Of a DNA stretch of 64,000 nucleotides, positions 1 to 64,000 are shown piece by piece. The notes under the pieces are model-generated. The model was given only the letters and a program-made list of their open reading frames with translations, ran no database searches and was not told where the DNA came from. Position 1 is the first letter of the stretch. Each line of letters starts with the position of its first letter. Source of the stretch: an uncultured Clostridia bacterium (GTDB lineage: Bacteria > Bacillota > Clostridia > TANB77 > CAG-508); the NCBI GenBank assembly GCA_944388605.1, contig CALXJJ010000001.1, positions 1 to 64,000 of the forward strand. The letters are read 5' to 3'. Position numbers and translations under genes: made by a program.

Positions 1-111
1 TTCTCCGTCATTTGCCTCAAAGGTGATGTCATTGTCTGCTAAAAAAACTTCTTTTTCTTTTTTGTTTTTATTTCTAATAAACTTCTTTGTTATATGCTCT
101 ATTGTAATCAT
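1..111 (-). CDS. ABC transporter ATP-binding protein, N-terminal part (runs off the window)
   Basis: The visible 37 codons start with MITIEHITKKF and continue to a DITFEANDGE stretch. This is the usual start of an ABC ATPase: a first beta strand, then the segment just before the Walker A loop, which lies outside the window. The start ATG overlaps the stop codon of the metallo-hydrolase gene upstream by one base, so translation is probably coupled. It would be the fourth gene of the exporter operon that starts near 3,525. Subfamily and substrate cannot be told from this fragment. Confidence 0.7.
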   Translation of the reverse strand, partial: MITIEHITKKFIRNKNKKEKEVFLADNDITFEANDGE

Positions 112-755
112 CACTTTCCCCTTTCCATTTTTACTTTATCCACAACTATATCTGCATCTACTAATTTAGCAAACTTTGCTCCATCTTTTTTTGAACCTAT
201 TATACTACCATAATGTGTTGGCACAGCTACTTTAGGTTTTATTTCGTTTATTAGCTCTGCAGCTTCTTTGTAATCCATTGTATATGTTCCTCCAACTGGA
301 ACAAATGCCACATCACATTTTACTTTTTTATTTTCTTTTGTTATATCTGTATCTCCTGAAATATAATAAGTAATTCCTTCCATATTTACCAAATATCCTA
401 CCCAATTATTTTCTTTTGGGTGAAATTGCTTATTAATGTTATAGGCTGGTACTGTTTGAAATTCTATATTTTTTACTGTATAACTTTTATTTGGTATTAC
501 TGTAATAATATTTTCTTCTTTCCAGCCTTTTTTTAATACTTTAGTTCTCAAGTCTTCCGGTATCACAATAACAGTATCTTCTTTTACTATTTTTCCTATA
601 TCTTCCTCTGAATAATGATCATAGTGATCATGTGTGATAAAAATCACATCTGCATCATTATAGTTTGTTTCTATTTTAAATGGGTCAAAATAAATTGTGT
701 TTCCTTTGCTAAATCTAATACTACTATGGCATAAAACCTCAACATTTTCTAACAT
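111..755 (-). CDS. Metallo-beta-lactamase fold metal-dependent hydrolase
   Basis: This 214-residue protein has the metal-binding motif HDHYDH at about residues 42-47 and a later GDTD segment near 134. A further PTHYGS segment near 180 fits the third metal ligand site. These are marks of the Lactamase_B_3/UlaG-like branch of metallo-beta-lactamase fold hydrolases, which are usually cytoplasmic. The substrate is unknown. The start has a good AGGAGG site. It lies 11 bases downstream of the ABC permease gene and overlaps the next ATPase by one base, so it appears to be a soluble member of the exporter operon. Confidence 0.85.
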   Translation of the reverse strand: MLENVEVLCHSSIRFSKGNTIYFDPFKIETNYNDADVIFITHDHYDHYSEEDIGKIVKEDTVIVIPEDLRTKVLKKGWKEENIITVIPNKSYTVKNIEFQTVPAYNINKQFHPKENNWVGYLVNMEGITYYISGDTDITKENKKVKCDVAFVPVGGTYTMDYKEAAELINEIKPKVAVPTHYGSIIGSKKDGAKFAKLVDADIVVDKVKMERGK

Positions 756-766
756 TTTTTACCTCC

Positions 767-2428
767 TTATATTATGTTATCTGCTAACTTATTTTGATTA
801 TTGTACAAATACTTATTTATAACAACTGTTGCCACTATGTATAAAACTCCAACTATTCCTAATCCTAGATACATATTTATATTTTTTAGTAAAGCTACTG
901 CTCCTATCATTATTCCTATATTAAGCATCGAAAATAGCATTGGAAAAATTAAATTTAAGTTTTGTTTTGCAACTGCATATTCAGAGTCCCAGTTTAATTT
1001 TGGTCTTTTTAGGTCTATTATAATCATTACAATACTTTGCAATACTCCAATTATGGTTGCTACAACAAATAATGCAATTAAAGTTACTATTGGTAGATGT
1101 AATATATATTCAGCTATTCCTAACGTAATAATAATAGATACCATATACATTATTATATTTGGAACTATTTTGTATATATATTGCTTATACAATGGTACAG
1201 GTATATACTTCATAAATACTGCATTTTCGCCATCTCTTGATACTGCAGTAATTGCAATATATATAAACATAGTAAAAAATTGTATAACCCCTAAAATAAT
1301 ACAAGCTATCATAAATGTATTTATTGTCATTTGCCCTACCATTTGGTTAATTTGCTCTAATCCCATTCCATCACTATTTAACCCTGCATATGTAATTACC
1401 ACCATTATAATTGGTATAAGAATTGCTGGTATTAAGCATTGCATTAGAAATACTGGATTTCTAGCTAGTACTTTAAATTCTTTACCAACATAGCTTTTAT
1501 ATAATTTACTATTTTTATATTCTTTTTGTTTTATGCCTTTTTTAGTGCGTGCAGTTCCTCCTCCAAATAAGTTTCCTACTAACCCTTTAAAATATATTTG
1601 TTGTGCAATTAGCATATACACAACAAAACTTATCGCAGTAATAACTATTGTTTTTAAAACTTCTATCACTGTTGTAACTAAATTATTTGTTGTTAGTGCT
1701 TCTATTAAATAATCTACTGTTGGAATATATCCTTTAATCATTTCTATTGTACCATTTGCCTCTACTAGCATTTGTGCCATTTCTTCATTTGTCAAATCAT
1801 CTTGCATACTACTTGTAGAAATTGATAATGCTATAACAATTACTAAAAGTAATGCAGTTGCAAGTAGCTGAAATTTGTTTCTATTTTTTGTAAGCTTTGC
1901 AAAACTCATAATTCCCATTACGATTATACTTATAAGTAGCACTGGTAATATTGGTACTAAAATAACAGCTAATAACATTATTATATAGTAAACAATTCCT
2001 GCTCCTGTTAGTATTCCATACATTATAAGTGGAATGCATCCTACTAAAAATATAATTAAATATTCGCTAATAAGCATAACATTAGTTCTTGCAAGTATAA
2101 TTTGATAAGGTTTTAGTGGTAGTGGTAGTAAATATTCACTATCTTTTGTAAAGTATAAAATGTTTATGCTTGAAAATATTGTTTGGACAATTGCCAACCC
2201 TAATATCATAAATAATATCATTCCTATAAATATTTCTTCTTGTTGGATTTGAATTAAACCATCAAGTAAGTTATAGCTTAAAAATATGATAAGTCCTGCA
2301 AAATATAAAAATAGTAGTCCATATAACAAGAATTTGCTTTTTGATTTTGTAGAAACTCCCATCTGTGCATCCATATTAGAAAACGAGTTTTTTAGAAATA
2401 TTTTTGTTAATTTTATTACTTTTTTCAT
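767..2428 (-). CDS. ABC-2 type exporter permease
   Basis: This is a 553-residue integral membrane protein with about twelve hydrophobic segments. The first two pairs lie at residues 33-55 and 66-90, and the last run ends near 540. The N-terminal order (amphipathic lead, then FLLYGLLFLYFAGL) and the length fit the Firmicutes ABC-2 permease family that pairs with a separate ATPase. It follows the ATPase gene at 2,579-3,301 after about 150 bases, so the two probably form one exporter. An AAAGGA site precedes the ATG. The substrate is unknown; relatives are often linked to peptide or antibiotic stress, but nothing here shows that. Confidence 0.85.
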   Translation of the reverse strand: MKKVIKLTKIFLKNSFSNMDAQMGVSTKSKSKFLLYGLLFLYFAGLIIFLSYNLLDGLIQIQQEEIFIGMILFMILGLAIVQTIFSSINILYFTKDSEYLLPLPLKPYQIILARTNVMLISEYLIIFLVGCIPLIMYGILTGAGIVYYIIMLLAVILVPILPVLLISIIVMGIMSFAKLTKNRNKFQLLATALLLVIVIALSISTSSMQDDLTNEEMAQMLVEANGTIEMIKGYIPTVDYLIEALTTNNLVTTVIEVLKTIVITAISFVVYMLIAQQIYFKGLVGNLFGGGTARTKKGIKQKEYKNSKLYKSYVGKEFKVLARNPVFLMQCLIPAILIPIIMVVITYAGLNSDGMGLEQINQMVGQMTINTFMIACIILGVIQFFTMFIYIAITAVSRDGENAVFMKYIPVPLYKQYIYKIVPNIIMYMVSIIITLGIAEYILHLPIVTLIALFVVATIIGVLQSIVMIIIDLKRPKLNWDSEYAVAKQNLNLIFPMLFSMLNIGIMIGAVALLKNINMYLGLGIVGVLYIVATVVINKYLYNNQNKLADNII

Positions 2429-2578
2429 TTTGTTTCATTCCTTTCTCTCTCAATACCTTTTTCGTATGACTTTAATGAATTTATCTTCTTGCTAATTTTC
2501 TTTATTTAAAAATGTCCAAAAAGTGGCTGACCCCAAACCTGACATCTTAAATGTTTAATCTACTAAAATAATTTTCAA

Positions 2579-3301
2579 TTACTTTTCTGTAATTTCTAAA
2601 AATAAGTCTTCTAATGATGCATTTTCTTTAAATTTTTGCTTCATTTCATCAAAAGTTCCAACAAAAACTAATTTCCCATTATTTATAATTCCTACTCTAT
2701 CACATAGCTTTTCTGCTACTTCTAATATATGTGTTGAGAAAAATACTGTTTTTCCAGCCCTTGCATGCTGTCTCATCATTTCTTTTAAATCGTAAGAAGA
2801 TTTTGGGTCTAAGCCTGTCATTGGCTCATCTAATATCCAATTTTTAGGCTCAGCAAGCAATGCACCACATATTACAATTTTTTGCCTCATACCGTGCGAA
2901 TAACTTTGAATTTGATTGTTTAAGTCATTATATATTTCGAACTTCTTAGTAAGTTCTTCTATTTTATCTTTTCTCTTGTCTTGTGGCACATCATATACAT
3001 CAGCCATAAACATTAAATATTCTATGCCTTTTAATTTTAGAAACATATCTGGACTATCTGGTACAAAACCAAAGTTTTTCTTTGCTTCTAATGGCTCTCT
3101 TTTTATGCTTTTACCATCTATTAAAATATCCCCTTCATCAATATTTAATATTCCTGTTATCATTCTAATTGTTGTAGTTTTTCCTGCTCCATTTGGTCCT
3201 AAAAAGCCAAAAATTTCTCCATTTTTAATTTCAAGATTCAAATCATCTACTGACTTCTTTCCTTTTACATAAGATTTTGAAACGTTTTTTATTTCAATCA
3301 T
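2579..3301 (-). CDS. ABC transporter ATP-binding protein (exporter)
   Basis: This 240-residue nucleotide-binding subunit is of the usual length. Visible motifs are Walker A GPNGAGKTTT (about 36-45), a signature region QSYSHGMRQK replacing LSGGQ, Walker B WILDEPMTGLDP and the switch histidine in FFSTH. SYSHGMRQK-type signatures are typical of ABC-2 exporters of the YxlF/CcmA/NatA type. It starts behind a perfect AGGAGG and is the first gene after the promoter and palindrome at 3,494-3,559. It energises the permease encoded next to it. Confidence 0.92.
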   Translation of the reverse strand: MIEIKNVSKSYVKGKKSVDDLNLEIKNGEIFGFLGPNGAGKTTTIRMITGILNIDEGDILIDGKSIKREPLEAKKNFGFVPDSPDMFLKLKGIEYLMFMADVYDVPQDKRKDKIEELTKKFEIYNDLNNQIQSYSHGMRQKIVICGALLAEPKNWILDEPMTGLDPKSSYDLKEMMRQHARAGKTVFFSTHILEVAEKLCDRVGIINNGKLVFVGTFDEMKQKFKENASLEDLFLEITEK

Positions 3302-3367
3302 TTTTCGTACCTCCTATATTAATCTCCCTACTATTATTTAAACGTTTTAGATTACTTACATATCGCA

Positions 3368-3470
3368 TACTTGTGTACATCTGTTATAGTAAAGAACATT
3401 CTTGTATAGGAAAAACTGGATTTCTCCTATACCAAGGACAGATTGAGGACAATATCAACATCTCTTTACT
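3368..3470. repeat. Degenerate copy of the dispersed intergenic repeat (modules 2 and 3)
   Basis: TTGTGTACATCTGTTA followed by an AAAG-rich stretch and a hairpin around CTTGTATAGGAAAAA and TTCTCCTATAC matches the second part of the repeat at 53,064-53,198. It lies in the leader between the ABC operon promoter and the ATPase start. It is more decayed than the main copies. Confidence 0.55.
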
Positions 3471-3493
3471 ACCCCTATTATATATTATTACAT

Positions 3494-3559
3494 AATGTAT
3501 AAACCATCTTTTTATACATTGTTCGTTCTTATTATATTATTTTTTTATACAATAGTCAA
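3494..3559 (-). promoter_or_regulatory. Promoter and palindromic operator of the ABC exporter operon
   Basis: On the minus strand there is TTGACT (3,554-3,559), a 17-base spacer and TATAAT (3,531-3,536), a near-perfect SigA-type promoter. Just downstream of the -10 sits a perfect 10-base inverted repeat, AATGTATAAA (3,494-3,503) and TTTATACATT (3,511-3,520), with a 7-base spacer. A repressor bound there would overlap the start of transcription. No regulator gene lies next to it in the window. The leader to the ATPase start is about 220 bases and holds a repeat relic. Confidence 0.7.
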
Positions 3560-3665
3560 TGAACAAAGAAAAATTACAAAATTGATTTATATTATTTTCA
3601 TTAACTGTTAAATAATCTTAATAATACTTTTTTGTATGCCATTTATTATAAAAATCGCTATTATT

Positions 3666-3810
3666 TTATATCTCTGCTTTGTTATAACTTGCTAGTCCAT
3701 AAGAATATTCTTTGTCAATATGTATATATGACTTATTTTGTCCTGCTACAGCAAATACTATCGTTTGTATTATAACAAATATGCTTATCATTATAATTAT
3801 TTTTATTCAT
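3666..3810 (-). pseudogene. Small exported or membrane peptide, reading frame broken at a poly-A run
   Basis: A strong AGGAGG is followed after 8 bases by ATG at 3,810, but that frame gives a 25-codon hydrophilic peptide. Removing one A from the AAAAA run at 3,800-3,804 would fuse MNK to the frame beginning at 3,791. That frame reads MISIFVIIQTIVFAVAGQ and then a polar tail ending at 3,666. The product would be a peptide of about 47 residues with a signal-like hydrophobic segment (FVIIQTIVFAVAG). Either the gene is broken, it is read by slippage, or the run is miscalled. The internal ATG at 3,791 could also serve as a start. Function unknown. Confidence 0.5.
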
Positions 3811-3846
3811 ACTTTTGCCTCCTATATGGAAAAGAAAAAAGTTTAA

Positions 3847-3879
3847 AAAATTTCCACCATCTTAGTTGGTGGAAATTTT
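3847..3879 (-). terminator. Rho-independent terminator after the riboswitch-controlled gene
   Basis: A perfect 13-base stem (AAAATTTCCACCA with TGGTGGAAATTTT, 7-base loop) ends the transcript of the gene at 3,896-4,552 and separates it from the small peptide gene. Confidence 0.8.
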
Positions 3880-3895
3880 ATTCATTTTATTCTTT

Positions 3896-4552
3896 TTATT
3901 CTTTTTCTTTTAAAGTATATTCACTTATATCAGGCTCTATAAATATAGTATCTTCTACATTATCAAATTTATATTCTTTTTCTGTTAGAGTTTGTCTATC
4001 TGTAGATTTAACAAGTAATCCTGTATCTTTTTCTATATATGTTTCTGTATCTTCAGAATTCAAAGATGTTGATGATATAAAGCCTCTTATGCTATAACAC
4101 TCTTTTCCGTTATAATTAACTGATTTTATATTTGAAGTTATACAACCTAAAAATGTTTGCCATCTATTATCTGTTTCTAAACCATTATAAATATTTACAG
4201 ACATAATCGTACCACTATCTAACTCAACTATTTTATTTTCTATATTATCCCAAAATGTATCAGTTCTTTCTCCATTATTATACATTGATATTTTTGATAT
4301 TTCTCCATTTATATTTCTTTCCAAAAATACAACTTGCTTATTATCTTTTTTATAATATTCCATAGTTACAATGTTTTCATTATCTTCTGTTGTGACAGAT
4401 TTTATATAATAATTGGAATTGTTAGAATATTGTGAAATTTTATCTTGTAAACCTGTAACAATAACATAATTTTTAATAGTGTGAATTAGTACAATGATAA
4501 TTAAAATTGCTATTATAATTCCTATTACCTTTAATACTTTTTTTATTTTCAT
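3896..4552 (-). CDS. Membrane-anchored extracytoplasmic protein under c-di-GMP riboswitch control
   Basis: This 218-residue protein has a basic N-terminus and one transmembrane helix (about 8-30, rich in I, V and L). The rest is a soluble beta-rich domain with repeated polar strands (for example EYYKKDNKQVVFLER and DTETYIEKDTGLLVKS). The pattern recalls LolA/LppX-like lipoprotein folds, but I do not recognise a named family. ATG at 4,552 is chosen because it lies 9 bases after GAGGAGG; an upstream TTG at 4,558 is too close. The riboswitch directly upstream implies that expression follows c-di-GMP, as for adhesion or surface proteins in other clostridia. The exact role is unknown. Confidence 0.75.
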   Translation of the reverse strand: MKIKKVLKVIGIIIAILIIIVLIHTIKNYVIVTGLQDKISQYSNNSNYYIKSVTTEDNENIVTMEYYKKDNKQVVFLERNINGEISKISMYNNGERTDTFWDNIENKIVELDSGTIMSVNIYNGLETDNRWQTFLGCITSNIKSVNYNGKECYSIRGFISSTSLNSEDTETYIEKDTGLLVKSTDRQTLTEKEYKFDNVEDTIFIEPDISEYTLKEKE

Positions 4553-4571
4553 ATTCAATTACCTCCTCTTT

Positions 4572-4655
4572 TGTGCAACCTAGCTATCATAAGCATTTAT
4601 GCTTTTAGACCTATGGCTTTGCGTCATAAACTTTCGTTTATTTTGCTCTTTTACA
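4572..4655 (-). promoter_or_regulatory. Cyclic di-GMP-I (GEMM-I) riboswitch
   Basis: Read on the minus strand, the GEMM-I core appears in order. First comes GCAAAA, then a hairpin ATAAAC-GAAA-GTTTAT capped by a GNRA loop. Next is the hallmark GACGCAAAGCC, then the GGTCTAA receptor. A second hairpin AAGCAT...ATGCTT follows, and the 3' strand is GATAGCTAGGTTGC. The aptamer ends only a few bases before the GAGGAGG of the gene at 4,552, with no terminator in between. Control of ribosome access is therefore more likely than attenuation. Known function of the class: binding of cyclic di-GMP. An EAL phosphodiesterase gene is present at 33.7 kb. Confidence 0.88.
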
Positions 4656-4744
4656 ATATTTACATATATTATAGCATATTTTGATATTTTTAGCAAATTT
4701 AACTCAGCAATAAAAGTCCCTATCCATTGTATCACTCTCCTTAT

Positions 4745-4933
4745 CTATGCTTTACATACAAATAGAGTATACCTATAGCAATTAATTGAGATAATTGATG
4801 TTGGTACTGCAATTACTGGTACTTTTGCAAGTTCTGTTACTACTGATGCAGGTGTTCCTTCCATACCTGCAACTACTATTATACAATTTGCTTTTTCTAG
4901 TTTTTCTCTATTTGCAAGTAATCGTTTTATCAT
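4745..4933 (-). pseudogene. Internal fragment of larB (AIR-carboxylase-like) with a foreign tail
   Basis: The 62-codon frame reads IKRLLANREKLEKAN, then IIVVAGMEG and VVTELAKVPVIAVPTS. This matches the central nucleotide-binding part of LarB (nickel-pincer cofactor carboxylase, PurE-like fold). The N-terminal two thirds and the C-terminal GYGANFGG segment are missing. After VPTS the reading changes to ISINCY plus unrelated residues. This junction is exactly where a 30-base repeat shared with the 3' end of the restriction enzyme gene begins. It cannot be functional LarB and looks like a captured or deleted remnant. Confidence 0.65.
4775..4804. repeat. 30-base direct repeat, copy 1
   Basis: This 30-base sequence (starts ATAGCAATTAATTGA, ends ATTGATGTTGG) recurs at 7,078-7,107 with one difference, in the same orientation. 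It lies at the broken end of the larB fragment. The two copies bracket the CmpB-like and macro-domain genes. Confidence 0.85.
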
Positions 4934-5009
4934 TTAGGAATTTATCCCAAGGATATTCCTGCAAAATATCGTAATTTTCATTAATATATTTTTCTATTTC
5001 TTCTCTCAT
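4908..5009 (-). pseudogene. N-terminal fragment of a YjbR/MmcQ-family gene
   Basis: A 33-codon frame starts MREEIEKYINENYDILQ and contains EYPWDKF. This is the conserved start of YjbR/MmcQ (CyaY-like fold) proteins, which normally continue to about 110-120 residues with an FRH(K)xNKKWF motif. Here the match stops after WDKF and the frame runs into the larB fragment and a stop. It has its own GGTGAG-type site. It is clearly a truncated remnant fused to other gene pieces. Confidence 0.6.
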
Positions 5010-5103
5010 AACTTTACTCACCTAAACTATATTTTGATATATCTTAGCCATCTCACTATCATATTATTTACTATTTTGTTTTATCTTTCATATACTTCTC
5101 CAA

Positions 5104-5901
5104 TTATGAATTATTTTCAAATTTATAATAATATGGTACTACATTCTTATAATAATCTTGAATTAATACATCAGTTCCATCTTTCAATCTTAATTTTAAG
5201 TTAGGATATACCTTTACTATAAATTGCTCATTCCATATTTCATTCATTAATCTTTCAATAGTTTGATTTTTATAAATATTTTTATAAGTTTGTTCATATG
5301 ATTCTTTGTTGCTTACTTCTAAATTGTTTTCCACAACTGTTCTTGCCAAAAATACATGTATAACAAAACCACTAATTAAGAAATCTATTAGTAATAAGAA
5401 TATAAGAATTATAGTTATCACTTTTAATTTTTTTATGCTCATTTTCTGTTTTAGCAATTCTATTAGTCTATTTACCATTGGATTAATTTGCTTCATTAAA
5501 AAAATAGATATAAGTCCCCAATAAATTGAATATAACAAGCATATTCTTCCATCTATATTTAAAAATCTATTTGAATAATCCCACCATCTAACATTAAATA
5601 TAAATTCTCCAATTAAACTAATTACAAATTCCACAACTGATCCAACGACAAAACCTCCAAAAAATAATGTATAGCCATTTTTTTTGAATTTTTGTAATGC
5701 TATTATTAATACTACTGCTCCAACTCCATATATTGGACAAACTGGTCCATATAAAAATCCTTGTCTGCTTTCTAATTTTCCATATACTATTAACGCAAAT
5801 ATTGTTTCTAATACAAAGCCTAAAATACTATAAATGATAAAGTAAGCTAATATTCTATAAATACCTATTCCATTTATATTAAAGTGCTTTTTTTCTTTCA
5901 T
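5104..5901 (-). CDS. CmpB-family (putative ABC-transporter type IV) membrane protein
   Basis: This is a 265-residue membrane protein. The segments FIIYSILGFVLETIF (about 16-30), RQGFLYGPVCPIYGVGAVV (about 48-66), GSVVEFVISLIGEFIF and RWWDYSNRFLNIDGRICL are the conserved blocks of the Pfam family first described as putative ABC-transporter type IV (CmpB). A further hydrophobic segment near 165-185 precedes a polar C-terminal region of about 80 residues that is not part of the usual core. ATG at 5,901 is chosen because AGAAGGA lies 8 bases before it. It sits in the accessory island next to the macro-domain gene. The family's biochemical role is not established. Confidence 0.75.
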   Translation of the reverse strand: MKEKKHFNINGIGIYRILAYFIIYSILGFVLETIFALIVYGKLESRQGFLYGPVCPIYGVGAVVLIIALQKFKKNGYTLFFGGFVVGSVVEFVISLIGEFIFNVRWWDYSNRFLNIDGRICLLYSIYWGLISIFLMKQINPMVNRLIELLKQKMSIKKLKVITIILIFLLLIDFLISGFVIHVFLARTVVENNLEVSNKESYEQTYKNIYKNQTIERLMNEIWNEQFIVKVYPNLKLRLKDGTDVLIQDYYKNVVPYYYKFENNS

Positions 5902-5940
5902 AATCTTCATCCTTCTAATTTTTTCTTTTTAATTCTATAA

Positions 5941-6198
5941 CTATTGATTTTCTAAATAATAATTTGTATCAAATAAAATATAAGACAATTTTTTAATATT
6001 CATATTTTTTAGTCCTACCATAATATCTTTATTTAATGAACTTTTACTACTTATCTCTAGATTTTTCATATAACCTATGGCTGTAAATAACTGTATAATA
6101 AAAGTAATTATTATCATTGATTGTATTAGCACATAATTCTTGAAGATTCCAAAGCTTTCAATATAGCCAAATATTACAGTTATAGAAATTAGCCACAT
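5941..6198 (-). CDS. Small two-helix membrane protein, overlapping the macro-domain gene
   Basis: This 85-codon frame has hydrophobic segments at about 1-14 and 23-44, then a polar tail. It overlaps the end of the macro-domain gene by 41 bases in another frame and has no good ribosome site. It may be translated by coupling, be the displaced C-terminus of its neighbour after a frameshift, or be unused. I do not recognise a family. Confidence 0.4.
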   Translation of the reverse strand: MWLISITVIFGYIESFGIFKNYVLIQSMIIITFIIQLFTAIGYMKNLEISSKSSLNKDIMVGLKNMNIKKLSYILFDTNYYLENQ

Positions 6199-6949
6199 CT
6201 TTATTTTTCCAATTTGTAATTAATGCTGATGTTTTTAGTGACCATATTATTTGTTCTAAAAATTCTTGCTCTGATAAAACTGGATTAATTCTTGAAATTC
6301 CTGTACCAATTATTGGTACATTTATTACCCTTCCATTATGAATACGATTTATTTCATTCCAAAAATCATTTAGAAACTTTAGATATTCTTGCATGGATAA
6401 ATATGCTTCATTTTTATCATTGAATTTTGTCAACGCTGTCAAAATATATTCATTTATATTTATAGTAGTTCCTATTGCATATTTTTTTGTTTTTCCTTCT
6501 AATCTATTTGCATTCTCTTCATATTTGTACCCTGCTAAACATTCTTCTATTTTTGAATTTAAACTTCTTAAATCATTATACTTTAGATATTCTTTCACAT
6601 ACATACCGTGTAAAGAAGTTTGTGATATTATGACATCATCAACTTGTGTATCAAAATATTCATTTACAGGAATTACCTTTATCCCATCCTCTTTGAAAAG
6701 ATTTCCAACTTTTACATTTAAATCTACTTTACCAATCTTTAATTCAATATGATTACAAAAAAATTTATAATAGCAAAAAATTAAAATATAAATTATTATA
6801 AATAGAATTATAAATCCTACTAATATACCTATATTATAATTATTTGGGATACCTGTAATTGCTAGTATAAATCCTGTAATCGTTGATATAATTGAAAATA
6901 TATTCCATTCTGCCTTAATTAAATTAACATCAAGAAATTTTTGTTTCAT
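6158..6949 (-). CDS. Two-helix membrane protein with macro-type domain (ThsA_Macro/DUF6430-like)
   Basis: This 263-residue protein has two transmembrane helices (about 17-34 and 41-65) and then a soluble domain. VIPVNEYFDTQVDDVIIS (about 91-108) followed by SLHG and, near the end, VPIIGTGISRINP recalls the macro-like ADP-ribose-binding domain of Thoeris ThsA effectors. In type II Thoeris such TM-macro proteins respond to a nucleotide signal made by a TIR protein (ThsB). A strong GGAGG precedes the ATG. No TIR gene is visible in the window, so a complete system is not shown. The neighbours are a restriction-modification pair and an integrase, which suits a defence island. Assignment is from motif memory, not a profile search. 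Confidence 0.6.
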   Translation of the reverse strand: MKQKFLDVNLIKAEWNIFSIISTITGFILAITGIPNNYNIGILVGFIILFIIIYILIFCYYKFFCNHIELKIGKVDLNVKVGNLFKEDGIKVIPVNEYFDTQVDDVIISQTSLHGMYVKEYLKYNDLRSLNSKIEECLAGYKYEENANRLEGKTKKYAIGTTININEYILTALTKFNDKNEAYLSMQEYLKFLNDFWNEINRIHNGRVINVPIIGTGISRINPVLSEQEFLEQIIWSLKTSALITNWKNKDVANFYNCNIWLY

Positions 6950-7062
6950 TTATTAGTCCTCCACATTCTAATCAAGTTTAATAATTTTATAAGTATTATA
7001 AATCATCAGTATTTTCAAAAATATTCATACTCCTTTCCAAATTTCTTTTGTACATTTTTATA

Positions 7063-8022
7063 CTATTTTATTATCCAATAGCAATTAATTGAAATAATTG
7101 ATGTTGGCATACCTTCGATTTGAATATCAAATTTTAAACTTGGCTCAACAATAGTAGAAGCATTATGTATTCTAAAACTAAATTGCCATCCATTATCTAA
7201 ATATAGTTCAACTTTATTAGTGGTACCTGGTTTTAGTTGTATATCCACTAAACGAGTAGGTAAATTAACTAATGGTATCTTAACTTTGGCTTCCTCTTTT
7301 TTACTGTTTTGATTTAATGTACCTTTCATATTAAATGTTTGTATTTGAGTTAATTTATCACTATCTATACTTATTATTTTATAAAAATCAAATGCACCTA
7401 ATAAATATTCAACCATTCTTTTTGGTAATTCTGGATATTCTTTATATGCCCTTTTTATTTCATCAATAAATGCATTTAATAATGGAACATATACATCTAA
7501 ATCCTTGTTAGGTAAATCTTTCCAAGTTGTTTTCTTATCTTTTTCTTTAGATAGATAATCAAATATTGGTTTAACATCATCCCAATATTGTTTTGAACAC
7601 TTTTTGTCATACCATTTTTCACCAAAATCAAGTGTTTTAGCTAATCTACTATGTTTTACTGCAAAATGATTATGCTTAACGCTAAATCCTATTTCCCATT
7701 TTCTTTCTTTTCTGATTGCAACTATATCTCTTACATCTCCTACTTCTCCCATTACATCAGGTTGTATTAATAATTCTACCTTATCATCATCTTTTTCAAC
7801 AATCATTGGTTCTAAATCAAAAATTGTTTTCACAATAGATTCAGCGCTTGTAATTAAATTAGTTTGTAATGATTTATCAATAGATTTCCAAGCAGTTAAT
7901 GCTGCTTCAAAAGAACTATTCAATACTATTTCTGCATCTCTATATTTTTTAATCTCTTTTTCAAATGTAATTAAACATATATATTCAAAAGCTCTTCCTT
8001 GATTATTGCTTTTATCACTCAT
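7063..8022 (-). CDS. HaeIII-family type II restriction endonuclease
   Basis: This 319-residue protein begins SDKSNNQGRAFEYICL. It carries the conserved block DVRDIVAIRKERKWEIGFS followed by VKHNHFAVKHSRLA (about 120-150), which is the core of the HaeIII restriction enzyme family. The predicted site is GGCC, by analogy and because the partner methylase is very like M.HaeIII. Its ATG directly follows the methylase stop, so the methylase is made first from the same transcript. The last residues (PTSIISINCY onward) lie in the 30-base repeat shared with 4,775-4,804, so the true C-terminus may have been altered by recombination. Confidence 0.85.
   Translation of the reverse strand: MSDKSNNQGRAFEYICLITFEKEIKKYRDAEIVLNSSFEAALTAWKSIDKSLQTNLITSAESIVKTIFDLEPMIVEKDDDKVELLIQPDVMGEVGDVRDIVAIRKERKWEIGFSVKHNHFAVKHSRLAKTLDFGEKWYDKKCSKQYWDDVKPIFDYLSKEKDKKTTWKDLPNKDLDVYVPLLNAFIDEIKRAYKEYPELPKRMVEYLLGAFDFYKIISIDSDKLTQIQTFNMKGTLNQNSKKEEAKVKIPLVNLPTRLVDIQLKPGTTNKVELYLDNGWQFSFRIHNASTIVEPSLKFDIQIEGMPTSIISINCYWIIK
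7078..7107. repeat. 30-base direct repeat, copy 2
   Basis: It matches 4,775-4,804 at 29 of 30 positions. It covers the last codons of the restriction enzyme gene. No similarity continues on either side. Confidence 0.85.
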
Positions 8023-9024
8023 TTAATTTCCCCCATTCTCCAAAGTATTTTTTATCGCTGTAGCTACCTCATAAGCTAAATTAACTGGTACAGCATTTCC
8101 GATCATTTTATATCCAACATCTGTATTTGTATAATCGAACTTGAAAGTATCAGGAAAACCTTGAACTCTAGCCACTTCTCTTACTGTCATCCTTCTATAT
8201 AATTTTTCTTTTCCTTGAACAAACCTGCAATCATTCTTACCAAATTTTATCATTTTAGGTGCTTGAGGATGAAGTTGGCATTGTCTTCCTGAAGCTTGTA
8301 CAGTAAATGCTTGTTCGTTCCATGCTTTTACTCTATTTCTACTCATAAACATAGGAGAATATGCACCAATAAAATATTCATTGTTATTTATAGCATTTGG
8401 ATTATGTTTATTTTTTTCTAATGAGGGTACAGCTGTATATTGTAAATCCCAAATTATATCTTTTAATGTTATTTTATCCTTATCATCGAATGTAGAACCT
8501 TTTGGAAAAGTAAATTTATAATTACTACCTTTTCTAAAGCCAATAAAGAATATCCTTTTTCTTTCTTGCGCCACTCCATAATCTTTTGCGTTAGCCTTAT
8601 ATATTTGAACATCATATCCAGCTTCATCAAATAGTTTTATAATATTATTAACTGCCTCTGAATGTCTATTAGCTAACATGCCATTTACATTTTCTGCTAA
8701 AAAAAATTTTGGTTTTACATATTTCAATATTCTAATATAATCATAAAATAATTTTCCTCTCTCATCATCTATTCCTCTCAGAGAGCCAGCTTCTGACCAA
8801 GATTGACAAGGTGGTCCTCCGATTATTCCATCAACATCATCTGGGAAATCTTCTTCTTTTATATTTCTAATATCGCCTTTTATTAATTTTGTATTTTTAT
8901 GATTAATTTCATATGTTTTCCATATATTCTTATCAAATTCATTTGCAATTGGAATTTCAAATCCAGCTTTTTCAAAGCCTAAATCTAATCCTCCACAACC
9001 ACTAAATAAACTTATTACTTTCAT
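8023..9024 (-). CDS. DNA (cytosine-5) methyltransferase, M.HaeIII-like
   Basis: This 333-residue protein has all C5-methylase motifs. Motif I is [16 protein letters not shown], the catalytic loop is GGPPCQSWS with Cys at about 71, motif VI is FLAENV, motif VIII is [10 protein letters not shown], and [16 protein letters not shown] and [11 protein letters not shown] are near the end. The target recognition part ([31 protein letters not shown]) closely follows M.HaeIII. It therefore probably methylates the internal cytosine of GGCC and protects host DNA from the enzyme encoded next to it. AAGGAAGG precedes the ATG. Similarity to a Haemophilus enzyme points to horizontal spread. Confidence 0.95.
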
Positions 9025-9191
9025 CTTAATTCCTTCCTTGTATAATTAAATTGCTACCTTCTTTTATATCATAAATCCCCTTTTTTAACAATGATTTTGA
9101 AAAAATTTGTCATAAACATTACTTTTTTTTAATCATAAAAACAGCTTAATATTTATTTTAGAGAGCTAGTAATTATACTGGACCCTATATT

Positions 9192-10462
9192 CTAGTATGC
9201 TATATCATATTTAATAATGTTGTTTATTAGTTCTGAAGTCATAACCTTATCAAATACTGTTGTAACATCGTTCTTATTTTCAGCTGTACTTGATATATAA
9301 TAATTTTCTGTAGTTTCAATTCTTTTATGTCCTAATATATCAGCAACATCCTTAATTTCAACACCATTTCTTAAACATTTTGTTGCATAACTTCCCCTTA
9401 AATCATAAAATCTACAATTTTTAATTTGTAATTCATGACGTATAATTTTAAATGGATATTTAATAATATCAGTTCCTGCATAACTTCCATTTTTGCGTGT
9501 AAATACCATTTCAACGTTATTTCTATTTTTATATTTACTTTCAATTATCTTATATTCAATTATTTTTCCATATTTATTTTTTATGGGCTCTAATGAATAC
9601 TTTTTATAATTATTACCATATTTTTTCTTGTATAATTGTTGTTGTTTTTTGTAATTGCATAATGCTTTATATAAGGTATCACAAATATAAACTTCTCTAC
9701 AACTTCCTTCAGTTTTAGCTGTTCCTAAAAACCATCTTCCTTTTTCATCTTTTAATTTTGAATATACAGTTTTATTTATCATTATTAACCTATTTTTTAA
9801 ATCAATATCATTCCAGGTTAGAGCAAATACTTCTCCTGTTCTCATTCCTGTATAACATGCTGTTAAAAATGCACAAGTAAATGTTGTATTGTTTTGAAAT
9901 CTTAATAATATTCTTTCAATTTCTTCTTTCGTATAAATATGTTTTGTTCTGTTTTTTTTAACTCAAATGATAAAACTCTTGGAATTTGCAAATTTCCTGC
10001 TGGATTACCTTCAATAAATCCAAAATAGTTTGCAGCATCTCTTAATGAACTTTTTATAACTTTTTGATAATTTCTCAAAGATTCTTTATTACCTGTTTTT
10101 TGATATAATTTTAATAGTGCTTGATTTAGTAGATATGGTGTAATATTGCAAATTCTATACTTTCCAAGTATTTTCTTTATTGCATCAAATGATTCTCTAT
10201 ATCTTTTAGCAGTTGAATATTTATAGTTTATTTCAAAATATTCTTTCATCCAATAATCTAAATAGTCTGAATATGACATTTGAGCTTCTACTTTATTTTT
10301 TCCATTAATATATTCATCATAAGCTTTCATTCCTGCTAAATATGCTTCATTTTTTGTTCTAAATCCAGATTTTGAAATTCTAGTCCTCTTGTTGTTTATT
10401 TTTGCTCCTTCGAAAAAGTATTCATATACCTTTCCCCTTTTTCTTACATTAATTTTCCTCAT
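9192..10462 (-). pseudogene. Tyrosine site-specific integrase, split by a frameshift
   Basis: The N-terminal piece (9,902-10,462) holds an AP2-like arm-binding start (VRKRGKVYEYFFEGAKI) and a core-binding domain. The C-terminal piece (to 9,192) holds the catalytic domain: TGMRTGEVFAL (first Arg), YDLRGSYATKCLRNGV (second Arg), ILGHKRIETTENYY (His and the tyrosine nucleophile). The frames meet at a run of eight A near 9,961. Adding one A restores KKNRTKHIYTKEEIERIL, the normal sequence before the catalytic domain. Length would be about 420 residues, like Tn916-type integrases. The HxxR histidine is replaced by Tyr, common in this branch. It would have mobilised the island. A miscalled homopolymer is possible. 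Confidence 0.85.
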
Positions 10463-10514
10463 AATTACTACCTCCTTAATTTTTTATTTCTATTATTTGT
10501 AAACTCTAATATAA

Positions 10515-10613
10515 AAAGAAGTGTCACCCATTTTATTTAGGCTACACTTCTTTAATTTTAAGCTTTTATAAATTTTTTATTCAAGTTTGGGTGACAACCT
10601 AATTTTGTCACCA
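10515..10613 (-). terminator. secA terminator and overlapping GTGAC hairpins
   Basis: Downstream of secA on the minus strand a stem AAAGAAGTGT/ACACTTCTTT (10,515-10,524 with 10,544-10,553) is followed by a T run. Three GTGAC-type arms can pair in alternative ways: GGTGACAA with TTGTCACC (about 10,589-10,613), or TTGTCACCCA with TGGGTGACA (10,523-10,530 region). This also forms the boundary of the accessory island. Confidence 0.6.
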
Positions 10614-10650
10614 TTTTTTAAAATTTTGTAAAATGTTCTAAATATAGGTG

Positions 10651-13413
10651 CTATGCGTTCTTCCCACAACAGTTCTTGTACTTCTTTCCCGAACCACATG
10701 GACATGGATCATTTCTACCAATTTTTGGACCTTCATTTACTACAGTTTTATTCATTCCTCCTTCTTTTTCTGAATAATTTCCATCTACTAAATTAATTGC
10801 TGCATCTTGTACTGAAGCATCTGTTATTTTAGAAGTCTCTACTCTTGTGATCCCTTCTCTTTTTCTAGCATTTAATAAAAATCTTGTAACATCATATTTT
10901 ATATTTACAATCATTTCATCAAACATATCTGCTCCTTCGATCCTATATTGTACAACAGGATCTTTTTGACCATAAGCACGAAGTCCAATTCCATTTTTAA
11001 GTTCATCCATATTATCTATATGATCCATCCATTTTTCATCTACTACTTTTAAGAATACCACTCTTTCAAGTTCTCTTAAATTTTCGATTCCAAATTCTTT
11101 TTCTTTATCTTCATAAATTCTATGAGCTTTTTCTATAAGTTCAGATATTATTTCTTCTTTATTTATATGATCTTTCTTTAATGAATCTATTTCTGAGATA
11201 CCTGTAATATCCATTATTTCTTGATATAATGCTTCTTTATTTATTTTGTTTTGCTCTATACCGTCTAAATATGTACTTATAGTAAGTTCAATTACACTAT
11301 CAAATGTATTTAAAACATATTGATTTAGATTTTCTCCATCTAAAACCTTTCTTCTCTCTTTATATATAATTTCTCTTTGACCATTCATTACTTCATCATA
11401 TTGTAAAACATTTTTTCTAATACTAAAATTCCTACCTTCTACTTTTTTCTGTGCATTTTCTACTGCTTTTGATAGCATCTTTACTTGAAGAGGCATATTT
11501 TCATCTGCTCCAAGAGTATTATATATACTTGTAATTCTATCCCCGCCAAAGATTTTCATCAAATCATCATCTAATGCAATATAGAAAGTTGATTCTCCAG
11601 GATCACCTTGACGACCACTACGACCGCGTAACTGATTATCAATTCTTCTAGATTCATGTCTTTCAGTTCCTATTATTCTCAAACCACCTGCTACAATTAC
11701 CTTCTCTTTTTCGTCTTTAATTTTTTCATCATATTTTTTTACTAATTCTCTGTATTTTTCTCTTGCTTCTAATATTTCTTTATTATCTGTTTCATTGAAA
11801 GCAGTAGCTTGCTCTATTAATTCTGGTGAATATTTTAATTTACGCATTTCATCTTTAGCAAGATACTCACTATTACCACCTAACATAATATCTGTACCAC
11901 GTCCTGCCATATTAGTAGCAATAGTTACAGCTCCATATTTACCTGCTTGAGCTATTATTTCTGCTTCTTTTTCATGGAATTTTGCATTTAATACTTCATG
12001 GTGGATTCTTTCTTTTGTTAGCATTTTACTTAATTTTTCTGATTTTTCAATAGAAACTGTACCAACTAGTACTGGTTGTCCTTTTTCATGAGCTTGCTTT
12101 ATTTCTTCTATTACTGCTCTAAATTTAGCATTTTCATTTTTATATATTATATCACTATTATCTTTACGTATCATAGGTTTATTTGTAGGTATTTCGATAA
12201 CATCTAATTTATAAATCTCTTGAAATTCTGATTCTTCTGTCATTGCTGTACCAGTCATTCCAGCTAATTTATCATACATTCTAAATAAATTTTGAAATGT
12301 TATCGTAGCTAAAGTTTTAGATTCATCTGCTATTTTTACATGCTCTTTAGCTTCGATTGCTTGATGTAATCCGTTATTATATCTTCTACCATACATAATA
12401 CGCCCAGTAAATTCATCTACAATTAGTACTTCTCCATCTTTTACTATATAATCTATATCTTTTTTCATAATACCATGAGCACGAAGAGCTTGATTAACAT
12501 TATGTACTAACTCTGAATTTTCAATATCATTAAAATTTTCTAATCCAAATTCTTCTTCAGCTTTTTTTATACCTTTTACAGTTAAACTTGCAGATTTAGC
12601 TTTTAAATCTACTATATAATCATATTTTTCATTATCTTCTGCTTGTTCTAAATTTTTACTATCTTCTTCTATAATTATTTTCGGTGAAAGTTTTCTTACA
12701 AAATTATCAGCTTTTTTATATAAATCTGATGATTTGTTAGCTCTTCCTGATATAATAAGTGGTGTACGTGCTTCATCTATTAATATACTATCAATCTCAT
12801 CTATTATAGCATAATGTAATTTTCTTTGAACTAATTGATTTTTATATATAACCATATTATCTCTTAAATAATCAAATCCAAATTCATTATTTGTACCATA
12901 TGTTACATCACAAGCATATGCTTCTTGTTTTTCTCTTGGATTCATTCCATTGATAACTAGTCCCACAGTCAATCCTAGGAAACGGTAAACTTTCCCCATC
13001 CATTCACTATCTCTTTTTGCCAAATAATCATTTACAGTAATAACATGAACACCTTCACCTGTAAGAGAATTTAAATATACTGGTAATGTTGCTACCAATG
13101 TTTTTCCTTCTCCTGTTTTCATTTCTGCAATTCTACCTTGATGAAGGATAATTCCACCAATTAATTGAACATCAAAGTGTCTCATTCCTAAAACTCTTTT
13201 AGAAGCTTCTCTAACAACTGCAAATGCTTCAGGTAATATATCATCAAGAGTTTTTCCATCTTGTAATTGTTTCTTAAAATAATCTGTTTTTCCTTTTAAT
13301 TCATGATCTGATAATTTTTCCATTTCTGGTTCTAATGCATTAATTTTATCTACTAATGGTTTAACTCTTTTAACTTCTTTTTCGCTATATGTCTTAAACA
13401 ATTTAAAACTCAT
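10651..13413 (-). CDS. secA: Preprotein translocase ATPase SecA
   Basis: This 920-residue motor drives post-translational export through SecYEG. Walker A is [12 protein letters not shown] (about 97-108) and the DEAD-like motif is [20 protein letters not shown]. Helicase motifs include [15 protein letters not shown] and [11 protein letters not shown], and the C-terminal zinc SEC-C motif is [15 protein letters not shown]. It is longer than the B. subtilis protein (about 840 residues). Part of the difference lies in charged segments in the first half and between the helicase domains. A promoter lies at 13,456-13,484 and the gene seems to be transcribed alone. Confidence 0.98.
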
Positions 13414-13455
13414 TTTCGTTTCATCCTTCCTTATATTTTATAAAATTACGTTCTT

Positions 13456-13484
13456 ATCATATCACTATTAAGATTTTTTAGCAA
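13456..13484 (-). promoter_or_regulatory. secA promoter
   Basis: Minus strand TTGCTA (13,479-13,484), 17-base spacer, TATGAT (13,456-13,461). Transcription would start about 35 bases before the secA ATG. Confidence 0.6.
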
Positions 13485-13582
13485 GTATTTTTGAATAATT
13501 TTGATATGTTTTACATAGATTTAATTAGGGTTAAATATTGAAATTAATTTATTTTAATTTATATATGAATGGAGGGGGTTAC

Positions 13583-14113
13583 ATGTTTATTTGTAACTTA
13601 AAAATAAATGGAAATATTATATTTAAGACTATAATGTGTATTTTATTAATAATAGTTTTAATTATTTGTGGATTTATTATTAATAAATTAATAACTTCAT
13701 CTAAAAACCTTGATAATCAAACAATGAATATAACTACTGCTAATTACACTAATATATTAAAAACTGTACATGATGATTTATCTAATTATATTGGGCAGAA
13801 AATTAAATTTAGTGGATATATGTATAGAGTTTATGATTTTAAAGATACTCAATTTGTTTTAGCCAGAAATATGATTATTAGTTCTGACTTTCAAAGTGTA
13901 ATTGTTGGATTTTTATGTGATTATAAAGATGCCAAAATGTATAAAGATGATTCTTGGGTAGAAATTGAAGGAAAAATTACTAGAGGGGAGTACCATGGAG
14001 AAATGCCTATTATAGAAGTAACATCAATAAAGCAAATTGAAAAACCTACTGATGAATATGTTTATCCTCCAGATGAAAATTATTTAGCAACTAGTTCCTT
14101 AGTATTTGAGTAA
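13583..14113 (+). CDS. Membrane-anchored OB-fold protein similar to the YcgQ/TIGR03943 C-terminal domain
   Basis: This 176-residue protein has a transmembrane helix at about 14-35 and an external domain. YIGQKIKFSGYMYR, FVLARNMIIS, VGFLCDYKDAKMYKDDSWVE and YVYPPDENY follow the C-terminal domain of YcgQ-type proteins, which act with YcgR-type permeases. Here the usual multi-helix N-terminus is reduced to one helix. The double cysteine typical after LAR (CC in many relatives) is replaced by SS. ATG at 13,583 follows GGAGGGGG; earlier in-frame codons lack a site. No permease partner is adjacent. Function is not established. Confidence 0.6.
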   Translation: MFICNLKINGNIIFKTIMCILLIIVLIICGFIINKLITSSKNLDNQTMNITTANYTNILKTVHDDLSNYIGQKIKFSGYMYRVYDFKDTQFVLARNMIISSDFQSVIVGFLCDYKDAKMYKDDSWVEIEGKITRGEYHGEMPIIEVTSIKQIEKPTDEYVYPPDENYLATSSLVFE

Positions 14114-14133
14114 CCATAAAACTATGGTTACTC
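14108..14133. terminator. Shared terminator of two convergent genes
   Basis: A perfect 10-base stem GAGTAACCAT/ATGGTTACTC with a 6-base loop overlaps both stop codons, so each strand uses it. Confidence 0.75.
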
Positions 14134-14974
14134 AATCTAAATATTCTTTTATTTTAGGAATGTATAAAGATGTTTGTTCTGTTGCTTGCTTATATAAAGT
14201 TTTTAATTTTTCTTTATCCTTTTCTAATCTTGAAACAGTTACTTCTTTTTGTGGTCTAATTAAAAATATATTATTCATATTGTCTATATCTTTTTTTAAT
14301 TCATTATATCTTTCTGACATTGTATATAATTTATTTATTAAATTAGGATACTTTCTATATGCGAATGAATATAGAAATTTTAATTTATTTGTTATATTAG
14401 TTTTTTTATAATTCATGTCACGTGTTAATACTACTATTATTTTTTCATATCCTTGTTCTATCGCCCATTTTACTGGAACAGGAACAGACACAGCACCATC
14501 TAGATACGGTATGCCATTTATTTTTACTATACTTGATGCAAGTGGCATACTAGATGATGCCTGAGTAGCCAAAAAAATATCAGAACAGATATTTTTTTCA
14601 AAATATTCACTGTCACCTGTAATACAATTGGTTGCAACAGCTACAAACCTTTGATTCGATTTATTAAATTCTTCATAATCAAAAGGAACTAGTTTATTTG
14701 ATATTTCACCAAACAAATAATCAAACCCTATAATCCCTTTATTTTTTAACAAGGCTTTTCTACCTATATATTTAGAATCATTGCAATAATTAATATTGAT
14801 TTTTGCACTTCTACCTACTTGTTTTGAAATATAATTTAGCCCATTTAAAGCTCCTGCTGAAACACCAACAACACAATCAGCATAGATATTATTGCTTAAT
14901 AATACATCTAATACTCCAGCTGTATATACTCCTCTTAATGCTCCTCCTTCTAATACTAAAGCAAATTTTTTCAT
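14132..14974 (-). CDS. Patatin-like phospholipase family protein (YjjU-type)
   Basis: This 280-residue protein has the patatin Ser-Asp dyad: oxyanion loop EGGALRG (about 8-14), nucleophile GVSAG (about 37-41) and LDGAVSVPVP holding the catalytic Asp (about 160). The C-terminal portion fits the bacterial YjjU branch. The expected activity is lipid acyl hydrolysis; the natural substrate is unknown. The ATG at 14,974 (MKKFALV) is preferred because the conserved EGGA loop always lies close to the N-terminus. No signal peptide is seen, so it is probably cytoplasmic. Confidence 0.88.
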   Translation of the reverse strand: MKKFALVLEGGALRGVYTAGVLDVLLSNNIYADCVVGVSAGALNGLNYISKQVGRSAKININYCNDSKYIGRKALLKNKGIIGFDYLFGEISNKLVPFDYEEFNKSNQRFVAVATNCITGDSEYFEKNICSDIFLATQASSSMPLASSIVKINGIPYLDGAVSVPVPVKWAIEQGYEKIIVVLTRDMNYKKTNITNKLKFLYSFAYRKYPNLINKLYTMSERYNELKKDIDNMNNIFLIRPQKEVTVSRLEKDKEKLKTLYKQATEQTSLYIPKIKEYLD

Positions 14975-15052
14975 ATTAATCACCACATGTATTATACTAC
15001 AAAACATAGTATTTGCAAATATTATGTTTTACAAAACTTGTATGACTATTAA

Positions 15053-15481
15053 TTATTGCATACTTTGTTTTAGCATCCATAAATTTTTACTATAATCTCC
15101 TATAAGCTCATCCATTAATGTTGAAACAACATATTGTTCATTATTATCTGCTTGTTTCTTTATTTCTATAACTTGCTTTACAATATAATCAAAATCTTTT
15201 GCCACTTCTTTTATTACAGTATCACAGCACACTTTAACATTTTCCGCTTCTTGAATTTTACTAATCTTTAAATAGTCATCTAATTTTCCTAAAGGTTCTC
15301 CTCCTATTGTTAATATTAATTCTGCTATTTCGTCTATTTGTTTATTTACATCATCATAATATTCTTCCAATTTAGGATGAAGAACAAAAAATTCTTTCCC
15401 TTTAATATTCCAATGATAATTTTGTAATTTTCTATACAAAACATTTAAGTCAGCTAATAACTGATTAAGCATATTATTCAT
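15053..15481 (-). CDS. dps: Dps/ferritin-like DNA-protection protein
   Basis: This 142-residue four-helix protein has the Dps signature NYHWNIKGKEFFVLHP (about 21-36). DDVNKQIDEIAE follows, supplying the interface ferroxidase residues (His, Asp, Glu). Later helices (GKLDDYLKISKIQEAEN and the C-terminal MLKQSMQ) fit the family length. It would store iron and detoxify peroxide. The ORF can start at GTG 15,493, but ATG at 15,481 is better spaced from AAAGGA. It is probably transcribed alone. Confidence 0.9.
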   Translation of the reverse strand: MNNMLNQLLADLNVLYRKLQNYHWNIKGKEFFVLHPKLEEYYDDVNKQIDEIAELILTIGGEPLGKLDDYLKISKIQEAENVKVCCDTVIKEVAKDFDYIVKQVIEIKKQADNNEQYVVSTLMDELIGDYSKNLWMLKQSMQ

Positions 15482-15546
15482 AATAAAATGCACATCCTTT
15501 CAATTTTTTCTAAATATATTATTTCCAATTTCAAAAATAATATTCA

Positions 15547-16644
15547 TTATTCCCTATCAAATATAGCTTTCATAACACCTTTATCTATTACATTACCATA
15601 AATATTTTTTAATATAATTAGTATAATTGGTCCTATTAATAAACCTATTACACCAATTACTTTAAATCCTGTATACATTGCTATTAATGTGAATATTGGA
15701 TGAATTCCAATCTGATGACTAACAATTCTAGGTTCTACAAATTGTCTTACTACTGACATAATAATCCATAAAATTAAAATTGCAATTGCTAATTTATAGT
15801 CACCATTAAAAGCTACAATTACAGCCCATGGAATCATTGCTGTGCCAGAACCGAATATAGGTAATGCATCAATAAAACCAATTAATAGAGCTGCTATTAA
15901 TGGATATCTTACATTAAATCCCATAATAGCAATTATATATAAACCAACAACAGAAATAACGAATGAAATTAATACAAGTGTTGCTTCTGCTTTTAAATAA
16001 CATCCAAGTGCTTTTATTAAATCTTTAATATGCTTACTCAATCTTTTTACCCACAATTCTGGTAAATGGTGTTCTATTTGATCTAACATATATATTTTGT
16101 CAGTACATATAAAATAAAGAGCCAATAAAGTTATTACAACATATACTCCAATAGTTGGAATTGAAGTAATTGCTGTTACTACATTTGTTAATATAGTTTT
16201 TATCCAAACAGATGCAGTATCCAAAAATCCTTCAGCAGACTTTTGTAATGTTTGAGTTAGTTCTTCTGGGATTTTTAATTGTGATACATCTACCTTGTTA
16301 GTAATATTTTGGATTGTATTATATGCTTTTTCAATATAAATATTTAGATTATTTAATAAATTTGCGGACTCAGATATTAATGTACTTATTCCTAATACAA
16401 GCAAACCAATTATAATTAATATAGATATTGCAAATATAATTATACTACTAGTTTTTCTTTTCAATTTAGTTTTCTTCATTAAAAACTTTATAATAGGCTC
16501 TAATAATAATGCTATTATGAAAGCAATTAAAAATGGCATATAAAATACAGAAAGCTTAAAGGCACCATATATTAATATTATACTAAATATGAGTATTAAT
16601 ATCTTTCTAAAAACCTTTGTCCAATAATTCATGTCTATAATCAT
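15547..16644 (-). CDS. AI-2E family transporter
   Basis: This 365-residue protein has about eight membrane helices. The first two lie at residues 13-50, followed by one at 65-88. A soluble domain (about 90-150) and the conserved C-terminal block follow: ALPIFGSGTAMIPWAV, then VEPRIVSHQIGIHP and FKVIGVIGLLIGPI. This is the PF01594 layout (YtvI, PerM and TqsA relatives). Members export or move small molecules or ions; the substrate cannot be told. The upstream stretch to 16,986 is occupied by a dispersed repeat. Confidence 0.9.
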   Translation of the reverse strand: MIIDMNYWTKVFRKILILIFSIILIYGAFKLSVFYMPFLIAFIIALLLEPIIKFLMKKTKLKRKTSSIIIFAISILIIIGLLVLGISTLISESANLLNNLNIYIEKAYNTIQNITNKVDVSQLKIPEELTQTLQKSAEGFLDTASVWIKTILTNVVTAITSIPTIGVYVVITLLALYFICTDKIYMLDQIEHHLPELWVKRLSKHIKDLIKALGCYLKAEATLVLISFVISVVGLYIIAIMGFNVRYPLIAALLIGFIDALPIFGSGTAMIPWAVIVAFNGDYKLAIAILILWIIMSVVRQFVEPRIVSHQIGIHPIFTLIAMYTGFKVIGVIGLLIGPIILIILKNIYGNVIDKGVMKAIFDRE

Positions 16645-16753
16645 ATATCATAGATTCCTTCCTTAAAAATACTATTATATTGTATATATATGACCACTCC
16701 ATTATATGTAGAAGCAAGATATATATTAGATGAAGAAAGGATTTATATCTTGC

Positions 16754-16982
16754 TTTTATACAATAGGAAAGTCATCCTTTCCTATTGTATAAAAGTCGCT
16801 ACGCTCCAACGAATGCACACAATTTTACTTGCGTAAAATTGGCGCAGAACAAATTTACGGAAAGCCAAAGAGAAAGTTTAAAATTAGTACAAATTATAAG
16901 GCTTTCCGATTTGTTCTATTTACTAAAAAGCCAATGAAAAAATTAAAAATAGTATAATTTTTAAGGCTTTTTAATTTGTTCT
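16754..16982. repeat. Dispersed modular repeat, copy A (with doubled module 1)
   Basis: Order on the plus strand: hairpin TTTTATACAATAGGAAAG/CTTTCCTATTGTATAAAA (16,754-16,794), module 2 from GTCGCTACGCTCCAACGAAT to GTAAAATTGG, then module 1 with arms GAACAAATTTACGGAAAGCC and GGCTTTCCGATTTGTTC. A second, diverged module 1 follows directly (AAAAAGCC ... GGCTTTTTAATTTGTTC, to 16,982). The copy fills the 340-base gap between the AI-2E gene and the CBS gene. Confidence 0.85.
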
Positions 16983-16985
16983 TTG

Positions 16986-17423
16986 CTACTCAGCATTTTT
17001 AGTTTGATTTGAACAAATGTCTTTTAAAGTAGTACACACATCATTTTTGTTTATATCACTAGCTTGAGATATATCACCTAAAGTTAATATTCCAACAATT
17101 TTGTTATTATCAACAATAGGAATTCTTCTAATTTTTTCTGTAGACATTATATTTTCAGCTTCTTTTACATCAGTATCTGAGCTACAGCAATATACATTAC
17201 ATGTCATAATATCACTTGCTTTTGTTGTATTTATATCTTTATCACATGCAACAGCTCTTAGTAATAAATCTCTATCTGTAATAATTCCAACTACTTCCTT
17301 TTGTTCATTACAAACAGGTACACATCCAATATGATTATCACTCATAATTTTTGCACATTCTTTAATAGAAGTATTTGGATTTATACTTTCTACTTCTTTA
17401 CACATACATTCTTTAACTTTCAT
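16986..17423 (-). CDS. Tandem CBS-domain protein, cysteine-rich
   Basis: The 145 residues hold two CBS domains (about 1-60 and 72-130) with the typical GIITDRDLLLRAVA and RRIPIVDNNKIVGILTLGDIS blocks. CBS pairs bind adenosine nucleotides and regulate partner proteins. There is no fused effector domain. Eight to ten cysteines (such as ECMCKE, TCNVYCC and the C-terminal DICSNQ) are unusual for the family and may bind metal or sense redox state. The start at 17,423 has an AAAGG site; the ORF extends further without support. Confidence 0.88.
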   Translation of the reverse strand: MKVKECMCKEVESINPNTSIKECAKIMSDNHIGCVPVCNEQKEVVGIITDRDLLLRAVACDKDINTTKASDIMTCNVYCCSSDTDVKEAENIMSTEKIRRIPIVDNNKIVGILTLGDISQASDINKNDVCTTLKDICSNQTKNAE

Positions 17424-17545
17424 AAATCTAAACCTACCTTTCACTAGTACACTATTTTAAGTATACATTATTATTATTGACAAAAAAATAAAAGATATAC
17501 ATAAAGGCATAATCTTTTATTTACAATTTTTTGTATGAATCTAAA

Positions 17546-19009
17546 TTAATTAGTTTTATCTAAATTTAGTACTATTTCTTTAAATTTATTTCCTCTCTCT
17601 TCAAAATTTTTAAACATATCAAAACTTGCACTTGCAGGTGAGAATAAAACAACTTCTCCTTTTATTGCAATCATTTTTGCAATTTGTATACATTCATTTA
17701 ATGTTTTGCAATCATAAATAATCAATTTTTTATTATGTATATAATTCTGTTCTCTTGAATCAATATTATTTTTTTGATTATCATTTTCTTTTTTTAGTTC
17801 ACTCTCTACAGCTTCACGTATTTTATTAGCTGTTGCCCCCATTAATATAAGAACTCTTACATTATCTATAATTGGTTTTGCTATTGGTGAATAATCTAAA
17901 TGTTTATCATATCCACCTGCTATCAAAACTATATTTTCATCAAATGAATTTAAACCTGCTATCGTTCTAGTTGGACTTGTTCCAATTGAGTCATTATACC
18001 ATTTGACTCCATTTATTTCCCTCACAAACTCTAATCTATGTTCTACCCCTTTAAAGTCTTTTATAGTTTTTACAATATTATCTATTGGTACTAAATCTTT
18101 TGTAGCGGATATAGCTGCACAAACATTTTCAATATTATGATTTCCTCTTAATTTTAAATCTTTAGTTATAAGAACATGTCTTCTTAATTTATCTTCGCAA
18201 ATTTTTAATATTCCATTATCACAAATAACTCCATCATCTAATCTTTCTTTCCTACTAAAGAAAACTATTTTTCCATTTGCCTCTTTTGCAAAATTTTTAG
18301 TTATTTCATTATCATAATTCAGTACCACTACATCATCTTCATTTTGATGTAAAAATATATTCTTTTTTGCATTTATATATTCATCATATGATTTATGTAT
18401 ATCTAAATGATTTGGAGATACATTTGTTATTATAGATATATTTGGACTTATTTTCATATTCATCAATTGAAAACTACTTAATTCCAATACAACTATTGAA
18501 TTTTGTGTCATTTCATGTACTTTTGTAAATAAAGGTATTCCAATATTCCCCCCTAAATAACATTCATATCCATTTTGTTTTATAATTTCATATATTAGGC
18601 TAGTTGTAGTTGTTTTTCCATCGCTACCAGTAATACCTATTATTATACCTGGACATAATTCCATTAACATTTCTATTTCAGAAGTTAATATAGCTCCTCT
18701 TTTTAATTCTTCTAATATTTCTGGTTTATCAGGTCTACAACTAGGAGAGCGAAAGATAATATTAAATCCTTTTAATTTTTCTAAACAATTATCCCCAAAA
18801 GAAAATTCAAAAGAATATTTTATCAATTTTTCTCTTATTTCTAAATCTATTTGTTCTAATTTTTTGTTGTCAAATACTGTTACTTTTGCACCTAATTTAT
18901 AAAAATAATCCAATAAAGGTTTATTACTTACTCCAATTCCAATAATAGCAACTTTCTTATTATATATGTATTTTTCAAATTCTTCTAATTTTATATTTTT
19001 ATAGCTCAT
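17546..19009 (-). CDS. murD: UDP-N-acetylmuramoylalanine-D-glutamate ligase MurD
   Basis: MurD adds D-glutamate to UDP-MurNAc-L-Ala in the cytoplasm. Seen are an N-terminal Rossmann-like part (KVAIIGIGVSNKPLLDYF), ATP loop GITGSDGKTTTT (about 125-136), GGNIG, SSFQL, SPNHLDIH and the C-terminal WYNDSIGTSPTRT and FSPASASFDMF blocks. At 487 residues it is longer than the usual 450 because of an Asn/Lys-rich insert around residues 415-440. ATG at 19,009 follows GGGAG by 9 bases. It stands alone, away from the dcw cluster. Confidence 0.95.
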   Translation of the reverse strand: MSYKNIKLEEFEKYIYNKKVAIIGIGVSNKPLLDYFYKLGAKVTVFDNKKLEQIDLEIREKLIKYSFEFSFGDNCLEKLKGFNIIFRSPSCRPDKPEILEELKRGAILTSEIEMLMELCPGIIIGITGSDGKTTTTSLIYEIIKQNGYECYLGGNIGIPLFTKVHEMTQNSIVVLELSSFQLMNMKISPNISIITNVSPNHLDIHKSYDEYINAKKNIFLHQNEDDVVVLNYDNEITKNFAKEANGKIVFFSRKERLDDGVICDNGILKICEDKLRRHVLITKDLKLRGNHNIENVCAAISATKDLVPIDNIVKTIKDFKGVEHRLEFVREINGVKWYNDSIGTSPTRTIAGLNSFDENIVLIAGGYDKHLDYSPIAKPIIDNVRVLILMGATANKIREAVESELKKENDNQKNNIDSREQNYIHNKKLIIYDCKTLNECIQIAKMIAIKGEVVLFSPASASFDMFKNFEERGNKFKEIVLNLDKTN

Positions 19010-19261
19010 CAAATACATCTCCCTATACTAGTATATTCCGTTCTTATTTTAAACGTTTATATTTTATCATAATAAATGCAAAAAGTCCAATTTTAAAAAT
19101 ATATTTTTAAATTATTGTATAATATTTTATTTTTAGTACATAATTATTATTGCAATATAATTGAGGTGAAAATACTTAATCTTATAATACATTGCATAGT
19201 ATATTTTAAATTATTTCTCATAATTTAAAATATTTATACCTCGGAAAGGAATGATTATTTT

Positions 19262-19348
19262 ATGACAGAAAAAAATAATAAAAAATCTAAAAAGAATGAC
19301 AAAACAAATTCACAGAATAATAACAACTATGAAAATAATAATAAATAA
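19262..19348 (+). CDS. Tiny Lys/Asn-rich peptide, 28 residues
   Basis: A clear GGAAAGGA site leads to ATG at 19,262. The product is almost only Lys, Asn, Thr and Ser (MTEKNNKKSKKNDKTNSQ then NNNNYENNNK). It is followed after 32 bases by a strong terminator. A good ribosome site and a dedicated terminator support a real, short transcript. Such composition occurs in small clostridial spore-associated or disordered peptides, but I do not recognise a family. Confidence 0.5.
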   Translation: MTEKNNKKSKKNDKTNSQNNNNYENNNK

Positions 19349-19379
19349 AAATTTTTCTTTAATTTCTTTTAATACTTCT

Positions 19380-19416
19380 AAAAAGGCAAATCTTATTAAA
19401 TGAGATTTGCCTTTTT
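19380..19416. terminator. Bidirectional terminator
   Basis: Stem AAAAGGCAAATCT/AGATTTGCCTTTT with flanking A and T runs serves both the small plus-strand gene and the alcohol dehydrogenase on the minus strand. Confidence 0.85.
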
Positions 19417-19428
19417 TCCTAATATTAC

Positions 19429-20583
19429 TTACATAGCTTGTCTAAACAACTCTATAAAATCTTCTTTTGTTACTTCTCTTGGATTGCCTGGTTTACAAGG
19501 ATCTTGCATTGCTTTATCTGCCAACATTGGAAAATCTTCTTCTTTTGCACCAGTATCTTTTACTGTTTGTGTAATTCCAACTTGCTCTGATAAATCTTTA
19601 ATTTTCTCTATAAATGTTTTAATAACTTCTTCTTTTGTAAAATTATCTGCATGTATTCCTAATCCTTTTAAAATATCTCTAAACCTTTCATAGCAAACTT
19701 CTCCGTTAAATTTCATTACTGTTGGCAATAAAATAGCATTTGCTAATCCATGAGGAGTATCATATACAGCTCCTAATTGATGAGCCATTGAATGTACTAT
19801 TCCAAGACCAACATTTGAAAATCCCATTCCAGCAATGTATTGAGCATATCCCATATTATTTATTGCATCTTCATCCTTCTCATTTACTGCTTTTGCAAGG
19901 TTATCAAAAATTATTTGAATTGCCTTCATATGGAACATATCTGACATTGTATTATGTGCTTTGGTTATATATCCTTCTACAGCATGTGTTAAAGCATCCA
20001 TACCTGTTGATGCTGCAATTGACTTTGGCATAGATGCCATTAATTCTGAATCAATTATAGCAAGAATTGGTATATCATGTGGATCTACACATACCATTTT
20101 TATTTCTCTTTCTTCATCTGTTATAACATAATTAATTGTTACTTCAGCAGCAGTACCTGCAGTAGTTGGTAATGCAATTAAAGCCATTCCTTTATTTTTA
20201 GTATTTGATGCGCCATTTAGAGAAACAATGTCTTCTCTGTCAGGATTTGTCATTAATATAGATATACATTTTGCAGTATCTATACTTGAGCCTCCTCCAA
20301 CTGCAATAATTATATCTGCATTAGATTTTCTGCAAGCATCTAATCCGTCTCTTACATTTTTCATAGTTGGATTTGGTTTTACATCTGAAAATATTTCATA
20401 AGGTATATTGGCTCCTTCTAACACATTTGTTACTTTGTTAGATACTTTTGCTTCATATAAAGATTTATCAGTAACAACAAATGCTTTTTTATAACCTCTA
20501 GTCCTAATTTCCTCTGGTAATACTTCTCTTGCACCTTTTCCAAAATATGAAGTTTCATTCAATACAAATTTTTCTACACTCAT
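19429..20583 (-). CDS. Iron-containing alcohol dehydrogenase
   Basis: This 384-residue group III alcohol dehydrogenase has the NAD(P) loop IIAVGGGSSIDTAK (about 90-103). Metal ligands fall in DALTHAVEGYI and HSMAHQLGAVYDTPHG. It reduces aldehydes or oxidises primary alcohols or diols. FucO (lactaldehyde reductase) and butanol dehydrogenases are relatives, and the sequence alone does not fix the substrate. ATG at 20,583 (MSVEKF) follows GGGAG; an upstream in-frame ATG is weaker. It follows an aldehyde dehydrogenase gene by 41 bases, so both act on the same aldehyde pool. Confidence 0.93.
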   Translation of the reverse strand: MSVEKFVLNETSYFGKGAREVLPEEIRTRGYKKAFVVTDKSLYEAKVSNKVTNVLEGANIPYEIFSDVKPNPTMKNVRDGLDACRKSNADIIIAVGGGSSIDTAKCISILMTNPDREDIVSLNGASNTKNKGMALIALPTTAGTAAEVTINYVITDEEREIKMVCVDPHDIPILAIIDSELMASMPKSIAASTGMDALTHAVEGYITKAHNTMSDMFHMKAIQIIFDNLAKAVNEKDEDAINNMGYAQYIAGMGFSNVGLGIVHSMAHQLGAVYDTPHGLANAILLPTVMKFNGEVCYERFRDILKGLGIHADNFTKEEVIKTFIEKIKDLSEQVGITQTVKDTGAKEEDFPMLADKAMQDPCKPGNPREVTKEDFIELFRQAM

Positions 20584-20624
20584 AATTTTAACTCCCTTCA
20601 TAGTTATTAATGTCTGTTTTTGTT

Positions 20625-22058
20625 TTATATTATATTTTTTAGTATAATAGTTTTTACTCTACTCATTTCTTGCAAAGTAGTTAAAACTCCTTCATTACCT
20701 ATTCCACTATGTTTCCATCCTCCAAAAGGCATTTCAAATGAGCGATAGAAACTAGCACCATTTACTATAGCTCCTCCACATTCAAGTTTGTCTGCAATCT
20801 TCATTGCTCTTGAATAGTCTTTAGAAATTACACATCCACATAAACCATATGAAGATTGATTTGCAATTTCTATAGCTTCTTCTTCTTTGTCAAATCCTAT
20901 AACAGGAATTACTGGTCCAAATATTTCCATATCTTTTGCTACTTCCATGTCTCTTGTAACATTATCAAGTATTGTTGGATAATAATATGCATCTTCTCTC
21001 TTTCCTCCACATATTATTGTTGCACCTTTTTCTACTAAACTATTTACTTGTTCTTCTACTCTTTTAGCAGCATTAATATTTATTAATGGTCCCATATCAG
21101 TATCCATTTGGCTAGGATCTCCCACTTTCAAGCTATTTATTACTTCTTTCATTCTATTTATAAATTCTTGTTTTCTTGAATTATGAATTAAAAATCTCTT
21201 ACTTGCACAACATACTTGTCCTCCATTATATAATCTTCCCCATATAGTTTCTTTGACTGCTAAATCCATATCTCCATCTTCAAGGAAAATAAATGCATCA
21301 TTTCCTCCTAATTCCAACATTATATGTGTTAAATTTTTAGAGGCTGTTCCCATAGTTTGAATTCCTGCTCCTGTACTCCCTGTTAAAGAAACTAAGTGAA
21401 CTCCTGGATGACCTGCTAATGCTTGTCCAACTGTTGGTCCATCACCAGTCAATACTTGTATAACTCCAGCTGGGACTCCTGCTTCTATCATCAATTTTGT
21501 ATATTCAATTAATGTTAAAGGATTATAATTTGATGGTTTTACAATTACACTGTTTCCCATTAATAATGCTGGAGGTATTTTTTGACAAAATAAATCACTT
21601 GGAAAATTAAATGGAATTATTGCTGCTATTACCCCCAATGGATATCTTTTAGTAATTTGCATTGTTTTTTCTTGTCCAGATTCTTGACCTGAAGGGATAC
21701 TAGTGTCATACAAATGTTTTGCTCTCTCAATAAAAGCTGTAGCTCCTATTTTCACATTTGCAATTTCTGCTATTGCTTCTTTAATTGGTTTACCTGTTTC
21801 ACTTGAAAGTAGCTTCGCTAATCTATCTTTATTTTCTTCTACTAATGATACAAATTTATATAGTATGTCTGCTCTTTCATGAAGTGGAACTTTTTCCCAT
21901 TCCTTTTGTTCCTTTTCTGCAACTTCAACAGAAATATCTACATCCTCCATACTTACATTTGGAACTGTATCTATTAATTCTTGTGTTGCTGGATTTACTA
22001 CTTCTATTATATTTCCATTTGATGATTCTTTCCAATCATAGCCTATTAAATTTTTCAT
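20625..22058 (-). CDS. NAD(P)-dependent aldehyde dehydrogenase
   Basis: The 477 residues carry the family's coenzyme loop LTGSTGAG (about 226), the general base in LELGGNDAF (about 250) and the catalytic Cys in GGQVCCASKRF (about 283). It oxidises an aldehyde to the acid without CoA. Lactaldehyde, glycolaldehyde and succinate semialdehyde enzymes are close types, and I cannot choose between them. The gene leads a two-gene operon with the alcohol dehydrogenase. A small hairpin (GTGTG AAAA CACAC) lies in its leader at about 22,089-22,103. Confidence 0.93.
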   Translation of the reverse strand: MKNLIGYDWKESSNGNIIEVVNPATQELIDTVPNVSMEDVDISVEVAEKEQKEWEKVPLHERADILYKFVSLVEENKDRLAKLLSSETGKPIKEAIAEIANVKIGATAFIERAKHLYDTSIPSGQESGQEKTMQITKRYPLGVIAAIIPFNFPSDLFCQKIPPALLMGNSVIVKPSNYNPLTLIEYTKLMIEAGVPAGVIQVLTGDGPTVGQALAGHPGVHLVSLTGSTGAGIQTMGTASKNLTHIMLELGGNDAFIFLEDGDMDLAVKETIWGRLYNGGQVCCASKRFLIHNSRKQEFINRMKEVINSLKVGDPSQMDTDMGPLININAAKRVEEQVNSLVEKGATIICGGKREDAYYYPTILDNVTRDMEVAKDMEIFGPVIPVIGFDKEEEAIEIANQSSYGLCGCVISKDYSRAMKIADKLECGGAIVNGASFYRSFEMPFGGWKHSGIGNEGVLTTLQEMSRVKTIILKNII

Positions 22059-22166
22059 AGTACAAACACCTTCTTTTTTTATTTTTCTCTGTGTGTTTTC
22101 ACACTGGCAATAAATTACATTGTCTTCTTTGTATAAATACTCAGGATAATTTATGCCATCTGCTCT

Positions 22167-23333
22167 TCATTTACCAAATCCTGTGAAAGATAACATTAAG
22201 CCACCACAAGTATTTTCTCCATGATCTTTACTTCCATATTCACCAAATGTAAAGATTGCTATAAATGGTGTTTTTCCTGCTTCTTTCTTTATTTTTTTAT
22301 AAACTTCATCTATTCTATCTCCTATTCCTAATTTTCTTCCACCACAATGTACTAATAAATAAGCTCCTACTTCACATGATAATGTTTTGTTAACTTCTTT
22401 TAAAGTTTTGCCTGTAGAATCTATTAATTCATCTACAGTACATTCCATTTGAATCACTGCAGTATTTACTGCTAAATTATTTCCTATATTCATAGATAAG
22501 TCATTATTTCCATTCATTGGATGTCTAATAGCAATTAGATTACCTAATCTATCTTTTACACCTAATGGAGCTGTAATTGTTTGAACTAACAAATCTCCTC
22601 CCATTAAATCTTTTTCTTTTTTACCTGTCCATTTAGCATACTTCTTTATAGCTGGTTCTCCGTCAATCTCTACTAAAGTTCTATTTCCTTTAATTTTTGT
22701 AATAATTCCAGAATTTGTTGTTTCGTGATATGCTCCTGTATATACATTTGAGATAGGTTTATCTGTATAGAAAAATGCTACTGCAACACCATCTGAAAAT
22801 ATTTTATCATTTGTAAATATACTCCATTTTCCTTCTACAGTATTATCTGCTGCACTACCACCAAAAAATGGTACTCTTCCTATTATATCTTCTATACCTT
22901 TTAAATAAAATTCTTCTTCTGCTGGAGATGCTACCATATAAAAATACGCAGGTCTAATATCTTTTCCAGCTTTTCTCATTGCTTCAATTGCTACTTGTCT
23001 ACCAGTCTCTCTTGGATCTTTTCCTCTTTCTGAACCAGCCACTCCCACTGTTAAATCTGGATCTCCAAATGCCATCATTCCAGCGAAACCATGGTCTGAT
23101 GTAATAAATCCATCAGGAACTATAATACCACCACTTGATGTACATCCTATAATTGGTGCTGTACCTAATTCAGATTTAGCACCTTCTAATACTTCTTTCT
23201 GATTATAATCAACAGAAGTAAATAAAAAAGCTACCTTGGTTTCTATCAAATCCACGACAGCTTTTTTAGCGCAGTCCTTTCCTGCGTCATAACTATTTTT
23301 GCTTATACTATAACTTACATTTGTTTTTAACAT
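22167..23333 (-). CDS. FIST-domain signal sensor protein
   Basis: The 388 residues contain FIST N and FIST C parts: PIIGCTSSGGI (about 75-85), GRVPFFGGSAADN and the C-terminal GRKLGIGDRIDEVY and TFGEYG blocks. FIST proteins are predicted cytoplasmic small-ligand (amino acid) sensors tied to signal transduction. No kinase or GGDEF domain is fused here and none lies adjacent. AGGAGG precedes the ATG. It is transcribed in the same direction as the aldehyde/alcohol dehydrogenase pair, 108 bases upstream of it. Confidence 0.88.
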   Translation of the reverse strand: MLKTNVSYSISKNSYDAGKDCAKKAVVDLIETKVAFLFTSVDYNQKEVLEGAKSELGTAPIIGCTSSGGIIVPDGFITSDHGFAGMMAFGDPDLTVGVAGSERGKDPRETGRQVAIEAMRKAGKDIRPAYFYMVASPAEEEFYLKGIEDIIGRVPFFGGSAADNTVEGKWSIFTNDKIFSDGVAVAFFYTDKPISNVYTGAYHETTNSGIITKIKGNRTLVEIDGEPAIKKYAKWTGKKEKDLMGGDLLVQTITAPLGVKDRLGNLIAIRHPMNGNNDLSMNIGNNLAVNTAVIQMECTVDELIDSTGKTLKEVNKTLSCEVGAYLLVHCGGRKLGIGDRIDEVYKKIKKEAGKTPFIAIFTFGEYGSKDHGENTCGGLMLSFTGFGK

Positions 23334-23457
23334 ATTTGTTCCTCCTTCGTAAAAATATCTATACCCGTATTATACCAATATAAAAAAAATATTACAATAG
23401 TTTAATAAAAATTTTCTATGTAAATTTCTTACAAACTTTTGTATAGCTTTTTTAACA

Positions 23458-23490
23458 GACTTTCTATAAAAAGACTTTCCTATTGTAGAA
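23458..23490. repeat. Fragment of the dispersed repeat (module 3 arm)
   Basis: AAAAAGACTTTCCTATTGTAGAATTC matches the hairpin arm of copy D at 42,528-42,546, but the other arm is missing. It sits just before a terminator. Confidence 0.5.
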
Positions 23491-23494
23491 TTCA

Positions 23495-23528
23495 GAAATA
23501 AGCAGGCTATTTTTCGCCTGCTTATTTC
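23495..23528 (-). terminator. Terminator after the 132-residue protein gene
   Basis: Perfect 13-base stem GAAATAAGCAGGC/GCCTGCTTATTTC with an 8-base loop, between the gene at 23,558 and the FIST gene. Confidence 0.8.
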
Positions 23529-23557
23529 ATTTAATCCTTTTATTCTGGATTTAATTG

Positions 23558-23956
23558 TTAGTATGTAGAAATCTCTTCTATGCACTCAATTGTAAACCAT
23601 ATTTGTTTTTCTCTATATTTTGGAAATTTCGAAAAAATTTGATCCTTAATATAGTTTTCTGCAATTTCTCTGTCTTCTTCTAAAAGCATATCATCTATCC
23701 CTTCTCCTTTGCAATGTGACAATACTATTTCACATTGTTGGTAAAAATCTTCAAGACTTATATTCATAACATGTTTATAAGTCTTTTTCTCGAGATTTAC
23801 TAACAAAACTGTAATTTCGGAAAATTCTTCATCTTCATCAACAAAATCTCTTACATCATTCCTTAAGTCGACTACGAGAATTTTTTTCCCTGCACTGTCA
23901 ATATCAATGTCGTTAATGCTTCCTAGTCTCCGATGGAAAGTAAAGTTTAAGTACAT
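23558..23956 (-). CDS. Hypothetical acidic cytoplasmic protein, 132 residues
   Basis: A perfect AGGAGG precedes the ATG. The protein is soluble and acidic, without a signal or membrane helix. Its first half is beta-rich (KKILVVDLRNDVRDFVDEDE, EITVLLVNLEKK) and its second half helical (YQQCEIVLSHCKGEG, DREIAENYIKDQIF). I do not recognise a family. It is probably monocistronic, with its own terminator at 23,495-23,528. Confidence 0.65.
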   Translation of the reverse strand: MYLNFTFHRRLGSINDIDIDSAGKKILVVDLRNDVRDFVDEDEEFSEITVLLVNLEKKTYKHVMNISLEDFYQQCEIVLSHCKGEGIDDMLLEEDREIAENYIKDQIFSKFPKYREKQIWFTIECIEEISTY

Positions 23957-24117
23957 TGTTTTTTCCTCCTAATACTAACTTTTACAAAATTTTGAGATTT
24001 AACTCATATGGAGATTATACCATATAATCTTTATTTTGTAAACTTATTTATGTAAAACAGTTTAATATTTAATGATACATATATGAAATTTGTGCAACAA
24101 AATTATTAATATTTAAT

Positions 24118-26943
24118 TTATTCTAGATATTTTTTCAAAAATTTTCCTGTATAACTTTGGTCATTCTTTATAATATGTTCTGGAGTTCCTACAGCTATAA
24201 TATTTCCTCCTTTATCTCCACCTTCTGGTCCTAAATCTATTATATAATCTGCTGTTTTTATCAAATCTAAATTATGTTCAATAACTATTATACTATTCCC
24301 AGAATCTACTAACCTTTGCAAGATCTCTACAAGCCTATGTACATCTGCAATATGAAGTCCTGTTGTTGGTTCATCTAAAATATATAAAGTTTTACCAGTT
24401 GCCCTTTTTGAAAGCTCTGTAGCAAGTTTAATACGCTGTGCTTCTCCTCCTGATAATGTTGTTGAAGGTTGCCCCAACTTAATATATCCTAATCCTACAT
24501 CATATAAAGTTTGTATTTTATCTTTGATTCTAGGTATATTTTTAAAAAATTCTAAAGCTTCTTCAACCGTCATGTCTAAAACATCAGAAATATTTTTTCC
24601 TTTATATTTAACTTCTAATGTTTCCTTATTATATCTTTTTCCTTTACATACTTCGCAAGGAACATAAATATCTGGTAAAAAGTGCATTTCTATCTTTAAT
24701 ATCCCATCTCCATTACATGCTTCACATCTTCCACCTTGAACATTAAAACTAAATCTTCCTTTTTCATATCCTCTCATTTTAGCTTCATTTGTTCCTGCAA
24801 ATATATCACGAATAATATCAAATACTCCAGTATATGTAGCTGGATTTGAACGTGGAGTTCTGCCTATAGGTGATTGATCAATATTAATTATTTTATCAAT
24901 ATTTTCTAATCCTTTTACTTCTTTGCATTTACCTGGTTTTTCATTTGATCCATTTAGATCCCTAGCTACAGTTTTATATAGAATTTCATTTATTAAAGTA
25001 CTTTTTCCAGATCCTGAAACTCCTGTAACACATATAAATTGCCCTAGAGGAAATTTTACATTAATATTCTTTAAATTATGTTCTACTGCTCCTTTTACTT
25101 CAATATATTTCCCATTAGCTTTTCTACGTTTTTTTGGTACAGGAATTTGTTTTCTACCACTTAAGTATTGTCCTGTAATAGATTCAGAAATAAGCTTTAT
25201 TTCTTCGGCTGTTCCTTGAGCTATAACATTTCCCCCATGTACCCCTGCACCTGGTCCAATATCTATAATTTGATCTGCTACATACATGGTATCTTCATCA
25301 TGTTCTACTACTAAAACTGTATTTCCTAAATCTCTTAAATGCTTAAGAGTTGCTAAAAGTTTATCGTTATCTCTTTGATGAAGTCCAATACTAGGTTCAT
25401 CTAAAATATATAAAACTCCTGTAAGTCCAGATCCAATTTGAGTAGCAAGCCTTATGCGCTGTGCTTCTCCTCCTGATAATGTACTTGCACTTCTTGACAA
25501 TGTTAAATATTCTAATCCCACATCTATCAAAAATTGAAGTCTTTTATTTAATTCCTTCAAAATTTGATCTGCTATCATTTTGTCTTGACGACCTAATTCT
25601 AATGAATTTAAATAATTCTTAATATTATTTATGGACATACATGTAAGTTCATTTATATTTTTATCACCTACTTTTACAGATAGACTTTCTTTTTTTAATC
25701 TTGCACCATGGCATTCTGGACAAGGTGAGTCACTCATATACATTTCATAAAAAGCTCTCATTCCTTGAGACTTTGTTTCATTATGACGTCTCTCTAAAGT
25801 AGGTATTACTCCTTCAAATGGAGCTGTAAATTTTCTTATACCAGCTGATGAAGTGTATTCAAAATCTATTTTTTCATCTCCAGTACCATATAAAATTTTG
25901 TTCAAAAAATCACGTGGCAATTTTTTTATAGGTACATCTTTTATCTTAATTCCGTAGTGTTTTGCTATACTTTCAAAATACATTTTTGCCATTGTATCAC
26001 CACGTTTCATAACACTTGAGCCAAATGCCTTAACTCCATCATATAGAGTTTTATTTTTATCAGGTATAATTAAATCTTCATCCATTTTCATTAAATATCC
26101 TATACCCGTACAACTTGAACATGCTCCAAATGGATTATTAAAGGAAAACATTCTTGGAGATAATTCTTCAAAACTAATATCACAATCAGGGCACGCATAA
26201 TTCCCACTAAATAATTTTTCATCTCCACCTATTATATCTATCTTTACTAAATTATTTGCATTTTTCATTGCTATTTCTATAGATTCAGTTAATCGAGAAC
26301 GTATGTCATCTTTTATTATCAACCTATCTACTATTATATCAACATTGTGTTTTTTCTTCCTGTCTAATATTATATCATCAGTCAAATCATATATTTCTTC
26401 ATCTATTCTAACTCTTACAAATCCTTCTTTTTGGAAATTTTCTAATATTTTTGTAAATTCCCCTTTTCTGCCTCTTATTATTGGAGATAATACTTGAATC
26501 TTTGTACCATAATCAAGTTTCATTACACTATCTACAATTTGATCTATAGTTTGCTTTTCTATCTTTTTACCACATTTCGGACAATATGGTACACCTATCC
26601 TAGCATATAATAAACGTATATAATCATATATTTCTGTAACTGTTCCTACTGTAGATCGTGGATTTCTTGATGTTGTTTTTTGATCTATTGAAATTGCTGG
26701 TGATAAACCTTCTATTAATTCCACATCTGGTTTCTCCATTAATCCTAAAAATTGTCTAGCATATGAAGATAAACTTTCCACATATCTTCTTTGACCTTCT
26801 GCATATAAAGTATCAAATGCGAGAGAAGATTTTCCGGAACCAGAAAGTCCAGTAATTACTACTAATTTATCTCTTGGTATTTCTAAATTTATATTTTTAA
26901 GATTATGTTCTTTTGCACCTTTTATTACTATTTTATCATTCAT
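24118..26943 (-). CDS. uvrA: Excinuclease ABC subunit A
   Basis: UvrA finds bulky DNA lesions and loads UvrB. The protein of about 941 residues has two ABC modules ([19 protein letters not shown] near the start, [16 protein letters not shown] at about 640). Each has an LSGGEAQR signature, and there are zinc-finger cysteines ([30 protein letters not shown]). The conserved start [18 protein letters not shown] favours ATG 26,943, though in-frame ATGs exist up to 26,967. Its promoter contains a LexA-type box. Confidence 0.96.
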
Positions 26944-26993
26944 TATAATATTTTTCATTCCTTTCATTAATCTTCACATTATATATGAAATAT

Positions 26994-27022
26994 ATTATAC
27001 AAACAAAAGTTCTTTATGTCAA
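26994..27022 (-). promoter_or_regulatory. uvrA promoter with SOS (LexA) box
   Basis: Minus strand TTGACA (27,017-27,022), 17-base spacer, TATAAT (26,994-26,999). Inside the spacer lies GAACTTTTGTTTG (27,000-27,012). This is close to the Gram-positive LexA consensus (GAAC-N4-GTTC/T) and nearly identical to a motif at the recA promoter. Confidence 0.75.
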
Positions 27023-27029
27023 TATAATA

Positions 27030-27058
27030 TTTACTTTTCATTAAATTTATGATATACT
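27030..27058 (+). promoter_or_regulatory. Promoter of the 75-residue protein gene, divergent from uvrA
   Basis: TTTACT (27,030-27,035), 17-base spacer, TATACT (27,053-27,058). The transcript would begin near a 21-base palindrome (GATCTTATATATAATAAGATC at about 27,080-27,100), which may be an operator or a 5' hairpin. Confidence 0.6.
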
Positions 27059-27142
27059 ATTCTTTATAAATACTATTATGATCTTATATATAATAAGATC
27101 TATGTATCAAAACACTTTATAATATTTGAGGAGGATTTTGCT

Positions 27143-27370
27143 ATGTTGAAACAATGGCTAAAGAAGTTTTCAAGAACCGCAAGAACAGGTCGCACGTCTT
27201 GTTTAGTTTTTAATATATCAGAACAAGATAAACTCGATTTGTATTCAGGTGGATTTTCTATTACAGATTTTGCAGGATTCGCATCTTATGTTGATTGGAA
27301 ACTACCTTATGCTGATTTGGCATACAAGATGCTTGCATGTAGCTTTGAGGGTAATAATAATTCATTTTAA
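27143..27370 (+). CDS. Small protein of unknown function, 75 residues, divergent from uvrA
   Basis: A strong GAGGAGG site, a promoter and a terminator frame this gene. The product starts basic (MLKQWLKKFSRTARTGRT) and becomes acidic and aromatic (DLYSGGFSITDFAGFASYVD, KLPYADLAYKM). It has no membrane helix or signal peptide. I do not recognise a family. It shares its control region, including the LexA-type box, with uvrA, so a role in the damage response is possible but only inferred from position. Confidence 0.6.
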   Translation: MLKQWLKKFSRTARTGRTSCLVFNISEQDKLDLYSGGFSITDFAGFASYVDWKLPYADLAYKMLACSFEGNNNSF

Positions 27371-27377
27371 AGTGTTT

Positions 27378-27412
27378 ATCCCCCCTTTCTTTTCTGAAAG
27401 AGGGGATTTTTA
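27378..27412 (+). terminator. Terminator after the 75-residue protein gene
   Basis: ATCCCC..CTTTC pairs with GAAAGAGGGGAT and is followed by TTTTT. Confidence 0.85.
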
Positions 27413-27576
27413 ATACAATAGGAAAGTTGTCCTTTCCTATTGTATTAAAGTCGCTACGCGCTCCAACGAATGCACACAATTTTGACTTCGTAAAATTGGC
27501 TTAGGAACAAATTTACTAAAAAGCTAACGAGGAAAGATAAAATTAATATAAATTTTAATGCTTTCCGATTTGTTCT
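27412..27576. repeat. Dispersed modular repeat, copy B
   Basis: Hairpin AATACAATAGGAAAG/CTTTCCTATTGTATT, then module 2 (GTCGCTACGCGCTCCAACGA, CACACAATTTTGACTTCGTA), then module 1 with arms GGAACAAATTTACTAAAAAGC and GCTTTCCGATTTGTTCT. It has the same orientation as copy A. It directly abuts the stop codon of the small minus-strand gene at 27,577. Confidence 0.85.
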
Positions 27577-27744
27577 TTATAATTCTTCTCTGTAAATTAC
27601 ATTCTTTCCTTCTTCTGTAAAAGATACTATAGGTTGTCCATGTTCTTTTACACCACTATTATATTGGTCTTTTAATTCATCAGCAATTACGCTATTTTTA
27701 TTAATTGAATTGCAAAAATTATCAGTGATATCAAATATTCCCAT
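27577..27744 (-). CDS. Small protein of unknown function, 55 residues
   Basis: A GGAGG site lies 6 bases before ATG at 27,744. The product begins MGIFDITDNFCNSINKNSVI and ends with VSFTEEGKNVIYREEL. It is soluble and slightly acidic. Its tail resembles small antitoxin-like or YjcQ-size proteins only superficially, and I do not recognise a family. Its stop codon lies next to repeat copy B, with no separate terminator. Confidence 0.55.
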   Translation of the reverse strand: MGIFDITDNFCNSINKNSVIADELKDQYNSGVKEHGQPIVSFTEEGKNVIYREEL

Positions 27745-27909
27745 AATAACCTCCGTTCGAGCAAATTCAGCTCAATAAAATTAATTCTTATATATTTTAC
27801 CATAATTTTCTTTTTTAAAAAAGCAATTTATTACTTTATATTTCTCTATTAGGAAAGTTATGTTGACTTCTGTAATAGAAAAATCATTTCAAAACTCACT
27901 TCTTTATTT

Positions 27910-29865
27910 TTAATTCATTGATTCTAATTCTTTTATTTTATCTCTTATTTCTGCAGCTTTTTCAAATTCCATATCTTGTGCATATTTTAGCATTTTTTCA
28001 GTAAGTTTACTTATAATATCTTCTATACTTTCGTCTTTATTAATATTATATTTATTTTCCGCTTCTTCTATAATACTAGCACGAATTACTTCTCTAATAG
28101 ATTTTTGTACAGTTTTAGGTGTAATCCCATTCTTTTTATTATATTCTGATTGTATTTTTCTTCTTCTATTTGTTTCAGATATGGCTTTTTCCATAGAATC
28201 TGTTAATTCATCAGCATACATTATAACTTTTCCTTCAGTGTTTCTTGCAGCTCTACCAATAGTTTGAATAAGAGAACGTTCTGAACGTAAAAATCCTTCC
28301 TTATCTGCATCTAAAATTGCCACTAATGACACCTCTGGAATATCTAATCCTTCTCTTAATAAATTTATTCCAACTAACACGTCAAATTCTCCTAATCTTA
28401 AACTTCTTATAATTTCCATTCTTTCTAAAGCTTTAATATCTGAATGCATATATCTAACTTTAATATTTAAACTTGCTAAATAATCTGTTAAATCTTCAGC
28501 CATTTTTTTAGTAAGTGTAGTTACAAGGACTCTCTCATTTTTAATAATTCTTTCATTTATTTGACCTATTAAATCATCAACTTGATTTGTTACTGGTTTT
28601 ACTTCTATTAGTGGATCTAATAACCCAGTTGGTCTTATAATTTGTTCTACAACATTATTTTTAGAATGTTCTTTTTCATATTCAGCTGGAGTAGCACTTA
28701 CAAAAATAACTTGATTAATTTTTTGTTCAAATTCTTCGAATTTTAAAGGTCTATTATCAAATGCAGAAGGAAGCCTAAAACCATATTTTACTAGTGATTC
28801 TTTTCTTGCTCTATCTCCATTATACATAGCTCTTACTTGTGGAATAGTTGCATGAGATTCATCTATCAAAAGTAAAAAATCTTTAGGAAAATAATCAAAT
28901 AAAGTATATGGACTACTTCCTGGAGCTCGTCCACTAATATGTCTTGAATAATTTTCTATACCTTGACAAAATCCTGTTTCTTTCATCATTTCAATATCAA
29001 AATTTGTTCTTTCTTCTATTCTTTGAGCTTCAATTAATTTCCCATTATCTCTAAAAAATTTTATTCTTTCCTCTAATTCTTGTTCTATTGTTTCAATAGC
29101 TCTCTCCATTTTTTTGCTTGTAGTAACATAATGTGAAGCTGGTGAAATTAAGATATGTTTCCTTATTCCAATTGTTTTTCCTGTCAATGGATTTATTTCT
29201 GCTATCTTTTCTATTTCATCTCCCCAAAATTCCACTCTGATTGCTGATTCCGATTGATCTGATGGATATATTTCTAAAACATCACCTTTTGCTCTAAAAG
29301 TTCCTCTTTTAAAATCCAACTCATTTCTAGTATACTGCATTGTAACTAATTTTTTTAATATTGCATCTCTTGATTTATTCATTCCTGGTCTTAATGATAA
29401 CATCATTTCTTGATAATCTTCTGGATCTCCTAAACCATATATACAAGAAACAGAAGCAACAATTATTACATCTCTTGTTTCAAATAGAGATAAAGTTGCC
29501 GAATGTCTTAATTTATCAATTTCATCATTAACAGAAGAATCTTTTTCTATATATGTATCTGATGAAGCAATATATGCTTCTGGTTGATAATAATCATAAT
29601 ATGAGACAAAATACTCCACATTGTTCTCTGGGAAGAATTCTTTGAACTCTGAATAGAGTTGTCCAGCTAGTGTTTTGTTATGTGCAAGCACCAATGTTGG
29701 CTTCTGAACTTGCTGTATGATATTTGCCATTGTAAAGGTCTTTCCAGAGCCTGTAACGCCTAGAAGTGTCTGGAATTTTTTGCCCTCTTTTATGCCATTT
29801 GATAGATATTCTATTGCCTTAGGTTGATCTCCTGTTGGCTTGTAATCTGATACTAATTTGAACAT
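27910..29865 (-). CDS. uvrB: Excinuclease ABC subunit B
   Basis: This 651-residue helicase-like subunit is handed damaged DNA by UvrA. Walker A is [10 protein letters not shown] (about 37), and the beta-hairpin [21 protein letters not shown] is broken here only by listing. Helicase motifs include [14 protein letters not shown] and [15 protein letters not shown], and the C-terminal UVR domain ([15 protein letters not shown]) is present. Its length is normal. It lies downstream of ogt and tag on the same strand, about 80 bases from tag, so these repair genes may share a transcript. Confidence 0.97.
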
Positions 29866-29945
29866 ATTTCCTCCTATTATTCATTATTTCTTTGCTTATT
29901 TTCTCTTATTCTCCTTCTTTAAATGTTTATTACAAGTTTTTTATA

Positions 29946-30512
29946 TCATGTAGCAAATATCTCTTTACATTCTCCTTGTTTATACAAAAAACATTCTTTA
30001 TCATGTGAATATATAATTCCTATTGCTTGTAAATATGAATAAATTATTGTACTACCTACAAATCTCATTCCTCTTTTTTGTAAATCTTTTGATAATTTAT
30101 CTGATAACTCATTTGTAGTTTTATCTATTTCGTAAACAATGGTATCTTTTGTAAATATTTTTAAATATTTATGAAAAGAGCCATATTCATTTTGTATGCT
30201 TTTGAAAATTTTACTATTATTTATTGTTGCTTTTATTTTTAATTTGTTTCTTATAATATTTTTATTCTGTAATAATTCTTGTATTTTTTTATCATCATAA
30301 TTACAAATTTTATTTATATCAAAGTTATCAAATGCTTTTCTAAAACTTTCTCTTTTATTTAACACACATTCCCAAGAAAGTCCTGCTTGAAAAGACTCTA
30401 ATACTAACATTTCAAATAAGTATTTATCATTTAAATTTAATTTACACCATTCTTCATCATGATACTTTACATATAATTCATTTTTTAAATTACACCATTT
30501 ACACCTTATCAT
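29946..30512 (-). CDS. tag: DNA-3-methyladenine glycosylase I
   Basis: The 188 residues follow Tag: N-terminal zinc residues in RCKWCN, YHDEEW near 17-22, LESFQAGLSWECVLNKRE (catalytic Glu and helix-hairpin region), and C-terminal GMRFVGSTIIYSYLQAIG with zinc ligands near the end (HDKECF). It removes 3-methyladenine from alkylated DNA. Its ATG overlaps the ogt stop by 4 bases, a tight coupling of two alkylation repair genes. Confidence 0.92.
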   Translation of the reverse strand: MIRCKWCNLKNELYVKYHDEEWCKLNLNDKYLFEMLVLESFQAGLSWECVLNKRESFRKAFDNFDINKICNYDDKKIQELLQNKNIIRNKLKIKATINNSKIFKSIQNEYGSFHKYLKIFTKDTIVYEIDKTTNELSDKLSKDLQKRGMRFVGSTIIYSYLQAIGIIYSHDKECFLYKQGECKEIFAT

Positions 30513-31048
30513 ATTGCAGTACCTCTTCTAGGAATAAAAAATTCACTCATATCATTTCCTTCTATTTTTAATAATTCCACTTTATTTTTTATTCCTCCAC
30601 CATAACCTGTTAAACTTCCATTTGTTCCAACTACTCTATGACAAGGAATTATAATACATATTGGATTCCAACCAACAGCTCCTCCTACTGCTTGACTAGA
30701 CATTCTTTTTATTCCTCTATTTTTTGCAATCATTTTAGATATATCATTATATGTTAAAGTTTTTCCAAATGGTATATTATTCATTATATCTACTACTTCT
30801 TTTCTAAATGGTGTTAAATTATTTATTTTATATTCTGGTGTAAAATCAAGCTCTTTTCCACTAAAATATATATCAAGCCACTTGCTTGTTTCTTTAAATA
30901 TTGGTAATTCTCTTTCTTCACAATTAATTTCGTGTTTTTTCATATCTCTTGAAGCTTCAAACCATAAGCCTGTTAGATATTTACCATCACTATTCATCAA
31001 CATATCTGAAAATCCATTTGGTGTTTGATATTTATATTTGTATATCAT
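30509..31048 (-). CDS. ogt: Methylated-DNA-[protein]-cysteine S-methyltransferase
   Basis: This 179-residue suicide repair protein takes alkyl groups from O6-methylguanine onto Cys in IIIPCHRVVG (about 142-151). The DNA-binding part contains TLTYNDISKMIAKNRG and SSQAVGGAVGWNP. The substrate-access segment GSLTGYGGG follows. ATG at 31,048 follows ACGGAG; the longer ORF start lacks a site. It overlaps tag by 4 bases. Confidence 0.93.
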   Translation of the reverse strand: MIYKYKYQTPNGFSDMLMNSDGKYLTGLWFEASRDMKKHEINCEERELPIFKETSKWLDIYFSGKELDFTPEYKINNLTPFRKEVVDIMNNIPFGKTLTYNDISKMIAKNRGIKRMSSQAVGGAVGWNPICIIIPCHRVVGTNGSLTGYGGGIKNKVELLKIEGNDMSEFFIPRRGTAI

Positions 31049-31114
31049 AATAAATTCTCCGTTTCCCCATATAGTCATACTTAATAGTTTTAATGTTAGT
31101 TTTTCTATTTTAGA

Positions 31115-31154
31115 AATATATCAGAAATATTAATTATAATATTTCTGATATATT
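31115..31154 (-). terminator. Perfect 18-base-stem hairpin after the 125-residue membrane protein gene
   Basis: AATATATCAGAAATATTA (31,115-31,132) pairs perfectly with 31,137-31,154. It lies between the gene ending at 31,164 and ogt. Confidence 0.7.
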
Positions 31155-31163
31155 TTATAGAAA

Positions 31164-31541
31164 TTATTTTATTTCTATTTGGATTTTTCTTACATATTCG
31201 TACATTTTTTCTACGTTTTCATTGTATTTATGAAAATCATTTGAACGAAACAATATTTTCTTATTTAACCATTTAATATGCAATTCAAAAAAAGAACTTA
31301 TTTTTTCACTTAACTCTTCTGTATCCATATCTTTATCAAGATATGATTTATTTGAGACATATAAATAGTATAAATATTGTATTTGTTGATAGCTTTTATT
31401 CATTTCTTTATATAGACTTCTTATTTCCTTCTCAATTATTTTTTTATAAATGTCCAGTAATTTCCATATAACTAAACAAATATAAACACATATTATTGGA
31501 ATCATAAAATATCCACATACCATAATTACTATCCGCTCCAT
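31164..31541 (-). CDS. Hypothetical single-helix membrane protein, 125 residues
   Basis: One membrane helix (about 10-30, FMIPIICVYICLVIWKLL) is followed by a long helical, probably coiled-coil part rich in Lys, Glu and Tyr (about 35-125). AAAGGAG precedes the ATG. No family is recognised. It lies upstream of the repair genes but is separated from them by a strong hairpin. Confidence 0.6.
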   Translation of the reverse strand: MERIVIMVCGYFMIPIICVYICLVIWKLLDIYKKIIEKEIRSLYKEMNKSYQQIQYLYYLYVSNKSYLDKDMDTEELSEKISSFFELHIKWLNKKILFRSNDFHKYNENVEKMYEYVRKIQIEIK

Positions 31542-31663
31542 ATGTAATTTCTCCTTTATAAATAAAATATAAAATATTTTATCATATTTTTATAATATTT
31601 TCAATTTATAAATGAACATATTATAAAAATTTTCATATAATATCTTACGAGGAGTTGATTTGT

Positions 31664-32566
31664 ATGTCTAGTGAATATCCATTAATCCCATACATAGGAT
31701 ATAAAAATGAAAATGTAAAAATTCCAAATACATTTCCTGCACAACATCAACCATTCCAACCAGGATTAGAATATAAAATGAATCCTCTACCAATTTTTGA
31801 AAATCCAAATTACATTCCTAGTAAAAAATTAGAAAATAAAGTAGCTATAATATCTGGTGGAGATAGTGGAATTGGTCGTGCAGTAAGCCTTCTTTTTGCA
31901 AAAGAAGGCGCAAATATTGTGATAAATTATTATAATGAACATGATGATGCAAATTATACGAAAAAAATAATAGAAAGTTACGGAAGAAAATGTGTATTAA
32001 TTCCAGGAGATTTGCGAGATGAAAAATTATCAAAGTATATAGTAGATACAACTATGAATTGCTTTAAAAAAATAGATATTTTAGTTAATAATTGTGGTGT
32101 TCAATTCCCTCAAAATAGTATTTTAGATATAAGTACTCAACAATTAAAAACTACATTTGAAACTAATATTTTTACATTTTTCTATCTTACAAAAGCAGTA
32201 TTGCCATACTTGAAAGCTAATAGTAGCATTATAAATACTACATCTATTACAGCTTTTGATGGAAAAAAAGATTTAATTGATTACTCATCTACTAAAGGAG
32301 CTATAACTGTATTTACAAAATCTTTAGCACTATCTTTGGCTGATAAGAAAATAAGAGTTAATGCTGTTGCACCTGGACCTATTTGGACCCCTCTTATTCC
32401 TTCTTCTTTCAATGAAAAACAAGTTGAAATATTTGGTTCTGATGTACCTTTAAAAAGAGCAGGTCAACCATTTGAATTAGCTCCTGCATATTTATATTTA
32501 GCAAGCGATGATTCTAGATATGTGACAGGACAAATAATTCATGTTAATGGCGGAACAATTGTTTGA
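31664..32566 (+). CDS. Short-chain dehydrogenase/reductase, YhxC/GSP39-type
   Basis: This 300-residue SDR has an N-terminal extension of about 50 residues (PFQPGLEYKMNPLP), typical of the general-stress GSP39/YhxC group. The coenzyme loop is ISGGDSGIGRAVS (about 62-74), followed by LVNNCG, the catalytic Ser region TTSITAFDG and YSSTKGA (Tyr, Lys). ATG at 31,664 follows GAGGAG. It is an NAD(P)-dependent oxidoreductase of unknown substrate, transcribed alone, and one of the few plus-strand genes here. Confidence 0.9.
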   Translation: MSSEYPLIPYIGYKNENVKIPNTFPAQHQPFQPGLEYKMNPLPIFENPNYIPSKKLENKVAIISGGDSGIGRAVSLLFAKEGANIVINYYNEHDDANYTKKIIESYGRKCVLIPGDLRDEKLSKYIVDTTMNCFKKIDILVNNCGVQFPQNSILDISTQQLKTTFETNIFTFFYLTKAVLPYLKANSSIINTTSITAFDGKKDLIDYSSTKGAITVFTKSLALSLADKKIRVNAVAPGPIWTPLIPSSFNEKQVEIFGSDVPLKRAGQPFELAPAYLYLASDDSRYVTGQIIHVNGGTIV

Positions 32567-32617
32567 AAACAAATATGATATTATATTCTATCTACTATTT
32601 AATATTTTGTTTACTTA

Positions 32618-32658
32618 ACAATAATTATCTCTCAGAATAACTGAGAGATAATTATTGT
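32618..32658. terminator. Bidirectional terminator between SDR and DUF362 genes
   Basis: Perfect 18-base stem (ACAATAATTATCTCTCAG and its complement) with a 5-base loop between convergent genes. Confidence 0.85.
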
Positions 32659-32671
32659 ATCATTTTAATAT

Positions 32672-33553
32672 CTAAACTTTTATTAATTCATAATCTCTTG
32701 TTCCAAATCCAAGTTCATTTGCAGATTCTATTGTGTGTATTCCATTTTGTCTTTCTACTCTCTCTATAAAATGCTCTTTTCCTGGATCATTTGAATTATA
32801 TACTAAATCTATACATGCTTGATCAATTGCTATTGGATCAGTACTTGATAAAATTCCAATATCTTTCATACAAGGATCTTCTGCCATAGCACAACAATCA
32901 CAATCAACTGATAAATTGCACATAATGTTTATATATGCTATTTTATCTTTAAATAAGTTATGAACTGTTTCAGCTGTATCTGCCATTGACTCTAAAAATT
33001 TATTTTGTTCTGGTAACTCACTCCAAACCACAGTTTGGTCTTTTGTTTTTCCTGCTGAATGTATCCATGCTTTTCCTTCTGATGAAGCACAACCAATAGA
33101 TAATTGTTTTAATGCTCCTCCATATCCCCCCATTGGATGCCCTTTAAAATGAGATAATACTAACATAGAATCATAATTATCTATATTTTTGCCTACATAA
33201 TTCTCTTTTAATACTTTTCCATTGTGAATTTTCAATATTTTGTCTGGACCTTCTGCATCCATTAAATCAACATTAAAATATTTTGACCATCCATGTTCTT
33301 CTAATAGTTTTTTGTGCTTTTCAGTATAATTTCTTGCTCCTTCATAAGCAGTATTACATTCTACTACTGTTCCATTAACATACTTAATTATTTTCTCTAC
33401 AAATTCGGGTCTTAAATAATTTTGATTTCCTTGTTCTCCAGAATGTAATTTTACTGCTGTCCTTCCTGGCAATTGTATTCCTAATATTTCATACATTTTT
33501 ACAATATTTTCTGGCGTTATATTACTTGTAAAATAAACTTTTGATTTTTCCAT
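32672..33553 (-). CDS. DUF362-domain protein
   Basis: The 293 residues match DUF362: TAVKLHSGEQGN near 33-44, LVLSHFKGHPMGGYGGALKQLSIGCASSEGK (conserved core at about 131-161, here given by its ends LVLSHFKGH and GCASSEGK) and CDCCAMAEDPCMKDIG, which provides clustered cysteines. The usual C-terminal ferredoxin domain is absent. DUF362 proteins are often linked to iron-sulfur or metal centres, but the function is not set. It is the last of a run of minus-strand genes after the EAL protein. Confidence 0.85.
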   Translation of the reverse strand: MEKSKVYFTSNITPENIVKMYEILGIQLPGRTAVKLHSGEQGNQNYLRPEFVEKIIKYVNGTVVECNTAYEGARNYTEKHKKLLEEHGWSKYFNVDLMDAEGPDKILKIHNGKVLKENYVGKNIDNYDSMLVLSHFKGHPMGGYGGALKQLSIGCASSEGKAWIHSAGKTKDQTVVWSELPEQNKFLESMADTAETVHNLFKDKIAYINIMCNLSVDCDCCAMAEDPCMKDIGILSSTDPIAIDQACIDLVYNSNDPGKEHFIERVERQNGIHTIESANELGFGTRDYELIKV

Positions 33554-33713
33554 ATAAAAGTCTCTCCCTTCATTAAAAATCTTCTATTTTGCCTGATTAT
33601 ATTTCAGCATATTATAGACCCTATCTACTTTAACCTCCAATCTAATAAAATTTAATTCTATTAATATTATTAAATTTACTATATATTATATATGACTTAA
33701 ATTCGACTATAAG

Positions 33714-35075
33714 TCAATAGTTTTTTAGAAATTTATCAATATATTTTTTTAACTCATCTTTTGGCAATGGTTTAGAATAATAATATCCTTGTACTATATC
33801 ACATCCAATATCTTTTAAATAATCTATTTGCATTTTATTTTCAACTCCCTCTGCTACAGTTTTTAAATTTAAATCTTTTGCCATATAAATTATATAATTT
33901 ACTAAATTATTTTCTTCTTTTTTTATACAATCTATAAATTTTTTATCTATTTTTATAGTATCAATTTTCATATCTAATAACATATTAAAAGAAGAATAAC
34001 CAGTTCCAAAATCATCTATTGATATTCTAAAACCTTTTTCTTTTATTTTACCAATTACATAACTAATATCTATTGTTTCATCCAATGCTACACTTTCTGT
34101 TATCTCTAATTCTATATTGTTTGTATTAATTTCATATTTATTTGCAATTCTTACATATTCTGATATAAAATTTTCAACATAAAAATTCTCTTTTGAAACA
34201 TTAATAGATATAATAGGTAATTTTTTATAATATTTTTTTAATTCTTTTAATAATTTGCAAACTTCTTCATATACATATATATCTATTTTCTTTATAAAAC
34301 CATTTTTCTCAAATACAGGAATAAAAGTATTTGGTTTTATTATTTTACCATCATCACTCCACCTTATTAGTGCTTCTGCTTCAATATTAATATTATCTTT
34401 TAATGGAATTTTGGGTTGGTAGTAAACAATAAATTCATTATTATTTAGTGCTTTTTCCATTTTGCTTTCTATTTCATGTTCTTCCAATAATCTTTTTTCC
34501 ATTTTCTCGTTATAAATATTGTAATTTTTATTGTAATTAAATTTAATATTATCATGAGCAATTAAAGCCTTATCTATAGATTCTTTTATACTAATATTAT
34601 CATTTGAAACTTTATATATTCCAATTGTACTATACACATTATAGGTTTTTTCTTCTATTTTAATATTTTTTAAACTATCTTGAATATTTTCAATGAGTTT
34701 TTCTATATCTTGCACATGATTTATTAAAAGTCCAAATACATCATTTGAAAATCTACATACCATATCATTCATATTCAATATCTTTTTTACTTTTTGACCT
34801 ACATTTTTTAAAATTTTATCTCCTATTTCATATCCATATTTTCGATTAAATGTTTTAAATTTATTTATATCTAATATTATTATATAAGTTCCATGTTTAA
34901 TTAATTTTTCTCCTTCTTTGCAAAAAAAGTAATAATTTCCCAAATTAGTAATTGCATCTATGTATGCTAATTTGTACAACTTATTTTTTTGATTTTCATT
35001 AAAAATTGTAATACACAGATACAATATAAAAATTATTAAAGTTATAATAAAAATTTCCACAATATCATCCCTCAT
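33714..35075 (-). CDS. Membrane-bound GGDEF-EAL protein, probable c-di-GMP phosphodiesterase
   Basis: The 453 residues comprise one membrane helix (about 5-25), a GGDEF domain (about 35-185) and an EAL domain (about 200-450). The GGDEF signature is degenerate (RFSNDVFG at the GGDEF site), so cyclase activity is unlikely. The EAL domain keeps its key parts: EALIRW, SINVS, LEITES, IDDFGTGYSS, IKIDKKFI, AEGVE and QGYYYSKPLP. It should hydrolyse cyclic di-GMP at the membrane. The GEMM-I riboswitch at 4.6 kb would respond to the same molecule. It follows the SPL-like gene by 24 bases. Confidence 0.92.
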   Translation of the reverse strand: MRDDIVEIFIITLIIFILYLCITIFNENQKNKLYKLAYIDAITNLGNYYFFCKEGEKLIKHGTYIIILDINKFKTFNRKYGYEIGDKILKNVGQKVKKILNMNDMVCRFSNDVFGLLINHVQDIEKLIENIQDSLKNIKIEEKTYNVYSTIGIYKVSNDNISIKESIDKALIAHDNIKFNYNKNYNIYNEKMEKRLLEEHEIESKMEKALNNNEFIVYYQPKIPLKDNINIEAEALIRWSDDGKIIKPNTFIPVFEKNGFIKKIDIYVYEEVCKLLKELKKYYKKLPIISINVSKENFYVENFISEYVRIANKYEINTNNIELEITESVALDETIDISYVIGKIKEKGFRISIDDFGTGYSSFNMLLDMKIDTIKIDKKFIDCIKKEENNLVNYIIYMAKDLNLKTVAEGVENKMQIDYLKDIGCDIVQGYYYSKPLPKDELKKYIDKFLKNY

Positions 35076-35098
35076 AAATATCTTCCCGATTTGTTCTA

Positions 35099-36097
35099 TT
35101 ACACAATATATTCTATTTTATTATTTGGAAAATACTTTTTCATTTTATCTCTTAAAAAAACTTCACTTTCCTTTCTTAAATCATCTTTATACATATATTT
35201 TCCTTTTCCTCTTCCTCTCATTTTATCTGCACTAAATAAATTTATAGCATTAGGAAATGCTTCTTCATTTATTTTCCTATGAATAAAACTATAAGTCATA
35301 AAAATAATCTCGAAAAAAACTTGTTTTTTTACATTATTATTAAGTTCTATACTTAATTTTTCTATTAATTCAGAATAAAGAGTTTTCCAATTATCTAGCA
35401 ATATAACAGGTGCAATTAATATTCCTATTTTATATCCTGCATCTGCTAATTTATTAATAGCTTGTATTCTATTATACAAGCTTGATGTTCCAAATTCTAC
35501 TTTTCTTATTATCTCATCTGGATTTACACTCATTCTTATAATAATTCTTCCATTATGATCAATATTTAATAAATCATCTACCATATCAAATTTAGTCGGA
35601 AATGTAAGAAACCCTTTTTGTGATTTTTTAAAATTTTCAATTGTCCATTTTAAATTATTTGTTATACTATTTTCTAATATTAAGTCACTATTACTTCCTA
35701 TTTCAAATGTTAATTCTTCGTTAGATTTATCTGCTGTTCTAATAATTTTATCTAGCATTTCTTCTCTATTTACAAATAATCTTAAATATGCACATTTATT
35801 ATAATTACATACTAAATAACAATACATACAAGAAGCGGTACAACCTGAGGAAGTGTAAGGTACTAAGTAATCTGATGTTTTATGATTTTTAACAAAATTA
35901 TGAGTCTTCCTAACTCCTATAATTAAATTTCTTTTCATATATGGAAATTCTTTATTTTCCTTGTTTCTCATCTCTTCTATATTATTATGATTTTCAATTT
36001 CAATTTTTGGAATGTCTTTATATTTATTCATTAATTCTTTTCCTAATTGATAATCTAAAATATTCTTTTCAAAATAAATTGTTTTTGGAATAAACAT
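35099..36097 (-). CDS. splB: Spore photoproduct lyase family radical SAM protein
   Basis: The 332 residues have the radical SAM cysteines in SSGCTASCMYCYLVC (about 84-96) within the SPL layout (IIGVRKTHNF before, RIIIRMSVNPDEIIR and ERK-like C-terminal parts after). SPL repairs thymine dimers of spores during germination. The segment FEIGSNSD falls where B. subtilis SplB has its hydrogen-donor Cys141 (context C-T-S-D). Here I see Asn, so chemistry may differ from the classical enzyme. ATG at 36,097 follows GGAGG. It is probably cotranscribed with smpB and the EAL gene. Confidence 0.82.
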   Translation of the reverse strand: MFIPKTIYFEKNILDYQLGKELMNKYKDIPKIEIENHNNIEEMRNKENKEFPYMKRNLIIGVRKTHNFVKNHKTSDYLVPYTSSGCTASCMYCYLVCNYNKCAYLRLFVNREEMLDKIIRTADKSNEELTFEIGSNSDLILENSITNNLKWTIENFKKSQKGFLTFPTKFDMVDDLLNIDHNGRIIIRMSVNPDEIIRKVEFGTSSLYNRIQAINKLADAGYKIGILIAPVILLDNWKTLYSELIEKLSIELNNNVKKQVFFEIIFMTYSFIHRKINEEAFPNAINLFSADKMRGRGKGKYMYKDDLRKESEVFLRDKMKKYFPNNKIEYIV

Positions 36098-36150
36098 ATA
36101 ATACCTCCACATTATATTCTTATCCAAAAACAATTTTATATACGCTTATA

Positions 36151-36603
36151 TTAAATTTTTCCTCTTAATTGTCTCTGTATATATAAATTAGCATCTTTTT
36201 TTGCCATTTCTTCCCTTTTATCATATAATTTTTTTCCTTTTCCAATACCTAATTCTAACTTTACTAAACTTCCTCTAAAATACAAACTTATTGGAATCAA
36301 TGCATACCCTTTTTGCTTTACCTGTCCTATTAATTTATTTATTTCATTTTTATGTAATAATAATTTTCTTGTTCTAAGAGGATCTTTATTATATATATTT
36401 CCATGATCATATGGACTTATATGCATAGAATAAATAAAAGCTTCTCCATTGTGTATATTTGCATAACTATCTTTTAAATTTACTTTTCCGCTTCTAATTG
36501 ATTTTATTTCTGTTCCTGTTAATTCAATTCCTGCTTCTATAGTATCTATTATATTATAATTGTGTTTAGCAATAGGATTTTTCGCTATTAATTTAATATT
36601 CAT
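36151..36603 (-). CDS. smpB: SsrA-binding protein SmpB
   Basis: The 150 residues match Smp[51 protein letters not shown] and [16 protein letters not shown]. It brings tmRNA to stalled ribosomes. No tmRNA gene is visible in this window. ATG at 36,603 follows AAAGGA by 11 bases. The RqcH gene at 48.7 kb would act in the parallel rescue route. Confidence 0.96.
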
Positions 36604-36641
36604 TTTTCTATCAATCCTTTCTTTCATTTCATATTATAACA

Positions 36642-36701
36642 TTTTTCCTAATATAAAACAATAAGTGCCAATTAGCACTTATTATTCTATATTAGGAAAA
36701 A
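36642..36701 (-). terminator. Nested double hairpin
   Basis: Outer arms TTTTTCCTAATATA and TATATTAGGAAAAA (14 bases, perfect) enclose an inner perfect stem AATAAGTGC/GCACTTATT. It ends the transcript of the exported protein gene at 36,724. The outer arm resembles the repeat's ATAGGAAA hairpin. Confidence 0.7.
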
Positions 36702-36723
36702 TCAGTATAAATTTCCTATATAA

Positions 36724-37173
36724 TTATTCATCATATCCATTAGACGTTTTTCTTTCTCTCATATAAGCCCAAACAAGAGCTACTATTGCACCAGCAGTAA
36801 TTAATACTATAAACCATGTAAACATATTTGATGTAGTATCCATATCTGTTGTTGTAGCTGTTCTTGTAGCTGTATATCCATTATTATTTGTTGTTGTTCT
36901 TTGACCATCTGTGTTATTTTCTTCATTAGGATTCATCATATCACGGGCTCCATTGGCAATACCTTGTACACCACTTCCAACAGCATTTACTCCACTCTTC
37001 ACAGCTCCTGAAACACCATTAGCAGTATCTTCCATAACATTTTCTGCTCCTCCAGCCATATCTCTAACACCATTTACGGCATCTTCGGCTGTGTTTGCTA
37101 AAACTGCTGAAAAACTCAAAAATATGAATGAAAAAGCTACTAGAATTAAAGCTAATATTGTCTTTTTTTTCAT
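36724..37173 (-). CDS. Exported low-complexity protein with C-terminal membrane anchor
   Basis: The 149 residues carry a signal peptide (MKKKTILALILVAFSFIFLS, cleavage near VLA-NT). An Ala/Gly/Asn-rich repeat-like region follows (GVRDMAGGAENVM, GVSGAVKSGVNAVGSGVQ), then a Thr/Asn-rich linker. It ends with a C-terminal helix (FTWFIVLITAGAIVALVWAY) and a basic end. The architecture is a surface stalk anchored in the membrane. ATG at 37,173 follows GGAGG. The next gene upstream has the same plan. Confidence 0.7.
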   Translation of the reverse strand: MKKKTILALILVAFSFIFLSFSAVLANTAEDAVNGVRDMAGGAENVMEDTANGVSGAVKSGVNAVGSGVQGIANGARDMMNPNEENNTDGQRTTTNNNGYTATRTATTTDMDTTSNMFTWFIVLITAGAIVALVWAYMRERKTSNGYDE

Positions 37174-37401
37174 TATAAAAAACCTCCATTCAAGTAATTT
37201 TCTTAAAGAATCACCTTTTAAAATTAGGTTCATTATTATTATTTGAAATTATAATTTTTATATACATGAAAAATATTCAAGAACTTAAAAATTAGAAAAC
37301 CTTAAATTTCTAATAAATAAACTTTTATATTTAATTTTTGTAATTTGTTTATAACATTAGAACACAATGATTTTTTCTACTTCTTAATATTATTAATGTT
37401 A

Positions 37402-37527
37402 AAAAACAAATTGGAAATTTTAAAAATTTGTTCCTTAGCCAATTTTACGCAAGTAAAATTGTGTGCATTCGTTGGAGCGTAGCGACTTTTATACAATAGG
37501 AAAAGATAACTTTCCTATTATATAAAA
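37402..37527. repeat. Dispersed modular repeat, copy C (module 1 reduced)
   Basis: Opposite orientation to A and B. The remnant of module 1 (ACAAATTGGAAATTTTAAAA) leads to ATTTGTTCC. Module 2 follows (CCAATTTTACGCAAGTAAAA, CATTCGTTGGAGCGTAGCGA). The hairpin is TTTTATACAATAGGAAA with TTTCCTATTATATAAAA, which carries a wobble/mismatch pair. It fills most of the 380-base gap between two exported protein genes; nothing else is seen there apart from likely promoter sequence. Confidence 0.85.
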
Positions 37528-37552
37528 AAAGGAAAATGAGGAACAATTTTCC

Positions 37553-37933
37553 TCATTTTAAACGTATTAATATGGCTATTGCAAACAATATTAAAATAAC
37601 TCCTATAGTAATCATTAATATCATTAATATATTACTTAATCCTAATCCTTCTTCTGGCAAACTAGTAGAACTAACAGGTATTGATGAAGAATTAAAATTA
37701 GTGTCTGTTGAACTATTTGTTGATATATTATTTGTTGTTGAATTATTTGATGTTTCATTTACATTATTTATATTTTCTGAATTTATAAGTTCATTATCTT
37801 GTGAATTTACTAAATTTTCTTGCGTATTATTTGCAGAAACTAAATTCATATTAATATCAGATGCAAATACTACCAATGAAAATAATATTAAAAATAAAAT
37901 GCATATTGGTATGATCTTTATATATTGTGACAT
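37553..37933 (-). CDS. Exported Asn/Ser/Thr-rich protein with C-terminal membrane anchor
   Basis: The 126 residues have a signal peptide (IIPICILFLILFSLVVFAS) and a 65-residue Asn/Ser/Thr linker (NETSNNSTTNN, SSTDTNFNSSS). LPEEGLG then leads into a C-terminal helix (ILMILMITIGVILILFAI) and a basic end. LPEEG before a helix resembles a degenerate sortase signal (LPxxG), though the tail is only about 3 residues after the helix. GAGGAGG precedes the ATG. It pairs in design with the gene at 36,724. Confidence 0.7.
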   Translation of the reverse strand: MSQYIKIIPICILFLILFSLVVFASDINMNLVSANNTQENLVNSQDNELINSENINNVNETSNNSTTNNISTNSSTDTNFNSSSIPVSSTSLPEEGLGLSNILMILMITIGVILILFAIAILIRLK

Positions 37934-38044
37934 ATTAACCTCCTCTTAAACTAAAAAATAGTTTTTATCTTTTTGTATAACAATATAATCATACACAAAA
38001 AATATTAAAAAGTCTATAGTTTTAATAAAAAAATTATAATTTAA

Positions 38045-39490
38045 CTATCTAATGGTTCTTGTATATGTTATTCTTTCTCCTGTATCTATATTATATACTA
38101 CTACTTCTTGTTGACTAGATTTCAATTCTTCTTCTGATAAATTTTCATTATTCCCTGTATTGTATACTATCCATACTTTACTTTGATTATTGTCTGTTAT
38201 TATATTATCAATATATATTGGTTTAGCAGTTGCAGGGCAATCATTTTTCCATTTAATATTTCCTTTTGAGTCATACATTGTTGTAAATCCACTTTTTTGT
38301 ATTACTGAATAGAATATATTTCCGTAACTATCTACTTGAAGTTTACCTTTTTCTGCAACTGAAATAGGATTAATTAATTCTTCTCCTGTTTTTTCATTTA
38401 AAACATATATATCACTTTTTACTCTTATATAAATTTTACCATTTTTAGCAACAACTTCTGGATTAATCAGAACATTATCCCAATTTTTTTTCCACTTTTC
38501 GTTATATTTAGAATCATAATAACTTAATGTAACTCTATTATTAGCAAAATTCTTTTCTATAGTTATATACCCATTTAAACTACTATCTAATTTTATTTGT
38601 CTCTCCAGTACTCCTTCTTTATTCTCACTATCCTCTATTTCTCTTAAAATATCATAAATTCTATATGTGTCATTTAAAGTTTGAGAAACAGCTTCTTTGT
38701 TCAATTTTACAATCCAATGTGATTGTCTAAGTTTTGGGTTTGCATTAAGTTCTTCTTCTGTATATGTTGGTTTTGTTACTGTTATATTATCTCCAAAAAA
38801 ATTTTTTGCTATTGTTTCAATTTCTTCAAAAGTATATATTGAATCTGCTTCACCATTAGGTGTTAATACAATTTTGCTTGCAGATATACTTGGCAATTGA
38901 CTACTTGCGTCTATTCCATTAAATGTTCCAACAAAATTAATTATATCATCTTTTATCAATCTTATATTATCACTTTTTTTATACTTAATAAGTACTAATT
39001 TTTTGTCAGACTCTCCTTCATTATCTATAATATTTGCTTTAACAGTCATATCTGCATCAGTTTCAGATATAATTTCTTTTACTACCGCTGTTGTAGTTAT
39101 TTTTAGACCTGTATAACTACTTGGAAATCTAATCATTCTACTATATGAAGGTTTATTTATTATATCTTCCATAAAGAAATTATCTAATAATGACTTCTTA
39201 TTGGTAACCTCTTCTTGATCAACTACTGAAACATCATTGCTATTTGAATTTTGTGTAATTAATGTATCTTTATTTAATAATTTATTATCTCTTTCGGTAA
39301 CATATAGTTTTATAAGAAGTAATATACACATAGCTAGAAGTATTACTACTAATATTTTTAATGTTAACTTACTACCTACTTTTTTCTGTGCTTCATTTAC
39401 TTCTTTTTTTTCTCTACTTTTTATTTTATCTTGCTTTTTATCTTCTTGTTTTCCATCATCTCGATTTACATCTTTATCTTTTTCTTCCAC
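38045..39490 (-). CDS. Membrane-anchored extracytoplasmic protein with OB-like and propeller-like parts
   Basis: This 481-residue protein has a highly charged cytoplasmic N-terminus (about 1-40, Lys/Asp/Glu) and one membrane helix (about 45-63). A beta-rich domain (about 120-220, KITTTAVVKEIISETDADM, LINFVGTF-like strands) is followed by a C-terminal part with repeated short strands (NGKIYIRVKSDIYVLNEKTG, YGNIFYSVIQKSG, YDSKGNIKWKND) like PQQ-type propeller blades. GTG at 39,490 is chosen because GGGAGG lies 9 bases before it. No named family is recognised. Confidence 0.65.
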   Translation of the reverse strand: MEEKDKDVNRDDGKQEDKKQDKIKSREKKEVNEAQKKVGSKLTLKILVVILLAMCILLLIKLYVTERDNKLLNKDTLITQNSNSNDVSVVDQEEVTNKKSLLDNFFMEDIINKPSYSRMIRFPSSYTGLKITTTAVVKEIISETDADMTVKANIIDNEGESDKKLVLIKYKKSDNIRLIKDDIINFVGTFNGIDASSQLPSISASKIVLTPNGEADSIYTFEEIETIAKNFFGDNITVTKPTYTEEELNANPKLRQSHWIVKLNKEAVSQTLNDTYRIYDILREIEDSENKEGVLERQIKLDSSLNGYITIEKNFANNRVTLSYYDSKYNEKWKKNWDNVLINPEVVAKNGKIYIRVKSDIYVLNEKTGEELINPISVAEKGKLQVDSYGNIFYSVIQKSGFTTMYDSKGNIKWKNDCPATAKPIYIDNIITDNNQSKVWIVYNTGNNENLSEEELKSSQQEVVVYNIDTGERITYTRTIR

Positions 39491-39521
39491 TAATAAAATC
39501 CTCCCATTTAATATAAGTATT

Positions 39522-40451
39522 TTATGCTTTTCCACTTGACCCAAATACATCTTTAATTTTATGTTCTACTGTTTCTTTAATTAATTCCCTTGCAGGTGTT
39601 AAATATTTTCTAGGATCAAATGCATCTGGAATTTCTGTAAATACTTTACGAATAGCTGCTGTCATTGCTAATCTTAAATCTGTATCAACATTTATTTTTG
39701 ATACTCCTCTTTTACTTGCTTCATTTAACATTTCATCTGGAACACCTTTTGCTCCTGGAATATTTCCTCCGTATTTATTACACATTTCTACTAATTCTGG
39801 AATTACTGTAGATGCACCATGTAAAACTATTGGAGTATTTGGTAGCTTTTCCTTTACTTTTTCTAATATATCAAATCTTAATTTTGCTTCTCCTTTAAAT
39901 TTATATGCTCCATGGCTTGTTCCTATTGCAATTGCAAGCGAATCACAACCAGTTCTTTCTACAAATTCTTTTGCTTCGTCTGGATCTGTATACATTGCAT
40001 CATTTGCAGAAACATTTACATCATCCTCAATTCCTGCTAATTTTCCTAATTCTGCTTCAACTACCACACCATGTTTATGTGCATAATCTACTACCTTTTT
40101 TGTTATGTCTATATTTTTTTCAAAGTCATATTTAGATCCATCTATCATTACTGATGTAAATCCATTATCTATACACATTTTACAAGTTTCAAAATCAGGA
40201 CCATGATCCAAATGCAATGCTAAAGGTATATCATGTTCCTCTAAAGCTGCTTCAACCATTTTTCTTAAATATCCAATTCTTGCGTATTTTATAGCACTTG
40301 AAGATGCCTGTAATATAACTGGCGAATTTTGCACAGCTGCAGCATCTACAATTCCTTGTATTATTTCCATATTATTTACATTAAAAGCTCCTATAGCAAA
40401 ATGTTCCTTCATTGATTTTTCAAACATATTTTTTGTTGTTACTAATGACAT
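39522..40451 (-). CDS. fba: Class II fructose-1,6-bisphosphate aldolase
   Basis: The 309-residue zinc enzyme cleaves fructose-1,6-bisphosphate in glycolysis. Seen are GAFNVNNMEIIQG, LHLDHG (zinc and catalytic residues at about 82-87), SVMIDGS, VEAELGKLAGIEDD, AIGTSHGAYKF and VLHGASTVIPE, and NVDTDLR near the end. Length and order are those of the B. subtilis FbaA group. Its own promoter lies at 40,488-40,516. Confidence 0.96.
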   Translation of the reverse strand: MSLVTTKNMFEKSMKEHFAIGAFNVNNMEIIQGIVDAAAVQNSPVILQASSSAIKYARIGYLRKMVEAALEEHDIPLALHLDHGPDFETCKMCIDNGFTSVMIDGSKYDFEKNIDITKKVVDYAHKHGVVVEAELGKLAGIEDDVNVSANDAMYTDPDEAKEFVERTGCDSLAIAIGTSHGAYKFKGEAKLRFDILEKVKEKLPNTPIVLHGASTVIPELVEMCNKYGGNIPGAKGVPDEMLNEASKRGVSKINVDTDLRLAMTAAIRKVFTEIPDAFDPRKYLTPARELIKETVEHKIKDVFGSSGKA

Positions 40452-40487
40452 ATATAAAACCTCCATTCATAATAATAAACTATTAAT

Positions 40488-40516
40488 ATTTTATTTCTTA
40501 ACTGTGCATTTGTCAA
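40488..40516 (-). promoter_or_regulatory. fba promoter
   Basis: Minus strand TTGACA (40,511-40,516), 17-base spacer, TAAAAT (40,488-40,493). Confidence 0.7.
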
Positions 40517-40563
40517 GATATTATTTATGAACTGTATCGAAAATCAAAAAGATATTAATTACA

Positions 40564-40591
40564 ATTAGGGATAGCATTTGCTATCCCTAAT
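40564..40591 (-). terminator. Terminator after phoH
   Basis: Perfect 12-base stem ATTAGGGATAGC/GCTATCCCTAAT with a 4-base loop. Confidence 0.8.
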
Positions 40592-40598
40592 CAATCAT

Positions 40599-41954
40599 TT
40601 ATAGAATTTTACTCGCCACTGTACTAAGTTCACTTCTTACAGATTCAGTTCCTTTTAAAGAAACCTGCCAACAAAGTTTTTGTCCTTTCATTTTTTCTGA
40701 AAGATATACTAAACCATTATATCTCTCATTTAATTTTGGATTATCTACTTGTGTTGGGTCTCCTAAGAAAACAAATTTAGAACCTTCTGCAGCCCTTGTA
40801 ATAATTGACTTTATATCTCCAGGATCAATATTCTGGGTTTCATCAATTATAAAAAGCGTATCAGTAATTGTTCTACCTCTTAGAAAACCAATAGGTTGTA
40901 CTTCAATTAATCCCTTCTCAAAATAATACAGACCAGTTTCTAAATTTTGACCTTTTTTCTTGTCAAAATCATCTTTAGAAGCATTGATTAAAAGTGCCAA
41001 ATTGTCTTTTATTCCTCCTAGATAAGGAGAAATTTTATCTCTCATATCTCCAGGAAGAAAGCCTAATTTTTCATTTCCTATAGTCTCTGAAGGAGTTGCT
41101 ACAAGTATTCTGCTATAATTTCCTTCATCTATTCCTTGTAAAGCAACAGCTAATGAACAATATGTCTTACCTGTACCTGCTCCTCCTTTTGCTATAACCA
41201 ATGGTGCTTTTGACCAATCAGTAAGTAGACTTTCTAAGAGCATTTTTTGTCCGACATTTTTTGCTCTAATACCAGATGGATAAGAATTTGGTTCGAACAA
41301 AAAAGGAACAATTTTTTCTCCGTCATATCTTCCTAAACCAACTTGATTATTATCAATTGCATGAATTTCTGTAAACATATTTACAATCCATTCAATATTC
41401 ATTTTATCAATAACCTTTGAAATAGGAAGATATTTTTCTTTGAAAAAATAATCAATATCTCTAGATGTTACTTGAACCTCTACTCTACCTGTATACTGCT
41501 CATTTAACTCTGGAAACAGATCATCCTTAAAGTCTTCTGCATTAATACCTAAAGCTCTTGCTTTAAGTCTTAATGCTCTGTTCTTTGAAACAAGGATAAC
41601 TTTTCTATTAGGATTATCTCTTTGCAATCCAACACATACCTGAAATACCCTTTTATCTGTTTCTGTTATTCCTTCTTCCATTTGAATTTTTTCGTCATGA
41701 TAATTTTTGGCAACCTTTAAAATTGATCCATTAGATTGTCTAACACCTTCACTCATCAATTTTCTAGTATCAAAGCTTTCAAGATACTGTAAGATTTTAT
41801 CTGCAATTTCTCTTTTTTCACGTTTCCCGTGATAAGATTGTAGCTCATCAATAACTGCAAGTGGAATTACTACCTCATTATCTGAACCGAACCGTAATGT
41901 GCTGTCTTCAGAAGATAATAAGGAATTAATTCTTATTACAAAAATCTTACTCAT
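40599..41954 (-). CDS. PIN-PhoH family protein (YlaK-type ATPase/RNase)
   Basis: The 451 residues combine an N-terminal PIN nuclease domain (about 1-140, VIPLAVIDELQSYHG and later VILVSKNRALRLKARALGI) with a PhoH ATPase domain. The ATPase has Walker A AKGGAGTGKTY (about 258) and Walker B TLFIIDETQNIDPGD, and GRTITDTLF precedes it. Such PhoH2-type fusions are RNA helicase/ribonuclease candidates. ATG at 41,954 follows AAAGGAG; upstream in-frame codons lack support. Confidence 0.9.
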   Translation of the reverse strand: MSKIFVIRINSLLSSEDSTLRFGSDNEVVIPLAVIDELQSYHGKREKREIADKILQYLESFDTRKLMSEGVRQSNGSILKVAKNYHDEKIQMEEGITETDKRVFQVCVGLQRDNPNRKVILVSKNRALRLKARALGINAEDFKDDLFPELNEQYTGRVEVQVTSRDIDYFFKEKYLPISKVIDKMNIEWIVNMFTEIHAIDNNQVGLGRYDGEKIVPFLFEPNSYPSGIRAKNVGQKMLLESLLTDWSKAPLVIAKGGAGTGKTYCSLAVALQGIDEGNYSRILVATPSETIGNEKLGFLPGDMRDKISPYLGGIKDNLALLINASKDDFDKKKGQNLETGLYYFEKGLIEVQPIGFLRGRTITDTLFIIDETQNIDPGDIKSIITRAAEGSKFVFLGDPTQVDNPKLNERYNGLVYLSEKMKGQKLCWQVSLKGTESVRSELSTVASKIL

Positions 41955-42085
41955 AATACAGTCTCCTTTCAAATTTACAACAATGACTGTGAGTCTACAC
42001 AAGCATAAATTTATCTTGTGTATATTTTTAACTTGTGCATATATTATATACTATATTTTAAGTTTTTACAAGATATTAGTTCTTC

Positions 42086-42250
42086 TTATTTAACATTCTT
42101 ATAGCTACTACACATAGATTCATCAGGTTGTTTTGTTTCGCATCCTATAATTGGTGTTACTACTATTTCTTCCAAATTACACTCTTGTTTTCCATTATTA
42201 TTATACTTGCAACTTGTTACTGTACAATTTATTTTTTGATTTTTCTCCAT
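42086..42250 (-). CDS. DUF1540 small cysteine-rich protein
   Basis: The 54 residues match the DUF1540 pattern: CTVTSCKYNNNGKQECNLEE, then I.V and GCETKQPDESMCSSY. Four or more conserved cysteines suggest a metal or disulfide fold. Such proteins are common in clostridia, often in one or two copies. AAAGGA lies about 11 bases before ATG 42,250. It follows repeat copy D in the gap downstream of phoH's leader. Confidence 0.8.
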   Translation of the reverse strand: MEKNQKINCTVTSCKYNNNGKQECNLEEIVVTPIIGCETKQPDESMCSSYKNVK

Positions 42251-42381
42251 TTCTAATTCATTCCTTTCTTGGTAGAAATTAGCTTGATTTTTTCAAACTT
42301 ACCTCTATATTAATAATATTATTTCTTATTAACGCATTTTTTATTCACACTTATTATTCTAATCTGTTTTGCATGCCTTTC

Positions 42382-42545
42382 GAACAAATCGGAAAGCCTT
42401 ATAATTTGTACTAATTTTAAACTTTCTCTTTGGCTTTCCGTAAATTTGTTCCTAAGCCAATTTTACGCAAGTAAAATTGTGTGCATTCGTTGGAGCGTAG
42501 CGACTTTTCTACAATAGGAAAGGATGACTTTCCTATTGTAGAATT
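42382..42545. repeat. Dispersed modular repeat, copy D (best complete copy)
   Basis: Order: module 1 with arms GAACAAATCGGAAAGCC and GGCTTTCCGTAAATTTGTTC. Then module 2: CCTAAGCCAATTTTACGCAA and GTAAAATTG, a 9-base stem with a GCAA loop, followed by TCGTTGGAGCGTAGCGAC. Then module 3: TTCTACAATAGGAAAG and CTTTCCTATTGTAGAA (16-base perfect stem). It lies between DUF1540 and the ileS terminator. Confidence 0.9.
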
Positions 42546-42546
42546 C

Positions 42547-42583
42547 AAAAAGACAAATCTAGAAAAATCTAGACTTGTCTTTT
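42547..42583 (-). terminator. ileS terminator
   Basis: AAAAGACAA-TCTAG pairs with CTAGA-TTGTCTTTT, overlapping the ileS stop codon at 42,569. Confidence 0.8.
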
Positions 42584-45500
42584 AACTTCTACTGCAATTT
42601 TTAAATTTTCACCATTAATATTTACTTGAGTATACTTTACATTATCCTTGTTATAAAATACTTCTTGTGTAAGTGTATCTCTCTTTATGTTTTCTTCATT
42701 TTTCTTAATTAATTCTATTAAATTTTCATTTTCTGCTACATATAAATTAATTCTATCTAAAACCTCAAATCCATTTTCTTTTCTCATATTTTGTATTTTT
42801 GACAATATTTCTCTTACCATTCCCTCTTCTTTTAAGTCAGAACTTATATGAGTATCTAATACAACTCCTATTTCACCTTCACCACTAAAAGCAAAACCTT
42901 CTTTTCCTTGCATTGTTATTAATAAATTCTCTGAATTTAGAGGAATTTGTATTTCTCCTATTTCAATATATTCTATTTCTCCATTTTTTACTTTGTTAGC
43001 TAAATCTATCTGATTTTTCTTAGAAATTTCTTCCTTTATTTTAGGTATTAGCTTTCCATATTCTCTTCCTAAAACTGGTAAATTAGGTTTAATTTCAAAA
43101 TTAACAAATTTAGACATGTCAGCTCCTAATATCATATTTTTTACATTTAATTCTTCTTTGATAATATCTATATAATACTCAGGCAATGTATTAATAGAAA
43201 CTAACATTTTTGATAATGGCTGTCTATTCTTAATATTTGCAGAATTTCTACTACTACGCCCTAATTTTACTATTTTATATGCTAAGTCCATCTCTTTTTC
43301 TAATTCTTTATCTATTTTATCTTTTTCTATTTCTGGCCATAAGCATAAATGCACACTCTCTTCTGCATTTTTATCTAAACCTACAACCAAATTTTGATAT
43401 ATTTCATCTGATATAAAAGGTACAAATGGTGCAGATATTTTACTCAATTCTACTAAAACTTTATACAATGTTACATATGCTCCAATTTTATCATCTTCTA
43501 ATCCTTTTGCCCAAAATCTTTCTCTGTTTCGTCTTACATACCAATTTGAAAGACTATCTGTAAAATCTTCTATTTGAAGAACAGCACCTGTTATATCATA
43601 TTTATCTAATTTATCTCCAACTTCTTGAATTAATGTATATAATTTAGATATAATCCATTTATCCATTACATTTGTTGTTTTAAAATACTTATATTCTAAT
43701 GGATTGAATTTATCTATTTCTGCATAAAGTACATAAAATGAATATACATTCCATAATGTACTTAAGAAACCTCTCTGAGTTTCTTGCACATTTTCTAGTG
43801 ACAATCTAGTTGGAAGCCAAGGACTACTACAGGTATAGAAATGCCATCTTGTAGCATCTGCCCCTACAGTATCTAACAATAAGAAAGGATCTACTCCATT
43901 TCCTTTAGACTTAGACATTTTTTGTCCTTTTGCATCTAATACATGACCTAATACTATACAATTTTCAAAAGGTGTTCTGTTAAATAATGCTGTACCTATA
44001 GCTGTTAATGTATAAAACCAACCTCTAGTTTGATCTATTGCTTCAGAAATAAATTGTGCTGGGAAATTATTATCAAATATTTTTTTATTTTCAAATGGAT
44101 AATGCCATTGTGCAAAAGGCATTGAACCAGAATCAAACCAACAATCTATTACTTCTTTTGCTCTCACCATTTTTTTGCCACATTTTGGGCATTTTAAAAA
44201 TACATTATCAATATATGGTTTGTGAAGCTCTATATCTTCTGGACAATCAATTGCTTTTTGTTTTAATTCTTCTATACTTCCTACACATTCTCTATGTCCA
44301 CATTTTTCATTCTCACAAGTCCATATTGGAAGTGGAGTTCCCCAATATCTATCTCTAGAGATTCCCCAATCTATAACATTTTCCAAAAATTTTCCAAACC
44401 TTCCTGTACGTATTGTGTCAGGATACCAATTTACTTTGTTGTTATTTTCAATCAATTCATTTCTTAATTTACTCATAGCAACAAACCAACTTTCCTTTGG
44501 ATAATATAGAAGCGGTGTGTCACATCTCCAACAATGTGGATATGAGTGCATATGTTTTTCTTTACTAAACAATTTATTTTCTTTTTCTAACCATTTACAA
44601 ATATCTTCATTACAATCTCTTACAAATCTTCCTGCCCATGGCTCTACTTCATTCACAAACTTTCCAGATTTGTCTACTAAATTTATAAAAGCAATTCCAT
44701 TTTGCTTAGCTACTATACTATCATCTTCTCCATATGCAGGTGCTATATGAACTATTCCTGTACCATCTGTTAATGTTACATAATCACCATGTATTACTTC
44801 AAATGCTTTTCCTTGCACATTTCCAAAAGGCATTAGTCTTTCATATCTAATTCCTAACAGTTTTTCTCCCTTAAATGTTTTAATTATTTCATATGGAGTT
44901 TCTCTTAATACATTATCTATTAATTCTTTTGCCAAAATATAATTTTCATATTTTGGTGTATCATCTGTACCTACATTGGCTCTTACTTCTACATAATCAT
45001 ATGATTTATTTACACAAAGTGCCAAATTTGAAGGTAATGTCCATGGTGTTGTTGTCCATGCCAATATATAAGTATTTTCTTTTTCTAAAACTTTAAATTT
45101 TGCAATACATGTTAAATCTTTTACATCTTTATACCCCTGTGCTACTTCGTGTGAAGAAAGTGCTGTTCCACACCTTGGACAATATGGCATAACTTTATGC
45201 CCTTCATATAAAAGACCTTTATCCCACATTTGCTTTAAAGCCCACCATACAGATTCTATATATTCATTATAATATGTTACATAAGGATTATCCATATCAA
45301 CCCAAAATCCTACTTTGTTAGTCATCTCTTCCCACATATGAACATAATTAAATACACTTTCTTTACATTCTTTAACAAACTTTTCTACTCCATATTCTTC
45401 AATTTGTTCTTTTCCAGATATTCCTAACTTCTTTTCTATTTCTAATTCTACAGGTAAACCATGTGTATCCCAACCAGCTTTTCTTAAAACTTTATATCCT

Positions 45501-45724
45501 TTCATTACTTTATATCTTGGAATAATATCTTTTATAACTCTTGTTTCTATATGTCCAACATGTGGTTTTCCATTTGCTGTTGGAGGACCATCATAAAAAG
45601 TAAAATATCTTTTTCCTTCATTCATAGCAAAATTCTTTTTTATAATATCTTTTTCTTTCCAAATTTTTGCTATTTCTCTCTCCATTCCAACAAAACCATT
45701 TTTAAGTTCTACTTTTTTATACAT
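42569..45724 (-). CDS. ileS: Isoleucyl-tRNA synthetase, type 2 (eukaryote-like)
   Basis: This 1051-residue class I synthetase charges tRNA-Ile. The HIGH motif reads HVGH in [12 protein letters not shown] (about 46-57) and KMSKS is in [11 protein letters not shown]. The editing domain holds [12 protein letters not shown] and [13 protein letters not shown]. Zinc-like cysteines occur in CPRCGTA, CWRCDTP and CPKCGKK. The length and the long C-terminal domain place it in the IleRS2 branch, known for natural resistance to mupirocin, unlike the 920-residue type 1. Its start overlaps the DUF1653 stop by 8 bases and both lie behind a T-box. Confidence 0.95.
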
Positions 45725-46004
45725 TTTTATCACTTTCCTTTCTATTTTTTGTATAATCATATTTAACATCTTGGGCTAATTCAAATCTATATTTTTGCCC
45801 TGTTATATTGTCTTGTCTTTCTGGTATTTCTTCTAAAAACATTTTCTCTGATCTAATCCATATATTTTTTCCATCTTCTCTTTCATATAATGGCTTATAA
45901 ACTACCATTCTTTCTTTTGTTTCAGAATCATAACCAATATTTTCAACGAAATAATAATTTCCTTTAAAATGTCTATAAACCCTTCCTATTTGAATTTTTT
46001 CCAT
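45717..46004 (-). CDS. DUF1653-domain protein
   Basis: The 95 residues fit DUF1653: [32 protein letters not shown] and [13 protein letters not shown]. The rest is a charged tail. The function of the family is not known. It sits between the T-box and ileS and overlaps the ileS start by 8 bases, so it is under the same isoleucine tRNA control and is translationally coupled to ileS. ATG 46,004 is preferred over an earlier ATG that falls inside the GAGAGGA site. Confidence 0.82.
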
Positions 46005-46046
46005 AATTAATTTCATTCCTCTCCTACTTTTCTTTAATTATATAAA

Positions 46047-46300
46047 TTGAAAATGAGCTAATCCATCCTAAATAAATTATTAGGACGAACTAGCTCTAAA
46101 TCCGCGGTACCACCTATTTTAAAAGTATTACTTTTCACTTAATTATTCTTTAACGCAGAACTACGATTAAACTTACTTTTCTTTTCAGTTTAACAACTCC
46201 AAGGTGATAATAAATAATTTTCACTTACTAACATTCCACCAAATAGTTAGTTCTCTAATAGCTTCCACTATTTACTGTATCCTTATCTTAGTTTTTTATT
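46047..46300 (-). promoter_or_regulatory. T-box riboswitch leader (isoleucine) of DUF1653-ileS
   Basis: The T-box core AGGTGGTACCGCGGA lies at 46,101-46,115 on the minus strand, between stem III and a terminator. The terminator stem is GAGCTA...TCCTAA with TTAGGA...TAGCTC at about 46,053-46,096. Stem I begins near 46,280 (AAGGATACAG) and closes with ATCACCTT. An ATC at 46,206-46,208 is the likely specifier codon, matching isoleucine. Uncharged tRNA-Ile would favour antitermination and raise synthetase expression. Confidence 0.93.
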
Positions 46301-46339
46301 TTAAAGTATTTTATCATACTTAATATTTTTTTTCAATAA

Positions 46340-47290
46340 TTAATTTATTATTTCATCAATTTCTTTTTTCATTTCTCCTAAAATCTTTGCACTATTATCA
46401 AATTTTGCTTGTTCTTCTTCTGTCAATTTCAAACAAAGTACTTCTCTTGCACCTTCACTATTCAATATTGTTGGTACACCTATATATATTCCACTATGTC
46501 CATATTCACCATTTAAATATGTTGAAAGTGTCATAATTTCATTTTCATCATTCATTATAGCCTTTATTATCTTTGTTAAAGCTAAACCTATTGCATAATA
46601 TGTTGCTCTTTTCTTTTCAATAATTTCATAAGCTGCTTGTTGAACTTCATTATATATATCATTTAATATATTTAAATCTTCATTTCTTTCTTTAAAAATA
46701 TCTGTCAATATTTTACATCCTATATAAGCCTTATTCCATGGAACAAATGAAGAATCTCCATGCTCTCCCATTATATATGCATGTATATTTTTTGTAGAAA
46801 CATTTAATTTTTTAGCAATTAAATATCTTAATCTCGAAGTATCTAAAACTGTCCCTGAACCTATTACTCTACTCTTATCAAATCCAGATACTTTATATAC
46901 AACATATGTCATTAAATCTACTGGATTACTTGCAACTAAAAATATACCATTAAATCCAGAATTTACAACGTTTAATGTAATTTCTTTCATGATTTTTGCA
47001 TTTGCTTTTGCCAAGTCTAATCTAGTTTGTCCAGGTTTTTGTGCTAATCCTGCAGTTATTACTACTATATCAGCATCTTTACAATCTGAATAATCTCCAG
47101 CTTTTATATCTATCTTTGAAGGTGCACAAGATATTCCGTGAGCTAAATCCATTGCTTCTCCTTCTGCTTTTTCTTTTACAACATCTATAAGAACTAATTC
47201 ATTTATTCCTCCTTGATTTAATAATGAATAAGCCATACTCATTCCAACGAAACCAGTTCCTACTAATACTATTTTCCTTTTATTTATCAT
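46340..47290 (-). CDS. ldh: L-lactate dehydrogenase
   Basis: The 316 residues reduce pyruvate to L-lactate with NADH. Seen are the NAD fold start KIVLVGTGFVGMSMAY and AGLAQKPGQTRLDL. In the latter the Gln marks lactate rather than malate specificity and the Arg binds substrate. NPVDLMTYV and catalytic His in IMGEHGDSSF follow. ATG 47,290 follows AAAGGA. It lies upstream of nothing obvious on its strand except the T-box leader, so it is probably monocistronic. Confidence 0.95.
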   Translation of the reverse strand: MINKRKIVLVGTGFVGMSMAYSLLNQGGINELVLIDVVKEKAEGEAMDLAHGISCAPSKIDIKAGDYSDCKDADIVVITAGLAQKPGQTRLDLAKANAKIMKEITLNVVNSGFNGIFLVASNPVDLMTYVVYKVSGFDKSRVIGSGTVLDTSRLRYLIAKKLNVSTKNIHAYIMGEHGDSSFVPWNKAYIGCKILTDIFKERNEDLNILNDIYNEVQQAAYEIIEKKRATYYAIGLALTKIIKAIMNDENEIMTLSTYLNGEYGHSGIYIGVPTILNSEGAREVLCLKLTEEEQAKFDNSAKILGEMKKEIDEIIN

Positions 47291-47402
47291 AATTATCATC
47301 CTTTCTTTTTATATTATATCCAATAATCACAAAATAATATATCATATATCATACATTTTTTCAATACATTTAAATTCTCCTTTTATCATAAATTGTTTAT
47401 AC

Positions 47403-47567
47403 TACAAATTGGAGAGATGCTTAATTTGTGCTAATTTTATCTTTTTTCTCTTTGGCTTTTTAGTAAATTTGTTCCTAAGCCAATTTTCCGAAGTCAAAAT
47501 TGTGTGCAGTCGTTAGAGTGTAGCGACTTTTATACAATAGGAAAGGATAACTTTCCTATTGTATAAA
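47403..47567. repeat. Dispersed modular repeat, copy E
   Basis: Same orientation as D. Module 1 is diverged (ACAAATTGGAGAGATGC ... GGCTTTTTAGTAAATTTGTTCC). Module 2 has CCAATTTTCCGAAGTCAAAA and GCAGTCGTTAGAGTGTAGCG. Module 3 is TTTTATACAATAGGAAAG/CTTTCCTATTGTATAAAA, perfectly paired. It follows the tRNA-Thr terminator. Confidence 0.85.
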
Positions 47568-47604
47568 AAACAACCTACAAACTTTATAGTTCGTAAGTTG
47601 TTAT
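47564..47604 (-). terminator. tRNA-Thr terminator
   Basis: AACAAC-TTAC-GAAC stem pairs with GTTTGTAGGTTGTT, then TTTT on the minus strand, just after the tRNA. Confidence 0.8.
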
Positions 47605-47608
47605 CATT

Positions 47609-47684
47609 TGGAGCTTACAACGGGAATCGAACCCGTGACCTCTACCTTACCAAGGTAGTGCTCTACCTACTGAGCTATGAAAGC
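47609..47684 (-). tRNA. tRNA-Thr (anticodon GGT), CCA encoded
   Basis: The cloverleaf is complete: acceptor GCTTTCA with TGTAAGC (one T-T mismatch), D arm GCTC/GAGC, anticodon arm CTACC-TTGGTAA-GGTAG with anticodon GGT, T arm ACGGG-TTCGATT-CCCGT, discriminator T and a genomic CCA. It is a single tRNA gene between sigH and ldh with its own terminator. Confidence 0.95.
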
Positions 47685-47853
47685 ATAAAATGAATTGACT
47701 TAAATTTATTGTATTTCTTTTCACTAATCGATTCTAATTTATATAACAATTAGTCAATTCTCGTTTGTCAATAATCTTTTCTATCTATGTATAACAGCTC
47801 TGTAAGTTTTAATATTTTCTATATTTGACAACTCCAAAAATTGTTTTACTATT

Positions 47854-48492
47854 TCATTCATTATTTAATATATCTTTTATTGCTTTTTTTCGTATTCTTT
47901 GTATTGCATTATCTATTGATTTTACAGGAGTATCTAATTTTTCTGCAATAGCAATATAACTTTCTCCTCTAATATATCTTTTAAGTACTTGTTTTTCAAA
48001 TTTACTTAGGTTCTTATTTATCTTTTCTTCCACATTCATATAATATTCCTTTTTGGTAAGTGTATCTAAAGGATCTTCTATTAAATTTGAATTTAGTACT
48101 TCTATCAATGCTGGGTCATCCTCATTATCATTATTATATGCTGATGTATTTAATGAAAGATATGAATTTAATGGTGAATGTTTTTGTCTGTTAGAAGACT
48201 TAATAGCTGTTATAAGTTGTCTTTCAATACACATATTAGCAAAAGATTTAAAAGAATTCTGTTTCTCTGGATCAAAATTTTTTATAGCTTTATATAAACC
48301 AATTAAACCTTCTTGCATTGTATCATCTTTTTCTGCTCCGACTATAAAATATTTACTTACTTTCATATTTACGAGTTCTTTATATCTATTAATCAAATAA
48401 TCTAAAGCTTTTTTATTACCATTTTTAATTAATTTTATAAGATCTTCGTCACATGTATTTTTCCATTCTGCATAATAATAAACTTCATCCAT
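47854..48492 (-). CDS. sigH: RNA polymerase sporulation/transition sigma factor SigH
   Basis: The 212 residues have sigma region 2 (ALDYLINRYKELVNMKV, DDTMQEGLIGLYKAIKNFDP) and region 4 (LSKFEKQVLKRYIRGESYIA, RKKAIKDIL). Length and order match SigH of spore formers, which switches on early sporulation and transition genes. ATG 48,492 follows AGGAGG by 10 bases; the longer ORF has no site. Confidence 0.9.
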   Translation of the reverse strand: MDEVYYYAEWKNTCDEDLIKLIKNGNKKALDYLINRYKELVNMKVSKYFIVGAEKDDTMQEGLIGLYKAIKNFDPEKQNSFKSFANMCIERQLITAIKSSNRQKHSPLNSYLSLNTSAYNNDNEDDPALIEVLNSNLIEDPLDTLTKKEYYMNVEEKINKNLSKFEKQVLKRYIRGESYIAIAEKLDTPVKSIDNAIQRIRKKAIKDILNNE

Positions 48493-48662
48493 TATAGTAT
48501 TTCCTCCTGATGATTTTGCTAATGTAATTATAATGCATGTACATTTTTGTGTCAAGTAAAAAGTGCTTATTTCTTGCTATTTTTATTATAATGTGTTAAT
48601 ATTGTATGGAAGTAAATTAATAAAAGGAGGAAGCGTATAATAAATTATTATACCAAATTATT

Positions 48663-49934
48663 ATGGCTTTTGATGGAATTGTTACAAAATGTATTGTAAA
48701 TGATTTAAATAACTATTTAATTAATAGTAAAGTAAATAAATTTTTTGAACCCACAAAAAATGAAATTATCATTTCTTTATACAATAATAATGAGAAATAT
48801 TCTTTATATATTAATATATCTTCTGATAATTATCGTATGCATTTAACTACTATTTCTAAACCCAATCCAATTAATCCATATAATTTTTGTATGGTTCTAA
48901 GAAAGCATCTTACTAATGCAAAAATAATTAGTATATTATCTTATGATTTAGAACGTACAGTAGAAATTTCTTTTGAAACTTTTTCTAACACAAATGAAGT
49001 ATCTATAAAAAAATTGTATGTTGAATTAATGGGAAAACATAGTAATATAATTTTAACAGATGAAAAAAATATAATTATAGATAGTATGAGACATTTATAT
49101 ACTGATAATAATTCTAATAGAAATATTGCGCCTGGATATTTATATATTATGGTTACATCTACCAAAAAACATTTTTTAGAATTATCTAAAAAAGATTTTA
49201 CAATTTCTGATCCCAATATGTTAATTAGTAATTTTGTAGGATTCAGTAAATCTTTTGTAAATAATATACCAAATTTTAATGATTGTAATAGAATTTATGA
49301 TTACATACATGATACTTTAAAATATCCATCTTTTGTACTACTTGAAAAAGGATATACATTAGCACCAAACATAAAACAAAAATCTTCTATTAGCAATAAA
49401 TTAGATGATTATTATTCTTCAAAAGAAAATATGGAACAATTTTCTACTTATAGACATAATGTATCTAAACTTGTATTATCTGCCCTTCAAAAAATACATA
49501 AGAAATTAGAAAATATAAATACAAAATTGGAAGAATGTAAAGACATGAACAAATATAAATTATATGGTGAACTAATTACTGCTAATTTATATAAAATTCC
49601 AAATAAAAATACAGATTCTTTTACTGTTTCTAATTATTATGATAATAATAATTTAATTACTATTCCTTTAGATATAAGATATTCACCATCATACAATGCT
49701 AAAATATATTTTAAAAAATATAATAAATTAAAAAATGCATTAGAAATTGTAAATTCTCAAAAAGATGAAGCTCTTAAAGAATTAAATTATTTAGACAGTA
49801 TTATTTATGAATTAGAAAATGTTCAAACTGTATCAGATATAGATGATATATATACAGAGATTTCGGAGAATCTCTTATTTAAACATACTACTCATAAGAA
49901 TTCAAAATTTCGGTTTGAATTCTTATGCAGTTAA
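48663..49934 (+). CDS. rqcH: RqcH/NFACT family protein, N-terminal and middle part (frameshifted gene)
   Basis: RqcH binds split 50S subunits and adds Ala tails to stalled chains. This part (423 codons) has the NFACT-N start MAFDGIVTKCIVNDLNN, VELMGKHSNIILTD, APGYLY and the coiled-coil stretch (KIHKKLENINTKLEECKD, YKLYGELITANLYKIP). The frame then ends at 49,932-49,934 before the NFACT-R domain, which continues in another frame. The family-conserved start codon has no nearby ribosome site; an AGGAGG lies about 31 bases upstream. The break coincides with a perfect inverted repeat. Confidence 0.85.
   Translation: MAFDGIVTKCIVNDLNNYLINSKVNKFFEPTKNEIIISLYNNNEKYSLYINISSDNYRMHLTTISKPNPINPYNFCMVLRKHLTNAKIISILSYDLERTVEISFETFSNTNEVSIKKLYVELMGKHSNIILTDEKNIIIDSMRHLYTDNNSNRNIAPGYLYIMVTSTKKHFLELSKKDFTISDPNMLISNFVGFSKSFVNNIPNFNDCNRIYDYIHDTLKYPSFVLLEKGYTLAPNIKQKSSISNKLDDYYSSKENMEQFSTYRHNVSKLVLSALQKIHKKLENINTKLEECKDMNKYKLYGELITANLYKIPNKNTDSFTVSNYYDNNNLITIPLDIRYSPSYNAKIYFKKYNKLKNALEIVNSQKDEALKELNYLDSIIYELENVQTVSDIDDIYTEISENLLFKHTTHKNSKFRFEFLCS
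49893..49927. repeat. Perfect 14-base inverted repeat at the rqcH frame break
   Basis: CATAAGAATTCAAA (49,893-49,906) and TTTGAATTCTTATG (49,914-49,927) with a 7-base spacer, inside the coding region just before the premature stop. Confidence 0.9.
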
Positions 49935-50331
49935 ACAAAAATCTAAAAAAAAGAAGGATATTAATTTTTCTCCTCTAACATTTATAATAGATGATTTTAA
50001 AGTATTGGTTGGTAAAAATAATAAGCAAAATGATTATTTAACTTTAAAATATGCTAAAAAAAATGATATCTGGCTTCATACAAAAGATATTCATGGTAGC
50101 CATGTTATAATTGAAACTAATGGATTAAATCCATCTTTTGAAACCATTAAATCAGTAGCAATTATTACAGCTAAACATAGTCAAGCTAAATTTTCGTCTA
50201 AAGTTCCTGTAGACTACACACAAGTAAAATATGTAAAAAAACCTTCTGGTAGTAAACCTGGAATGGTAATATATACTAATTACAAAACAATATATGTTAA
50301 TTTGCAAAACGATTTAGAAAGTGAGGATTAA
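49918..50331 (+). pseudogene. rqcH: RqcH/NFACT C-terminal (NFACT-R) part in a shifted frame
   Basis: From about NSYAVKQKSKKKKD this frame carries the NFACT-R domain: FKVLVGKNNKQNDYLTLKYA, NDIWLHTKDIHGSHVII and KHSQAKFSSKVPVDYTQVK, then KPSGSKPGMVIYTNYKT. These are strongly conserved. No start signal precedes it, so on its own it is unlikely to be made. One base removed between about 49,890 and 49,932 would join it to the N-terminal part. Confidence 0.8.
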
Positions 50332-50335
50332 ATAC

Positions 50336-51748
50336 ATGAATTTAAAAAAAGAACTAGTTAAAAATACAGTAATTATAGCAATTGGTAAATTGAGTGCTCA
50401 AGTCTTATCTTTTCTATTACTACCATTATATACATCAAAATTATCAACTGCTCAATATGGTGAATATGACTTTTTAGTTACTTTGTCAGTTTTTTTGGCT
50501 CCTATAATAACTTTGCTTATGGAAGATTCAATGTTTAGATTTCTTATTGATGCTATTGATTCCTCTAGTAGAAAGAAGGTTGTAACTCAAACTGTTTTAT
50601 ATATAGGAATAGGAACTACTATTTTTACAATAATTGCTTCCATAATAGTTGGAATTACGAAATATCAATATGGAGTACTATTTATTTTATATATAATTTC
50701 TATAGCATTTATTAGTTTAAGTAACTCTTTGTCAAGGGGACTTGGACAGGTAAAAATGTATTCTTTATCTAATTTTATTTTAGGTATATCTACTATTCTA
50801 TTAAATTTGTTTTTTATATTAGTTTTGAAAATTGGTATTGAAGGTCTCCTACTTTCTACAATAATAGCTAATATTGCTACAGCTCTTGTAATGTTTTTTA
50901 AATTAAAATTTTTTAAATATGTAGATAAAAATAGTATTGATAAAAAACTTATGATAGATATGATAAGATACTCTATTCCATTAGTTCCTAATAATCTATC
51001 TTGGATTATAATAAGCATGTCTGATAGGCTTATTATAAATCAATTTTTAGGAGATAGTGCAAATGGAATTTATTCAATTGCTAATAAATTTCCTTATATA
51101 TTAAACACTTGTTATGGATTTTTTTCAACTGCTTGGAAAGAATCTGCTGCTAAAATATTGAAAGAAAAAGATAAAGAAGAATATTATAATAGTATTTATA
51201 CAGATATGAAGAAGTTCTTATTTGCAATAGTCATATGCCTTATATCTGTTATGCCTTTTATTTTTCCTATTTTTATAAATGAATCTTTTTCTGAAGCTTA
51301 TGTATATATACCAATTTTAGTAATAGCAATATATTTTTCTAATATTTCTAATTTCTATGGAGGCATATTTAGTGCATATAAAAACACTAAAATAATGGGA
51401 ACAACTACAATAATGGCTGCTATCATAAATGTAGTATTTAATATAGCATTAATATCTACTCTTAAAATTTATGCTGCTGTTATATCTTCATTAATAGCTA
51501 ATTTCATCATATATGTATATAGGAGAATTGTACTAAAAAAATATATGAATATAAAAAAATCTAAAAAACTTGGTCCTATAATAATGATTATTATTAGTAT
51601 AGTTTCATATTACTCAAATAATTGGATTTTTCAATTATTTATATTAATATTATCTATATTATATAGTATTCTAATTAATTATCATTTTATAATAAGTTTA
51701 AAAACATCTCTATTATCAAAATTTCAAACCAATAAAATTGAACATTAA
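50336..51748 (+). CDS. Polysaccharide flippase (Wzx/MATE-like oligosaccharide exporter)
   Basis: The 470 residues form about 12-14 membrane helices. The family start is seen in KNTVIIAIGKLSAQVLSFLL and TSKLSTAQYGEYDF, and the middle in IRYSIPLVPNNLSWIIISMS and RLIINQFLG. It should flip lipid-linked sugars for a surface polymer; the substrate is unknown and no glycosyltransferases are adjacent. ATG 50,336 follows GAGGAT, five bases after the RqcH stop, so it may be cotranscribed with rqcH. Confidence 0.88.
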   Translation: MNLKKELVKNTVIIAIGKLSAQVLSFLLLPLYTSKLSTAQYGEYDFLVTLSVFLAPIITLLMEDSMFRFLIDAIDSSSRKKVVTQTVLYIGIGTTIFTIIASIIVGITKYQYGVLFILYIISIAFISLSNSLSRGLGQVKMYSLSNFILGISTILLNLFFILVLKIGIEGLLLSTIIANIATALVMFFKLKFFKYVDKNSIDKKLMIDMIRYSIPLVPNNLSWIIISMSDRLIINQFLGDSANGIYSIANKFPYILNTCYGFFSTAWKESAAKILKEKDKEEYYNSIYTDMKKFLFAIVICLISVMPFIFPIFINESFSEAYVYIPILVIAIYFSNISNFYGGIFSAYKNTKIMGTTTIMAAIINVVFNIALISTLKIYAAVISSLIANFIIYVYRRIVLKKYMNIKKSKKLGPIIMIIISIVSYYSNNWIFQLFILILSILYSILINYHFIISLKTSLLSKFQTNKIEH

Positions 51749-51796
51749 TAACTCAGTTCATATTATTAGCAAAAGAAAGATAGTGTATCATATAAT

Positions 51797-51833
51797 GGTT
51801 CTTTGCCAATTAACCTGACAAAGAACCAATTTT
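51797..51833. terminator. Terminator between flippase and winged-helix genes
   Basis: GGTTCTTTG/CAAAGAACC stem with a 13-base loop and a TTTTT tail. Confidence 0.75.
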
Positions 51834-51842
51834 TATTGCAAA

Positions 51843-52136
51843 TTATATGGATTCTAATGCATATCCATCTCTTTCAGAAATTTTTATATTAGCACCTAAA
51901 GCTAAAAGCTTTTGTTGTAAATACAATATATACATATTAACAATTTTCTCATCCTTTTTGTCTTTTGACCATAATTTATTTTCCAATTCTTTTTTACTAA
52001 CTTTTTTTGGTTTATTATATATAAGTATATCCATCATTTCACATTCTTTATTGCTTAAGTACAAAGAAACACCGTTTTTTGATAATTCTGCCTCATCTTT
52101 ATTATAAATTATATTACCTAATTTTATTTTTTTCAT
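51843..52136 (-). CDS. Stand-alone OmpR/PhoB-type winged-helix protein
   Basis: The 97 residues consist only of a trans_reg_C winged helix: LYLSNKECEMMDILIYNKPK, VSKKELENKLW, VNMYILYLQQKLLALG and ISERDGYALE. There is no receiver domain. AGGAGG precedes the ATG at 52,136. It lies 22 bases after the small alarmone synthetase gene and should be made with it. It may regulate by binding DNA without phosphorylation. Confidence 0.85.
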   Translation of the reverse strand: MKKIKLGNIIYNKDEAELSKNGVSLYLSNKECEMMDILIYNKPKKVSKKELENKLWSKDKKDEKIVNMYILYLQQKLLALGANIKISERDGYALESI

Positions 52137-52158
52137 AACAATTCCTCCTATAAAATTT

Positions 52159-52752
52159 TCAATCATATTCATCAATCATTTTTCTGATAGACATCATGTC
52201 AATGTCCATAGTTGCACTTTCATCTGCACATCTTTTTAACTCATTAACTATCATTTCTTGACTTTTAATATTCTTTTTATATTTCATTTCATGCTCTAAG
52301 CTCGCCCAAAAATCCATTGCTATAGTTCTTATTTGAACTTCAACATATACTTTTTTAACATTTCTTTCTATATTAACTGGCACTTTTAAAATTAAATGAT
52401 AACTTCTATATCCATTAGATTTAGGATTTTTTATATAATCTTTTTCTTTTATCACTTCCATATCATCATATTGTTTTAAAATATTTGCCATTTCAAAAAC
52501 ATCATCAACATATGAACAAATAATTCTTATTCCTGCTGCATCATATACTTTATTTAGTGCATTATCTAAATTAATTGGTATATTCTTTCTCATTAATTTT
52601 TGCTTCATACTTTCTTCTGTTTTTATTCTACTTGTTATATATGATATAGGATCTCTTTCATTTTTTATTATTTTATTTTTCCTTATCAAATCCAATTTTA
52701 ATTTTATTTCATCTATTGCTCCTTCTAATAATACTATTGAATCTTTATACAA
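52159..52752 (-). CDS. relQ: Small alarmone synthetase, RelQ/YjbM-type
   Basis: The 197 residues carry the RelA/SpoT synthetase domain alone: DAAGIRIICSYVDDVF, NPKSNGYRSYHLIL and VEVQIRTIAMDFWASLEHEM. A helical C-terminus suits tetramer formation. It makes (p)ppGpp from ATP and GDP/GTP and has no hydrolase or regulatory domains. The start is unclear: the listed codon is TTG, and no ATG lies near the GGAAGGA site. Confidence 0.9.
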   Translation of the reverse strand: MYKDSIVLLEGAIDEIKLKLDLIRKNKIIKNERDPISYITSRIKTEESMKQKLMRKNIPINLDNALNKVYDAAGIRIICSYVDDVFEMANILKQYDDMEVIKEKDYIKNPKSNGYRSYHLILKVPVNIERNVKKVYVEVQIRTIAMDFWASLEHEMKYKKNIKSQEMIVNELKRCADESATMDIDMMSIRKMIDEYD

Positions 52753-52917
52753 TGACTCTTCTATAATTAATCACATTCCTTCCAATATATAATTTTTATA
52801 GTATCACTTCTCTATATTTTTTATTATAATTGTATAATGTTATCAAATTATTTTTATTATATGTTTTTTTGGTGAATAAATATGTATTTATTTATTTTTT
52901 GCATTATAGTAAAATGT

Positions 52918-53017
52918 TTTTGTTCCTAAGCCAATTTTACGAAGTCAAAATTGTGTGCAACTGTTAGAGCATAGCGACTTTTCTACCATAGGAAAGGATA
53001 ACTTTCCTATGGTAGAA
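52918..53017. repeat. Dispersed modular repeat, copy F1 (modules 2 and 3)
   Basis: TTGTTCCTAAGCCAATTTTACG, AAGTCAAAATTGTGTGC and TTAGAGCATAGCGAC are module 2. TTCTACCATAGGAAAG/CTTTCCTATGGTAGAA is module 3 with paired changes relative to other copies. Confidence 0.85.
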
Positions 53018-53056
53018 AAAAGACACTATCTTTTACTTAGATAATGTCATTTTTTA
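53015..53056 (-). terminator. Terminator next to repeat F1
   Basis: GACACTATCT/AGATAATGTC stem (one mismatch) flanked by A and T runs on the minus strand, ending the transcript from 53,369. Confidence 0.6.
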
Positions 53057-53063
53057 TGTAATA

Positions 53064-53198
53064 CAATTTGTGTACATCTGTTAGAGCAAAGCGAAATTCT
53101 TGTATAAGAAAAATTCAATTTTTCCTATAATAGAACAAATCGGAAAGCCTTAAAATTTGTACTAATTTAATATTTTCTCGTTGGCTTTCCAATTTGTT
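53064..53198. repeat. Dispersed modular repeat, copy F2 (modules 2, 3, 1)
   Basis: CAATTTGTGTACATCTGTTA and GAGCAAAGCGA (module 2 variant) come first. A hairpin TTCTTGTATAAGAAAAATTC with AATTTTTCCTATAATAGAA follows. The full module 1 is last, with arms GAACAAATCGGAAAGCC and GGCTTTCCAATTTGTTT. Module order differs from copy D. Confidence 0.8.
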
Positions 53199-53207
53199 TT
53201 TTAAATC

Positions 53208-53369
53208 TTATGCTAACATATCCTTTACAGTATTTAATACCATGATTATATACCAAAGTAATACTCCTGAAAAAACTGAAAGCAATAATACAATTGTTAA
53301 TAAAAAGTCTGTTCTTTGTTTTTGTTTTTCAGTAACTTGTGGCTTTTGTTTCTCTTCTACATTTTCCAT
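53208..53369 (-). CDS. Small single-helix membrane protein, 53 residues
   Basis: AAAGGAG lies before ATG 53,369. The product has a polar N-terminus (MENVEEKQKPQVTEKQKQ) and one helix (FLLTIVLLLSVFSGVLLWYI), then VLNTVKDMLA. The stop is next to repeat F2. No family is recognised. Confidence 0.6.
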   Translation of the reverse strand: MENVEEKQKPQVTEKQKQRTDFLLTIVLLLSVFSGVLLWYIIMVLNTVKDMLA

Positions 53370-53506
53370 ACTAATTCTCCTTTTCTTTTATCTTATTGTA
53401 TAAACTATATTATTATCTTATATCAATATAATATTTTTTTCAAGTTTTTTAGCTAAATATAATATTACATTTCAATTACAAATATATTACATTAATATTA
53501 CAAATA

Positions 53507-53839
53507 TTATGCTAAATTTTCTCTATTAAAATATTCTATTAAATATGCTATTGTCATTTTATCATTATTATTAAGTTTATCAAATCCTATAAAAGAAAAG
53601 TCTATTTCGCTTTTTCTCCCATCCAAATATTTAGCAAATAAATCATCTAAACTAATATTAAATATGTTACAAATTTTTATTAATACTTCATATGAAGGTT
53701 TTGATCTATCTTGCTCAATATCACTAATATACCTAGGAGAACATTCTATTACCTCTGCTAATCTTTCCTGAGTATAACCATTACTCTTTCTAATTTGTTT
53801 TAAATTTTTTCCTATTTTTATTATATTCTCCTTTTTCAT
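53507..53839 (-). CDS. XRE-family helix-turn-helix regulator
   Basis: The 110 residues start with a Cro/CI-type HTH (IGKNLKQIRKSNGYTQERLA, ECSPRYISDIEQDRSKPS, about 8-60). A short C-terminal part (FDKLNNNDKMTIAYLIEYF) of AgrR/ImmR-like size follows. It probably binds DNA as a dimer. It lies about 100 bases after the small Spo0E-like gene on the same strand. Confidence 0.88.
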   Translation of the reverse strand: MKKENIIKIGKNLKQIRKSNGYTQERLAEVIECSPRYISDIEQDRSKPSYEVLIKICNIFNISLDDLFAKYLDGRKSEIDFSFIGFDKLNNNDKMTIAYLIEYFNRENLA

Positions 53840-53936
53840 TTATATACTGCCCCCAATCTTGAAATAAATTTTATCAGAATTTAATCAGTTTATAAATGAA
53901 ACTAAATCGTATATTATACGTTTATTCTTACTTTTG

Positions 53937-54080
53937 TTAATCATTCAAGTACGATTTTAATAGTATATCCAACGCTTTCCTTTCTTTTTCAATTAATTCC
54001 TTTTTTTCTTTTTTATTTATCATTTTTTTTATTTTTTCTATTTTTTGTTGTATTTCTAATTTAATTTCATCTTCATTCAT
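53937..54080 (-). CDS. Possible Spo0E-like regulatory peptide, 47 residues
   Basis: AGGAGG lies 7 bases before ATG 54,080. The peptide is two predicted helices: IKLEIQQKIEKIKKMINKK and ELIEKERKALDILLKSYLN. Spo0E-family phosphatases have the same size and a second-helix signature S-Q-x-L-D-x-L-I-x-x-Y; here ERKALDILLKSY keeps L-D and the spacing to Y but not the SQ. A role in Spo0A dephosphorylation is therefore only a suggestion. Confidence 0.45.
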   Translation of the reverse strand: MNEDEIKLEIQQKIEKIKKMINKKEKKELIEKERKALDILLKSYLND

Positions 54081-54232
54081 ATTATACCTCCTTGTTAATG
54101 TTAAGTCAATAGTTTTTTAAAAAATATTAACTATCAGGTAAATTCTAATATTATAATTTCGTTAATATATAGATTCCCTATACTTTCTTATTGTAATTAT
54201 AACACAAAAAAAATATTATTCTCAGGGATAAT

Positions 54233-54261
54233 TTGACATTTTTGTATTTTTTTTGTATAAT
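54233..54261 (+). promoter_or_regulatory. ppaC promoter
   Basis: TTGACA (54,233-54,238), 17-base spacer, TATAAT (54,256-54,261), a perfect SigA consensus. A small hairpin GAGC-CTTATA-GCTC lies just before the ribosome site at about 54,309-54,322. Confidence 0.85.
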
Positions 54262-54336
54262 AATAAGTGTGAGTTGTAATAAATTTACGTGCAATAGATT
54301 TTATATAGAGCCTTATAGCTCTGATGGAGGTTTATT

Positions 54337-55257
54337 ATGATAGATAAAACTTTTGTCTTCGGACATACTAATCCAGATACAGATTCAATTGTTTCTGCTA
54401 TATCAATGGCAAACTTACAAACAGAATTAGGTAATAATACTCAAAGTTGTAGGTTAGGGAATATTAATAAAGAAACTGCTTTTGCTTTAAAAACATTTGA
54501 TTTTGAAGCACCAACTTTATTAGAAAAAATAGAAGATAACTCTAATGTTATAATGGTAGATAATAATGAATTTGGTCAATGTGTGCCAGGTATAGAAAAT
54601 GCTAAAATAAAAATGGTTGTTGATCATCATCGTTTTAATTTAAAAACAGATGAGCCTGTTCACTGCGTAACAGAGCCAGTAGGCTGTACATCTACAATCA
54701 TATATAAATTATATAAACAAAATGATATTGATATATCTCCAAAAATGGCAGGTATTATGTTAAGTGCAATAATATCAGATACATTATTATTCAAATCTCC
54801 TACTTGCACTGTTGAAGATAAAAAAATAGCAGAAAAATTAGCTAAAATTGCTGATGTTGATTTGTATGAATATGGTGAAAAACTTTTAAAAGCTGGTACA
54901 GATATAAGTGATTATACAGCTGATCAGATTATAAATATAGATTCTAAACCGTTTGATAAAAATGACATCAAATTTGTAATTTCTCAAATTAATAGTGCAG
55001 ATGTTGATGGTGTTTTTACAAGGAAAACAGAACTAGAAAATTCTATTGGGAATGAGATATCTAAAAATAATCTTAATTTATATGTATTTTTAGTTACAGA
55101 TATATTAAAAGGAGATTCTAAAGCATTAGTACTTGGAGATAAATCAAATATTTTTGAAAAAGCTTTTAGTGTTAGTTTAGATAATAATACTGTTTTATTA
55201 AAAGGAGTTGTTTCAAGAAAAAAACAAGTATTACCTAAAATATTGGAGAATTTATAA
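54337..55257 (+). CDS. ppaC: Manganese-dependent inorganic pyrophosphatase (DHH family)
   Basis: The 306 residues have the family II signature GHTNPDTDSIVSA (about 9-21), DHHRFN (about 97-102), CTSTII and C-terminal DHHA2 parts including SRKKQVLPKI. It hydrolyses pyrophosphate and drives biosynthesis. GGAGG precedes the ATG. There is no CBS/DRTGG insert, so it is the short, constitutive type. Confidence 0.95.
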   Translation: MIDKTFVFGHTNPDTDSIVSAISMANLQTELGNNTQSCRLGNINKETAFALKTFDFEAPTLLEKIEDNSNVIMVDNNEFGQCVPGIENAKIKMVVDHHRFNLKTDEPVHCVTEPVGCTSTIIYKLYKQNDIDISPKMAGIMLSAIISDTLLFKSPTCTVEDKKIAEKLAKIADVDLYEYGEKLLKAGTDISDYTADQIINIDSKPFDKNDIKFVISQINSADVDGVFTRKTELENSIGNEISKNNLNLYVFLVTDILKGDSKALVLGDKSNIFEKAFSVSLDNNTVLLKGVVSRKKQVLPKILENL

Positions 55258-55264
55258 TATATCT

Positions 55265-55370
55265 TTAACCATGAATTTGTGAAGTCAAAATTGTGTGCAA
55301 TGGATTTTCTATATTAGGAAAGTGGACGTCGAAATGTTTAATTTCGTTAACGTCCACTTTCCTTCTTATA
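55265..55370. repeat. Relative of the dispersed repeat, with long hairpin
   Basis: GTGAAGTCAAAATTGTGTGC is the end of module 2. ATTAGGAAAGTGGACG ... AACGTCCACTTTCCT forms a long stem that probably also ends the ppaC transcript. Confidence 0.6.
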
Positions 55371-55935
55371 AGTGTAATCTTCTAATCAATTCTTCTTTAA
55401 TATTTTTTCCACACAATGATATATTAAATATTAAAGTTACTGTTGCAATAAATGTAGCTAAAATTGTAAATATTTCTAATTTTATTAAATTAGTAGTACA
55501 TAACAATACAAATGGTAAAATACTTATTAAAAAAGTCATTACTTGATATAATGCATATTGATAATACTTCTTTGTACTTACTATAGTTAATAATAATAAT
55601 GTGATATTTGCCACAGATATTATTATAGGTAGTGCCATATCTAAGCTCCAACCCCTATATCCTATAATAATATCTATAGCAATTGTTAATATAGAGATTA
55701 ATATGGTTTGCATAAATACATTTGAAGCAATATTTATATTTCTTTTTATTGAATACATAACTGTTACCCAAGTATACACTATTCCAGCTATAACTAAAAA
55801 TGCCCAAAAGAAATTCCCTGGAATACATATATTTATGATTATACAAGTAAGTGATATTAATATAGATATTCCTAGCATAATTTTTATCACTAAATGACTA
55901 TTTCTTATATTATTTATTTTAGGATATAATGTCAT
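55366..55935 (-). CDS. DUF6320 membrane protein lacking the zinc ribbon
   Basis: The 189 residues have six membrane helices. YPKINNIRN at the start and EELIRRLHL at the end match DUF6320 proteins. Relatives usually carry an N-terminal CxxC...CPLC zinc ribbon before the YPK segment; it is absent here. It overlaps the acyltransferase gene by 17 bases and is the last gene of a three-gene operon. ATG 55,935 follows GGGA by 9 bases. Confidence 0.75.
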   Translation of the reverse strand: MTLYPKINNIRNSHLVIKIMLGISILISLTCIIINICIPGNFFWAFLVIAGIVYTWVTVMYSIKRNINIASNVFMQTILISILTIAIDIIIGYRGWSLDMALPIIISVANITLLLLTIVSTKKYYQYALYQVMTFLISILPFVLLCTTNLIKLEIFTILATFIATVTLIFNISLCGKNIKEELIRRLHL

Positions 55936-57184
55936 GTACACCATTCCCTTCTAAACTTATTTCTATACCCTGCTTTTTTATTTGTTTGTAAAAAGTTTTT
56001 TCAATATCAGTATTTTCTAATGTTGATGTAAATGTAAATACAAGTTCATTATCAAAAGAACATGCAGAACATTTAATTTTTTCTACTGGCTCTGGAGCAA
56101 TTAAAATCATAAACTTTTCTATATATTTTTTATACTCTCCTATTATACCTATTCTTCCTATATTAGAAAATGTAGTTGTTGTATATTTCCTAATTTCTAA
56201 ATAACTTAACCTTACTATTATACTTTTTAAAAATAAAGGTATCATTTTTATTATTAAATTATTCCCTAATCTTACATTTGCAGACATAGTTTTTAATATT
56301 TCATTTTTGCTTAATCTTTTTTCAAAATCACCTTTAACAAATCTAAGTATATCTTCAAATTCATTAACTTGTTTCATATTTGTTTCAACTGTTATATATG
56401 AGAAAAAATTATTTATTGTTTCAGATCTGAAGTATTTTTTTAAATCTACAGGTATACATATTTTTATTGGTCTACTTCCTTTATGTTTTATATAATTTGC
56501 AGTATATATTGCATATATAAGTGTAGCAGTTAAATATTGAGTTACTGTAACTTCTTTTTCTTTTGCTACAATTTTAAGTTCCTTTAAATTAATATTTTCG
56601 TGTATTACACCTATGGTTGCTAAAGGTAATTTTTTCCCTTTTAATATATATGCTTTTCTAGAACTAGAATTACTATGTAATTTTTTATTGTAATTTTTTA
56701 TGTAATCATCTTCTGTATCATATTTTATTTTTCTTGCTTCTCTTATCTTTTCATCAAATACTTCTGGATATTTTTTTTCTATATAAGTATAAACTATTTC
56801 TCTTAATAAATAAACTCCACTATTTCCATCAGTCAAAGAATGAAAAATATCTAAATTTATTTTATTATTAAAATAAGTAATTTTAAACAAATAGTCATTA
56901 TTAGTATTTGGATCTATATATTTGCATGGATAATTATTTTCTTCTTCTATTATAAGTTCCTTATTGTTTTCTTCATAATAATACCAAAACATTCCTTTTT
57001 TTAGTTTTACTTTAAATGAAGCATAATATTTAAGAACCTCATTCACTGCTTGTTTTAATATTTCAGGTTCTACCTTTTCTTTTAATACAGCTGATAATCT
57101 AAAAACACTACTATACTTTTTACTTGATATTATTGGAAAAATTTTTGCAGAATTATCAAGTCTCCTCCAATTTTCTTTTGACAT
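55919..57184 (-). CDS. Condensation/alcohol acetyltransferase-like acyltransferase
   Basis: The 421 residues have the BAHD/condensation-type motif HSLTDGNSG (HxxxDG, about 114-122) and TFSNIGRIG later, with RPIKICIPVDLKKYFRSETI in the middle. Length and order fit the alcohol acetyltransferase-like family often found beside DUF6320 and an alpha/beta hydrolase. The acyl acceptor is unknown, perhaps a lipid or envelope alcohol. It starts with GGAGAG and follows the hydrolase gene by 6 bases. Confidence 0.8.
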   Translation of the reverse strand: MSKENWRRLDNSAKIFPIISSKKYSSVFRLSAVLKEKVEPEILKQAVNEVLKYYASFKVKLKKGMFWYYYEENNKELIIEEENNYPCKYIDPNTNNDYLFKITYFNNKINLDIFHSLTDGNSGVYLLREIVYTYIEKKYPEVFDEKIREARKIKYDTEDDYIKNYNKKLHSNSSSRKAYILKGKKLPLATIGVIHENINLKELKIVAKEKEVTVTQYLTATLIYAIYTANYIKHKGSRPIKICIPVDLKKYFRSETINNFFSYITVETNMKQVNEFEDILRFVKGDFEKRLSKNEILKTMSANVRLGNNLIIKMIPLFLKSIIVRLSYLEIRKYTTTTFSNIGRIGIIGEYKKYIEKFMILIAPEPVEKIKCSACSFDNELVFTFTSTLENTDIEKTFYKQIKKQGIEISLEGNGVHDIIS

Positions 57185-57190
57185 ATATTA

Positions 57191-58048
57191 TCACTCTCCT
57201 TTTAATATTTCTAGTATAATATCATACCCTTCTTGTGCTCCTACTACATTTTCTCTTCTTTTTAATATAAAATTATGAATTGCGTCTTTAATTTCTATAT
57301 AATTAACATTACTTAATTTTTCAGCAAATCTTTTACAATCTGGATATAACATATCTCTTGTTCCTGTTATTATAGTAATGTTTCCTAACTTATCTGTAGG
57401 ACCAATTATTGGATTGACTAAATACGAGTCCATTCCATCTTTTCCAGCATAACTTTTGCCTGATATACTTAATAGTGATTTATTTAAAACTGGATCATCC
57501 ACCTTATCTATTTCTGGATTTTCTAATCTTACATCGAGCCAAGGTGATATTAGTATAAGTTCTCTAGGCATTTGTACATTTTCCTGACTTAATTTTTCGC
57601 ATAATGCTAAACTCAATCCACCTCCTGCTGAATCTCCCATCACAATTAATCTTTCACTCCCTACTTCTTCTATTATTTCTTTATAAAACGGCTCCATCAT
57701 TTTAAACACTTCTTTATATGTATTTGCAGGAGCTAATGGATAATCTGGCACTATAATTGAAGCATTTGTATCATCTATAATATCTTTAAAAAATTCCCAA
57801 TGTATTTTTTCTAATTCTCCAACATAAGATCCACCATGAATATATAAAATTTTTAAATTGCTTGCTTTTTCTTTTGGAGATATTATATATATATTTCTTC
57901 CCATAAATTTTTCTTCTTTATAATTATATTTTTCAAAAATCTCTTTTGGCATACTTGATGTAGCTACTCTTATATAATAATATGTTATACCTATAATTGT
58001 TACTATGATTATCATTGCAATTAAAACTTTTATTATGTTTGATTTCAT
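57191..58048 (-). CDS. Membrane-anchored alpha/beta hydrolase (HSL-type esterase)
   Basis: The 285 residues have an N-terminal helix (about 5-27) and a hydrolase domain with oxyanion motif YIHGGSY (about 70-76). The nucleophile elbow is VMGDSAGGGLSLAL, followed by LISPWLD, and the catalytic His is near AIHNFIL. It is a likely esterase at the membrane surface. It is the first gene of the operon with the acyltransferase and DUF6320. Confidence 0.88.
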   Translation of the reverse strand: MKSNIIKVLIAMIIIVTIIGITYYYIRVATSSMPKEIFEKYNYKEEKFMGRNIYIISPKEKASNLKILYIHGGSYVGELEKIHWEFFKDIIDDTNASIIVPDYPLAPANTYKEVFKMMEPFYKEIIEEVGSERLIVMGDSAGGGLSLALCEKLSQENVQMPRELILISPWLDVRLENPEIDKVDDPVLNKSLLSISGKSYAGKDGMDSYLVNPIIGPTDKLGNITIITGTRDMLYPDCKRFAEKLSNVNYIEIKDAIHNFILKRRENVVGAQEGYDIILEILKGE

Positions 58049-58199
58049 ATTTATGTCGATCCTTTCTATAATTTTTTACTTTATCATAATTCAACTTATA
58101 TTATTATATCAAATTACTTTCTATTTTTCTACTATTCAAAACTATTTAGATTTAACCTGCTCTTCTAGTAAATTCGCGTAAAATTAGATTATATAATTA

Positions 58200-58228
58200 T
58201 TGAAAACTGTTTATATTTGTGTTATAAT
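58200..58228 (+). promoter_or_regulatory. Promoter of the small exported protein gene
   Basis: TTGAAA (58,200-58,205), 17-base spacer, TATAAT (58,223-58,228). The leader to 58,337 is about 100 bases. Confidence 0.65.
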
Positions 58229-58336
58229 AATTTTTGTTACTAGTTGAAATTCATTGATTTTAATACTCAAATATTTTGTATATTATAATCAATGTTCATG
58301 GCATTTCACTAAATTTAATATGGTGAGGTATTTATC

Positions 58337-58693
58337 ATGCGGAGAAGACATTTTAGCTTTTTATTTGTATGCATAATATTTATATGCATATGCTCTATTG
58401 TTTCAACAACATTAGTATGCATCACCAGTTCAGCTAAAAGTTCTAACTTTGGAGTAGTACTTATTGACAGTACATTAGGTAATATTGACGAAATAGATTT
58501 ATCAATGTTACATATTGATAAATATGATTATGCACTCCAATCAGTAAATTCTCCTCAAGATTTAGTCAACTACTATAACTTCTATCATGACCTCAATTAT
58601 GATATATATGTTGTTATTAATAAAGATAATCATCTATTATTAAATACATTATATATATTAGATAATACTACTGGAAAGATAGAAAAAATTTAA
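58337..58693 (+). CDS. Small exported or membrane-anchored hypothetical protein
   Basis: The 118 residues start with RRR and a long hydrophobic segment (FSFLFVCIIFICICSIVSTT) with several cysteines. An external part of about 80 residues rich in Asp, Asn and Tyr follows (DKYDYALQSVNSPQDLVNYY). GGTGAGG precedes the ATG. No family is recognised. Confidence 0.6.
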   Translation: MRRRHFSFLFVCIIFICICSIVSTTLVCITSSAKSSNFGVVLIDSTLGNIDEIDLSMLHIDKYDYALQSVNSPQDLVNYYNFYHDLNYDIYVVINKDNHLLLNTLYILDNTTGKIEKI

Positions 58694-58724
58694 TCTTAAA
58701 ATGAGTATAAGAGCCATGCTTATA

Positions 58725-58935
58725 TTCATTTTTTGTTGAATAGGAAATCGAGTTTTTCATATTCAACAAAATAACAACATTGCACAGAAAAATTGATATG
58801 CAATTTTTCACGTCGACAAATCTTTACGTTTCTTCGAGAACTTAAATATATATAATTAAGTTAGAAAAGTATAGGAAAGTTCTCGCTAAGCGAGATTTGT
58901 CCACTTTTCGTTAATTTGTATGCAATGTTTTTTAC
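58725..58935. repeat. Decayed relatives of the dispersed repeat
   Basis: Hairpin TTGTTGAATAGGAAA with ATTCAACAA (about 58,733-58,770) is followed by GCAATTTTTCACGTCGAC, then TATAGGAAAGTTCTCG...CACTTTTCGTTAATTTGTATGC. Words of modules 2 and 3 are recognisable but rearranged. It fills the gap before the DUF2953 gene. Confidence 0.45.
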
Positions 58936-59036
58936 TTGAAAACATGATCTAAAATCAAAATTTATTCTGATTATTTTTTTTATTTTTGGTTAAAATATAT
59001 ATAGTAATTATTTACATAAAGAAAGGAATAAAATTT

Positions 59037-59699
59037 ATGCTTTTTGTTTACATCTTTATATTTATTTTGTTATTACTATTTATTGTATATTTTTCTCACC
59101 TAAAATTAAATATCTACTATTTTTCTAAAAGTAATACTGAAAACTTAAAATATTTTTTTAGTATCGGATTATATTTTTTTAATAAAATTCCTATATTAAA
59201 AATAAAAATAGATAATAAAAAAGTTAATAATTTGTATAAACATCATCTACTTAAAAAAATTAATATCAAAGATGTAGAAAAATTTGCCCAAAATAGAAAA
59301 CCAAATTTAAAAGATATAAAAAAATTGGATATGAAAATAGAAAAATTAGATTTAAAACTAAAATTAGGTATAGATGACGTTATTTTAAACTCATATTTAA
59401 TTGCTTTTATTTCTATTATATTATCAAATATTCTTCCTTTTTTCACTAAATCGAATAAAAATATAAAATATAGCATATTGCCTGAATATAATAATAACCC
59501 AGACTACGAGCATAATCCAGTTTTTGAACTTAATTTATTAGATTCTTACTATAAGCACAATAAAAATTATTATAAAATCAATTTAATTGGTATATTTAGT
59601 ATTAAAATTGTGAATATTATAAGTATCATAAAAAAAGGAAGGATTGATAAAAATGAACGAACATCCAATAGAAGGTCTTATGACTACAGCTATGAATAG
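59037..59699 (+). CDS. ytfI: DUF2953 protein (YtfI-like)
   Basis: The 220 residues begin with a membrane helix (LFVYIFIFILLLLFIVYFS) and continue with an SIGLYFF strand and amphipathic, Lys-rich segments. A second hydrophobic part (YLIAFISIILSNILPFF) precedes an external beta region. DUF2953 proteins directly precede ytfJ in many spore formers, as here. It overlaps ytfJ by 47 bases. ATG 59,037 follows AAAGGA. Confidence 0.78.
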   Translation: MLFVYIFIFILLLLFIVYFSHLKLNIYYFSKSNTENLKYFFSIGLYFFNKIPILKIKIDNKKVNNLYKHHLLKKINIKDVEKFAQNRKPNLKDIKKLDMKIEKLDLKLKLGIDDVILNSYLIAFISIILSNILPFFTKSNKNIKYSILPEYNNNPDYEHNPVFELNLLDSYYKHNKNYYKINLIGIFSIKIVNIISIIKKGRIDKNERTSNRRSYDYSYE

Positions 59700-60282
59700 C
59701 ATAAAAGATATGGTAGATGTAAATACTATAATTGGTGAACCTATAGAAACTTCAAATAATATAATTATTATTCCTATATCAAAAGTTGGATTTGGGTTTG
59801 CATCTGGTGGAAGTGAATTCAAAGGTGAAACTATAAATGAATATATGAAAAAGGAAAAAGAAGAACAAATACAATATCGTTTACCATTTGGCGGTGGAAG
59901 TGGTGCAGGTGTTAGCATTACTCCTGTGGCATTTTTAGTAGTTCAAGCAAACAATGTAAAACTACTACCAGTAAATCACAGTTGTGCTATGGATAGATTA
60001 ATTGATTATGTACCTGATTTAATGGAAAAAGTTAACTCTCTTTTAAATAAGCAAATGTCTAATAAAAAAGAGGAAAAAAAAGATGGATTAAAGCAAAAGG
60101 TTAAAGAATTGAAAGAGGAAAAAGAAAAATTAGAACAGCAAAATGCAGAAATTAAAATTGAATCACCTATAATTCAAAATAAAGCAAGACCAAAAAGAAA
60201 TAAGCCTATTCCTGCTTATGAATATGAATATGATGAAACAGAAATGCAAACTCCTCAAACAGATGATTATGATGATGAATAG
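59653..60282 (+). CDS. ytfJ: GerW family sporulation protein YtfJ
   Basis: The 209 residues match YtfJ/GerW over about 1-125: HPIEGLMTTAMNSIKDMVDV, IGEPIETSNNIIIIPISKVG and LPFGGGSGAGVSITPVAFLV. A Lys/Glu coiled region and an acidic tail follow, longer than in B. subtilis (about 150 residues). In spore formers it affects germination. It is coupled to ytfI by overlap. Confidence 0.92.
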   Translation: MNEHPIEGLMTTAMNSIKDMVDVNTIIGEPIETSNNIIIIPISKVGFGFASGGSEFKGETINEYMKKEKEEQIQYRLPFGGGSGAGVSITPVAFLVVQANNVKLLPVNHSCAMDRLIDYVPDLMEKVNSLLNKQMSNKKEEKKDGLKQKVKELKEEKEKLEQQNAEIKIESPIIQNKARPKRNKPIPAYEYEYDETEMQTPQTDDYDDE

Positions 60283-60309
60283 AAGTCAAAGTTTAATTAC
60301 TTTGACTTC
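60282..60309. terminator. Shared terminator of ytfJ and scpA
   Basis: GAAGTCAAAGT/ACTTTGACTTC, a perfect 11-base stem with a 6-base loop between convergent genes. Confidence 0.85.
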
Positions 60310-61046
60310 TTCTCGACTATTATATCTCCAAACATTTCTTCTTGCTTTGTTGTTACTTTATTTCTACGCGACATTTCTAAGAGTCCTGTAAAAGCAGTAA
60401 CTATTTCTTTTTTATTACATCTATTTAATGAAAATAATTTGTTAAATATAAATTTATTATTATGTATCAATTCTTTAAACATTTGCTTTACTTTATCACC
60501 TACAGTATATATATCTACTATAGCAATCTTTTGAATATTTTTTGCATTATTATTTAATCTATTCGAATTTTTTTCTACTATTTTTGAATATATTTCTGGT
60601 ATAATCTTACTATCATACTTTTTATCCAGAACTTGTTTTGGTAGTTCAATATTTTCTGACATTTTAGTAAATCTTTTTCCATAAATATCATAGTTTTGTT
60701 TTAGGATTTTAGTAATTTCTTTATATTTTTTATAATCTATTATCCTTCTTATAAGTTCTTCTTCTGTAATTTCTTCTTGATCTTCATTTTCTTTAGGTAA
60801 CAGATTTTTAGATTTTACATATAATAATGTAGATGCCATTAGTAAAAACTCGCTAGTAACTTCTAAATTCATTTCTTCCATTTTATTTATATATTCAATA
60901 TATTGATCTGTTATATCATTTATTCTTATATCATAAATATTCATTTTATTTTTATCAATTAAATGGCATAATAAATCTAATGGACCTTCAAAATTGTCTA
61001 TTTTAATTTCGTATTTAGCAGTTTCCATTGTTAATATTTTATGCAT
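60297..61046 (-). CDS. scpA: Segregation and condensation protein A
   Basis: The 249-residue kleisin of the SMC-ScpAB complex has the N-terminal signature FEGPLDLLCHLIDKNKMNIYD, then ITDQYIEYI and ATLLYVKSKNLLP. The C-terminal winged-helix end is TAFTGLLEMSRRNKVTTKQE. It organises the chromosome. It follows recX by 26 bases, forming a recA-recX-scpA run. scpB is not next to it in the window. Confidence 0.93.
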   Translation of the reverse strand: MHKILTMETAKYEIKIDNFEGPLDLLCHLIDKNKMNIYDIRINDITDQYIEYINKMEEMNLEVTSEFLLMASTLLYVKSKNLLPKENEDQEEITEEELIRRIIDYKKYKEITKILKQNYDIYGKRFTKMSENIELPKQVLDKKYDSKIIPEIYSKIVEKNSNRLNNNAKNIQKIAIVDIYTVGDKVKQMFKELIHNNKFIFNKLFSLNRCNKKEIVTAFTGLLEMSRRNKVTTKQEEMFGDIIVEKKSK

Positions 61047-61071
61047 CTTTTTTCATTCCTTTTCTATCATA

Positions 61072-61521
61072 TTAATTTAATTCTTCTATTGCTTTTTTTA
61101 TTGACTCTTCTTTATATCCCTTTTTCTTTAAATATTGTTTTGCTAAATCAATATCTATATTATTACTTTTTTTTAATAATATTTTTTTTGCAGAAGAAGC
61201 CTCATATTCTTCTAACTCATCTATATTTTCACATATATAATCATCTATATTATTAGCATTTAAACCTTTTTGCATTAATTTATATTTTATTTCTTTTATA
61301 GATAATGTATTTAATAGAATATATTGTTTAATTGCTTTTCCTATATATTCTATATCATTAATATATCCTGCTTCTTCTAAATAGGCTATTACATCTTCTA
61401 AAATATTATCGTCAATATCTTTTGAAAACTTTTGAATAATTTGTTTTTTTGTTCTTTTTTGATACATTATATATTTTAATACTCTTGTCTTTTGTTTATC
61501 AAATTCTTCTATGCTATACAT
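61072..61521 (-). CDS. recX: Regulatory protein RecX
   Basis: The 149 residues consist of three-helix RecX repeats: KYIMYQKRTKKQIIQKFS, YINDIEYIGKAIKQYI and KEIKYKLMQKGLNANNI, with a C-terminal KKKGYKEESIKKAIEEL. It modulates RecA filaments. It lies 23 bases after recA, as in many Firmicutes. Confidence 0.9.
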   Translation of the reverse strand: MYSIEEFDKQKTRVLKYIMYQKRTKKQIIQKFSKDIDDNILEDVIAYLEEAGYINDIEYIGKAIKQYILLNTLSIKEIKYKLMQKGLNANNIDDYICENIDELEEYEASSAKKILLKKSNNIDIDLAKQYLKKKGYKEESIKKAIEELN

Positions 61522-61544
61522 AATTAAAACCTCTTGATTTCATT

Positions 61545-62603
61545 CTATTCCTCAGGTGGTATATCTTCTTCTTTATCTTTTTCTTCTTCTCCTAAACTTT
61601 GTTCAAATGCTTTGTTAAAATTATCTCTAACTTTCTTTTCTATCTCGTTCATTGTTTGTTTATTATCATTAAGATATTTCTTAACATTTTCCCTTCCTTG
61701 TCCAATTCTTTCACCATTATAGCTAAACCACGAACCACTTTTTTCTATAATATCTAAATTTACAGCTAAATCTAATATATTTCCTTCTTTTGATATTCCT
61801 TTTCCATATACAATATCAAACTCTGCTTCTCTAAATGGTGGTGCCACTTTATTCTTTACTACTTTTACTCTTGCTCTATTTCCTACTATTTCTCCATCTT
61901 GTTTTATATTATCAATTTTTCTAATATCTAATCTAACAGAAGCATAATATTTTAGTGCTCTTCCTCCAGCTGTTGTTTCTGGATTTCCAAACATCACTCC
62001 TACTTTTTCTCTTAATTGATTTATAAATACTATAACTGCTTTTGATTTGTTTATAGCTCCTGCTAACTTTCTTAATGCTTGAGACATTAATCTTGCTTGA
62101 AGTCCTATATGAGAATCTCCCATATCTCCATCTATTTCTGCTTTTGGAACTAGTGCTGCAACAGAGTCAACAACAATTATATCTAATGCACCGCTTCTTA
62201 CTAAAGCTTCCGCTATTTCTAATGCTTGTTCTCCTGTATCTGGTTGTGAAACTATTAAATTATCTATATCTACACCCAAATGCTTAGCATATACTGGATC
62301 TAACGCATGTTCTGCATCTATAAAAGCTGCTTCTCCTCCCATTTTTTGAGCTTCAGCTATCATATGTAATGCAAGAGTAGTCTTACCAGACGATTCTGGT
62401 CCATATACTTCTATAATTCTACCTCTTGGGATTCCACCTATACCTAATGCAATATCTAAGCTTAATGCTCCTGTTGGAATTGCTTCTACTTCCATTGTCT
62501 TAAAATCCCCTAATTTCATAACTGATCCTTTTCCAAATTGTTTTTCTATTTGGCTCATTGCTGCTTCTAATGCTTTTCTTTTTTCTTGATTTTCTGTACT
62601 CAT
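61545..62603 (-). CDS. recA: Recombinase A
   Basis: The 352 residues carry [13 protein letters not shown] (Walker A, about 66), [35 protein letters not shown] (L2 loop) and the acidic C-terminus. It performs strand exchange and triggers LexA cleavage. An SOS box overlaps its promoter region. Confidence 0.98.
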
Positions 62604-62646
62604 ATTTATATACCTATCCTTTCAATATAATTAATTTATTATCTTA

Positions 62647-62691
62647 GAACATTTGTTTGTTATATTATATATCATTTTTTTTATTTGTCAA
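62647..62691 (-). promoter_or_regulatory. recA promoter with SOS (LexA) box
   Basis: Minus strand TTGACA (62,686-62,691), 16-base spacer, TATAAT (62,664-62,669). Just downstream, on the plus strand, lies GAACATTTGTTTG (62,647-62,659), close to GAAC-N4-GTTC and nearly identical to the uvrA box. Confidence 0.75.
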
Positions 62692-62710
62692 TACTTTTTA
62701 TAAATTATTT

Positions 62711-64000
62711 TTATCTTCTAACCCAAGTTTTTATTCCATTAAATATATTATAATTTGTCGGATATATTTCTCCTGTTAAATTTTGATCATGTACAACTAT
62801 ATTTCTATTTCTATATAGGAAAATGTATGGAACATCATTATTATATATTTCAACTATTCTTTTATATTTTTCTATTAATACTTTCTGATCTGTAATATTA
62901 TTTACTTCATTTAATATAGTAGTCATCTCTTGATTACTATAATTTGCTATATTTCCATTTCCAAAAAAGCTATTTAAATCAGGTGTATATGAATTTAATA
63001 TTCCTGTTATAATTATGTCGTAATTTTTGTTTTCTAAATATTGATTATATCTAGCTTGACTTACTTTTTCTATTTTTGCATTTAATCCTATTTCATTTAA
63101 TTTATCTATAATATTTTCTGCTACTTTTACTCTATTTTCATTATCTTTTTCTACTACCACATTTAAACTGATTCTTGTTGTAACTCTATTTTCAGTCTTT
63201 TGCCATCTTCTATTTTTATATACCCAACCTGCATCTGTTAAAACTTGTTTTGCTTTTTCTATATCATAAGCAAACTGGCTTTCTTGTTCTGTATATAAAA
63301 AACTTCCATAATCTAAAGGGAAATCTGAAATGTATTTTTTATTATTATATACCGAAGATACTATATTATTTTTATCTATAAGATAACTTATTGCTTTTCT
63401 TACTTCTGGATATTTTAAAATATTATTGTTACAATTCAAGCTAATATAATCTAATTCTCTTCCTTTATATTCATTTTTTCCATATCCTATTGTTCCTATA
63501 TAATCTTCTACACTGGTATTTGATGTATTAATAAAATCTATGTTGCCTAATTTAAAACTATTATATACCTCTCCCATTTGTGAATATATGTTAATAGTAA
63601 TATTTTCTGCTTTAGGATCATTTTCTCCTCTGTTCCACCATTTTTCATTTTTTGTTAATTTAATATTATTTCCTTCTATACTTTCAATTTTATACATTCC
63701 TGTTCCTAATGGAATTTCTGTTGATGTATTCATATCTTTATTAATATATTGACTATTACATAATATAGGAAAAGTTAAATAATATTCAAAAAATGGTTGC
63801 TCTTGACTTAAATATATCTTTACTGTGCTTGCATCCAATATCTCTATACTCGAAATATACTGTACATTATACGAATATATTGATTTACCTTCTTTTAATC
63901 TATCTATGGTAAATTGTATATCTTTAGCCATAAATGGTGTTCCATCTTGCCACCTTTTATTTGTATCTATTTTTATTACATATGTTTTATTATCAATTTT
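62711..64000 (-). CDS. Peptide/oligopeptide ABC transporter substrate-binding protein (5' end outside window)
   Basis: The frame is open to the window edge; RWQDGTPFMAKDIQFTIDR shows the coding continues upstream of the internal ATG at 63,931. Family SBP_bac_5 features follow: EIPLGTGMYKIE, NEKWWNRGEND, ISYLIDKNNI, DAGWVYKNRRWQK and SYTPDLNSFFGNGN. It should deliver peptides or similar ligands to an ABC importer. The signal or lipobox and the permeases are beyond the window. Confidence 0.9.
   Translation of the reverse strand, partial: KIDNKTYVIKIDTNKRWQDGTPFMAKDIQFTIDRLKEGKSIYSYNVQYISSIEILDASTVKIYLSQEQPFFEYYLTFPILCNSQYINKDMNTSTEIPLGTGMYKIESIEGNNIKLTKNEKWWNRGENDPKAENITINIYSQMGEVYNSFKLGNIDFINTSNTSVEDYIGTIGYGKNEYKGRELDYISLNCNNNILKYPEVRKAISYLIDKNNIVSSVYNNKKYISDFPLDYGSFLYTEQESQFAYDIEKAKQVLTDAGWVYKNRRWQKTENRVTTRISLNVVVEKDNENRVKVAENIIDKLNEIGLNAKIEKVSQARYNQYLENKNYDIIITGILNSYTPDLNSFFGNGNIANYSNQEMTTILNEVNNITDQKVLIEKYKRIVEIYNNDVPYIFLYRNRNIVVHDQNLTGEIYPTNYNIFNGIKTWVRR

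Follow-up and report, generated by a model that had tools for sequence, protein, structure and literature searches.

A c-di-GMP-I-class aptamer upstream of a predicted LolA-fold protein akin to ECF anti-sigma factors in uncultured gut Clostridia

The riboswitch and the gene that follows it

The DNA analysed here, hereafter the window, is a stretch of 64,000 nucleotides from an uncultured Clostridia bacterium. On its minus strand a c-di-GMP-I (GEMM-I) riboswitch aptamer (4571..4657) precedes a single gene for a putatively riboswitch-controlled protein of 218 aa (3899..4552, ATG at 4552, stop codon at 3896-3898). Directly 5' of the aptamer lies a promoter-like site (4668..4696, minus strand), in which a -35 box TTGCTA (4696-4691) and a -10 box TATAAT (4673-4668) are separated by a 17-nt spacer; with 10/12 matches it is the best of the region, and of 51 distinct upstream regions from related loci, 50 have a TATAAT-like box at the equivalent place. 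The Shine-Dalgarno (SD) sequence GAGGAGG (4562..4568, minus strand) is predicted to be open. A hairpin 3' of the gene (3847..3879), which meets the criterion of the prediction tool on the plus strand only, is a likely transcription terminator.

The presence of a complete GEMM-I aptamer, proposed in an earlier note made from the sequence alone, was borne out by cmscan: the match (4657-4571, minus strand) runs over positions 1-87 of the RF01051 model and scores 82.7 bits (E 9e-15) against a gathering score of 35 bits. The span given in that note, 4552-4655, does cover the stretch from aptamer to start codon, but its coordinates are slightly shifted relative to the aptamer proper. A whole-genome search of the 1.31-Mb window genome returned this aptamer as its single RF01051 match. 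Pairing within the Rfam helices reaches 99.2% over 23 aptamers of related loci; 7 pairs show two-sided change, and the count of cells altered on both sides is 44, compared with 14.7 in shuffles. Counting by hand from the model positions, and following Vc2 numbering, we take 4646 and 4575 to be the equivalents of G20 and C92; both residues are present in 23/23 aptamers examined. Like other RF01051 riboswitches, the window aptamer combines a full-length fold with G20 and C92, covarying P2/P3 helices and a GAAA loop. It belongs, judging by sequence and covariation, to the known c-di-GMP-I class, and c-di-GMP binding is predicted. We rejected a cGAMP-type GEMM because position 20 is G, not A, in every aptamer inspected, and it is a G20A change that accompanies cGAMP binding (PMC6274999).

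One respect in which the group is unlike other RF01051 riboswitches is its P1 helix. Inspection of sequences and folds, in the window and its relatives, revealed no complementary strands around G20 and C92, and neither A93 nor C93 has a 5' partner, hence the ligand pair would mark the limit of any possible P1. This does not affect class membership, as P1 is absent from the Rfam consensus structure and RF01051 does not need it. A search for c-di-GMP-II riboswitches yielded none in 13 genomes, yet the same search picked up no control either.

The protein itself matched no Pfam or NCBIfam family, in agreement with the earlier description of an N-terminally anchored 218-residue protein of unrecognised family, and a sequence search of solved structures gave nothing useful. 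None of 33 family members matched, by sequence, a described LolA-type family in Pfam or NCBIfam. An AlphaFold model built from 33 homologs (pLDDT 93.7) comprises a long N-terminal helix (residues 3-43, the first part hydrophobic) followed by an antiparallel sheet and two short helices. Its top structural matches are a Thermus protein (2yzy, Z 12.5) and a LolA-type protein from Bacteroides (4mxt, Z 12.0), followed by LprF and LprG (Z about 10) and RseB (Z 9.7), while Foldseek pointed to Rickettsia LolA (E 1.4e-5). A comparison with LolA-like folds, which the earlier note had put forward, was therefore fruitful: according to the model, the window protein is a LolA-type half-barrel on one membrane helix. 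A fold common to LolA, LprG and RseB is nevertheless no proof of function.

Conservation of the pairing and its expression platforms

Our searches for relatives covered families of the same order, and aptamers were counted in two of these (f1 and f4). Three of the 27 aptamers found there reach contig ends; of the 24 that can be assessed, 19 stand in front of a homolog of the window protein (all 5 in f4 and 14/19 in f1). The remaining five are followed by a 362-aa protein whose N-terminus is similar (two cases), a 59-aa ORF (one) or secreted-looking genes (two, in G098). Within the family of the window genome, 20 of 243 genomes carry the aptamer, and the window copy is the top-scoring one. Searching from the protein side produced 74 homolog loci; every title names an uncultured Clostridia or Clostridiales MAG, and many name an animal gut site. 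Scanning these with a covariance model trained on the 23 aptamers placed an aptamer directly 5' of the homolog at 39 loci, and one more strong match appeared in front of a 362-aa gene (L131). Aptamer and LolA-fold gene have stayed together in part of two families of uncultured gut Clostridia.

This distribution can be followed on a tree of 87 homologs, where the aptamer label needs 13 changes compared with 29 in shuffles, suggesting that the aptamer is inherited and sometimes lost. Losses can be seen in various stages: degraded aptamers at L093 (2895-2984, 29 bits) and L107 (1034-1123, 20.8 bits), a remnant at L112 and a deletion at L091. Gene and ribosome site persist in all four despite the decay or deletion, which argues that the switch is dispensable. 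We found no conserved gene neighbourhood, the cassette sitting in varied contexts. Upstream of the window switch is a gene for a PF06541 (CmpB-type) membrane protein (5104-5910, minus strand), and among sister loci such a gene recurs beside the switch in L080 only.

Aptamers of this class were also seen with other genes. Another kind of protein (362 aa, with a weak match to DUF5643) has the same aptamer and a CCUUC platform in L058, L059 and L131; its structural model is of middling quality (pLDDT 72), and the best match to it, Bacillus anthracis 3fbq, was followed by antibody chains and discarded. A literature search for DUF5643 returned no paper. Further c-di-GMP-I aptamers occur at L063 and L073 (G098) and at L037, L045, L049, L051 and L053 (sister family f2), several of them before terminator-like hairpins and secreted-looking or repeat-rich proteins. 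For most f2 aptamers, terminator-like hairpins and other genes come next, which is the usual design.

The window cassette is built differently from other RF01051 riboswitches. A scan of the window found no terminator-like site between the aptamer and the ATG, as had been stated before, and control would thus be expected at the ribosome site or through mRNA stability, not by attenuation. The SD begins 7 nt past C92 (its core GGAGG 9 nt past) and the start codon lies 23 nt past it. Over 48 distinct leaders we could distinguish three platform designs. In the first (13 leaders), C92 opens a CCUUC arm (CCUUU in one) that pairs with the SD core GGAGG; emulated ligand capture raises the mean predicted SD accessibility from 0.02 to 0.26, the emulation being a crude folding constraint that ignores tertiary structure and coaxial stacking. 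The second (5 leaders, all f4) pairs CAC(AC)U with AGUG(UG), and here the emulation alters little. The third (30 leaders, including the window) has no strong pairing arm; its SD is predicted to be largely accessible (mean 0.78), with the start codon 19-26 nt past C92. Pairing between cognate arm and SD is stronger than permuted pairing (p 2e-4). Some folds also placed the 5' leader against the start codon, a candidate that we dropped as cognate pairing was no better than permuted (p 0.24).

What do these designs imply for the direction of control? The anti-SD arm of the 13 loci would be consistent with an ON switch, in which c-di-GMP captures C92, frees the SD and lets the protein accumulate at high c-di-GMP; this would be compatible with the link to anti-sigma factors discussed below, and we regard it as a serious contender, if somewhat short of an even chance. 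On the other hand, the anti-SD hairpin is missing from the window copy and from 29 further distinct loci, the CACAC/AGUGUG subclass hardly responds to emulation, and 11 of 12 c-di-GMP-I switches in C. difficile are OFF switches, though they act by termination (PMC3649979). For the window copy in particular, folding predicts an SD accessibility of 0.91 without and 0.94 with emulated ligand. As the SD is predicted to be open either way, its sequestration is not supported there, and the translational control suggested in the earlier note, while it fits the missing terminator and the anti-SD hairpins of 13 sister loci, finds no such hairpin to act through in the window. Since the SD is predicted to be open without ligand, we lean weakly, at little better than even odds, towards an OFF switch for this copy, with the ligand-bound aptamer occluding the 30S site and lowering synthesis at high c-di-GMP.

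Kinship with zf-HC2 anti-sigma factors

A clue to the role of the protein comes from its aptamer-less homologs, many of which carry about 65-90 extra N-terminal residues. In all five that were tested the extension is a zf-HC2 zinc finger (E 1e-6 to 9e-9). Among 21 zf-HC2-bearing, aptamer-less homologs, 20 sit directly after an ECF-sigma-type ORF, mostly a few bp apart or overlapping; Sigma70_r2/r4 matches were confirmed for four sigma ORFs, taken from aptamer loci, and the remainder were assigned by similarity. Against one such anti-sigma factor (L117) the window protein aligns, along the sensor half, at 38% identity over 198 residues (E 7e-42). Aptamer and zinc finger, the latter being the sigma-binding domain, are mutually exclusive: the finger occurs in 0/46 aptamer-linked homologs and in 21/41 aptamer-less ones (Fisher p 4e-9, uncorrected for relatedness), the other 20 aptamer-less homologs being likewise without it. 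Judging from these alignments, the window protein is equivalent to a zf-HC2 ECF anti-sigma factor reduced to its membrane and sensor parts, with no zinc finger, a relationship that the earlier note missed. Such kinship would indicate regulation rather than surface structure.

The two systems also meet on the chromosome, if in few cases. Of 50 distinct aptamer loci, 5 have a sigma/zf-HC2 pair in the flanking sequence that was fetched, a small count. In L043 and L101 the order is sigma, zf-HC2 anti-sigma, aptamer and LolA-fold gene; in L099 the pair is downstream of the cassette; in L077 it is upstream with one gene between; and in L131 the aptamer and its 362-aa protein are followed by a sigma gene and then by a zf-HC2-LolA fusion. 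The 151 kb of other fetched sequence contained no such pair, although this comparison has no matched null, and there is none within the window. This mix, fused in certain genomes and adjacent in others, suggests, by analogy with RseB/MucB and RseA/MucA, that zf-HC2 anti-sigma factors are the working partners of the LolA-fold protein.

The analogy has its limits. As in rpoE-rseA-rseB, the gene in L043 and L101 comes just after a sigma factor and a zinc-finger anti-sigma factor, and the predicted LolA-type fold is shared. RseB, however, docks onto RseA with its C-terminal domain, whereas the window protein ends with its LolA-type domain, lacks the C-terminal anti-sigma-binding domain of RseB/MucB and is anchored by a membrane helix. 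Furthermore, it has no sequence match to them, is found in Clostridia, and its gene has its own promoter and riboswitch and no adjoining sigma/anti-sigma genes. With zf-HC2 (ZAS) anti-sigma factors such as those of L117 and L126 it shares a homologous membrane helix and extracytoplasmic domain, but in place of the zinc finger and adjacent sigma gene it has the riboswitch. A c-di-GMP-I aptamer upstream of a sigma-factor pathway is also known from the C. difficile flgB switch, whose operon holds sigD; that switch, by contrast, is terminator-based and controls a flagellar operon, not an anti-sigma sensor domain (PMC3649979).

A possible route from c-di-GMP to ECF sigma signalling

Taking these observations together, we can sketch how the cassette might operate. 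Binding of c-di-GMP would alter ribosome access, or mRNA stability, and with it the amount of sensor-only protein; in sister loci the 3' strand of the aptamer from C92 would serve as anti-SD, while in the window copy the SD merely abuts the aptamer. The LolA-type domain of RseB/MucB shields the anti-sigma factor and releases it on lipid binding (PMC7400510). In a comparable manner, the sensor-only protein could tune an ECF sigma pathway either as a co-inhibitor of anti-sigma proteolysis or as a decoy competing for the signal; how sensitively an envelope-stress sigma response reacts would then be set by c-di-GMP. That c-di-GMP controls, at translation, how much is made of a protein that partners ECF anti-sigma factors in the manner of RseB, or acts as their decoy, seems to us to fall just below an even chance. 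The wider claim, that c-di-GMP riboswitches meter a sensor-only anti-sigma derivative and so bring an ECF sigma pathway under second-messenger control at the RNA level, is put forward more tentatively. Beyond the limits already given, several points weigh against the proposal as a whole: folding predicts no secondary-structure switch in the window subclass, 20 aptamer-less homologs lack the zinc finger too, sister genes that have lost the aptamer show the switch to be dispensable, and c-di-GMP synthesis would depend on an order-wide GGDDF protein that is a putative synthase.

A different function would follow if the protein were an envelope lipid or glycolipid carrier in the manner of LprG or LppX, c-di-GMP adjusting envelope composition and the anti-sigma link reflecting shared sensor-domain ancestry only. 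LprG and LprF are among the top structural matches, LolA, LprG and EPDR1 bind lipids with the same fold, and the window gene has no sigma factor nearby. We nevertheless consider this unlikely: many relatives of the same family are zf-HC2-fused and reside in sigma-factor operons, cassettes adjoining sigma/anti-sigma pairs recur, and the compared loci have no conserved transporter or lipid-synthesis neighbour. The mycobacterial lipoproteins LprG, LprF and LppX differ from the window protein in gene context and in having a lipobox instead of a membrane helix, and have no sequence match to it. It is more improbable still that the aptamer is a relic that folds yet controls nothing in the window genome. 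The decayed and deleted copies at four sister loci, the small share of genomes carrying the aptamer and the missing predicted switch would fit such a relic, but the window aptamer is the best-scoring of its family, with an intact invariant core and covarying helices, which a relic would lose first. Least probable of all, by our estimate, is the adhesion or biofilm factor proposed in the earlier note: c-di-GMP commonly controls adhesion and f2 switches precede secreted-looking genes, but the modelled protein is a single LolA-type domain set straight on a membrane helix, without repeats, LPxTG, an adhesin or surface-anchor match in Pfam (a missing match does not exclude an adhesin) or an adhesin fold among the best structural matches.

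The analysis also covered enzymes that may make and degrade c-di-GMP. The sole EAL-domain protein of the genome lies within the window (33714..35075, minus strand) and is a probable c-di-GMP phosphodiesterase, with intact EAL motifs and a degenerate GGDEF (SNDVF). The window genome also encodes a protein with receiver-like and GGDEF domains (GGDDF motif), a GdpP-like protein and another GGDEF protein, itself degenerate. The GGDDF motif is kept in the relatives that were read, and this order-wide protein is a possible c-di-GMP synthase with a variant motif. A receiver-like GGDEF protein of this kind (L033:1114-2040, motif GHIGGDDF, with HV or DY in some) is found in most genomes of the order; in L033 a PF06541 gene (307-1110) lies directly 5' of it. 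The idea of an EAL protein as obligatory partner was abandoned, as five cassette-bearing genomes lack one; all five have HD_5 (HD-GYP-type) matches. There are two HD_5 matches in the window genome, and HD-GYP motifs were read in four relatives. As for receptors, PilZ was not found in 92 of the 95 genomes searched, including the window genome and five cassette-bearing relatives, and was detected in three f2 genomes only. In the window genome and those five relatives the switch may thus be a main c-di-GMP output.

Overall, we describe a riboswitch of known class whose platform is unusual, upstream of an undescribed target family that likely acts in sigma-factor signalling. The literature that we searched contained no report of this gene family as target of a c-di-GMP-I switch, no paper on a c-di-GMP riboswitch with LolA, and no riboswitch link between c-di-GMP and ECF sigma signalling. 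If true, our reading would join two bacterial signalling systems in a way not known before, through a cassette that recurs in gut Clostridia with genomes of 1-2 Mb. The same aptamer also stands before another, unrelated type of sensor (L058, L059, L131), which would then make this a general arrangement. The order-wide GGDDF protein would gain a first testable role as c-di-GMP source. Furthermore, leaders with differing platforms before one gene family form a natural set that should be useful for studying translation control by a P1-less aptamer.

The window also holds features of separate interest. Upstream of the riboswitch gene are a Thoeris ThsA-type macro-domain protein with N-terminal hydrophobic stretches (6158-6949, minus strand; PF20016 E 2.5e-52, PADLOC ThsA E 7e-75) and a HaeIII-type restriction endonuclease (E 3e-133) with a C5 cytosine methylase (E 3e-103; together 7063-9024, minus strand). 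Integrase pieces (9192-10462) adjoin the restriction-modification genes, giving this group the look of a small defence/mobile island. Finally, a T-box leader (RF00230, 114.5 bits) is found at 46078-46298 on the minus strand.
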